This document shows, piece by piece, positions 1 to 39,507 of a stretch of 39,507 nt of DNA. The notes under the pieces are model-generated. The model worked only from the letters and a program-made list of their open reading frames with translations, did no database searches and had not been told where the DNA came from. The DNA is from an uncultured Lentisphaerota bacterium (GTDB taxonomy: Bacteria > Verrucomicrobiota > Kiritimatiellia > CAIQIC01): the NCBI GenBank assembly GCA_903889245.1, contig CAISWQ010000019.1:1-39507 (forward strand), written 5' to 3'. The stretch's first letter is position 1. Each line of letters begins with the position of its first letter. The position numbers and the translations under genes were made by a program.

Positions 1-361
1 GCGCATCGCCCAGCTCCGTGCCCGCTCCGCTGCGCGGGCGGCCGAGGAACTGCACGCGGTCCGCGCGGATGCGGTGCCGCGACCGGTTCTCGCCGCCCTC
101 GGTCTTCCACTGCTCGAACTGCAGGATGCCCTCGACCAGGATCGGCGAGCCCTTGGAAAGGTACTCGCGGCAGGCTTCCGCCGGCTTGCCCCAGACGACG
201 ACATCAATGAAGCACGTCTCTTCCTTCTTCTGCCCGTCCACCGTATAGACGCGCGTGCTGGCCAGCCGGAGATCGCCAACCGCGCTGCCGGAGGGCGTGT
301 AGCGCACCTCGGGATCGCGGGTCAGGTTGCCGACCATGAAGATATGGTTGAGCGAGGCCAT
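1..361 (-). CDS. ssb: Single-stranded DNA-binding protein, partial (C-terminus beyond window)
   Basis: Binds single-stranded DNA during replication, repair and recombination. The visible 120 residues begin MASLNHIFMVGNLTRDPEVR, the typical opening of the SSB OB-fold, followed by FIDVVVWGKPAE, the SKGSPILVEG segment and W-K-T-E-G-G. The frame is open to the window edge, so the acidic C-terminal tail that recruits partner proteins is not seen. The start ATG is at 361-359, three bases after the rpsF stop, so it is the next cistron of that operon. The rpsF-ssb pairing is common in bacteria and supports the call. Confidence 0.95.
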   Translation of the reverse strand, partial: MASLNHIFMVGNLTRDPEVRYTPSGSAVGDLRLASTRVYTVDGQKKEETCFIDVVVWGKPAEACREYLSKGSPILVEGILQFEQWKTEGGENRSRHRIRADRVQFLGRPRSGAGTELGDA

Positions 362-364
362 GGC

Positions 365-709
365 TTACTTCGCAGCCTTGTCCTTCGCCTCGGCCGGCTT
401 CGCCTCCGCCGGAACCGGCAGGGGCGCGCTGGCGCGCATGATCGTGACGCGGAAGACGGACTCGTTCAGGCGGTACTTGGCCAGCAACGGGCTGATGTGC
501 TCGCCGCCGCACTTGAAGGTGATCAGGACATATTGCCCGCCGGCCTTCTTATCCAGCACGCGCGCAAACTGCTTGGCGCCCATGCGGGTGGAGCTCTCCA
601 CCTCGCCGCCGACCTTCTTGATCTCCGCGCGGACCTTGTTCAGCGCCTCTTCGAGCGCATCGTCCTTCAGTTCCTCGCCAAAGATGAACATCGCCTCATA
701 CTTGTTCAT
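365..709 (-). CDS. rpsF: 30S ribosomal protein bS6
   Basis: Small-subunit ribosomal protein that pairs with bS18 on the 16S rRNA platform. The 114-residue product starts MNKYEAMFIF, as bS6 does (Y-E-x-M-x-I), and carries the RMGAKQFAR segment of the family's central strand. Length is usual for bS6 apart from a short charged tail rich in Ala, Lys and Glu at residues 98-114. It lies 4 bases after pth and 3 bases before ssb, so all three are probably on one message. Confidence 0.95.
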   Translation of the reverse strand: MNKYEAMFIFGEELKDDALEEALNKVRAEIKKVGGEVESSTRMGAKQFARVLDKKAGGQYVLITFKCGGEHISPLLAKYRLNESVFRVTIMRASAPLPVPAEAKPAEAKDKAAK

Positions 710-713
710 GCCG

Positions 714-1298
714 TCATTTCCCTTCTTCTATCGTTATGCCATTAAACTGGTTCATCGCCGCTTCCGCGCCCTCGCGCAGGATGCATTCGACCGCATCCGC
801 GGCCGCCGCGACCACCGGCTCCAGCGCGCGGCGTTCTCCCGCGCTGAACCGGCCGAGTACATGGCTCGTCGCATCGCCCTCGCCCACCGCCCGGCCGATG
901 CCGACGCGCACGCGGGCGAACTCGTCCGAACCCAACTGCTCGATCACCGACTTCAGGCCGTTATGCCCGCCGGCCCCGCCGCGCGCCCGGATGCGCAGCC
1001 TGCCCAGTGGCAGTTCCATGTCGTCGCTCACGACGATCACGTCCGCGGCCTCGAGCCCGCGCTTGCGGGCCAGCGGCGCGACCGCGGTGCCGCTCAAATT
1101 CATGTACGTCACTGGCTTCGCCAGCAGCGCCGGTTGACCGGCGACTTCCGCGCTGGCCGTCTCCGCCTTCGCCAGCCACGGCTTGCGGAAGTCCGTTCCC
1201 GCGCGCCGCGCCAGCTCGTCGAGCACCGCAAAACCGATGTTGTGCCGCGTACGCACGTACTGCTTGCCGGGATTGCCCAAGCCGACGATCAGTTTCAC
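714..1298 (-). CDS. pth: Peptidyl-tRNA hydrolase
   Basis: Cleaves the ester bond of peptidyl-tRNA that has dropped off ribosomes, recycling the tRNA. The 194-residue protein begins MKLIVGLGNPGKQY and then TRHNIGF, giving the substrate-binding Asn9 and catalytic His19 expected from the E. coli enzyme (Asn10, His20). The VSDDMELPLG and GGAGGHNGLKS motifs follow at about residues 91-116. Length is normal. It sits between rplY (26-base gap) and rpsF (4-base gap) in the translation operon. Confidence 0.96.
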   Translation of the reverse strand: MKLIVGLGNPGKQYVRTRHNIGFAVLDELARRAGTDFRKPWLAKAETASAEVAGQPALLAKPVTYMNLSGTAVAPLARKRGLEAADVIVVSDDMELPLGRLRIRARGGAGGHNGLKSVIEQLGSDEFARVRVGIGRAVGEGDATSHVLGRFSAGERRALEPVVAAAADAVECILREGAEAAMNQFNGITIEEGK

Positions 1299-1324
1299 GG
1301 CGCCATCCTACGCGGCACGCAACC

Positions 1325-2125
1325 TTACTTCTTCTTCGGGGCCTCGGCGGCCTTCGCGCCAGCGGCGGGCTTCGCACCCGCGGCGGGAGCGGCGGCGGCA
1401 GGCGCTTTGCCGGCATCTTTCGCGCCGGCTTCCTTCTTGCCCGCTTCCTTCCCGGCGGCGCCCTCGGCGGCGGCGCCTTCCTCGCCCTCTTCCTTCTTCG
1501 CCGTGATGACTTCCGGCTCTGCGGCGGCGCCCTCGGCGGCCACCGGCGCCACCTCTTCCTCGGCGCGCGGCGCGGCGACGGCGACGATCGCGAGATCGGC
1601 CGCGCTCAACACCGTCACCTTGCTCTTGTCCACCTTCACGTCGGCCACCGTCAGGCGGTCGCCGATGTTCAGGTTGGCGACATCGAGCACGAAAAGTTCG
1701 GGGATGTCCGTCGGCAAGCACTCGACGAGGACCGCGCGCACCATGTGATCGAGCACGCCGCCCTGCTGCGCGACGCCGACCGGTTCGCCGGTGAGGCGGA
1801 TGGGCACCTCGATGCGCAGCTTGCGCGTCATCGAGATCGCGTTAAGGTCCACGTGGATGATGCGGTGCGACACGGGATGCCGCTGGATTTCCTTGATGAG
1901 CGCCTTGCACGCCTGGCTGCCGGTGACCTCGAGATCGAGGATGAACTGCTCGCTCGTGTGGCCCTTGAGAAACTGCACCAGGTCATGCTCGTTGAGTTGG
2001 ATCAATTGCGTCGCGTGCTCCGTGCCATAGACGATGCCCGGCACGTTGCCGCCCCGGCGAATCCGCCCGGCGGGCTGCTTGCCCTTGAGTGTCCGCGGTT
2101 CCGCCTTCAATACCACTGCTTTCAT
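1325..2125 (-). CDS. rplY: 50S ribosomal protein bL25, CTC/TL5 type with a long low-complexity tail
   Basis: Binds 5S rRNA in the large subunit. The first roughly 185 residues are a two-domain CTC/TL5-type bL25: the 5S-binding N-terminal domain (starting MKAVVLKAEPRTLKGKQPAG) and the beta-rich TL5 domain ending near DLAIVAVAAPR. The remaining roughly 80 residues are almost only Ala, Glu, Lys, Gly and Pro, a probably disordered extension longer than in most homologues I know. The DNA of the tail is correspondingly repetitive (GCC, GCG and AAG codons). The gene follows prs by 12 bases in the same operon. Confidence 0.93.
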   Translation of the reverse strand: MKAVVLKAEPRTLKGKQPAGRIRRGGNVPGIVYGTEHATQLIQLNEHDLVQFLKGHTSEQFILDLEVTGSQACKALIKEIQRHPVSHRIIHVDLNAISMTRKLRIEVPIRLTGEPVGVAQQGGVLDHMVRAVLVECLPTDIPELFVLDVANLNIGDRLTVADVKVDKSKVTVLSAADLAIVAVAAPRAEEEVAPVAAEGAAAEPEVITAKKEEGEEGAAAEGAAGKEAGKKEAGAKDAGKAPAAAAPAAGAKPAAGAKAAEAPKKK

Positions 2126-2137
2126 TCGCTTCCCTTT

Positions 2138-3091
2138 CTATACCTTGAATAGACTCGTCACCGACTGGTCGTTGTGGATGCGCAGGATCGCCTCGCCCAG
2201 CAACTCCGCCACCGACAGCACCTTCACATTCATCCCGTTCCAGCGTTTGCGCGGCACGCTATCGGTCGTCACCAGTTCCTCGATCGGCGAATGCTTCAGC
2301 CGTTCGAGGCCCTCATCGGTCACCATCCCATGCGTGACGGCAGCCATGATGCTCTTCGCGCCGTGCTCCTTGCACATCTGCGCCGCGGCGCAGAGCGTGC
2401 CGGCCGTGCTCGTCAAATCGTCCACGAGGACCGCCTCGCAGCCCTTGACATCGCCGACCATGCTCACGACCTCGATATCCGTCGCCGTCTTGCGCTGCTT
2501 GGCCACGATCGCCAGCCCCGCGTTGAGCATCGTCGCGTACCCGTGCGCCATCTTCAGGCCGCCGGTATCCGGGGCCACGATGACCAGCTTGGTGAACTTT
2601 TTCTTCTCGCGCAGATACTTCACGATCACCGGCGAGGCGAACAGATGATCCACCGGGATGTCGAAGAAGCCCTGAATCTGCTGCGAGTGCAGGTCCATCG
2701 CCAGCAACCGGTTCGCGCCCGCCGCGACCAACAGGTTCGCCACGAGTTTCGCCGTGATCGGCACGCGCGGCTGATCCTTGCGGTCCTGGCGCGCGTAGCC
2801 GAAGAACGGCATCACCGCCGTGATCCGCGCCGCCGACGCGCGTCGCGCCGCGTCAATCATGATCAGCAGCTCCATCAGGTTTTCGTTCGGCGGCTTGCAG
2901 GTGGACTGGATGATGAAGACATCCTTGCCGCGGAGATTCTCGATGTACTTCACGAACACTTCGCCATCCGGGAAGCGCCCGATCGTCACCTCGCCCAGGG
3001 GCTGGTTGACGTACGCGGCGATCTTCTCGGCCAGCGGCCGGTTCGCGTTACCCGAAAAAATTCTCAAACCCGATTCTCCGTTCACGATCAA
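2138..3091 (-). CDS. prs: Ribose-phosphate pyrophosphokinase (PRPP synthetase)
   Basis: Makes PRPP from ribose 5-phosphate and ATP for nucleotide, His, Trp and NAD synthesis. Its 317 residues match the class I enzyme in length and order: RIFSGNANRPLAEKIA, FPDGEVFVKYIENLRGKDVF, the ATP region PFFGYARQDRK, MDLHSQQIQGFFD, VIVAPDTGG and the PRPP loop VLVDDLTSTAGTL. The start is uncertain. A TTG at 3091 lies at good distance from an AAGGAA box, and a GTG at 3085 is two codons further in. It is the first protein gene after tRNA-Gln, with rplY 12 bases downstream. Confidence 0.95.
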   Translation of the reverse strand: MIVNGESGLRIFSGNANRPLAEKIAAYVNQPLGEVTIGRFPDGEVFVKYIENLRGKDVFIIQSTCKPPNENLMELLIMIDAARRASAARITAVMPFFGYARQDRKDQPRVPITAKLVANLLVAAGANRLLAMDLHSQQIQGFFDIPVDHLFASPVIVKYLREKKKFTKLVIVAPDTGGLKMAHGYATMLNAGLAIVAKQRKTATDIEVVSMVGDVKGCEAVLVDDLTSTAGTLCAAAQMCKEHGAKSIMAAVTHGMVTDEGLERLKHSPIEELVTTDSVPRKRWNGMNVKVLSVAELLGEAILRIHNDQSVTSLFKV

Positions 3092-3113
3092 AAAATTCCT
3101 TCGCGCGCGGCGC

Positions 3114-3187
3114 TGGTTGCCCGACTAGGATTCGAACCTAGACTCTGGCCTCCAAAGGGCCGTGTGCTGCCATTACACCATCGGGCA
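3114..3187 (-). tRNA. tRNA-Gln (anticodon TTG)
   Basis: Folds as a full cloverleaf on the minus strand. The 7-bp acceptor is TGCCCGA/TCGGGCA. The D arm is GTG/CAC with loop TAATGGCAG. The anticodon arm is CGGCC/GGCCA, with one C-A mismatch at its top, around loop CTTTGGA. The T arm is CTAGG/CCTAG around TTCGAAT. Bases 34-36 are TTG with a U at 33, so it reads CAA glutamine codons. A73 and an encoded CCA end follow at 3117-3114. It lies 22 bases before prs on the same strand and could share its transcript. Confidence 0.95.
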
Positions 3188-3344
3188 GACGAAAAAAAAC
3201 ACACGCCGACGCGGGTCTTCCCCGCGCCAGCGAGAGCCGCCCGGCCCGCCAAACGGCCATCAGACCGGCATCGCGTCGCCGCGAAAGCGCCGCAACGTAG
3301 TCAAATCCCCGCCCCGCGTCAAGGAATTCGTGCCCTGCCGTGCA

Positions 3345-3487
3345 TTTTTCCAGGCCTTGGAAAACAGACCGCATTTTTTTCCAAGTCTTGGGGAAATTCC
3401 GAGGCTTCTTTCCGGGCCCGCAAAAACCGGTGGCTTGGCTTTTCAAGCCTGGTACTAACGCCCGGCACCGGTTTCCAAGCCTTGGAA
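3345..3487. repeat. Palindrome cluster A (TTTTCCAA-N3-TTGGAAAA family), four copies
   Basis: Copies lie at 3345-3364, 3374-3396 (one arm mutated), 3434-3452 (degenerate) and 3472-3487. The last abuts the hldD stop codon at 3488. The first two are close to 8-bp arms around a 3-base centre (GCC, GTC). The cluster fills the interval downstream of hldD and upstream of tRNA-Gln. It is less well conserved than clusters B and C, and the spacers are 9 to 40 bases. No repeat protein or integrase accompanies it. Confidence 0.85.
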
Positions 3488-4453
3488 TCAGACACACTGT
3501 TCCAACCATTGGACGTAGGCCCGGATGCCCTCTTCGAGGTTGGTGAAGTCGGCGCGATAGCCGGCGCCGCGGAGGCTGGCGACCTCGGCCTGCGTGCTGT
3601 ACTGGTAGCGGTCGCGGATCGCCTCCGGCATCTCGATGAACTCGAGCTTGGGTGCGCGGCCGAGCGCGGCAAAGACCGCCTGCGTCAGGTCGAGCCACGT
3701 ACGCGCCTGGCCGGTGCCGACGTTGAAAAGGCCGCCCGCCCCACCCTCCCCGGCGAAGAACAGCGTCACATCCACGGCATCCTTCACAAAGATGAAGTCG
3801 CGGACCTGCTCGCCGTCCTTGAACTCCGCCTTGTAGGACTTGAACAATTTGACGACGCCATCCTTCTTGATCTGGCCCCACGCCTTGTGCACCACGGAGC
3901 GCATATCGCCCTTGTGCGCCTCGCGCGGGCCATAGACGTTGAAGTATTTCAGGCCGACGATCCGGTCAAAGAGATTCTGCCGCAGCGCCCAGAGGTCGAA
4001 CATATGCTTGGAGTAGCCGTACATGTTCAGCGGCTGGAGGTCGGGCAGTTTTTCCAGGTCATCGCTATAGCCGAGCGCGCCATCGCCATAGGTCGCGGCG
4101 CTGGAGGCATAGACGAACCGCGTGTTGTGGTGCAGGCACCACTCGCAGAGTTCGCGGGTGAAGCGGTAGTTGTTGTCGGCCAGGTAACTCGCGTTGCGCT
4201 CGGTCGTCGCGCTGCACGCGCCGAGATGGATGACCGCATCCACTTCGCCGAGCGAATCCTGCCGCACATGGAAGCGGAAGTCATCGGCCTCCCAGTAGTC
4301 GGCGAACTTCAGGCCGACGAGGTTTTTCCACTTCTCGTCGGCGCCGAGGATGTCCACGACGAGGATGTCATCCACGCCGCGCGCGTTCAGCGCCGCGATG
4401 ACATTGCTGCCGATGAAACCCGCCCCGCCGGTGACGATGTATTTTCCGCTCAT
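3488..4453 (-). CDS. hldD: ADP-L-glycero-D-manno-heptose 6-epimerase
   Basis: Last step of ADP-heptose synthesis for the LPS inner core: epimerises ADP-D,D-heptose to ADP-L,D-heptose in the cytoplasm. The 321-residue protein has the Rossmann motif TGGAGFIGSN (8-17) and an extended-SDR Tyr145-x3-Lys149 pair in MYGYSKHMFDLW. Other family segments are LGACSATTE, FKSYKAEFKDGEQVRDFIFVKD and NVGTGQARTW. I start it at the ATG before SGKYIVTGG because AGAGG sits just upstream; an in-frame ATG 20 codons earlier adds nothing recognisable. Its heptose partners are the split hldE genes at 5502 and 11541. A palindrome repeat touches its stop codon. Confidence 0.95.
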   Translation of the reverse strand: MSGKYIVTGGAGFIGSNVIAALNARGVDDILVVDILGADEKWKNLVGLKFADYWEADDFRFHVRQDSLGEVDAVIHLGACSATTERNASYLADNNYRFTRELCEWCLHHNTRFVYASSAATYGDGALGYSDDLEKLPDLQPLNMYGYSKHMFDLWALRQNLFDRIVGLKYFNVYGPREAHKGDMRSVVHKAWGQIKKDGVVKLFKSYKAEFKDGEQVRDFIFVKDAVDVTLFFAGEGGAGGLFNVGTGQARTWLDLTQAVFAALGRAPKLEFIEMPEAIRDRYQYSTQAEVASLRGAGYRADFTNLEEGIRAYVQWLEQCV

Positions 4454-4926
4454 TGAAGACCTCTGTAATCCGTTTGGCGGCCATGACGATACCGGAATCC
4501 ACCGGCATGGCAAGGTTTTCGGAGGTGCGGCAAGCGTTCAATCCGGCGGACTGCGGACGCCCGCCCCGGTTTGCTGCGCGGAGCAACCCGCCTAGCGCAG
4601 CGGCAGCGCGCCTGCAACTTGGCGGGCACGGTACCCCGCAGCACTCGCTCCCACTCCTCGCATCCCCCGCCCAGTTCAGCCAGCCCACACCCACCATTTT
4701 CTGGATATACAAATTGTCTTTTGCCGGCTGCGGCGCGTCTGCATAACGACAACTTCGCCCGCAAGCGAAAAAACAGATGCGGCTCTAAAGGCTTGCCTCA
4801 CAAGCCGTTTTTCCACTTGTCTTGCCCGGTATGCCTGCCTAATCTGCCGCCGTGACAAGGATTGGAAAACTGCATAAAGACAACTTTCGGTTCGTTCAAT
4901 AATACTGTTCGGCCTGAACAAAATCC
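4454..4926. other. 473-base intergenic region of lower GC, no gene recognised
   Basis: Lies between the divergent starts of hldD and the DUF6188-like gene. The second half (about 4680-4926) is clearly poorer in GC than the rest of the window. No ORF here resembles a protein family. A degenerate half of the TTGGAAAA palindrome (CAAGGATTGGAAAA) is at 4856-4869. A tRNA-like stretch near 4590-4650 lacks a T arm and was rejected. Promoters for both flanking genes must be here, but I cannot place them with confidence. Confidence 0.5.
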
Positions 4927-5373
4927 ATGAGCCGCGTGATCCATACCGAGCGATGCGGCTATCCAGAGGTGAATCTCTCGTGGATGGTTGGCCGTACCGT
5001 CCGGGCTGTATCGTTCCACGAACCCACGCTATGGATATTTTCGCTCGGCGCAACAGAGCACATCGCCGTCGAGTGTCTGTGGCGAATTCTCCGAGATGGA
5101 TGCATCGCGATGTGTAGCGGCGATCACGGCCATCCCTTCGGATTGCCGGAACCCGTTAACGCAGAGCGCGACGCGATGGAGTGGCTTTCCTCTTCGCCGG
5201 TCAGCGCCGTGAAGCTGATCGAAGGCACAGCCGATATTGTGTTGGATGTCGGAAGCGTGTTTCGTCTCGAGATCATTTCGGAGTCGAATGGCTACCAGAG
5301 CTGGTCAATCCACGGTCCCGAGGGAGCGTGCTATGCGGCTCACGGCGGGAGACTGTGCAAGTGGGTTGAGTAA
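4927..5373 (+). CDS. DUF6188-like hypothetical protein
   Basis: A 148-residue protein with no signal peptide or membrane segment. Its pattern resembles small proteins of the DUF6188 type: a start of G-R-T-V-x-A-V-S-F followed by alternating strands, SSPVSAVKLIEGTADIVLDVGSVFRLEI, then Y-Q-S-W, and a closing H-G-G-R-L-C-K-W. The YxxW and GG-x-L-x-x-W ends are the most telling. The function of that family is not known to me. Codon use is less GC-biased than in its neighbours and it is one of few plus-strand genes in the first 13 kb, so recent acquisition is plausible. It splits hldD from hldE. Confidence 0.6.
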   Translation: MSRVIHTERCGYPEVNLSWMVGRTVRAVSFHEPTLWIFSLGATEHIAVECLWRILRDGCIAMCSGDHGHPFGLPEPVNAERDAMEWLSSSPVSAVKLIEGTADIVLDVGSVFRLEIISESNGYQSWSIHGPEGACYAAHGGRLCKWVE

Positions 5374-5452
5374 CTACGACCAGATGGTGGGCTGGCCGAA
5401 CCAAGCGATGGAGCAGAATCGCGATAGCGTCCTGCGGAGTTGAGAATCCAGT

Positions 5453-5474
5453 GCCGCGATCTGCTCATCGCGGC
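5453..5474. terminator. Hairpin between convergent genes
   Basis: Perfect 8-bp inverted repeat GCCGCGAT-CTGCTC-ATCGCGGC in the 128-base gap between the DUF6188-like gene (plus) and hldE (minus). The position between converging genes suggests a bidirectional terminator. No T-run follows on either side, so it is not a canonical intrinsic terminator. Confidence 0.35.
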
Positions 5475-5501
5475 CGTTGGACCATAAATCGCCCGGCCAG
5501 T

Positions 5502-5996
5502 TTAAGACTTGTCGCTATACGCGGCGAGTACGCGGCGGACGAGTTCGGTGGTGGAGAGGCCGGCGACCATCTTGGCGAGGACCACCTTGCCGCCGTGCGC
5601 CTCGACCACGTCGCGGCCACTGACGTAATGCGCCCAATCCTCGGCCTTCACGAGCACGTCGGGCAGCAACGCAGCGATCAGGTCGCGCGGCTCGTCCTCG
5701 TCGAAAATGCAGACGTAGTCCACCACTTCCAGCGCCGCCAGCATCCGCGCGCGATGCTCCTGTTCGAGGATCGGACGCTGCGGCCCCTTGTAGCGGCGCA
5801 CCGAGGCGTCGGAGTTCAGCCCGACGATCAGCAGGTCGCCCTGCTCGCGTGCGAACTGGAGATAGGTGACGTGTCCATCGTGCAGCAGATCGAAGCTGCC
5901 GTTGGTGAAGACGATCTTCCGGCCAGCCTGCCGCAGCCGCCCGCACTCGGCCTGCAAGGCCGGCCGCGTCAGGATTTTGGCTTCCAGTGTACGCAT
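5502..5996 (-). CDS. hldE2: D-glycero-beta-D-manno-heptose 1-phosphate adenylyltransferase (stand-alone HldE C-domain)
   Basis: Transfers AMP from ATP to heptose 1-phosphate, giving ADP-heptose. The 164 residues are a nucleotidyltransferase-fold domain with TNGSFDLLHDGHVTYL, where His39 and His42 form the HxGH nucleotide motif. LIVGLNSDASVRRYKG, DYVCIFDEDEP and the AGLSTTELVRR segment (equivalent of the family's STT[K/E] motif) follow. E. coli has this domain fused to the kinase; here the kinase is at 11541-12548. An ATG 14 codons upstream is possible, but the chosen start fits homologues that begin just before this domain. Confidence 0.93.
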   Translation of the reverse strand: MRTLEAKILTRPALQAECGRLRQAGRKIVFTNGSFDLLHDGHVTYLQFAREQGDLLIVGLNSDASVRRYKGPQRPILEQEHRARMLAALEVVDYVCIFDEDEPRDLIAALLPDVLVKAEDWAHYVSGRDVVEAHGGKVVLAKMVAGLSTTELVRRVLAAYSDKS

Positions 5997-6086
5997 CGCG
6001 GGGGAGTTAATCGCAGCGCGGCGCGCGCGGCAATCCAAATGTGGGCATCAAACGCTGGGACGGAGCGGCCGGAGCAGGCCGATCAT

Positions 6087-7745
6087 CTACCGCGCCGGCA
6101 GGGGCTGGGCTGGTGGCGGGACGGCGGCGAGGGTTTCCTGCACGGGCACGCGCCGGCCGATGGCGAAGAGGCGCAACGCCTGTTGCAGATAAGGAACCTC
6201 GGCTGGATTCAACGCGCAGACATAAAGCGTATCGTGGGCGCAGATGGCATTGTTGGAGATGCGCCAGGTCGCCAGCGGAATCCAGTCGGGCATCGGGCCG
6301 GGCAGCAATTCGGGATAGACGATGGCGATGCGGGCCTTGCGCTCCGTCACCAGCTCCCGCAGGCGGTCAGGCGTCCATGCGCCCTCATGCATCAAGCGAA
6401 CGATCTCCGTGTTGATCAGGCCGCCGGTATCCACACAGCGGACATCGGTGAAGAAGGTGATGGCGCCGACATCGTTGATGACCACGGTCTCGCGGTCATA
6501 AAACGTCTTCAGGAAAAGCATCATCTGGAAGTGCTGGTGATAGACGTTCTGCATGGCGGGCACGGTCTGCCGGAAGGCAAGCCCGGCGCGCATACAGGCC
6601 GGCGCCACGCACAGCACGGACAGACCAAGCAACAAGTAGCGACGGGGACGCGCCAGGGTGGACCACAGACCACCAGCCAGCAGCAGGGCGGCGAGTAGGC
6701 CGAAGACCACCAGATAGGCTTCGTAGCGGTAGAACCAACCGGTCTGCGCGAACTGGCAGTGCAGCAACAGCACCGGCAGAAAGAGCAGGGCGAACCAGTC
6801 GGCCGCCGCCAGGGTTTTGGTTTTGTACCAGCGGGTCAGCAGCAGCACGGCGACCAGCAGCGCCAGGCCGAGCAGATGTCCATCCAGCCAGACCAACTTG
6901 GCCAGCGAGCGGCCGCCGAGCGCGAGAAAGATGTTGAGCGTGGAATCGAACTTGGGGAACTCGCCCTTGGTCATCAGCGAATTCGGCAGCCAGTAGCCGC
7001 CGTGTTGCACGGAGTAACAGCCCATCAGCAGCACCGGCAGAACGGCGCAGGCCACCAGGCCCAGCGCCACGCCCCAGCGCCGCCGGAGTAACAAGCCACC
7101 ACCCACCACCGCGGCGACGAACAGCGTTTCAAACCGCGTCGCCGTCGCCAGCAGGCCCAGCAGCCAGAGCAGCGCCACGCGCCGGCGGTCGGCCGGCCCG
7201 GCGGGCGCGGCCAGCAGCCCGCCAGCCACGTAACTCAAGGCCAGCACCAGCGCGGTGTGGAGGATATGCTCCATGCCGGAGAACAGCGCCGGAATCAGCG
7301 GCATCAGGAAGATGACGCCGAGCAAGCCCGCGGCGATGACCGGCTCGGAGGCAAGTTGGCGGCGCAGCAGCGCCGCGCAGACCGCGAGCAGACCCAGCGC
7401 GCACAGCAGGTTGATGACCAGCAGCGCCAGTTCCTGCACGCCGCAACAGCGGAACACCAGCGTCAGCAGGCCGATGTATAGCGGCGATGAGGTGGAGGGC
7501 GTGAACTCATACTTCGTGATCCCAAACACACCGTCGCAGACCCAGTGCTTGGAGATCGCCATGTGGATATAGGCATCATCCAGCGGATAGACGAAGTGTC
7601 CCTGGTTGGCCTCCAGCGACTGCCGCAGTTGCCAGAAGCTCAAGCCGAGGAACACCGCCACCGCGCACGCCAACGCCCAGCGAACTTTTTTCCCGGCGGT
7701 GGTCCGCCGTTCATCTTCGTTCGCTGCGGCGTCAGTCGTGGTCAA
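6087..7745 (-). CDS. Polytopic membrane protein, probable GT-C glycosyltransferase-like
   Basis: A 552-residue integral membrane protein with about ten hydrophobic segments. The first (about 24-40) is followed by a periplasmic loop FVYPLDDAYIHMAISKH. The acidic pair Asp56-Asp57 in the first extracytoplasmic loop is where GT-C enzymes (PMT/ArnT-like, polyprenyl-phosphate sugar donors) keep catalytic acids. The soluble C-terminal part (about 400-552) contains ETVVINDVGAITFF. No close named family is evident to me. Position next to heptose genes fits a role in envelope glycan assembly, but substrate and activity are inference. Confidence 0.6.
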   Translation of the reverse strand: MTTTDAAANEDERRTTAGKKVRWALACAVAVFLGLSFWQLRQSLEANQGHFVYPLDDAYIHMAISKHWVCDGVFGITKYEFTPSTSSPLYIGLLTLVFRCCGVQELALLVINLLCALGLLAVCAALLRRQLASEPVIAAGLLGVIFLMPLIPALFSGMEHILHTALVLALSYVAGGLLAAPAGPADRRRVALLWLLGLLATATRFETLFVAAVVGGGLLLRRRWGVALGLVACAVLPVLLMGCYSVQHGGYWLPNSLMTKGEFPKFDSTLNIFLALGGRSLAKLVWLDGHLLGLALLVAVLLLTRWYKTKTLAAADWFALLFLPVLLLHCQFAQTGWFYRYEAYLVVFGLLAALLLAGGLWSTLARPRRYLLLGLSVLCVAPACMRAGLAFRQTVPAMQNVYHQHFQMMLFLKTFYDRETVVINDVGAITFFTDVRCVDTGGLINTEIVRLMHEGAWTPDRLRELVTERKARIAIVYPELLPGPMPDWIPLATWRISNNAICAHDTLYVCALNPAEVPYLQQALRLFAIGRRVPVQETLAAVPPPAQPLPAR

Positions 7746-7754
7746 GCAGCCTGC

Positions 7755-8975
<1,221 letters not shown>

Positions 8976-8995
8976 GTTGTGTTCCTATAAAAAGC

Positions 8996-9049
8996 GCCGC
9001 GTGGGGTCACGCGGCCTACAGTCCGTGTAGGCCCGGTCACCGACCGGGC
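8996..9049. repeat. Triple-hairpin element, copy I
   Basis: Three perfect 8-bp inverted repeats overlapping by two or three bases: GCCGCGTG/CACGCGGC (8996-9015), GGCCTACA/TGTAGGCC (9013-9033) and GCCCGGTC/GACCGGGC (9031-9049), with loops of 4, 5 and 3 bases. Copy II at 37668-37730 has the same order when one copy is reversed. It lies between the metallophosphoesterase stop and the icd start, so it could act as an attenuator, an mRNA-end hairpin or a REP-like element. Confidence 0.8.
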
Positions 9050-9089
9050 GCTTGTGCGCGGCTGTCTTAACAGAAAGATGCGGCGCGGT

Positions 9090-10193
9090 TCAAGCGCGCG
9101 TACCGCAGACCATCCAGACCTGCGGCGTCCACTCGGAAGTCAACCAGCGATCGCGCGTGACCAGTTCGCGCACGACCAGGCGACCGGCGGCGAGTTCGCA
9201 GTAATAGGCGGCGCCATGCTTGTCGAGGTAGTGGCTGGCGTGCTTGAAGTTGAAGACCGGCACCCCCCGCTCGCCCGGACCGGACACATCGCGTTGCCAG
9301 CGGCAGAAGTTGCGGTTGTGCGTATGGCCATAAAACACACCGAGCACATTATAGGGTTCGAGAATGTCATAATATTTGATGATCTCCTCGGGATCCCACT
9401 CGGCGCCATGCGGTATCCGCTGCCACGCCTCCCGCGTCAGGTGGCGAGCCAGGTCAAGATGGTGCGCAACGATCACCGGCTGGCCGCTCCGCCCGACCTT
9501 GTCGCGCAGATAGCCGGTAAGAAAATCCAGGCTGCCCAGCGGATGATAACGGCGCCGCCCGGTCGCGCCGCTACCCGGCGCCACCACGAGGCCGAGATTC
9601 AGAAAATGCACCCCACCCCACTGCCAGGCATAATGGAGGCCGCTCTCCGACACCGCGACCACGCCCAGCCGCCGCTTGTTGCGTTCGCGGATGCCGTCGA
9701 GCGCCACACCCTTGCCGGCGGGGCCATCGTGATTGCCGTGCAGCTCGTAGAGCGGGAATTTCAGCTCGCCCTCCGCTCCGGTCAGCCCCAGGCGCGCAGT
9801 GAACGCCTGCCATTCGGTCGCTTGTTGTTCTGGAAAGGAGCCCCCGCTTTTATCGCCATCGTTGATCAGGTCGCCGAGGACGAGCGCGCCCTTGGGTGCC
9901 AGCACCGCGCCGCCGCCAACCGCGGCCGGCAACGCGGAGCCCGGCAGGCGGTTCAGCGTGGCAACCAGTTGGCGGGTGATGGTGTCGGAACGCGGGTCGA
10001 GCAGTCCGGGCTTCTCCGAAGAGGCAAAGAAGTGTGTATCGGTGATGACGAGAAAGGCACACTCCGGTTGGGCCGGTGTGCCGGTGGCGGCGTGCAGCCG
10101 CGCCGAGAGCAGCCATGGCGCGGCGCCCAAGGTTCCAAGGAATTTCCGGCGCGACCACCCCGGCGCAACGGCTGACGAAGGCGTCCGGATCAT
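9090..10193 (-). CDS. Tat-exported calcineurin-like metallophosphoesterase
   Basis: A 367-residue secreted phosphoesterase. The N-terminus has the twin-arginine motif SRRKFLG and a hydrophobic stretch ending in ARLHA, so it is probably exported folded with its metals. The five metallophosphoesterase blocks are present in order: D-T-H (ITDTHFF), GDLINDGD, GNHD, VAHH and GHTH (FYGHTHN). The substrate is unknown; such proteins act on phosphodiesters or phosphomonoesters. Its ATG overlaps the preceding stop as ATGA, which implies translational coupling to the thioredoxin-like gene. A longer upstream reading in this frame is only the antisense-free overlap and was ignored. Confidence 0.88.
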   Translation of the reverse strand: MIRTPSSAVAPGWSRRKFLGTLGAAPWLLSARLHAATGTPAQPECAFLVITDTHFFASSEKPGLLDPRSDTITRQLVATLNRLPGSALPAAVGGGAVLAPKGALVLGDLINDGDKSGGSFPEQQATEWQAFTARLGLTGAEGELKFPLYELHGNHDGPAGKGVALDGIRERNKRRLGVVAVSESGLHYAWQWGGVHFLNLGLVVAPGSGATGRRRYHPLGSLDFLTGYLRDKVGRSGQPVIVAHHLDLARHLTREAWQRIPHGAEWDPEEIIKYYDILEPYNVLGVFYGHTHNRNFCRWQRDVSGPGERGVPVFNFKHASHYLDKHGAAYYCELAAGRLVVRELVTRDRWLTSEWTPQVWMVCGTRA

Positions 10194-10768
10194 TTGCCCT
10201 TCTTCTTGTCCTGCTTGTCCGGCGGCAGGGCGATCTGGCGATCCTTGGTCGTGGCGATGCCGACGTCCGTGATCGTCAGCTTGCCGGCAAGGCCGTCGCT
10301 GATCTGCTGCTTGGCCTCCTTGAGCATCTCCTCGCCCAGCGGGCCGGGCGGCGAGTACGGGATCAGCGCGAAGAATTTTTCCGCGGCGGCATCCGTCGCC
10401 ACTCCACGCGGGATCGGGCTTTTCTTGAGCGCCTCGCCATCGAACGCCGCGTTGATCTTCGGCAGGGCCTTCTCCAGTCTGGCCCGGTCGTTGTTGAAAT
10501 CCACATAGACCATGACGCACTGCCCGCGCAGCTTGGTGATGAGCAGTTGCGTCGCCTCCAGCACATACTTGTTGCCCGGCCCGCCTTCCTTCTTCCTGAT
10601 CTCGCTCAAGATGAACAGCACCGCCTTCTTCTGCTGCTTCGCCTCGGCCAGCGCCTCCTTGAGCTGATCTATCTTGCGCACGCTCGCCGGCAGCTTGGTC
10701 ATCTCCGGCGGCGCCGCCAGCGCCACACCCGCCCCCAGCAACAGCGACCACAAAATTTTCTTTCTCAT
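10190..10768 (-). CDS. Secreted thioredoxin-fold-like protein (paralogue 1)
   Basis: A 192-residue protein with a signal peptide (MRKKILWSLLLGAGVALAAP). The mature part has the pattern of a thioredoxin-like fold: KKAVLFILSE, then VMVYVDFNND, then SPIPRGVATD in the cis-Pro position, and a helical end rich in Lys. The redox CxxC is absent; Cys is nearly missing from the mature chain. I start at the ATG preceded by AAGGAG. The gene upstream encodes a related protein with matching blocks (AFVLSE, VPVYVDYV, TIPRVAVFD). The metallophosphoesterase is coupled downstream. Function unknown. Confidence 0.7.
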   Translation of the reverse strand: MRKKILWSLLLGAGVALAAPPEMTKLPASVRKIDQLKEALAEAKQQKKAVLFILSEIRKKEGGPGNKYVLEATQLLITKLRGQCVMVYVDFNNDRARLEKALPKINAAFDGEALKKSPIPRGVATDAAAEKFFALIPYSPPGPLGEEMLKEAKQQISDGLAGKLTITDVGIATTKDRQIALPPDKQDKKKGK

Positions 10769-10783
10769 GCCTGGCTCCTTCGC

Positions 10784-10855
10784 GTCTCTCGTCTCTGGTC
10801 TCTGGTTTGAACATCCTAAAATCATCAAATCATAAATCGTAAATCATCAAATTTT
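10784..10855. repeat. Low-complexity intergenic repeat
   Basis: Three tandem heptamers (GTCTCTC, GTCTCTG, GTCTCTG at 10784-10804) are followed by an A/T-rich run of AAATCAT-like units (about 10818-10855). It fills the gap between the two paralogous thioredoxin-like genes. It is not part of the TTTTCCAA family. No function is evident. Confidence 0.6.
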
Positions 10856-10872
10856 CCGCCCCTCGCCCCTCA

Positions 10873-11544
10873 TCACTTCCTCCGCCCTTTGCCCTCCGCC
10901 TTCCGCGCCTTCTTCCCGGCGTCAAGGTGCACCTGCTTCTCCGGGTTCTTCAGATAATCCTGGACCTGTTTGCAGGCGTCCTCATAGACGCCATCGCCCA
11001 TGACGCCAATCGGCATGGTCGAGACCACCGCGAGCACGCGCTTGAGTTCGGGATCAAACACGGCGACGCGCGGGATGGTCTTGCCCGCCTGGCTGGAAGT
11101 CAGCGCCTTCGCCACCAGCGGCTGTCTCTCCGCCAAGCCCTTCAGATCTTCCACATAATCCACATAGACCGGCACGCCGACGCCCTTGAGCTTGTCGAAC
11201 GCATAGTTCGTGTTCGGCGCGGCGGCCTTCGCGCTCTTGCCCTTCAACTCGGAGAGCACAAACGCCAGCGCCTTGCCGCCCTTGGCCGCCTCCTCCTTCG
11301 CCGCGCCGAGCTGCGCGAGGTGAAAGACGCCCGCCGACAGCTTGACCTCGCCCGCGCGCGCCAGCGGCGCAAGCAGCAGCGCGGCGCAAAGTTTTCCAAG
11401 GGTTGGAAAGCCCAACCGGCGGTTTTTCCAAGGATTGGAAATTTTCGCGGAAATTTTTCCAAGCCTTGGAAAAGTCCGGGCGCTTTTTTCCAAGCCTTGG
11501 AAAAAATGGGTGGAAAAATTTCCAGGCATCGGAAAAGTCCTCAT
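10873..11544 (-). CDS. Secreted thioredoxin-fold-like protein (paralogue 2) with a repeat-encoded N-terminus
   Basis: From the ATG at 11544 the product has 223 residues. Residues 1 to about 45 are read straight through palindrome cluster B (pieces FQGLEK, FPRLGK, SNPWK, FPTLGK). Then comes a hydrophobic signal-like stretch KLCAALLLAPLARA, and a mature part related to paralogue 1 (LAFVLSELKG, VPVYVDYVEDL, TIPRVAVFD). This ATG overlaps the stop of the heptose kinase gene as ATGA. A TTG at 11415 would instead give a normal short signal peptide starting just before FPTLGK. Which start is used cannot be told from sequence. It seems the repeat inserted over the original gene start. No CxxC; function unknown. 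Confidence 0.65.
   Translation of the reverse strand: MRTFPMPGNFSTHFFQGLEKSARTFPRLGKISAKISNPWKNRRLGFPTLGKLCAALLLAPLARAGEVKLSAGVFHLAQLGAAKEEAAKGGKALAFVLSELKGKSAKAAAPNTNYAFDKLKGVGVPVYVDYVEDLKGLAERQPLVAKALTSSQAGKTIPRVAVFDPELKRVLAVVSTMPIGVMGDGVYEDACKQVQDYLKNPEKQVHLDAGKKARKAEGKGRRK
11392..11536. repeat. Palindrome cluster B, five copies
   Basis: Copies at 11392-11410 (centre GGG), 11423-11445 (GGA), 11454-11473 (GCC), 11484-11506 (GCC) and 11519-11536 (degenerate). The first four are spaced by about 12, 8 and 10 bases, and TTTTCGCGGAAA joins copies two and three. The same four-palindrome composite recurs at 28163-28274. The cluster lies over the junction between the heptose kinase gene and paralogue 2 and is read as protein in the latter. 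Confidence 0.92.
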
Positions 11545-12548
11545 GCGTGGCCGGCGACCGCGTCCAGCAACTCCGCCGGGCTGCACGTGGCGGTGCCGAG
11601 TTTGCCGACAACGACGCCGGCGGCAAAGTTCGCGACCTCGGCGGCCTCGACCGGCGTCGCGCCGGCGGCGAGCGCGAGAATGCAGGTGGCGATGACTGTA
11701 TCGCCCGCGCCGGAAACGTCGAACACTTCGCGCGCGCGCGTCGGGACATGGTGCGGGGGTGCCTCGGCGGTGAAGAGGATCATGCCCTGCGCGCCGAGCG
11801 TGATGAGCAGCATTTTGGGCAGCCATTTTTTCAACAGCGCCTCACCCGCCTCCAGCAGCGCGCGGTCGTGCAGTGGATCGGGCGCAGCCGGCGTCTCGGC
11901 CAGGCCGGCGGCGGCGAAGGCTTCCTTGCGGTTGGGCGTCGCCAGCGTCAGGCCGGCGAGGTGCAGCGAGTAATCCTTGGGATCGAGGCCGACGGGGATG
12001 GCGGAGGCGAGCGTCGCGCCGAGCGCGGCATCCACGACGCGCTGCTGGAGCACGCCCTTGCCGTAGTCCTCCAGGATCGCGCCGGTGGCTTTCTTCAGTT
12101 CGACAGCGATGCGTTTGCAGAAGCCGTCGAGCGCCGGTTCGTCGAGCCGCAGCTTTTCCTCCCAGTCCACGCGGCAGACCTGCTGGCGCTCGGCGATGAT
12201 GCGGGTCTTGACGGTGGTGCGGACCTCGGCGAGGTCGAGGATGCCCTCGGTGCTGACGCCGTGCTTGATGAGAATCTCGCGCAGCTCGCGGCCGGCGCTG
12301 TCGCGGCCGAGCAGCCCGCAGATGGCGACCTGGCCGCCGAGCGCGCGGATGTTGACGGCCACGTTGCTGGCGCCGCCGGGCATCGCCTTCTCGTGCTGGA
12401 CGTGAATCACCGGCACGGGCGCCTCGGGCGAGATGCGGCTGACCGCGCCGTAGAGGTAACGGTCGAGCATCAGGTCGCCGACGACGGCGATGCGCTGCCG
12501 CTGGAACTGTTGCAGCAACTCCTGGAGGCGCGCGGTGGTGATACTCAT
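11541..12548 (-). CDS. hldE1: D-glycero-beta-D-manno-heptose 7-phosphate kinase (stand-alone HldE N-domain)
   Basis: Phosphorylates heptose 7-phosphate at C1 for ADP-heptose synthesis. The 335-residue PfkB/ribokinase-family protein has VVGDLMLDRYLYG at the start, the GGASNVAVNIRALGG sugar-binding block (58-72), LDPK, TPNRKEA and the catalytic DVSGAGDT (Asp283). E. coli fuses this to the adenylyltransferase; here the latter is 5.5 kb away at 5502. Its AGGA box overlaps the stop of the DUF3108 gene 9 bases upstream. Its own TGA overlaps the next possible ATG. The 3' end abuts repeat cluster B. Confidence 0.94.
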   Translation of the reverse strand: MSITTARLQELLQQFQRQRIAVVGDLMLDRYLYGAVSRISPEAPVPVIHVQHEKAMPGGASNVAVNIRALGGQVAICGLLGRDSAGRELREILIKHGVSTEGILDLAEVRTTVKTRIIAERQQVCRVDWEEKLRLDEPALDGFCKRIAVELKKATGAILEDYGKGVLQQRVVDAALGATLASAIPVGLDPKDYSLHLAGLTLATPNRKEAFAAAGLAETPAAPDPLHDRALLEAGEALLKKWLPKMLLITLGAQGMILFTAEAPPHHVPTRAREVFDVSGAGDTVIATCILALAAGATPVEAAEVANFAAGVVVGKLGTATCSPAELLDAVAGHA

Positions 12549-12557
12549 GAAAGGTTC

Positions 12558-13409
12558 CTACTTGTACTTGTCGCCCCCGGCCGGCTTGACCCAGAAATCG
12601 GCGCCCGGCCCGCTGACCTTGTCGAGTTCGATACTGATGGAGCCGACGGAGACCGACGCGGAGAGCCGGGTGGCCAGTTGCCGGCGGTCACGCGCCACCC
12701 AGAACCAGATGCGGCCCTTGCGGATGAACAGGCCATCGAAGGCGGCGAGCGGCTCCATCTTCACGCTGGGCACCTTGCCATAGGCGTTGATCTTCACCTT
12801 CTCGTTGTCGCCGATCACGGCCGCGAAGTCATAGAGCTTGTCGTCCGCCAGGCACTGGTATTGGTTGGTGGCGCCGTTGACGAACGACTGGCTGCGCAGG
12901 AAGTACATCATGGAGAGGACGTCGCGCGTGTCGGCGGCGATGGGGATGTCCTTTTTCTCGCCGGATTTCTTGGACTCGAAGTGCGCGACGCGGGCGGCGT
13001 GGTCGAACGTGGTGATCTCGTGGGTCCAGTAGCGGCCCTCGTTGAATTTCTTGGTGAAGCGCAGCGGCAGCAGCGTCGCCGGGTCCATCACGCTTTCCAT
13101 GAAATCGTTCACGGCATAGAGCTTCTCGACCACCTTGTTGGTCTTGGCGGTGGAACGGATGGCGACGAGCTTGCGGCCGTTTTCCTCGGTCCACTCGAAG
13201 ACGGCGCGCACCTGCCCCACCGGGATGAAGCTCCAGTAAATGGTGTAGTCAATGGTCTCGCCGACCGGGAACGGCAGGTCCTCCACCCGCACCAGTTGCG
13301 GCGGCGCGGTGGTCGGCGTGGCCGAGGGCGACTCGTCCTTATCGGCCGCGCCGGCCGCCAAGGCCAGCGCGACGACCAGCCCCCACGCGTGCTGTAATCT
13401 GGATGGCAT
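12558..13409 (-). CDS. DUF3108 family exported protein
   Basis: A 283-residue protein with a short signal peptide (hydrophobic WGLVVALALAAGAA) and a Thr/Pro-rich linker. It then has a beta-rich body typical of DUF3108: FPVGETIDYTIYW, IPVGQVRA, YAVNDFMESVMDPATLLPLRF, RYWTHEITTFDHAARVAHF and DVLSMMYFLR. DUF3108 proteins are predicted periplasmic or lipid-binding beta-barrel-like domains of unknown function. It is the first gene of a run with the heptose kinase, which fits an envelope role. The start at 13409 has only a weak CAGG box. It diverges from the kinase gene at 13509. Confidence 0.85.
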   Translation of the reverse strand: MPSRLQHAWGLVVALALAAGAADKDESPSATPTTAPPQLVRVEDLPFPVGETIDYTIYWSFIPVGQVRAVFEWTEENGRKLVAIRSTAKTNKVVEKLYAVNDFMESVMDPATLLPLRFTKKFNEGRYWTHEITTFDHAARVAHFESKKSGEKKDIPIAADTRDVLSMMYFLRSQSFVNGATNQYQCLADDKLYDFAAVIGDNEKVKINAYGKVPSVKMEPLAAFDGLFIRKGRIWFWVARDRRQLATRLSASVSVGSISIELDKVSGPGADFWVKPAGGDKYK

Positions 13410-13508
13410 CGAAAAACCTGCGCGAAGATACGAATAGCCCGCGGGCCATGCAACCCCAAAGCACGGCCGCCGTCTTCCCTGTTGCCGCCGCCGGTCCGCT
13501 CTGCTACC

Positions 13509-15914
13509 ATGCGCGCGCTTTTGGGACGCCCTGTGGCAGATAACGATTCCATCGAGATTCTGGCCGATCATGTCGAGAAGATCGCGTGCGCGAACTGCGG
13601 GCATCATCTGGACGTTTCCTCGCTCCCCATCTTCACCCTGTTCAACTGCCCCGAATGCCATATCCAGCAGATGGTGCCGGGCAAGCTGGGCACGTTTCTC
13701 CTGCTGGAGGAACTCGGCCGCGGCGGCATGGGCGTGGTCTATCGCGGCATGGACATGGCGCTGGGCCGGCCGGTGGCGATCAAGGTCATGCACAAGTCGC
13801 TCGGCGATGACCCGCAGTTCCTGGATAATTTCCTGCGCGAGGCGCGCGCCGCCGCCGCGATCAACCACAAGAACGTGGTCCAAATCTTCTCGTTCGGCAG
13901 CGAGAAGGGCCAGCCCTACCTGGTCATGGAACTCGTGGACGGCGGCCGGCTCGACGCCTTCATCACCTCCGGCCAGCCGCTGACCGAGGCGCAGGCGATT
14001 GACATCTGCCTCGACGTGGCCGAGGGCCTCAAGGCCGCCCAGGAAGCCGGCCTCATGCACGGCGACATCAAGCCGGCCAACATCCTGTTCGACAAGAAGG
14101 GCGTCGCCAAGGTCGCGGACTTCGGCCTCGCCAGTTTCATCCGCCAGCAGAAAGGCGGCCAGCGCGATATCTGGGGCACGCCGTTCTACATCGCGCCGGA
14201 GAAGGCGCGCCGCCTCAAGTCCGACCAACGCGCCGACATCTACAGCCTCGGCGCCACCATGTTCCATGCCTTGGCCGTCAAGCCTCCGTTTGACGGCGAC
14301 ACACCGACCGAGGTTGTGCTGGCCCGGCTCCAGTTGCCACCGCCCGACATCAGCGCCGCGCGGCAGGATTTGCATCAGGACCTCGTACGCATCATCAACC
14401 GCATGCTCGCGGCCGACACGCTGATGCGCTACCCCAACTACGCCTCGCTCCTGTCCGATTTGCAATCGGCCAAGGACAAGCTCGCCACGGCGCCGGCGGT
14501 CACGGCGAACGCGCCGGGCAAGGACGCCAAGCCCGCGGCCGGCGGCAGCAAGGCCTGGGTGTGGTTTGTGGTCGGTGGCGTCCTGCTGCTGTTGGTGGCG
14601 GCGGTCGTTTTATTTTTCGCCCTCCGGGATAAGCCGGAACCCCCGCCCGTCGTGCCCGTGACGCCGGTCACCCCCGCGCGCGGCCCAAGCATGAATCCCT
14701 TCGACGCCAACGAGGACGCGCTGCTTATCGCCGCCGTCAAGCCGCTGGCGCGCGGCGCGGTGCTCGCGGTGAACACCGAACTCGAACGGCTCGGCCGCGA
14801 TGTCTGCACCAACACGGCCCAGCGCGCCTGGATCCGTGTCTTCCAGGCCATGTCCATTCTCGCCGACCGGCGCGAGGCCGACGCCGACTATCTGCTGCAC
14901 GTCATGCCCGCGCCGCCGGAGCTCTCCACCAACCTCGTCAGCGAACCGGCGCGCCTGCCGCTGACCATCGCGCAATACCTCCTCAAGCGCACCGGCGAAA
15001 GCAGCCTGGCCGTGACCAACAGCCTGACGCCATCGTGGTACCTGCCGGTGACCAAATTCGCCACCGGCCTGCGCGAGTGGATGAGCAAGACCAACCGCTA
15101 TGCGGCCGTCGTCCGCCTGCAGGCCTACCAGCCCGCCGGCGCCAACGAGCCGGGCTGGCCTTATGCGTTCCGGGCGCTGGCCGAGCACTGGATCCGGCAG
15201 AACCAGGACTTCGACCGCACCGTGGCCGAGGCCCAGGGCATGGCGAAGCACAAGAAGAGCGCCGAGGCCCGCAAGCTGCTCGAGGACTTCAAGGGCAAGT
15301 GCAGTCCCGCCCTGCAGGAGGCCCTCGCCGAACAACTGAAGAAGCTTTCCGAGGCCGACGCCGAGGCGCACAAGAAGGAAGAAGCCGCCCGGAAGAAGGC
15401 CGACGAGGAGCGCAAGCGCAAGGAAGCCGAAACCAAGGCCAAAGCCAAGTCGGCGGAAAAGAAGCCGCAGCCCAAGCCGGAAGCGCCCGCCGCGCCGCCC
15501 GCCGAGATCGAGGCCGTGAGCGTCACCACCGAGACCAAGAACGAACCCGCGGCGCTCGCCAAGGATGGCAACGTCCAAACCAAGTGGTCCAGCCTGCCCA
15601 AGCCCAACCAGTGGCTCATTGCCGATCTCGGCAAGAGCCGCAAAATTTCCGGTGTCGTACTCTACTGGGATGAGGCGCATCCGGTGGATTACAAGGTGCA
15701 GGTGGCCGCGGACCGCGCCGGGCCGTGGCAGCAGGCAGCCTACCCGCAGAACGTCGGCAGCGGCCGCGTCGTCCACAATTTCAAGCCGGTCGAGGGCCGC
15801 TACCTGCGCATCAGCAGCCAGATCCTCAACATCAAGCACCAGCACATCGCCCTCTTTGAAATCCAAGTGCTCGTGGACGGCAATAAGCCTCCGCCAGCAC
15901 TCGCTGCCCCCTGA
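13509..15914 (+). CDS. Transmembrane Ser/Thr protein kinase with N-terminal zinc ribbon and C-terminal discoidin-like domain
   Basis: An 801-residue protein. Domains in order: zinc ribbon CANC(x16)CPEC (about 27-50); kinase domain about 60-320 with GRGGMGVVYRG, VAIKV, catalytic HGDIKPAN in place of HRD, VADFGLA and GTPFYIAPEK; one membrane helix about 350-372; an outer region with a charged Lys/Ala/Glu coiled coil; and an F5/8 type C (discoidin-like) beta-sandwich over the last roughly 140 residues (KDGNVQTKWSS, WLIADLGKSRKISGV, GRYLRI). The domain order suggests sensing of a ligand outside the cytoplasm and signalling inside. The ATG at 13482 or a GTG near 13533 are alternative starts. The HGD loop makes it a non-RD kinase. 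Confidence 0.88.
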   Translation: MRALLGRPVADNDSIEILADHVEKIACANCGHHLDVSSLPIFTLFNCPECHIQQMVPGKLGTFLLLEELGRGGMGVVYRGMDMALGRPVAIKVMHKSLGDDPQFLDNFLREARAAAAINHKNVVQIFSFGSEKGQPYLVMELVDGGRLDAFITSGQPLTEAQAIDICLDVAEGLKAAQEAGLMHGDIKPANILFDKKGVAKVADFGLASFIRQQKGGQRDIWGTPFYIAPEKARRLKSDQRADIYSLGATMFHALAVKPPFDGDTPTEVVLARLQLPPPDISAARQDLHQDLVRIINRMLAADTLMRYPNYASLLSDLQSAKDKLATAPAVTANAPGKDAKPAAGGSKAWVWFVVGGVLLLLVAAVVLFFALRDKPEPPPVVPVTPVTPARGPSMNPFDANEDALLIAAVKPLARGAVLAVNTELERLGRDVCTNTAQRAWIRVFQAMSILADRREADADYLLHVMPAPPELSTNLVSEPARLPLTIAQYLLKRTGESSLAVTNSLTPSWYLPVTKFATGLREWMSKTNRYAAVVRLQAYQPAGANEPGWPYAFRALAEHWIRQNQDFDRTVAEAQGMAKHKKSAEARKLLEDFKGKCSPALQEALAEQLKKLSEADAEAHKKEEAARKKADEERKRKEAETKAKAKSAEKKPQPKPEAPAAPPAEIEAVSVTTETKNEPAALAKDGNVQTKWSSLPKPNQWLIADLGKSRKISGVVLYWDEAHPVDYKVQVAADRAGPWQQAAYPQNVGSGRVVHNFKPVEGRYLRISSQILNIKHQHIALFEIQVLVDGNKPPPALAAP

Positions 15915-15976
15915 CCTTCTGCGCCCTCGACAGTCCCGCCTTGGAAACCCGGAGTGAGTCCGGCATAGTGCGGCGC

Positions 15977-17794
15977 ATGATGAACGCACAACTTCTGCTC
16001 GTTGGTTGCGGTTTAGTGGTCGCTGCGCAGGCGCGGACGTTCCATGTGGATGCCACGGCGGGCAATGACGTGCGCGAGGGGCTGACGCCGGCGACGGCCT
16101 GGCGCACGCTCGACCAGGTGAATCGCGCGGCGTTGCAGCCGGGCGATCAGGTTTTGTTCCGCCGCGGCGGTATCTGGCGCGGGCAACTGCGTCCGCAGAG
16201 CGGCAGCGCCGAGGGCGTCATCACCTACGCCGCCTACGGCGAAGGCCCCAAGCCGCAACTGCTCGGCTCGGTCAGCATGAACCGGCCGGAGGACTGGCAA
16301 CAGGTCAGCCCCGGCCTCTGGGCGACCGCGGCGATTCGTTATGATCCCCTCGCGCAGCAGGCTGATCTGAAGGGCGCGAAGTGGACGCTGCATCGCGAGG
16401 GCGGAGCGGCCTGCACGCTGAAGACCGGCGCCACGGGCCTCGTGGTGCAGTGTACGCAGCCCGGCACGCGCGCCAACTTCATCCAGCTCTACACGCCCGG
16501 AATGAAGCTCGAGGCGGGCAACGACTACGTCCTCGCCGTCCGCGCGCGCTGCTCGCAGACCTGCACGCCGGGCAAGCTCGCGTTGATGAGCAACGGCGCG
16601 CCCTTCAGCGGTTATGCGACGCCGGGCACGCCGCGCCCCATCGGCCCCGAATGGTCGGAGCAGCTCATCCGTTTCCACGCGCTCATCACCACCAACAACG
16701 CGCGGCTGACGTGGTATCTCGGCGGCGCGCTGCCGGCGGGCGCGACGCTGGAGATTCAACCCGGCGCGTTCAGCACCGCGCGCAGCAACCAGCCGCTGCC
16801 GCTCTCCGCGGATGTCGGCTGTGTCATCTTCGAGGGCCGGACGACCGGCTTCAAAAAGTGGCAGCTCGCCGACCTGCAAAACGAGGGCGACTATTTCTAT
16901 GACGAGCACACGTGGCGGGTCTTCCTGCGCGCCGCCGCGAACCCGGCGACGCAGCACCGCGCCATCGAGCTGGCCCTGCGCCGCCACATCATTGACGAGG
17001 GCGGCCGCGCCTTTGTGACCTACGAGAACCTCGATCTGCGCTACGGCGCGGCGCACGGCATCGGCGGCGGCAGCACGCGCCACATCACCGTGCGCGGCTG
17101 CGATATCTCCTTCATCGGCGGCGGGCTCCAGATGCGGCGCGAGGATGGCCGGCCGGTCCGGTTCGGCAACGGCATCGAGTTCTGGGCGGGCGCGCGCGAT
17201 TGCCTGGTCGAGGGCTGCCGCCTCTGGGAGATCTACGACGCCGCGCTGACCAACCAGGGCAAGGGCACCAACGTGCAGGAGAACATCACCTATCGTCACA
17301 ACACCATCTGGAACAGCGAGTACTCCTTTGAGTATTGGAACCGCGAGGCGGCGAGCCTCACGCGCCATATCCGCTTCGAGCACAACACCTGCGTGGATGC
17401 CGGCTATGGCTGGGGCCACCGCGAGCGGCCCGACAAAAACGGCCGCCACCTGATGTTCTATGCCAACACCGCCGCCACCACCAACTTTGTGGTTCGCGAC
17501 AACATCTTCTGCAACGCCACCGAGAGCCTCCTGCGCCTGCATGGCCGCGACTGGACCGCCGCCCTGCAACTCGACCGCAACCTCTGGGTCCAAAAGGAAG
17601 GCCCGCTGTTTCTCTGGGGTACGGAAAAAATCGGCGCCGACCAGTTCGCCGCGTTCCAGCGCGCACACAAGCTCGACGTGAACGCCATCCTTGCCGAGCC
17701 CAAGTTCGTCGCGCCGGCTGCGCGCGACTATCGCCTCGCGCCCGATAGTCCCCTGCGCGCCACCCGCGAGGCGGCCCCCGGTGCCTGGCCGTGA
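15977..17794 (+). CDS. Secreted right-handed beta-helix protein, polysaccharide lyase/hydrolase-like
   Basis: A 605-residue exported protein. The signal peptide is MMNAQLLLVGCGLVVAAQA, followed at once by TFHVDATAGNDVREGLTPATAWRTLDQV, the opening typical of secreted beta-helix carbohydrate-active proteins. An inserted domain at about 130-270 (YTPGMKLEAGNDYVLAVRAR) looks like a carbohydrate-binding jelly-roll. Then come helix rungs with stacked Asn/His (NLDLRYGAAHGIGGG, ITVRGCDISFIGGG, NITYRHNTIWNSEYSFEYWN, IRFEHNTCVDAGYG, FVVRDNIFCN). The substrate cannot be read from sequence. An upstream in-frame ATG at 15941 would spoil the signal peptide. Confidence 0.83.
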   Translation: MMNAQLLLVGCGLVVAAQARTFHVDATAGNDVREGLTPATAWRTLDQVNRAALQPGDQVLFRRGGIWRGQLRPQSGSAEGVITYAAYGEGPKPQLLGSVSMNRPEDWQQVSPGLWATAAIRYDPLAQQADLKGAKWTLHREGGAACTLKTGATGLVVQCTQPGTRANFIQLYTPGMKLEAGNDYVLAVRARCSQTCTPGKLALMSNGAPFSGYATPGTPRPIGPEWSEQLIRFHALITTNNARLTWYLGGALPAGATLEIQPGAFSTARSNQPLPLSADVGCVIFEGRTTGFKKWQLADLQNEGDYFYDEHTWRVFLRAAANPATQHRAIELALRRHIIDEGGRAFVTYENLDLRYGAAHGIGGGSTRHITVRGCDISFIGGGLQMRREDGRPVRFGNGIEFWAGARDCLVEGCRLWEIYDAALTNQGKGTNVQENITYRHNTIWNSEYSFEYWNREAASLTRHIRFEHNTCVDAGYGWGHRERPDKNGRHLMFYANTAATTNFVVRDNIFCNATESLLRLHGRDWTAALQLDRNLWVQKEGPLFLWGTEKIGADQFAAFQRAHKLDVNAILAEPKFVAPAARDYRLAPDSPLRATREAAPGAWP

Positions 17795-17840
17795 GTTTTC
17801 CGGCTTTTGCGCGGCGGCGGTTTTGCGGTAAGGTTCGCCC

Positions 17841-18908
17841 ATGACCATGAAGCAAGAAACGCTGGCGATGTACGAGCGGCTGAAGGCGCGGCTGGATCGG
17901 GTCGTGCCGGATTTCGAGTTGCGCCTCAAGGCGGAGCTGGCGGTGGAAATCGAGCAGCTCAAGCGCGAACGCAACGCGGTCATCCTCGGCCACAACTACA
18001 TGGAGCCGGCGCTCTATCACTCGATCTGCGACTTCACCGGCGATAGCCTGGAGTTGAGCCGCCGCGCGGCGGAGACCGATAAGGACGTGATCATCTTCTG
18101 CGGCGTCAAGTTCATGGCCGAGACCGCGAAGATTCTCTCGCCCAACAAGACCGTTCTGCTGCCCGCGCAGAGGGCCGGCTGCTCGCTCGCCGCCGGCATC
18201 ACGGCCGATGATGTCCGTCAGCTCAAGCGGCAGTTTCCCGGCGTGCCCGTGGTCACCTACGTCAACACCTACGCCGACGTGAAGGCGGAGACCGACGTGT
18301 GCTGCACCTCCGGCAACGCCGCCGAGGTCGTCCGCGCGCTAAACAGCGACGCGATCCTGTTCCTGCCCGATGAATACCTCGGCCGCAATGTGGCGCACGA
18401 AACCGGCCGCGCGTTTCATCTGGCGACGCCCGGCCTGACGCCCGCGCAACTCCAGCGGCCGTGCCTGATCGGCTGGAAGGCGCGTTGCGAGGTCCACGAG
18501 CGCTTCACGGTGGAGGACGTGACGCGCGCCCGCGAACATTTCCCCGATGTATGCGTGCTCGCGCATCCCGAATGCCCGCCGGAGGTCATCGCGCAGGTGG
18601 ACTTCGCCGGCAGCACGATGGCGATGGTCCGCAAGGTGAAGGAGTCCAAGGCCGCGCGCTTCCTGCTGCTGACCGAGTGCAGCATGGGCGATAACATCAT
18701 CGCGGAAAATCCCGACAAGGAGATGGTCCGCATGTGCAGCCTGCGCTGCCCGCACATGAATGAGATCACGATGCAGGACACGCTGGAAGCACTGCGCCAG
18801 ATGCGCTACGTGATCGAGGTCCCCGAAGACATCCGCCAGCGCGCCCACGCCGCCGTCGCCCGCATGATCGCCATCCGCGGCGGCACCACCGGCTACGCGC
18901 AGAAGTAA
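17841..18908 (+). CDS. nadA: Quinolinate synthase
   Basis: Condenses iminoaspartate with dihydroxyacetone phosphate to quinolinate in NAD synthesis, using a [4Fe-4S] cluster. The 355-residue protein has the family's three repeats: AVILGHNYMEPALYH with GDSLELSR, FCGVKFMAETAKILSPNKTVLLP, PVVTYVNTYADVKAETDVCCTSGNA, LFLPDEYLGRNVAHETGR, AHPECPP and CSLRCPHMNEITMQDTLEAL. Cysteines in the CGVKFMAE, CCTSGNA and CPHMN blocks are the likely cluster ligands. An AAGG box precedes the ATG. No nadB or nadC is in the window. Confidence 0.96.
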   Translation: MTMKQETLAMYERLKARLDRVVPDFELRLKAELAVEIEQLKRERNAVILGHNYMEPALYHSICDFTGDSLELSRRAAETDKDVIIFCGVKFMAETAKILSPNKTVLLPAQRAGCSLAAGITADDVRQLKRQFPGVPVVTYVNTYADVKAETDVCCTSGNAAEVVRALNSDAILFLPDEYLGRNVAHETGRAFHLATPGLTPAQLQRPCLIGWKARCEVHERFTVEDVTRAREHFPDVCVLAHPECPPEVIAQVDFAGSTMAMVRKVKESKAARFLLLTECSMGDNIIAENPDKEMVRMCSLRCPHMNEITMQDTLEALRQMRYVIEVPEDIRQRAHAAVARMIAIRGGTTGYAQK

Positions 18909-18948
18909 CTCCACCATCATCCGCTGTCGCGAGCGAAGGAATTCCGGG

Positions 18949-21531
18949 TCAGGAGCCGGGTTCCCAGCCGCCGAGCGTTTCGATCTGCGGATGGCAGCGG
19001 AGGAAGATCTCGACGACGGCCGGATCAAACTGCGTTCCGGAGTTGCGCTGGATTTCCGCGCGGGCGGCGGCGGGCGTTATGGGTTGATGATAGAAACGCG
19101 TCGAACGCATCGCATCGTAGGCATCCACCACGGTGAAGATGCGGGCGCCCAGCGGAATATCGTGGCCGCGCAAGCCGCGCGGGTAGCCGGCGCCGTCAAA
19201 ACGTTCGTGATGGGCGAGCACGATTTCCGCGGCCTTGGCCAGGTAGGGCGCCGCGCTGACGATGTTGAAGCCGATCTCGGGATGCCGCTCCATGATCTGC
19301 CGCTGCTCCGGCGTGAGGCGCTCGGGGTTGAGCAGAATCTCGTCGGGAATGCCCGTCTTGCCGATATCATGCAGCAGCGCGCCGCGCCCAATGTCGTCGA
19401 GTTGTTCGGGCGGCAGGCCGAGTTCGCGCGCGAGCAGCAGCGTGAGCTTGCGGGCGCGCTGGCTGTGCTGGCCGGTGGTGTGCTCGCGGGCATCGAGCAT
19501 CGCGGCCAGCGCCTCGAGGGTAAAATCGTAGGATTGCTTGACCTGGGTCAGCGCCTCGGAGAGCGCCGCGCTCTTTTCGCGCACCATGTCCTCCAGGTGG
19601 AGTTGATAGCGCGCGTTTTCCTGCCGGAGCCGCTTGAAGCTGTGGGCCCGCTCCACAAGGGCGCCGAGATGCTCCGCGGTGAACGGTTTCTGGACAAAAT
19701 CGTAGGCCCCGTGGCGCAGGCTGGCGACCGCGTTGTCGAGCGAGGCATAGCCGGTGATGATGACGTGCGCCAGATAGGGTTCCAGAGCCTTCAGTTCGTC
19801 CAACACCTGCAGGCCATCTTCCGGGCCCAGTTTCAAATCCACCAACGCCACATCAAAAAAGCCCGGCTGCGCGGCGACGCGCGCGCGGGCTTCCGCGCCG
19901 GTTTGCACAGTGACCGCCTGATAGCCCTGGGTCTTGAGAATGCGCGCGGTCAACTGGCAGAGCAGTTCATCGTCATCCACCACAAGGATGTGACCCTTGG
20001 GCTGGGCGGCGGCAGCCACGACGGGGGTGGCCGCGGGTTTGCCGTGCGGCACCTCGGTCTCGGTGGCCCGCGTGGCCGTCATTTCTGGCGCCCAGACGGC
20101 CTGCCGGTTGCGGCCGGCGCGCTTGGCAGCATAGAGGGCGTAGTCGGCCAGTTGCAGCAGGTGCTGCGGATCGCGCGGCTCCTCGAGTTGCTGCGAGGTC
20201 GCCACGCCAAGCGTGCAACTCATGTGCAACCGCAACGTTTTCTCGCAGAACACATGCTGGCGGACGGCATGGAGGAGGCGCTCGCCAAACGCGGCGACGG
20301 CATGGCCATCGAGTTTGGAGAGCACGACGACGAACTCATCGCCGCCGTAGCGGCCGATGACGTCGGTGGCGCGCGCGACCTGCTTGAGCACGTCGCCAAA
20401 CTCGCGCAACAACTGATCGCCGGCGAGGTGGCCATAGTTGTCATTGATCTGCTTGAAGTGATCGAGGTCAATGATCGCGACGCCCATGGTGTAGTTATAG
20501 CGGTCGGCCAGCTTCCAGGCGTGCTCAAGCTGGTTTTCGATGTGGCGGCGGTTGAAGACGCTGGTGACGCTGTCGCGGATGGCCAGTTCGCGCGCGCGGT
20601 TGAGGGCCACGAGCACGGTCGAAAGCTGGTTGGCGGCGTGATACAGGAAGGCGATGTCGGTGGGCGCCAGCGCGTTGACCCGGCTGGAGGTCAGGTTGAG
20701 CAGGCCGCGCAACTCGCCACCGATGATGATCGGCACGGCGAAGACACTGGCCGGCGCCGCCGGCCCGCGCGGCGAGCGGGCCTCGCCTTCGACCTGAACG
20801 CGCAGCGCACCCTCGGCCAGGGGCCGTCCGCTCAAGGACGCGTAATGCCGGAGCATGTCGTCCTTCATGTGCTCGATATACTCTTTGGAAACAGGCTCCT
20901 GACAGTTGAGAATCAGCACGCTATCGTCGCGGTCGAGATCGAGAATGCCGACGACCGAGCAGGGCAGCAAACGCCCCAGGCCGGCGCCAAGGCCGCGCAA
21001 CGCCTCGACGAGGTTGTCGCTGCTCAAGGCCATCTCGCCCAGCGTCCGCAACATACCCAACTGGTTCTGGATGCGTTCTGGCGCCAGTTGCTCCGAAGAA
21101 TGCAAGAGCGCTCGTTTCTCCCGGTCCTCGGCCTGCACATATTCGATCAGCACATCCACCTCGACGGGCTTCTCCACAAAGCGCGTGATGTTCATCTCCT
21201 GGAGCTGCGCCTTGACTTCCTTGGTGATGAAGCCCGACATGATCACCACGCCCAGCCACGGCCAGATTTTCAGCGCCTCGTGCAGAAAAGTGATGCCATC
21301 CATGCCGCGCATATGCAGATCCACGACCAGCACATCGAATTGCCGCTGGAGCAGGACCTGCAACCCCTCGCGGCCGTTGGTCACGCATTCGACGGCGCCG
21401 CCCACGCTGGCCAGCGCGCGCTGGGCCAGCGTACGGATGATGGCCTCATCATCGAGCACCAGAATGCGCAGCGCTGGGGCGACGGAAAGCGGCGGGGGGA
21501 TGGCGGGCTGGCCTGCTGGTTCGTTAGTCAC
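18949..21531 (-). CDS. REC-GAF-GGDEF-REC-HD-GYP cyclic-di-GMP signalling protein
   Basis: Numbered from the TTG at 21570 (873 residues). REC1 is about 35-145 with phospho-acceptor Asp84; a GAF-like domain about 180-325; GGDEF about 335-495 with intact YGGDEF at 408-413 and an RxxD product-inhibition site (400-403) five residues before it; REC2 about 526-640 with Asp578; a coiled coil; HD-GYP about 680-860 with His734-Asp735 and FDGAGYP. Both a diguanylate cyclase and a c-di-GMP phosphodiesterase look active by motif, each behind its own receiver. The start is unsure: I use the GTG at 21531; the TTG at 21570 adds 13 residues. Tandem 14-base repeats lie upstream. Confidence 0.92.
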   Translation of the reverse strand: MTNEPAGQPAIPPPLSVAPALRILVLDDEAIIRTLAQRALASVGGAVECVTNGREGLQVLLQRQFDVLVVDLHMRGMDGITFLHEALKIWPWLGVVIMSGFITKEVKAQLQEMNITRFVEKPVEVDVLIEYVQAEDREKRALLHSSEQLAPERIQNQLGMLRTLGEMALSSDNLVEALRGLGAGLGRLLPCSVVGILDLDRDDSVLILNCQEPVSKEYIEHMKDDMLRHYASLSGRPLAEGALRVQVEGEARSPRGPAAPASVFAVPIIIGGELRGLLNLTSSRVNALAPTDIAFLYHAANQLSTVLVALNRARELAIRDSVTSVFNRRHIENQLEHAWKLADRYNYTMGVAIIDLDHFKQINDNYGHLAGDQLLREFGDVLKQVARATDVIGRYGGDEFVVVLSKLDGHAVAAFGERLLHAVRQHVFCEKTLRLHMSCTLGVATSQQLEEPRDPQHLLQLADYALYAAKRAGRNRQAVWAPEMTATRATETEVPHGKPAATPVVAAAAQPKGHILVVDDDELLCQLTARILKTQGYQAVTVQTGAEARARVAAQPGFFDVALVDLKLGPEDGLQVLDELKALEPYLAHVIITGYASLDNAVASLRHGAYDFVQKPFTAEHLGALVERAHSFKRLRQENARYQLHLEDMVREKSAALSEALTQVKQSYDFTLEALAAMLDAREHTTGQHSQRARKLTLLLARELGLPPEQLDDIGRGALLHDIGKTGIPDEILLNPERLTPEQRQIMERHPEIGFNIVSAAPYLAKAAEIVLAHHERFDGAGYPRGLRGHDIPLGARIFTVVDAYDAMRSTRFYHQPITPAAARAEIQRNSGTQFDPAVVEIFLRCHPQIETLGGWEPGS

Positions 21532-21601
21532 AGTGATGTTCCCGTTGAGTGTGAACGCAGGATAGAGCAACCATCTGCGAAGTCAACGCCGCGCCGCAAG
21601 G

Positions 21602-21630
21602 TAAAAAATTGGATCATAAAAAATTGGATC
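21602..21630. repeat. Tandem 14-base direct repeat upstream of the c-di-GMP gene
   Basis: TAAAAAATTGGATC occurs at 21602-21615 and again at 21617-21630, one base apart. The tract is strikingly AT-rich for this genome. It begins 32 bases upstream of the TTG start and 71 upstream of the GTG start of the signalling gene, where a promoter or operator would be expected. Two direct copies about one and a half helical turns apart could bind a regulator. No matching regulator is identified. Confidence 0.55.
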
Positions 21631-21746
21631 CTACCGCGATACACCAACTAATAGTCGCGCGATAATAATAGAGGAAATGACGGTGGGATCGGTCAACTCG
21701 ACCATCCTTATGCTGTCATTGGAGGTTGGACGCCGCTGACCGCGCT

Positions 21747-22577
21747 CTAGGACGCCAGCGCTTCGTTGAGGCTGCCGAGGCGGTAGCCGGCGAGGTCGAG
21801 CGTCACGTAGCGGATGCCGGCGGCCTTGAGCAGGGTGTGGATTTGTTCGCGCAGTTTCAGGGCGCGGGCCAGCTCGGCGGGCGCGAGTTCGATGCGGCCG
21901 ACATCGCCGTGCAGACGGACGCGGAGCTGCTTGAAACCCAGCGCACGCAACGCCAGTTCCGCCCGCTCAACCGCCGTCAGGCCGCGCTGCGTGATCTGCG
22001 AGCCATAAGGGAACCGCGAGGCGAGGCACGCCATCGCCGGTTTCTCCGCCGTCGGCAGGCCGAGTTGGCGCGACGCCGCGCGGATGTCGGCTTTCGTGAA
22101 GCCAAACTGCTTGAGCGGACTCTGCGAACCGACCTCGGCGAGCGCTTTGCTGCCGGGGCGGTAATCGCCCTGGTCATCCACGTTCGTGCCGTCGCAGACG
22201 CACGCGATGCCTTCTGCGCGGGCGACCTCAAAGATGCGGGTGAAATCAATCTTCTTGCAGTAGTAGCAGCGGTCCGGCGGATTGCCGGCGATGCTGGGCT
22301 CGGTCAGCACGTTGATTTTTTCGACGCGCAGGCGGATGCCGATCTGCCGCGCCAGCGCGCGCGCCTCGCGCAGTTCGGAGCGCGCCAGCAGCGGCGTATC
22401 AATCGTCACCGCCAACGCTTTCTTCCCCAACGCGAGCTGCGCGACCGCTGCGAGGAACGTGGAGTCCACGCCGCCGCTGAAGCCGACCGCCACGCTGCCC
22501 TGCCCCCGCAGCCAGTCCAGCAGCGCCAGAACTTTTTTACCGACCGCACCCCGCCAAATGAGCTCTTTTGTCTTCAT
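21747..22577 (-). CDS. larE: LarE-type ATP-dependent sulfur transferase
   Basis: LarE adenylates and then thiolates the carboxylates of the pyridinium precursor of the nickel-pincer cofactor of lactate racemase. The 276-residue protein has the PP-loop VGFSGGVDST (31-40), NPPDRCYYCKK (99-109), CDGTNVDDQGDYRPG (128-142) and AMACLASRFPYG (181-192). The Cys in ACLASR corresponds to the sulfur-donating Cys of Lactobacillus LarE. Extra cysteines at 104, 107, 126 and 128 raise the question of a cluster-dependent form. No larB, larC or larA is in this window, and PP-loop proteins of this family may serve other sulfur transfers. Upstream is the MITE-like element. Confidence 0.87.
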   Translation of the reverse strand: MKTKELIWRGAVGKKVLALLDWLRGQGSVAVGFSGGVDSTFLAAVAQLALGKKALAVTIDTPLLARSELREARALARQIGIRLRVEKINVLTEPSIAGNPPDRCYYCKKIDFTRIFEVARAEGIACVCDGTNVDDQGDYRPGSKALAEVGSQSPLKQFGFTKADIRAASRQLGLPTAEKPAMACLASRFPYGSQITQRGLTAVERAELALRALGFKQLRVRLHGDVGRIELAPAELARALKLREQIHTLLKAAGIRYVTLDLAGYRLGSLNEALAS

Positions 22578-22632
22578 CTTAAAATCGCCTCACACTTTCA
22601 ACGCCGGTCGCCAGCCCAAAGGCCCGGAGGAG

Positions 22633-22721
22633 TTAACGCAAAGGCGCAAAGTGAAGGCGGAAGACGCAAAGAAAATCTCCGCCTCTGCGTCTTGTGCTTT
22701 TCCTTTGCGCCTTTGCGTTAA
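22633..22721. mobile_element. Miniature inverted-repeat element (MITE-like), 89 bases
   Basis: Perfect 19-bp terminal inverted repeats (TTAACGCAAAGGCGCAAAG at 22633-22651 and its complement at 22703-22721) enclose a partly self-complementary middle containing AAGACGCA and TGCGTCTT. The whole unit can fold into a single long hairpin. It lies between mnmA and larE and encodes no protein. Related GCAAAGGCGCAAAG palindromes are, to my knowledge, scattered through many bacterial genomes. No target-site duplication is clear. Confidence 0.85.
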
Positions 22722-22741
22722 TCTTCATACCCGTTTCACCA

Positions 22742-23839
22742 TCAACCATCGCACTTCGCAATCCAGCCGCCGCCGAGGATTTCGTCGCCGACGTAGAAGA
22801 CCGCGGCCTGGCCGGGCGTGACGGCGAACTGCGGCTCGGTGAAATCCGCGCGCCAGACGCCGCCGGCTTCAGCCGTGAGCTTGGCCGCGGCGCCGGTGTG
22901 GCGGTAGCGCAGACGCACGAGGCATTCGATGCCGGCGGCCGGCGGCGCGCCGCTGATCCAGTTCACGTCGCTCACGAGGCAGGACGTACTCAACACCTCG
23001 TCGCGCCGACCGAGGACGAGGGTGTTGGTCGCGGCGCGGATTTCCTTCACGTAGAGCCGCTCCGCCGCCGCGACGCCGAGGCCCTCGCGCTGGCCGACCG
23101 TGTAATGGATGATGCCGCGATGCTTGCCGAGTACTTTGCCGGCGGTATCCATGATCGGGCCGGGCCGGCTCTCGCCCGGCTGGAAGAGCGGCGAGTAGTC
23201 ATCGCTTTCGATGAAGTCCTGGCTCTCTTCCTTCTCCGCAACTGCGGCAAAGCCATTCTCGCGCGCGAGCCGGCAGACTTCGGTCTTCTTCAGCCCGCCG
23301 AGCGGGAACACGAGCTGGCCGAGCTGCGCCTGCGTCAGGCGCGCGATGAAATAGGACTGGTCCTTTCGCGGGTCCACGCCGCGCAGCAACCGGACAAGAC
23401 CGGTGGCGGGATCGGACTCGACGCGCGCGTAGTGGCCGGTGGCGAAGCGGTCGAAGGTGAGGCCGCAGGTGCGCGCGCGCTCCAGCAGCAGGCCGAATTT
23501 CAGGCGGTGGTTGCAGACGACGCACGGGTTCGGCGTGCGGCCGGCGCGATACTCGGCGCGAAAATAGTCGAGCACCCAAGCCTTGTATTCGGCGGAAAGC
23601 CCGATGACGTGATGCGGAATGCCAAGCTGCGCGGCGGCATGCTGGGCGGCGGCAATGTCGCGCGCCTCGCCGGGACCGTAGCAGCCGGAGCGGCCGGCGT
23701 CGGGCAGTTCGATCGAACCGTCCCAGATCTGCATCGTCAGGCCGAGTACGCGGTGGCCCTGCTGCTGGAGCAGCCACGCGGCCATCGTGGAATCCACGCC
23801 GCCGCTCATGCCAACGGCGATTGTGAGAGGAGCTGACAT
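22742..23839 (-). CDS. mnmA: tRNA-specific 2-thiouridylase MnmA
   Basis: Adenylates and thiolates U34 of tRNA-Lys, -Glu and -Gln. The 365-residue protein has the PP-loop VGMSGGVDSTMAAWLL (9-24), TPNPCVVCNHRLKFG (102-116), FATGHYARV, PRKDQSYFIARL and the C-terminal GKHRGIIHYTVGQREGLGV. E. coli MnmA uses Asp99-x2-Cys102 plus Cys199. Here the first site is Cys106-x2-Cys109, and the later Cys is replaced by Asp208 in EESQDFIESDDY. This CxxC-plus-Asp layout is seen in a subset of MnmA proteins and suggests an iron-sulfur form. The tRNA-Gln (TTG) at 3114 is a natural substrate. An ATG 43 codons upstream is unlikely. Confidence 0.95.
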   Translation of the reverse strand: MSAPLTIAVGMSGGVDSTMAAWLLQQQGHRVLGLTMQIWDGSIELPDAGRSGCYGPGEARDIAAAQHAAAQLGIPHHVIGLSAEYKAWVLDYFRAEYRAGRTPNPCVVCNHRLKFGLLLERARTCGLTFDRFATGHYARVESDPATGLVRLLRGVDPRKDQSYFIARLTQAQLGQLVFPLGGLKKTEVCRLARENGFAAVAEKEESQDFIESDDYSPLFQPGESRPGPIMDTAGKVLGKHRGIIHYTVGQREGLGVAAAERLYVKEIRAATNTLVLGRRDEVLSTSCLVSDVNWISGAPPAAGIECLVRLRYRHTGAAAKLTAEAGGVWRADFTEPQFAVTPGQAAVFYVGDEILGGGWIAKCDG

Positions 23840-23882
23840 AAAATTGGTGCGGGAGGATAGCCGATGCCACGCCGAAATCCAA

Positions 23883-25028
23883 TCAGCCGGCCGGGGCCAA
23901 TGCTCGGGTGAGATCGGCGGTGAGGTCATCGCCATCTTCGAGGCCGGTGGATAAGCGCAGCAAGCCATCGTTGATACCGCGGGCGAGACGCTCGGAGCGC
24001 GGCATGGCGGCGTGCGACATCATCGGCGGATAGGAGAGGATACTCTCGACGCCACCAAGGCTGACCGCCGGCAGCGAAAGCTCGACGCGCTTGAGCAGCG
24101 CCTTGGCGGCCGGGCCGCCGCCGGCCAGTTCGAACGAAACCACCGCGCCGCCACCGGAGGACTGGCGCAGATGGACCTCGCGGCCGGGATGCGAGGGCAG
24201 CGTGGGATAGAAAACCTGCTTCACTTCCGGTCGTGCCTGAAGCCAGTGGGCAACGCGTTCGGCGGTTTGCTGCTGGGCGGCGAGGCGCACCCCCAGCGTT
24301 TTCAACCCGCGCAGGGTCAGCCACGAGTCCTGCGGGCCGAGAATCGCGCCGAAATTATTCTGCAGGCTCTTCAGCTTCCGGCCGAGCGCCTCCTCGCGCG
24401 CGACGGCGAGGCCGGCAATCAAATCGCTGTGCCCGCCGATGAACTTGGTGGCGCTGTGGACGACGATGTCGAAGCCGAGTTCGAGCGGGCGCTGGGCGGC
24501 GGGCGTCATGAAGGTGTTGTCGGTGATCGCCAGCAGCTGATGCTCGTGCGCGAGCTGCGCGACGGCGGCGAGATCGGTGACCTTGAGCAACGGGTTGCTC
24601 GGCGACTCGACGAAGATCGCGCGCGTGGCCGGACGGATCGCGGCGCGCACCTTGTCCAGGTCAGTCGTATCCACGAAGGTCACCTCCATCTGCCATTGCT
24701 TGAAGATGGTGGTCAGCACGCGATAGGTGCCGCCATAGATGTCCTCGCCGGCGATAAGGTGGTCGCCGGGCTTGAACAGCAGCAGCACGGTGGAGGTCGA
24801 CGCCATGCCGGAGGCAAACGCGAGGCCCACCGCACCGCCTTCAAGATCGGCGATGGCGAGCTCCAGCGCCTCGCGCGTCGGGTTGTCGCTGCGCGAATAG
24901 TCATAGGCCTGGCGCTGCTCAACATCTTTTTGCGCGAAGGTGGAACACTGATAGATAGGCACGCTGGAAGCGCCTGTGTAGGGATCGCGGTCGCGGCCGG
25001 CATGCAGCAGACGGGTGGCGAGTTTCAC
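23883..25028 (-). CDS. metC: PLP-dependent cystathionine lyase (MetC/MccB-like)
   Basis: Predicted to split cystathionine, giving homocysteine (beta-lyase) or cysteine (gamma-lyase). The 381-residue protein is of the Cys/Met metabolism PLP family: YDYSRSDNPTR, FASGMAS, YGGTYRV, ESPSNPLLKVTD, DNTFMTP and the PLP lysine in HSATKFIGGH (Lys195), with SLGGVESILSYP near the end. It resembles Bacillus MetC more than MetI. It begins with GTG preceded by GGAGG; GTGA overlaps the stop of the upstream synthase gene, so the pair is translationally coupled, as metI-metC is in Bacillus. Beta versus gamma cleavage cannot be settled by eye. Confidence 0.88.
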   Translation of the reverse strand: MKLATRLLHAGRDRDPYTGASSVPIYQCSTFAQKDVEQRQAYDYSRSDNPTREALELAIADLEGGAVGLAFASGMASTSTVLLLFKPGDHLIAGEDIYGGTYRVLTTIFKQWQMEVTFVDTTDLDKVRAAIRPATRAIFVESPSNPLLKVTDLAAVAQLAHEHQLLAITDNTFMTPAAQRPLELGFDIVVHSATKFIGGHSDLIAGLAVAREEALGRKLKSLQNNFGAILGPQDSWLTLRGLKTLGVRLAAQQQTAERVAHWLQARPEVKQVFYPTLPSHPGREVHLRQSSGGGAVVSFELAGGGPAAKALLKRVELSLPAVSLGGVESILSYPPMMSHAAMPRSERLARGINDGLLRLSTGLEDGDDLTADLTRALAPAG

Positions 25029-26164
25029 AAGACGGCCTCCAGATCGGCGAGCAGGTCGCCGGCATTTTCGATGCCCACGGAAAGGCGCAGCAGCCGGTCG
25101 TGGATGCCCAGACGGTCGCGGATCTCCACGGGGATGTCGGCATGCGTCTGCGCGATGGGATAGGTGATGAGAGACTCGACGCCGCCAAGGCTCTCGGCAA
25201 AGCGAAACACCCGCACGCTCTTCAAGATGTCCGGCACGCGCGCCGCGGACTCGATGGCGAAGGCGATCATCGCCCCGCAGCCGATGCTCTCGCGCGCGAG
25301 CACATCGCGGCCCGGATGCGCGGTCAGGCCGGGATACCAGACCTGCGTCACGCGCGGATGTTGCGCGAGGAACTCGGCGATGCGTTGCGCGTTGGCCTCC
25401 TGCTGGCGCAGGCGCAGCGGCAGGGTCTTGAGGCCGCGCAACAGCAGCCACGCATCCTGCGGGCCGAGCACGCCGCCGACCGCGTTCTGGAAAAACGCCA
25501 GCCGCTCGCCGAGTTCCGGCGTGCGCGCGATGAGCACGCCGGCGACCACGTCGTTGTGCCCACCGAGATATTTGCTCGCGCTATAGACCACGAGGTCCGC
25601 GCCCAGTTCCAACGGCCGCTGCAGGAGGAAGGTCAGGAAAGTGTTGTCCACCACCGTCAACTGTCCGCGCACCTTGGCCAGCGCAGCAATGGCGCGGATG
25701 TCGGCAATCTTCAGCAGCGGATTGCTCGGCGTCTCCAGCAGCACCGCGCGGACCCGCTCCTGCGCCAGCGCGGCCGCGACGAGTTCCAGGCGCGAGGTAT
25801 CCACATAGACCGCCTCGATGCCGACCGGCCGGAACACTTTTTCAAACAGGCGGAACGTGCCGCCATACAAATCCTCGGTGACGACAAGGCGGTCGCCGGG
25901 CTGGAATAACCGCAGCGCGCAATCTATCGCCGCTAAACCGGAAGCGAAGGCGAGGCCGCGCGCGCCGCCCTCGGCGGCGGCGAGCGTCTCCTCCAGCGCG
26001 AGGCGCGTCGGGTTCGAGGTGCGCGAGTAGTCGAAGCCGGTGCTGCGACCGAGTTCGGGATGCTCGAAGGTCGCGGTTTGGTAGATCGGCGTGACGAGAG
26101 CGCCGGTCCGCGGGTCACACCCGCAGCCGGCCTGCGCCAGCAGGGTTTCGATTTTTTTGCTCAT
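25025..26164 (-). CDS. metI: Cystathionine gamma-synthase / O-acylhomoserine thiol-lyase (MetI-like)
   Basis: Joins an activated homoserine with cysteine to make cystathionine; MetI types can also use sulfide. The 379-residue protein has TGFDYSRTSNPTR (42-54), GLAFASGLAAI, DLYGGTFRLFE, ETPSNPLLKIADI, the PLP lysine in YSASKYLGGH (Lys198), RFAESLGGVESLITYP and a C-terminal LLRLSVGIENAGDL. Block order and wording are close to Bacillus MetI. The next gene, the lyase, overlaps by four bases. A MetY gene (37901) and cysK (35889) provide alternative sulfide-fixing routes in the same window. The leader has no strong ribosome-binding site. Confidence 0.88.
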   Translation of the reverse strand: MSKKIETLLAQAGCGCDPRTGALVTPIYQTATFEHPELGRSTGFDYSRTSNPTRLALEETLAAAEGGARGLAFASGLAAIDCALRLFQPGDRLVVTEDLYGGTFRLFEKVFRPVGIEAVYVDTSRLELVAAALAQERVRAVLLETPSNPLLKIADIRAIAALAKVRGQLTVVDNTFLTFLLQRPLELGADLVVYSASKYLGGHNDVVAGVLIARTPELGERLAFFQNAVGGVLGPQDAWLLLRGLKTLPLRLRQQEANAQRIAEFLAQHPRVTQVWYPGLTAHPGRDVLARESIGCGAMIAFAIESAARVPDILKSVRVFRFAESLGGVESLITYPIAQTHADIPVEIRDRLGIHDRLLRLSVGIENAGDLLADLEAVL

Positions 26165-26179
26165 GTTTTTTGCGGGGAA

Positions 26180-26207
26180 AAGATAGCCGCTGTCCGGGCC
26201 GAATCAA
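26180..26207 (-). promoter_or_regulatory. Candidate promoter for metI-metC
   Basis: On the minus strand TTGATT (26207-26202) and TATCTT (26185-26180) are 16 bases apart, about 16 bases before the metI ATG. Fit to a sigma-70 promoter is moderate. The transcript leader would be very short, which agrees with the absence of a clear ribosome-binding site. Confidence 0.35.
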
Positions 26208-26313
26208 GCGCTGCCATAAACTGACGACGCACGCGAGCGCCTCCAACTCCTGAATGAAACCCTCGCTACCAACGGTTACACCGCACCCTTGCCCGGTGGA
26301 AATTGGCGCTGAC

Positions 26314-26338
26314 ATACCCGGCGGGAAACCCGTCGGTA
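26314..26338 (-). terminator. Hairpin directly after the DUF481 gene
   Basis: Immediately downstream of the stop codon, an imperfect GC-rich inverted repeat (TACCGACGGG, TTT, CCCGCCGGGTA) can form a strong stem with one bulge and one mismatch. No T-run follows. It separates the DUF481 gene from metI and may end that transcript. Confidence 0.35.
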
Positions 26339-27124
26339 TTAGAACTTGAGCTGGATGCGCGTGTAGTACTCGCGTTCCCACTTGGAAACACCCGTGTCCA
26401 ACGGCGCTGAATTGAAGGTATAGAGCCAACCGAATTTAAGCGCGATCGCGGTGGTCAGGTCGAAGGTTAAGGACGAATCGGCTGACCACTCATAGCTCCC
26501 ATTGTTTAGGGAGGGCATATAAAAGCCGACGAAATTGAACGTGGTGGACTCCGATTTGAGTTTGAACAAGAGCCGGCCCGACAGGACCTCGTCGCTTTCC
26601 ACCGCATCCTCGGTGGAGCGTTGTTCGCGGTGCAAGGCGGCCACACCCACATTGAGTTTCCAGAATGGATTGCGCAGCAGATCATACTTGATGCCGGCGC
26701 CAGTCCGCAGTTTGAGCCGGATATGCTGGGGCGGATTGCGCTCGAAATCGTTCAGCAAAAAGGCCCAAAAGCGGTAACCCAAATAACAGTCGGCGCCCGT
26801 GTACGTTTTCAACTGATTCTTGGAGACGGTCTCTTCGGAATTCAGGTAGTCGAAGTTGACCGTTTGAATCAGTTCGTAGATGCCGGGTTCGTATTTCAAA
26901 GCCAGCGCCCCGGAAACCCCTTGGAAGGAGGTGGTCCCATCGTGCTGCTGGTCACCCAGTTCCAGTGCGCCGGAGAACTTCTTGTCCTCCGCGGCTTTCC
27001 ACTTCGGCGGAACATAGGTCCAGATGGACTCTTTTGGTTTGTCACCTGCCGCTTCAGCCCAAGCCGTACCGGCCATGACACACGCTCCCAAGAACAACGC
27101 TACCAGCATCTTTTGCTTCATCAT
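26339..27124 (-). CDS. DUF481-family outer-membrane-type protein
   Basis: A 261-residue exported protein with signal peptide MMKQKMLVALFLGACVMAGTAWA. The mature chain alternates short amphipathic strands: WKAAEDKKFSGALELGDQQHDGTTSFQGVSGAL, KNQLKTYTGADCYLGYRFW, LRTGAGIKYDLL, LNVGVAALHREQRSTED. It ends in an aromatic strand TRIQLKF, typical of outer-membrane barrels with a C-terminal Phe. DUF481 members (YdiY-like) are of unknown function. AGGAGAAAC lies just before the first of two adjacent ATGs. It has no obvious link to the sulfur genes around it. Confidence 0.82.
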   Translation of the reverse strand: MMKQKMLVALFLGACVMAGTAWAEAAGDKPKESIWTYVPPKWKAAEDKKFSGALELGDQQHDGTTSFQGVSGALALKYEPGIYELIQTVNFDYLNSEETVSKNQLKTYTGADCYLGYRFWAFLLNDFERNPPQHIRLKLRTGAGIKYDLLRNPFWKLNVGVAALHREQRSTEDAVESDEVLSGRLLFKLKSESTTFNFVGFYMPSLNNGSYEWSADSSLTFDLTTAIALKFGWLYTFNSAPLDTGVSKWEREYYTRIQLKF

Positions 27125-27313
27125 GTTTCTCCTGTGGCGATCAGCTTGGTCGGCAGATAAACATGCCGGCCCGTGTGCTGTCAAGTGACTTGATGAAGGC
27201 GAGCACGATCAGCGCTGGATCGGCCCCGGCTTTTACGAGGTTCACCGACGCCTTCCCTGACGGCAGGGCGACATTGAACGGTGCGGCGGCACCTCGACTC
27301 AAATCAAGCGAAC

Positions 27314-28060
27314 TTACCTTGCCCCACCGCAGAGGCGGCAGCGTGGGTTGCGGCGGACGGCGACGGTGCGGAACTGCGTCTTCAGCGCGTCAAAGGTCAG
27401 CAGGCGGTTGGTCAGCAGCTCGCCGCAGCCGGTGACGAACTTGATCGCCTCCAGCGCCTGGAGGGAACCGATGACGCCGGGGACGGCGCCGACCGGGCCG
27501 CGCGGCGGGCCGGCCGGGCTTTCCGGCGGCGCGTCGAAGAGACAGCGATAGCACGCGGTCCGGCCGGGCAACACGGTCATCGTCTGCCCGAAGAACGCGA
27601 GGATACCGGCGTGTGAGTAAGGCTTGCCGGCGGCATGACACGCATCGGCGATCAGGAACTTGCTATCGAAGTTGTCGGTCGCGTCCACGACGAAATCATA
27701 GCCAGCCAGAAGCTGCGACGCATTCGCGGTCGTCAGACGCCCGGCGCTGGCCACGACGTGGCAGTCGGGATTGAGCGCCTGAAACGCGCGCTGTGCCGAG
27801 GCAACTTTCCGCAGGCCGAGATCGGCGGTGGTATGCGCGATCTGCCGCTGGAGATTGCTCGCCTCCAGCACATCGCCATCCAGCACGCCGAGCGTGCCGA
27901 GGCCCGCGGCGGCGAGGTAGAAGCCCGCCGGCGAGCCAAGCCCGCCGACGCCGATGAGCAGCACGCGCGCGGCAAGCAGCTTCGCCTGCCCCGCCGCGCC
28001 GAGCTCCGGCAGCGTCAGATGGCGCGCGTAACGTTGTTGCTGGAACTCCGTCAGAGACAT
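27314..28060 (-). CDS. moeB: MoeB/ThiF-family E1-like adenylyltransferase
   Basis: Activates the C-terminal glycine of a ubiquitin-like sulfur carrier (MoaD, ThiS or CysO type) by adenylation. The 248-residue protein has RYARHLTLPELG (10-21), the nucleotide loop IGVGGLGSPAG (36-46), LDGDVLEASNLQRQ (60-73), VVDATDNFDSKFL, a Cys pair in ACYRCLF and a second in CRLCG at the C-terminus, together a zinc site. No rhodanese domain is attached. Context in a sulfate-assimilation run suggests sulfur-carrier activation for cysteine or cofactor synthesis; no carrier gene is in the window. It may be the last gene of the cysHDN operon, after repeat cluster C. Confidence 0.88.
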   Translation of the reverse strand: MSLTEFQQQRYARHLTLPELGAAGQAKLLAARVLLIGVGGLGSPAGFYLAAAGLGTLGVLDGDVLEASNLQRQIAHTTADLGLRKVASAQRAFQALNPDCHVVASAGRLTTANASQLLAGYDFVVDATDNFDSKFLIADACHAAGKPYSHAGILAFFGQTMTVLPGRTACYRCLFDAPPESPAGPPRGPVGAVPGVIGSLQALEAIKFVTGCGELLTNRLLTFDALKTQFRTVAVRRNPRCRLCGGAR

Positions 28061-28061
28061 G

Positions 28062-28143
28062 GCTGATGGTTAATGGCTAATGGCTGATGGCGGCGGGAGC
28101 ATAGCGGCGCGGAACGGAAATGTGAAACCGGAAACGTGAAATG
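28062..28143. repeat. Low-complexity direct repeats before the moeB start
   Basis: Iterated seven- to eight-base units (TGGCTGA, TGGTTAA, TGGCTAA, TGGCTGA) run from 28062 to about 28090. They are followed by two GAAAYGTGAAA units (about 28117-28141). This is a simple-sequence tract in the moeB leader, next to palindrome cluster C. No function is evident. Confidence 0.55.
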
Positions 28144-28162
28144 AAGCAGAAGGCGCGGTGAG

Positions 28163-28274
28163 TTTTCCAAGGATTGGAAAAGCAGAGGGCCGGTTTTTCC
28201 GAAGATTGGAACTTTTCGCGGAAAATTTTCCAAGGCTTGGAAAAAAGCAGGGGGCTTTTTCCAAGCCTTGGAAA
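28163..28274. repeat. Palindrome cluster C, four copies
   Basis: Copies at 28163-28181 (centre GGA, perfect arms), 28194-28216 (degenerate), 28226-28246 (GGC) and 28256-28274 (GCC). The order, spacing and the linking TTTTCGCGGAAA match copies one to four of cluster B at 11.4 kb, in the same orientation. Both are therefore copies of one composite element of about 112-115 bases. It lies between the DUF2061 gene stop and moeB. Reading frames stay open through it in both directions, but no gene is implied. Confidence 0.92.
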
Positions 28275-28286
28275 CGCGTGGCGGCA

Positions 28287-28520
28287 TCAGATGCCCTCGC
28301 CTTCCTTGACCGCGGTGGTATCCACGACGCCCCAGCGCACGCGCTGCCAGAAACGTTCGTGGAGGTAGAAGGTGCCGATCTTCAGGGCGAAGTCGAGCGC
28401 GCCGATGACCAACCCGGCTTGCGCGGAACCGGTGACCAGCCAGGCCGCCATGGCGGTAAAGACCAGGCCGAAGAGGCGCCAGCTCACCGACTTCACCAAG
28501 CTGCGTTTGTGTGTTTCCAT
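28287..28520 (-). CDS. Small DUF2061 membrane protein
   Basis: A 77-residue protein with two hydrophobic helices (SWRLFGLVFTAMAAWLVTG and AGLVIGALDFALKIGTFYL) followed by HERFWQRVRWG, the pattern of DUF2061 proteins. These are often found beside cysN/cysD-type genes, and here the ATG lies 8 bases after the cysN stop with a GAGG box. Function is unknown; a role in sulfate handling at the membrane is a guess from context only. Confidence 0.85.
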   Translation of the reverse strand: METHKRSLVKSVSWRLFGLVFTAMAAWLVTGSAQAGLVIGALDFALKIGTFYLHERFWQRVRWGVVDTTAVKEGEGI

Positions 28521-28528
28521 GGGAGTCC

Positions 28529-29845
28529 TCAAATGGCGTAGCCACCGTCGCTGGCCGCCTGGGGCGCGACCTGCGGCGGGTCCACGATCAGGCCGGCGGC
28601 GACGGTCTCGTTGGTCGCCTCGTCCACAAGGATGAAGCCGCCGGTCTGGCGGTTGCGGCGGTAGCTGTCGTAGGCGAGCGGCGCGAGCGTGGTCAGGCGC
28701 ACGCGGCCGATGTCGTTGAGGGCGAGCGTCGGCGCGGCCTCCGGTTCCAACGTGTCTATGTTCATGCGGTGGCGCAGCAGGCGCACGATGGCGCGCGTGT
28801 TGCGCGTCGCGTGCTTGAGCGCGTACTTGCCGTTGAGTTGCAGCGGCCGCTCGCTCATCCAGCAGAGGTCGGCCTCGAGGTCCTGGCCGAGCGTCGGCAG
28901 GTTGTCGGGCCGGACGAGCAGATCGCCGCGGCTGATGTCCACATCGTCGGCCAGCAGCAGCGTGACGGACATCGGCGCGTAGGCGACCTCGCGCGGGCCA
29001 TCGAAGGTGTGGATGCCGGTGATGCGCGAGGCGCGGCCGGAGGGCAGCGCGACGACGGGATCGCCGACGCGGAAGACGCCGCCGGCAAGCTGCCCGGCGT
29101 AGCCGCGGAAGTCATGATGCTCGTCGGAGTACGGACGGATGATGTACTGCACAGGAAAACGCGCGTCGGTCAGGTTGCGGTCGCTGGCGATATAGACTTC
29201 CTCCAGGTGGCGCAGCAGCGGTGGGCCCTTGTGCCACGGCATGTGCGTGGAGGGCTCGACGATGTTGTCGCCATTGAGCGCGCTGACTGGGATGAACGCG
29301 ATGTCGCGGATGTCCAAGCGCGTGGCGAACGCGGTGAACTCGGTGCTGATGCGGCTGAAGACCTTCTCGGAGTAGCCGACGAGGTCCATCTTGTTGACGC
29401 ACAGGACGAGGTGCGGGATGCGCAGCAACGCGGCGATGTAGGCGTGCCGCCGGGTCTGCTGGATGATGCCCTGGCGCGCATCCACGAGCACGATCATCAG
29501 GTTCGCGGTCGAGGCGCCGGTGACCATGTTGCGCGTGTACTGCACGTGGCCGGGCGCGTCGGCGACGATGAATTTGCGGTGCGGCGTGGCGAAGTAGCGG
29601 TAGGCCACGTCAATCGTGATGCCCTGCTCGCGCTCGGCGCGCAGGCCATCGGTCAGGTTGGCGAGGTTGATGCGGCCGTCGCCGGTCAGGTCGCTGGAGC
29701 GTTCGAGCGCCTCAAGCTGGTCCTCGAAAATCTGCTTGGAGTCGAACAGCAGGCGGCCGATCAGCGTACTCTTGCCATCATCCACGCTGCCGGCGGTGGC
29801 GAAGCGGAGCAGTTCGCTGGTGTCGTTTGCAGTTGTCGTGTTCAT
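28529..29845 (-). CDS. cysN: Sulfate adenylyltransferase subunit 1 (GTPase)
   Basis: GTPase subunit of ATP sulfurylase; with CysD it makes APS from sulfate and ATP. The 438-residue EF-Tu-like protein has G1 AGSVDDGKST (18-27), RAEREQGITIDVAYRYF, G3 DAPGHVQY, G4 NKMD and G5 SALNGDN, then two beta-barrel domains. It ends without a CysC (APS kinase) domain, unlike CysNC fusions, so PAPS is not made by this protein. It sits 15 bases after cysD and 8 bases before DUF2061. Confidence 0.95.
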   Translation of the reverse strand: MNTTTANDTSELLRFATAGSVDDGKSTLIGRLLFDSKQIFEDQLEALERSSDLTGDGRINLANLTDGLRAEREQGITIDVAYRYFATPHRKFIVADAPGHVQYTRNMVTGASTANLMIVLVDARQGIIQQTRRHAYIAALLRIPHLVLCVNKMDLVGYSEKVFSRISTEFTAFATRLDIRDIAFIPVSALNGDNIVEPSTHMPWHKGPPLLRHLEEVYIASDRNLTDARFPVQYIIRPYSDEHHDFRGYAGQLAGGVFRVGDPVVALPSGRASRITGIHTFDGPREVAYAPMSVTLLLADDVDISRGDLLVRPDNLPTLGQDLEADLCWMSERPLQLNGKYALKHATRNTRAIVRLLRHRMNIDTLEPEAAPTLALNDIGRVRLTTLAPLAYDSYRRNRQTGGFILVDEATNETVAAGLIVDPPQVAPQAASDGGYAI

Positions 29846-29860
29846 ATTGTCCCACTGAAT

Positions 29861-30763
29861 TTAGAAATAGCCTTCGCGCTTGCGATCTTCCATGGCGGTC
29901 TCCGACCGCTTGTCGTCGGCGCGGCTGCCGCGCTCGGTCACGCGCGCGGCGGCAATCTCGGTAATGATGTCGGCGACGTTGCGCGCGGCCGACTCGATGC
30001 AACCGGTGCAGGAGATGTCGCCGATGGTACGCACCCGCACATCAAGCGTTCGTACCTCCTCGCGTGGCTTCGGTTGCAGCAGGGGACTGACCGGCAGCCA
30101 CTGGCCGTCGCGCCGCACGACCTCGCGGCGATGCGCGAAGTAGATCGAGGGAATGTCCAACTTCTCGCGCAGGATGTACTGCCAGATATCCAGTTCGGTC
30201 CAGTTGCTCAACGGGAAGACGCGCATGTGTTCGCCGGGATTGATACGGGCGTTGTAGAGGTTCCACAGTTCCGGGCGCTGGTTCTTGGGATCCCATTGGC
30301 CGAAGGCGTCGCGGAACGAGAACACCCGCTCCTTGGCCCGCGCCTTTTCCTCGTCGCGCCGCGCGCCGCCGAGCGCGGCGTCGAACTTGAATTCCTCCAG
30401 CGCGGCCAGCAGCGTCGGCGTCTGCAGGCGGTTGCGACTGCTCTCGCCGGGCGTGGCGCGGGCGATGCCCTTGGCCAGCGCGTCCTCGACGGTGCGGACG
30501 ATCAGCTTCTCGCCGAGTTCGGCGGCGCGATGATCGCGGAAGTCCAGCAGCTCCGGGAAATTGTGGCCGGTATCAATGTGCAGCAGCGGGAACGGAAAGC
30601 GCGCCGGGCGAAACGCCTTCTCCGCGAGCCGCAACATGCAGATCGAATCCTTGCCGCCCGAAAAGAGCAGCACCGGCCGCTGAAATTCGGCGACGACTTC
30701 GCGCAGGATATGAATGGCTTCGGCTTCGAGAGCCTCCAGATGGCTCAAGGCATAGGTATCCAT
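29861..30763 (-). CDS. cysD: Sulfate adenylyltransferase subunit 2
   Basis: Catalytic subunit of ATP sulfurylase. The 300-residue protein of the PAPS-reductase-like adenine hydrolase fold has the PP-loop LLFSGGKDSICML (32-44), HIDTGHNFPELLDFRD, GGARRDEEKARAKER, FPLSNWTELDIWQYI and the C-terminal MEDRKREGYF typical of CysD. The GAGGAAC box overlaps the cysH stop 10 bases upstream, so translation is probably coupled. It forms a heterodimer with the cysN product. Confidence 0.96.
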   Translation of the reverse strand: MDTYALSHLEALEAEAIHILREVVAEFQRPVLLFSGGKDSICMLRLAEKAFRPARFPFPLLHIDTGHNFPELLDFRDHRAAELGEKLIVRTVEDALAKGIARATPGESSRNRLQTPTLLAALEEFKFDAALGGARRDEEKARAKERVFSFRDAFGQWDPKNQRPELWNLYNARINPGEHMRVFPLSNWTELDIWQYILREKLDIPSIYFAHRREVVRRDGQWLPVSPLLQPKPREEVRTLDVRVRTIGDISCTGCIESAARNVADIITEIAAARVTERGSRADDKRSETAMEDRKREGYF

Positions 30764-30773
30764 GATGTGTTCC

Positions 30774-31508
30774 TCAAGTTGGCGGAGGGCGGCCATGCGT
30801 ATGCAGGCCGCACTCCTTGTGTTCCGGGTTTTCCCACCACCAGCGACCCGCGCGCTGCTCCTCGCCGGGTGCGATGGCGCGTGTGCAAGGCGCGCAACCG
30901 ATCGAGGCATAGCCCTGGTCATAGAGCCGGTTGTACGGCAGCTTGTGCGCGCGCACATAGGCCCACACCTGCTCCAGTGTCCAGTCGGCGAGCGGCGCGA
31001 TCTTGACGATTCCGCCGTGCGCCGCATCGGTCTCGATCACCGGCAAGGCGGAGCGCGTCACCGCCTGCTCGCGGCGCAGGCCGGTGAGCCACGCCTGCAA
31101 GCCGTGCAGCGCGCGCTGGAGCGGCTCGACCTTGCGGATGAAGCAGCACTCCTGGCGCGCCGCGACCGATGCGCGGAAGGAGAACAAGCCTTTTTCGCGT
31201 TCCAGCTTTTCCACCGCCTCGTGCCGCGGGAAGTACCACTCGATCTGCACGCCGTAGCGGCGGCGAATGGCTTCCGCGCAGTCATAGCTCTCCGGGTTGA
31301 GCCGGCCGGTGTCCAGCGCGAAGACCCGCGCATCGGCGCGGACCGCCATCAGCAGGTCAATGAGGACGAGGTCCTCCAGGCTGAAGCTCGCAGCCAGCGC
31401 GAGCGCCGGGTGATAGAGTTCCACCGCGTGTCGCACCACCGCTGCTGGATCGGCCTGATTGTCCCGCCACTGCGCCGCCACGACCGCCGAGGTAAGTTTG
31501 TTTTTCAT
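30774..31508 (-). CDS. cysH: Adenylylsulfate (APS) reductase, iron-sulfur type
   Basis: Reduces APS to sulfite with thiol donors. The 244-residue protein carries the [4Fe-4S] cysteines typical of APS-specific CysH: Cys-Cys in RQECCFIRKVEPL and Cys-x2-Cys in IGCAPCTRAI, plus the catalytic Cys in KECGLH near the C-terminus. ASFSLEDLVLIDLL and ALDTGRLNPESY are the nucleotide-binding blocks. PAPS-specific enzymes lack the cluster cysteines, so this one should use APS, which agrees with the lack of cysC. It is first in the operon, behind a strong-looking promoter at 31529-31560. An in-frame TTG five codons earlier is less likely as start. Confidence 0.94.
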   Translation of the reverse strand: MKNKLTSAVVAAQWRDNQADPAAVVRHAVELYHPALALAASFSLEDLVLIDLLMAVRADARVFALDTGRLNPESYDCAEAIRRRYGVQIEWYFPRHEAVEKLEREKGLFSFRASVAARQECCFIRKVEPLQRALHGLQAWLTGLRREQAVTRSALPVIETDAAHGGIVKIAPLADWTLEQVWAYVRAHKLPYNRLYDQGYASIGCAPCTRAIAPGEEQRAGRWWWENPEHKECGLHTHGRPPPT

Positions 31509-31528
31509 ACACCAGCATCTCAATGGCG

Positions 31529-31560
31529 ATTATAGTATATTGACCGGGATGGATTGTCAA
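31529..31560 (-). promoter_or_regulatory. Promoter of the cysH-cysD-cysN operon
   Basis: On the minus strand a perfect -35 box TTGACA (31560-31555) is followed after 17 bases by TACTAT (31537-31532), overlapping a perfect TATAAT (31534-31529) at spacing 20. The cysH ATG follows 20 bases later. It diverges from the sulfite reductase promoter about 85 bases away. Confidence 0.7.
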
Positions 31561-31579
31561 GAAAATGGATGGAAACGGC

Positions 31580-31629
31580 GAAACACCTTGATTTTACGAG
31601 GAGAAACACCAGTTTCCGGCTGGTGTTTC
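31580..31629. promoter_or_regulatory. Operator-like inverted and direct repeat between divergent cys promoters
   Basis: A perfect 10-bp inverted repeat GAAACACCAG/CTGGTGTTTC with a 7-base centre spans 31603-31629. A third half-site GAAACACC lies at 31580-31587, spaced 23 bases from the first start to start. The block lies 20 bases upstream of the cysH -35 box and 15 bases upstream of the sulfite reductase -35 box. That is a fitting place for one activator, or a repressor with DNA looping, to control both operons. The Rrf2-type regulator at the window end is a candidate ligand; that link is inference. Confidence 0.6.
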
Positions 31630-31644
31630 CGCCCATGATTCCCG

Positions 31645-31673
31645 TTGACAGGCGGGCGGTCCGGCCCTATTTT
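31645..31673 (+). promoter_or_regulatory. Promoter of the sulfite reductase operon
   Basis: Perfect -35 box TTGACA (31645-31650), 17-base spacer, -10 box TATTTT (31668-31673). The start ATG is at 31695 with GGTGA five bases before it. The leader would be about 15 bases. Confidence 0.6.
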
Positions 31674-31694
31674 CCGCCCGCACCGGTGACTTGT

Positions 31695-33410
31695 ATGAAA
31701 GCCAAACCCGAATTGACCCAGGTCGAGCGCGACAAGCTCGCCATCCCTCCCGACTTTGATTTCAAGAACGACATCGCCGCGCGGCCGCTGGAATCCATCC
31801 CGCCCAACGTGCTCGCGATGTTCAAGTGGACCGGCATCTACCAACAACTCCAGCGCGGCTTCTTCATGATGCGCGTACGCATCCCCGGCGGGCGGCTGAC
31901 CGCCGACCAGCTTGAGCGCATCGCCGACCTCGGCGATCAGTATGCGCAAGGCGAGCTCTGTCTCACCACGCGCCAGACGTTCCAGCTCCACTGGCTGCGA
32001 AAGGACGATCTCTGGAAGGTGCTCGCAGGCGTCGCGGAGGCGGGGCTCGACACGAAAAACGCCTGCGGCGATGTCGTACGCAACGTGGTGACCTGTCCGC
32101 TGCAGGGCGTCTGCCCGCACGAAGCGCATGATGTGCGCGACATGCTTTTGACCTTGGCGAACGATCCCGAACTGAAGGACCAGCAGCGCAACCTCCCGCG
32201 CAAGCACAAGATCGCCGTCAATGGCTGCGGCCGCGCGTGCGGCTTGACGCTGATGAACTGCCAGAGCTGGTTTCCCGTACAGCGGCCCGCTCCCGGAGGC
32301 GGGGTGGAGACCGGCTGGCGCTGGTATGCCGGCGGCGGACTCGGCGCGCGGCCGCACATGGCGCAGTGTATCTACGCCTGGGTTCCGGAGAGCCTGGTGC
32401 TGCCGGTGACGCAGGCGTGCGTCGAGGTTTTCCGCCGGCTCGGCGACCGCCGCGTGCGCGCCAACGCGCGCTTGAAGATCGTGGTGGCCAAGCTCGGCGC
32501 GGCCGGCTTCGCCGACGAAATCGAAAAAGTGCTCGTCGAGCGCGGTTTTCCAAGGCTTGGAAAAAACGATGCTCCGGCTTTCCAATCCTTGGAAAAACTC
32601 GAACGGCCCACCGGCGCGGAGGAAATCGCGCCGCCGTTCCTGGTCGGTCAGCCGGTGCTTCCGCAGCGGCAAGCGGGCTTCAACACCGTCCGCGTTTTGA
32701 TCCCGCGCGCCGAGATGAGCTGTGCACAGGCGCGGCAACTGGCGCGCTGGGCGCGCGAGTTTGGCAATGGCACGCTGATGCTGACCGCACGGCAGAATGT
32801 TCAGTTCCCTTCCGTGGCGGATGCGCAGGTCGCGCCGCTCCAGGCGCAACTGCGCGCCGCCGGTTTTGTCCTCGAAGGGTTCGAGCAGGCGCCGGACGTG
32901 GTCGCCTGCGTCGGCACCACCGTCTGCAACCTCGCGGTCGCCGATACGCCCAATGCCTGCCGCCGCCTGCGCGAGGAACTCGCGGCCGACCGCGCCTTCT
33001 GGGAGGCCGTCGGCCCGCTGCGGATTCACATGAACGGCTGTCCGAACTCCTGCGCGCAGCACTGGATCGCCGACCTCGGCCTGCGCGGCATGCGGCGGCG
33101 CACCGAAAACGGCAGCGAGGAAGGTTTCCAGCTTAGCGTGGGTGGCGACCAGGCAGGCGCAGGCCATATCGCGCAACCCGTGTGCGAAACCTCGGCGAGC
33201 GCACTGGTGCCGACTGTGCGGCGCGTGCTGGAACTCTACCTGGCCCACCGCAGTGGAAAGAGCGAAACCTTCGGCGCCTTTGCGCAGCGCGTCGGCGCGG
33301 CGCAAATCGCCACATGGCTCGGCACGCCGGCCATCCCCGGCGAACCGGTCAACGAAACCAACCAGCAATTACGCGCCGCCTTCGAGCAAGCCGTGGGCGG
33401 AGCGGAGTGA
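31695..33410 (+). CDS. sir: Siroheme [4Fe-4S] nitrite/sulfite reductase, NirA/Sir type
   Basis: Six-electron reduction of sulfite to sulfide (or nitrite to ammonia). The 571 residues form two homologous halves. The C-terminal half has the usual cluster-siroheme ligands Cys405-x5-Cys411 and Cys449-x3-Cys453 (MNGCPNSC). The N-terminal half also has four cysteines in the same spacing, 134/140 and 178/182 (NGCGRAC), which is unusual. The neighbouring cysHDN favours sulfite as substrate. Residues 284-301 between the halves (GFPRLGK and FQSLEK) are encoded by two copies of the TTTTCCAA palindrome, in frame. Start chosen at the ATG after the promoter; longer readings run through the operator. Confidence 0.9.
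   Translation: MKAKPELTQVERDKLAIPPDFDFKNDIAARPLESIPPNVLAMFKWTGIYQQLQRGFFMMRVRIPGGRLTADQLERIADLGDQYAQGELCLTTRQTFQLHWLRKDDLWKVLAGVAEAGLDTKNACGDVVRNVVTCPLQGVCPHEAHDVRDMLLTLANDPELKDQQRNLPRKHKIAVNGCGRACGLTLMNCQSWFPVQRPAPGGGVETGWRWYAGGGLGARPHMAQCIYAWVPESLVLPVTQACVEVFRRLGDRRVRANARLKIVVAKLGAAGFADEIEKVLVERGFPRLGKNDAPAFQSLEKLERPTGAEEIAPPFLVGQPVLPQRQAGFNTVRVLIPRAEMSCAQARQLARWAREFGNGTLMLTARQNVQFPSVADAQVAPLQAQLRAAGFVLEGFEQAPDVVACVGTTVCNLAVADTPNACRRLREELAADRAFWEAVGPLRIHMNGCPNSCAQHWIADLGLRGMRRRTENGSEEGFQLSVGGDQAGAGHIAQPVCETSASALVPTVRRVLELYLAHRSGKSETFGAFAQRVGAAQIATWLGTPAIPGEPVNETNQQLRAAFEQAVGGAE
32546..32597. repeat. Palindrome cluster D, two copies inside the sulfite reductase gene
   Basis: Copies at 32546-32566 (centre GGC, perfect arms) and 32579-32597 (centre TCC), 12 bases apart. 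Both are translated, giving FPRLGK and FQSLEK in the linker between the two half-domains, with the frame kept. This is the only cluster lying fully within a conserved enzyme gene. Confidence 0.9.
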
Positions 33411-33420
33411 GCGTTCACCC

Positions 33421-35721
33421 ATGAGCGACTCGTCGGAAAAAATTCTGGCCGGGGCGCGGGCGCTGCTCGCGGAGCGCCAGCCCGACGACGCCATCGCGGC
33501 CTTGATTGCGCATTCTGCGCCCAACGATGCGGCGCGTTGCGCGCTGCTGGCGCAGGCCTATTTCCAGCGCGGCGACACGCGCGGCGATGTCCACAGCAGC
33601 CAGTTCTTCGCGCGGCGTGCGCTGGCCTTGGGCGATTCGTCACCCAAGCTGCTGGCCATCTGCGCCATCGCCGCGCTGCGCAAGGAACTCTTTGCCGAGG
33701 CCGCGGAACTTTTCGCGCGTTACGTCACGGAACATTCCACCGCGACGGCGCAGCATCTGCGCGGCCTCGCCCTGCTGAAAGCGGGTCGCCGCGCCGAGGC
33801 CCAACCGTGGCTGGAGCGCGCCGCGCGGCTGGAGCCGGCCAACGCCGCGTTCGCCGCCGCCACCGCGCCGGCTACGGCCACGACGCGCTCGTGGCAGAAA
33901 ACCGGACAACACCTCGGCGGCGTCGCCGAGCAGCGCCCGGAAGGCGTGGCGACACCACTCGCCAGTTATGCGCTCTCGACGTTGCGCGGCACAGGCACGG
34001 CGCCCAAGGATCTGGACTGGCTCGCGAAAAACATCCCGTGCCAGAAGGCGTGCCCGGCGGGCACGGACATCCCCGCCTACCTCGACGCGATCCAGCAGCG
34101 CGAGTATGAGCGCGCGTACCGGATCAATCTCGAGGCCAACGTTTTTCCCGGCGTACTCGGCCGCGTCTGTGCGCGGCCGTGCGAGGCCGAATGCCGCCAC
34201 GGCTGGGAAGGACTCGGCGCACCGGTCGCCATCTGCTTCTCGAAGCGCGCCGCGGCGGATCACCGACCACAGGAACTGGCACAGCTCGCGCCGTGGTTCC
34301 CGCCGACGGGTCGGCGCGTCGCGGTGATCGGCGCCGGCGTCGCCGGGCTGGCCGCCGCGCGTAATCTCGCGCTCATGGGCCATCAGGTCACCGTCTTTGA
34401 AAAATACGAAAGCCCCGGCGGCATGATGAATCAGGGCCTCCCCGAATTCCGCCTGCCGCGCGATGTGATTGAGCGCGAGGTGGAACAGGTCCGCCGTCAG
34501 GGCGTGGAAATCCGGTGCAACGTCGAGATTGGACGCGACCTTCCCCTCCGCCAGTTACGCGAGCAGTTCGATGCCGTCATTATGGCGTGCGGCACGCTCC
34601 GCCCGAACCTGCTCAAACTTCCCGGCAGCGAACTGGCCGGCATCCAGCACGGCCTGGAATTTCTGCGCGCAGCCAACGAACACAAACCGGTCAGCTTGGG
34701 CCGGCATGTCATCGTGATCGGTGGTGGTTTCACGGCGATGGACTGCGCGCGCACGGCCAAGCGGCTGGCGCCACCGGGCGCTTCCATCCAGATGCTCTAC
34801 CGTCGCTCGCCGACCGAGATGCTCATCACGCCGGGTGAACTGGAAGAGCTGGGGCACGAAGGCATCCCGATGCAGTTCATGGTCGCGCCGGTCGCCTATG
34901 TTGGCGATCCCGCTGGCCGCGTCCGCGCGATGCGCTTCGTCCGCACCGAGCTGGGCGCGCGCGATGCGAGCGGCCGCCGCCGCCCGGTGGAAATCCCCGG
35001 CTCGGAATTTGAACTGCCCGCCGACAACATCCTGCTGGCGACCGGCCAGTATCCCGACACCGCGTGGATGGATGCGGACTTGCGCGCGCAACTCGCGGAT
35101 CAGGATGGCTGGCTAAAGAGCGGCCGCGCCGCCACCACCAAGCTGCCCAACGTTTTTGCCGCCGGCGACTTTGCCACCGGCGCAAGCTCGCTGATCCAGG
35201 CCATCGGCCACGCGAAGGCGTGCGCCCGCGCGGTGGATCGCTTCCTGATGGGCGCCGACCGTCTGCGCGATGGCGCGTTCATCGAGGACGCCACCCAGAC
35301 CGGGCGTATCCGGGAGATGGACGCCGTGCCGCGCGAAGCGCTGCCGACGCTGCCGCTGGCCCAGCGCACCGCCACCGCCGAAGTTGAACAAGGCTTTTCC
35401 CACGACGGTGCGGAAACCGAAACGCAGCGCTGCTATCTCTGTCATTACAAATTCGAGATTGATCCCGACCGTTGCATCTACTGCGACTGGTGCCTCAAGG
35501 CCAAGCCGCGCCCCGATTGCATCGTCAAGGTCAGCAAGCTGACGCACGACCAAGCCGGCCGCATCGTGGAATTCCAGCGCGCGCAAGCCACCGAGGAAAC
35601 GCGGCTGATCTGGATCAACCAAGCCGACTGCATCCGCTGCCGCGCCTGCGTGGACGCCTGCCCTGTGGACGCCATCAGCATCCAGAAGGTCAGCCTGCGG
35701 CAGATTCGCGTTGGCGTTTGA
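33421..35721 (+). CDS. TPR - GltD-like NAD(P)H oxidoreductase - ferredoxin fusion
   Basis: A 766-residue protein, probably passing electrons from NAD(P)H to the sulfite reductase encoded 10 bases upstream. Order: helical TPR-like region (about 5-145); linker; GltD-type N-terminal cluster motif CQKACPAGTDIPAYL (207) with CARPCEAEC (250-258); FAD Rossmann VAVIGAGVAGLAAA (300-313) and GGMMNQGLPEFRLP; NAD(P)H Rossmann VIVIGGGFTAMDCA (430-443); FAD-closing AAGDFATGASSLIQAIGHAK (580-599); then ferredoxin-like cysteines, CYLC, Cys685-x2-Cys-x2-Cys-x8-Cys (atypical) and a classic CIRCRACVDACPVDA (737-751). GltD-ferredoxin proteins are known; the TPR fusion beside a sulfite reductase is notable. Confidence 0.86.
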   Translation: MSDSSEKILAGARALLAERQPDDAIAALIAHSAPNDAARCALLAQAYFQRGDTRGDVHSSQFFARRALALGDSSPKLLAICAIAALRKELFAEAAELFARYVTEHSTATAQHLRGLALLKAGRRAEAQPWLERAARLEPANAAFAAATAPATATTRSWQKTGQHLGGVAEQRPEGVATPLASYALSTLRGTGTAPKDLDWLAKNIPCQKACPAGTDIPAYLDAIQQREYERAYRINLEANVFPGVLGRVCARPCEAECRHGWEGLGAPVAICFSKRAAADHRPQELAQLAPWFPPTGRRVAVIGAGVAGLAAARNLALMGHQVTVFEKYESPGGMMNQGLPEFRLPRDVIEREVEQVRRQGVEIRCNVEIGRDLPLRQLREQFDAVIMACGTLRPNLLKLPGSELAGIQHGLEFLRAANEHKPVSLGRHVIVIGGGFTAMDCARTAKRLAPPGASIQMLYRRSPTEMLITPGELEELGHEGIPMQFMVAPVAYVGDPAGRVRAMRFVRTELGARDASGRRRPVEIPGSEFELPADNILLATGQYPDTAWMDADLRAQLADQDGWLKSGRAATTKLPNVFAAGDFATGASSLIQAIGHAKACARAVDRFLMGADRLRDGAFIEDATQTGRIREMDAVPREALPTLPLAQRTATAEVEQGFSHDGAETETQRCYLCHYKFEIDPDRCIYCDWCLKAKPRPDCIVKVSKLTHDQAGRIVEFQRAQATEETRLIWINQADCIRCRACVDACPVDAISIQKVSLRQIRVGV

Positions 35722-35739
35722 ACGCCGCGCTCCAAAAAC

Positions 35740-35815
35740 GGCGCCGCAACGCGGCGCCCTCCAGCCCGTAATCAGAGCCAATGTGTGCTGCTATGCACGG
35801 GCAGGAGGCCCGTGC
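35740..35815. terminator. Two hairpins between convergent operons
   Basis: GGCGCCGC-AAC-GCGGCGCC (35740-35758) and GCACGGGC-AGGAG-GCCCGTGC (35795-35815), both perfect 8-bp stems, lie between the fusion gene (plus) and cysK (minus). Position suggests transcript-end structures for both directions. Neither is followed by a T-run. Confidence 0.5.
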
Positions 35816-35888
35816 CACTCGGCGGAAAAAAGGGCGGATGGAATGCGCGCGCACGCCATCCGCCAGCAACCCTCCACCATCGTTTTGT

Positions 35889-36845
35889 TCAGCCGACGCC
35901 TTCAAACAACGCGGTCGAGAGATAACGCTCGGCGGCGTCGGGCAGGATCGCGACGATCGTCTGACCCGCGAACTCCGGCAACTGGGCGAGCCGTACGGCG
36001 ACGGCCGCAGCCGCGCCGCTGGAGATGCCGGCAAGAATGCCTTCCTCCTTCGCCAGCCGCTTCGCAAACTCGATGGCGCTGGGGCCATCAATCTGCTCGA
36101 CACGGTCCACGATGGAAAGATCCAGCGTGTCCGGGATGAAACCCGCGCCGATGCCCTGAATCTTGTGCGGGCCCGGCTTGAGTTCCTGGCCGGCGAGCTT
36201 CTGCGAGATCACCGGGCTTTCCTTCGGCTCCACGGCCACGGAGAGCAGCTTCGCGCCCTTGGTCTTCTTGAAGAAACGCGAGATGCCGGTGATCGTGCCA
36301 CCGGTGCCGACGCCGCTGACGAGCACATCCACCTTGCCCTCGCTGTCGTTCCAGATTTCCGGGCCGGTGGTCTGCTCGTGGATCGCCGGGTTTGCCGGAT
36401 TCTTGAACTGCTGCGGCAGGAAATACTTCTTCGGATCGCTCGCCGCGAGGTCCTCCGCGCGCTTCACCGCGCCCTTCATGCCCTCCGGGCCGGGCGTCAG
36501 CACCAGGTTCGCGCCGAGCGCCGCGAGCACGCGCCGCCGCTCGAGGCTCATCGTCTCCGGCATCAGCAGCGTCAGCTTGTAGCCGCGCGCCGCCGCCACG
36601 TAGGCGAGTGCGATGCCCGTGTTGCCGCTGGTCGGCTCGACGATCTCGACGCCGGGTTTGAGCACGCCGCGCTGCTCGGCGTCCCAGATCATGTTGGCGC
36701 CGATGCGGCACTTGACCGAATAGGACGGGTTGCGCCCCTCGGTCTTGGCCAGCACGACGGCCTGCGCGCCAGCGGTGACGCGGTTCAGCCGCACCAGCGG
36801 CGTGTTGCCGATGGACTGCGAGTTGTCTGCATAGATACGGCTCAT
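35889..36845 (-). CDS. cysK: Cysteine synthase (O-acetylserine sulfhydrylase)
   Basis: Makes cysteine from O-acetylserine and sulfide. The 318-residue PLP enzyme follows the CysK-A pattern: [15 protein letters not shown] lysine Lys45 in [16 protein letters not shown], the substrate loop [12 protein letters not shown], the PLP-phosphate loop [12 protein letters not shown] and [21 protein letters not shown] stands before the ATG. It is third after ridA and a CBS-domain gene, with only 15 bases between. It closes the sulfate-to-cysteine path encoded around it. Confidence 0.96.
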
Positions 36846-36860
36846 GTTTTTCTCCTGTGG

Positions 36861-37298
36861 TTAGATTTCGTATTCCACTTGTCCGCCATACACCTTGTAC
36901 GCGATCACATCCGCCGCGGTCAGCATGCCCACCGGCACGCCGGCGCGCGTGATGACGACGCCCGTGCTGCCGCCGCGCAGCAAGCGGAGCGCGTCCTCGG
37001 CGGCCACGTCCTCCTCGAGCGCCGGCAGCGGCGGCTGCATGAACAACGCGACGCAACCATGCAGGTCCAGCGGCGTGCCGCTCAACCGCTCCAGCAGCGC
37101 GCGCTCGTCGAGGCTGCCGACCACGCGGTCGCCATCGAGCACCGGCAACTGCGAGATGCTGTAGATCTGCATCAGGTTGATCGCCTCGCGGATGTCGGCG
37201 AAGACCTGCACGCTGATCAGGCGCATTGTCCGCTGCAGGCGGCGGTTGTATTCGCGCACCACCCGCAGCGAGGCGTGCTTATGCAGCTTGTCCGGCAT
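36861..37298 (-). CDS. Free-standing CBS-domain pair protein
   Basis: A 145-residue protein consisting of a CBS tandem: ISVQVFADIREAINLMQIYSISQLPVLDGDRVVGSLDERALL and then ALFMQPPLPALEEDVAAEDALRLL with GVVITRAGVPVGMLTAADVIAY. Such pairs bind adenine nucleotides or SAM. In cystathionine beta-synthase a CBS pair is fused to a CysK-like PLP domain; here the pair is a separate gene just upstream of cysK. A regulatory partner role for CysK is therefore an attractive inference. Its start overlaps the end of ridA by 20 bases in another frame, indicating translational coupling. Confidence 0.87.
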   Translation of the reverse strand: MPDKLHKHASLRVVREYNRRLQRTMRLISVQVFADIREAINLMQIYSISQLPVLDGDRVVGSLDERALLERLSGTPLDLHGCVALFMQPPLPALEEDVAAEDALRLLRGGSTGVVITRAGVPVGMLTAADVIAYKVYGGQVEYEI

Positions 37299-37656
37299 CG
37301 GCGATCACCTCGATTTCCAACCGCGCGTTTTTCGGCAGCGCCGCGACCTGGAAGCACGAACGCGCCGGCGGCGTCGCGCCGAAATAGCGCGCATAAACTT
37401 CGTTCATCGCCGCGAAGTCGCGGATGTCGGCGAGAAACACCGTCGCCTTCACGACGTGTTGCAGGTCAAGCCCGGCCGCGTTCAGCACGGTGCGTACATT
37501 CTCGATCGTCTGCGCCGTCGCGGCGGCAAGCTCCGCCTCCAGCGTGCCGTCGGGCTTCAGCGGCAACTGGCCGGAGACGAAGACCAACTGGCCCGCGCGG
37601 CGAAAATGCGCGTAGGGCCCCGCGGGTGCCGGCAGCTTTGTTTTTTCCGTGCTCAT
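37279..37656 (-). CDS. ridA: RidA-family reactive intermediate deaminase
   Basis: Hydrolyses enamine/imine intermediates such as 2-aminoacrylate released by PLP enzymes acting on cysteine, serine or cystathionine. The 125-residue protein has the YjgF/RidA pattern: APAGPYAHFRRAGQLVFVSGQLPL, QTIENVRTVLNAAGLDLQHVVKATVFLADIRDFAAMNEVY and PARSCFQVAALPKNARLEIEVIA. The Arg in PPARSCFQV is the carboxylate-binding residue of the family. A strong GGAGGAA box precedes the ATG. Its place before CBS and cysK, among several PLP lyases, fits protection of those enzymes. Confidence 0.93.
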   Translation of the reverse strand: MSTEKTKLPAPAGPYAHFRRAGQLVFVSGQLPLKPDGTLEAELAAATAQTIENVRTVLNAAGLDLQHVVKATVFLADIRDFAAMNEVYARYFGATPPARSCFQVAALPKNARLEIEVIADAGQAA

Positions 37657-37667
37657 GTTTTTCCTCC

Positions 37668-37730
37668 GCCGGGTCAGGTGCCCCGGCCTACAGCATCGTC
37701 CGTATTGTAGGCCGCGTGATTCCGCGCGGC
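37668..37730. repeat. Triple-hairpin element, copy II
   Basis: GCCGGG/CCCGGC (37668-37687), GGCCTACA/TGTAGGCC (37685-37713) and GCCGCG/CGCGGC (37711-37730) overlap end to end. Reversed, copy I at 8996-9049 has the same three units. The third hairpin and its counterpart share 17 of 20 bases by my count. It lies 12 bases upstream of the ridA start, as copy I lies upstream of icd. Confidence 0.75.
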
Positions 37731-37763
37731 GCGGAACAAGCCTCACGCGGCGTCTGCTCACCG

Positions 37764-37843
37764 TTTTCCAAGGCGTGGACATTATTTCTTCGTTTTTTCC
37801 AAGGCTTGGAAAATTTCGGCTTCACTTTTCCAAGCCTTGGAAA
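37764..37843. repeat. Palindrome cluster E, three copies
   Basis: Copies at 37764-37779 (right arm decayed), 37793-37816 (centre GGC, perfect) and 37826-37843 (GCC), with spacers of 13 and 9 bases. It lies between the metY stop and ridA, in the same intergenic region as the triple-hairpin element and two further hairpins. Confidence 0.88.
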
Positions 37844-37850
37844 GTTGCAG

Positions 37851-37889
37851 CGGCGCGCTAGGCGCGCCGACGGCGGCCACAGGCCGCCG
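37851..37889. terminator. Two 8-bp hairpins just after metY
   Basis: CGGCGCGC-TAG-GCGCGCCG (37851-37869) and CGGCGGCC-ACA-GGCCGCCG (37871-37889) sit 12 to 50 bases beyond the metY stop on its transcript. Both are perfect, with 3-base loops. They could end or protect the metY mRNA; no T-run follows. Confidence 0.5.
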
Positions 37890-37900
37890 CGACAGTTTCG

Positions 37901-39232
<1,332 letters not shown>

Positions 39233-39507
39233 TCAAATCACATAGTGCAGCGAAGTCTGCGCGTCGTGGCGCTCCAGCACCGCGCGCAGGGTCAGCGACT
39301 GCAACTTCTCGCGCAGCGCCGTCTCGACCTCGCGCCAGGCGTAGCCCGCCGCGCCGTCGCCGTGCTCGGCGGCGGGCACAAGCTGACAAGGACCCTCGAG
39401 CGCCTCGACGATTGCCAGCAGCGTGATCGCCTCCGGCGGTTTCGCGAGGCGGTAGCCGCCATAGGCGCCGCGCTCGGCGCGGATCAGGCCGGCCGCGGCC
39501 AGCAGCC
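39233..39507 (-). CDS. Rrf2-family transcriptional regulator, partial (N-terminus beyond window)
   Basis: The last 90 residues of an Rrf2-type winged-helix regulator: LLAAAGLIRAERGAYGGYRLAKPPEAITLLAIVEALEG matches the wing and dimerisation start of the family (RGxxGGYxLA, then I-x-L-x-x-I-x-x-A-x-E-G). Only one Cys follows (GPCQL), so the three-Cys cluster site of IscR is absent. This resembles CymR-like regulators of cysteine metabolism, and the next gene is metY. The DNA-recognition helix lies outside the window, so target prediction is limited. Confidence 0.88.
   Translation of the reverse strand, partial: LLAAAGLIRAERGAYGGYRLAKPPEAITLLAIVEALEGPCQLVPAAEHGDGAAGYAWREVETALREKLQSLTLRAVLERHDAQTSLHYVI

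Follow-up and report, generated by a model that had tools for sequence, protein, structure and literature searches.

The window, a 39,507-nt stretch of DNA from an uncultured Lentisphaerota bacterium, carries at 31695..33410 on the plus strand an open and intact reading frame of 571 amino acids that encodes a NirA-like siroheme sulfite/nitrite reductase. The protein matches NIR_SIR and NIR_SIR_ferr in Pfam, and a Foldseek search with its predicted model matched plant nitrite reductases and M. tuberculosis NirA. The best NCBIfam match is the NirA family, but the score does not reach the curated cut-off of any named subfamily, and so the assignment extends to the family and not to an exact substrate. 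C405, C411, C449, and C453 are among the residues that are invariant across 23 aligned reductases, which fits intact cluster ligands, and an intact frame and ligands had both been claimed by a sequence-only reading of this DNA. The first NIR_SIR domain spans residues 124-280 and the next strand in the predicted structure begins at residue 321; residues 284-301, to which the same reading had assigned a pair of translated palindromes, therefore form an interdomain linker, as it had proposed.

Both palindromes are 17 nt in length and are translated in frame. Palindrome 1 (32547..32563), TTTCCAAGGCTTGGAAA, is an exact match to the family motif described below and encodes FPRLGK (residues 285-290). 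It is followed by a 15-nt spacer (32564..32578) and by palindrome 2 (32579..32595), TTTCCAATCCTTGGAAA, which encodes FQSLEK (residues 296-301), giving a start-to-start spacing of 32 nt that is found also in the congener G002 and is kept in the congener G003, where the second palindrome is degenerate. Reductase homologues were drawn from genome contigs and 96 related genomes, and an alignment of 23 proteins, including that of the window, was produced. The segment FPRLGKNDAPA (residues 285-295) is a clean 11-residue gap in 20 of the 23 sequences, including that from the same-genus G001, and is present only in the window protein and in the reductases of G002 and G003, which are 83-84% identical to it. 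These three sequences form one clade with a support of 1.000 on a tree from which the linker columns were excluded. Homologues had been expected to lack approximately 18 residues here; a gap was indeed found, but it corresponds to 11 residues, an in-frame insertion of 33 nt at 32547..32579 on the plus strand. Judged from the alignment, only palindrome 1 and the spacer are extra, and palindrome 2 lies on ancestral codons, as the nearer homologues without the insert have IQGLERIE-type residues opposite FQSLEKLE. The outgroups fix both the direction and the size of the insertion. That the segment is instead ancestral protein, lost by the other lineages, is hardly credible: its presence in three species is the only point in favour, whereas it is absent from 20 homologues, G001 among them, and its DNA is an exact member of a repeat family. 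Distant homologues with the same residues, named beforehand as the evidence that would speak against an insertion, were not seen among these 20, and the insertion is lineage-specific.

The length of the insert, 33 nt, is divisible by three and close to that of one array unit (31-32 nt), from which we infer that a single unit was trimmed to frame. In the predicted structure, which has an overall pLDDT of 85.9, the insert lies in a loop of low confidence (block-mean pLDDT of 74 and 59, and below 50 at residues 290-292). This is consistent with a probable surface loop between the domains, the outcome that had been anticipated for a structural model. As it is shared by three species at 83-84% identity, the insertion is an old event and is not, on its own, direct proof of element movement, contrary to the earlier claim that it provides direct evidence of mobility. 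At synonymous sites of the three reductase genes, the palindrome was retained at 5/5 compared to 13/95 in a first test (p 1e-4), but a conditional control (5/5 versus 13/22, 13/21, and 13/16) removed the significance, and so selection on the DNA motif within the gene is unproven. Palindromes 1 and 2 can pair mutually (RNA z -4.3, DNA z -4.7); since any two such palindromes would pair, this does not separate a role in RNA from one in DNA.

Further members of the family are present elsewhere in the window. Motif matches at 3347, 3378, and 3472 (3347..3488) are intergenic or at a gene edge, and a motif match also defines an array of three palindromes at 37765..37843. Repeat and motif matches together define an array at 11393..11535, in which five palindromes follow each other at intervals of 31-32 nt, and an array of four at 28164..28274. 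A 114-nt stretch of the latter shares 82% identity with the array at 11390, and this similarity extends to the spacers. Rfam contains no family for the palindrome, and the only hit that it gives in the window is to a tRNA gene at 3117-3187 on the minus strand. Outside the palindrome family, the window possesses an inverted repeat at 22633-22721, with 39-nt arms that are 85% complementary and 11 nt apart, and three stretches that are 60-77% alike, probably paralogous genes, at 24543-26032 and 38675-39037.

Palindromes were analysed across 1.82 Mb of the window's genome (G000); this and the other genomes are metagenome-assembled. The motif TTTCCAAGSCTTGGAAA is present in 691 exact copies in the genome, and 865 copies with at most two mismatches were found in the 1.82 Mb. 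In 1.02 Mb there were 483 such copies compared to 0 in shuffled sequence, which excludes a chance origin. Across the class, a free-centre form of the palindrome, TTTCCAANNNTTGGAAA, exhibits a patchy distribution, being found in 93 of 288 genomes, and counts across the class range from 0 to 1108. The reductase insertion is real, in frame, and a member of this large family. The family is undescribed in the sources searched; neither the text of the motif nor any description of it was found in open-licence literature.

The distance from one palindrome to the next in the 1.82 Mb is 31 nt in 295 cases and 32 nt in 165, which equals three helical turns, and the same spacing is present in samples of G001, G007, G009, and G109. 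Another 14 spacings, which fall outside the multiples of 31-32 nt, favour multiples of ~10.5 nt (Rayleigh p ~5e-4), in a test of 14 values only, some of which are perhaps copies of each other. The palindrome is conserved but most spacers are not. At 90% identity, spacers are shared between loci ~7 times as often as under the null, and conserved spacers in some arrays reveal a multi-palindrome element; no conserved flanks were found beyond the arrays. Palindromes are preferentially located on the 3' side of genes (131 versus 65) and contain no stop codon in any frame.

Orthologous intergenic arrays differ by whole units at three sites (4 versus 1, 3 versus 2, and 4 versus 2). Such differences could point to growth in situ, in which local tandem duplication by slippage would have extended a near-palindromic codon stretch with no copy arriving from elsewhere, and so could the reductase of G001, which lacks the insert and yet possesses motif-like codons at the position of palindrome 2, TATCCAGGGTTTGGAAC, with 3/14 mismatches to the motif as counted by eye. 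However, neighbouring spacers within arrays are unlike each other, with 0/128 pairs at 90% identity or above, and the same motif is present at hundreds of loci, which makes such an origin of the reductase insert unlikely. Spacer similarity thus lends no support to an origin of the arrays by tandem duplication. Upstream of the G001 reductase gene, which is without the genic insert, three palindromes with at most two mismatches lie 32 nt apart at a distance of ~120-200 nt (L021 3286-3366).

The distribution of arrays relative to genes was determined using gene calls from our own simple codon-usage predictor, which assigns 86% of the sequence as coding. Of 360 arrays, 279 (78%) are intergenic, 34 lie at gene edges, and 47 lie inside genes; because start calls are uncertain, the genic class excludes arrays that come to within 30 nt of the predicted end of a gene, among them that at 11393. 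A second set, to which weaker flanking palindromes were also admitted, includes 34 arrays with at least two palindromes inside predicted genes in the 1.82 Mb. Similar in-frame copies are present in ~30 genes besides the reductase in the portion of the genome that was analysed, photolyase and SufD among them, which upholds the earlier suggestion that the element is compatible with coding sequence. The palindrome segment of photolyase (G000 C30 14925-16451) is absent from G002 and from the solved photolyases that were aligned. That of SufD corresponds to a gap in both G001 and G037, and a palindrome of G003 lies close to the same SufD residues; orthologues of both proteins in related genomes were judged solely by match coordinates. 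A second part of the photolyase, residues ~250-281, is likewise left unmatched by the G002 coordinates. In-gene arrays with multiple palindromes favour a spacing of 32 nt over 31 nt (26 versus 17), whereas intergenic arrays do not (146 versus 307; p 3e-4). The commonest in-gene reading is FPSLGK-FQALEK, with 11 cases. In three sulfatase-like proteins (G000 C12, C16, and C26), FPSLGK/FPMLGK...FQ(A/G)LEK is located just behind a signal-like N-terminus.

Rickettsia palindromic elements (RPEs) are short palindromic repeats found in frame within unrelated conserved genes (PMC10969869), and a resemblance to them had been pointed out by the sequence-only reading. The resemblance is one of behaviour, as in-frame insertion in conserved genes is seen here in the reductase, photolyase, and SufD, and our comparison does not support membership of the RPEs. 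RPE sequences of R. conorii carry a CGTC tag (PMC3733652), which was found near 5.2% of the palindromes compared to 8.1% of random positions. In addition, RPEs, which were compared by description, are ~150 bp in length, whereas the present family consists of 17-nt palindromes in phased 31/32-nt arrays, is mostly intergenic, and belongs to another group of organisms. It is an apparently independent case, outside Rickettsia, of palindromic DNA that is translated inside conserved enzymes.

REP/BIME sequences exhibit a high copy number, palindromic units and spacers in mosaic arrays, a preference for gene ends, and occasional intragenic copies (PMC3733652, PMC2817692). Regularly spaced palindromic units, mosaic arrays, and a mainly extragenic location are all shared with BIMEs. 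Unlike REP/BIME, however, the family has neither the GTAG nor the CGTC tag, its palindrome is short and near-perfect, and its arrays are helically phased and evenly spaced along the chromosome; GTAG, the REP/REPIN tag, was found near 1.2% of palindromes against a background of 2.5%. Y1_Tnp gave two matches in G000, with a best E of 1.1e-5, and no link to palindrome number was seen for Y1 transposases, which occur in 246/288 class genomes and are common in those without the palindrome. A known family of REP/RAYT or RPE type could account for palindromes that are short, numerous, arranged in mosaic arrays, more frequent towards the 3' side of genes, and in some genes read in frame, but the absence of both tags, the distribution of Y1, and the lack of the motif text in open-licence literature make it very unlikely that the palindromes belong to one. 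Palindromic repeats and a near-fixed spacer length are also features of CRISPR arrays. In contrast to these, the family comprises hundreds of tiny arrays with 14-15 nt spacers and includes in-gene copies, and CRISPR identity is further argued against because some spacers are shared between loci.

Spacing along the chromosome was analysed in nine G000 contig stretches of at least 60 kb. Intervals between array-bearing intergenic regions have a CV of 0.61 compared to 0.88 in an intergenic-length-matched permutation, in which 0/500 replicates were as low. The pair correlation of arrays is 0.06 below 500 bp, where it is affected by the merging of arrays less than 200 bp apart, 0.26 at 500-1000 bp, and ~1 above 3 kb, and arrays thus avoid each other over ~2-3 kb. 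Arrays inside genes share this behaviour, with the nearest array at 2.5 kb compared to 1.3 kb for genic points chosen at random (p 6e-6). Spacing is also fairly even in samples of G001 and G109.

Given the three-turn spacing, the variable spacers, the changes by whole units, and the distance kept between arrays, the palindromes are most likely sites for a dimeric DNA-binding protein. We give a probability of approximately 60% to the reading that the reductase gene gained a palindrome unit in frame and that the family comprises dispersed arrays of such putative protein-binding sites. In the ancestor of the window species and its two congeners, one 33-nt unit of palindrome and spacer would have been added beside pre-existing IQGLE-type codons, producing a two-palindrome array that is read as protein. 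The insert may have survived owing to a length that is a multiple of three, the lack of a stop codon in any frame, and the placement in a flexible interdomain loop, and the enzyme presumably still works with it. Copying of arrays between loci would require an enzyme; neither a mobilising enzyme nor a binding protein was identified.

The same arrays could alternatively be non-autonomous mobile DNA that disperses purely selfishly and without host function, with selection leaving only those genic copies that are in frame and in tolerated loops. Shared spacers between loci, patchy counts across the class, the intergenic excess of arrays, and the lineage specificity of genic inserts are all consistent with this, and even spacing could stem from target immunity or from recombinational loss of close pairs. 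Against it, the arrays have no conserved flanks and neither the GTAG nor the CGTC tag, the palindrome is conserved while most spacers are not, the odd spacings are helically phased, and fairly even spacing recurs in the G001 and G109 samples; purely selfish dispersal is possible but on balance doubtful. The evenness of the spacing and the three-turn phasing allow a long-standing question, whether such repeats are selfish DNA or chromosomal sites, to be tested in one lineage. An extension of the binding-site reading, which we propose tentatively, is that phased palindrome arrays, putatively bound by protein and ~2-5 kb apart, serve as a class-wide marking of the chromosome and are placed in genes, adding peptides to the encoded proteins, where no intergenic site is available.
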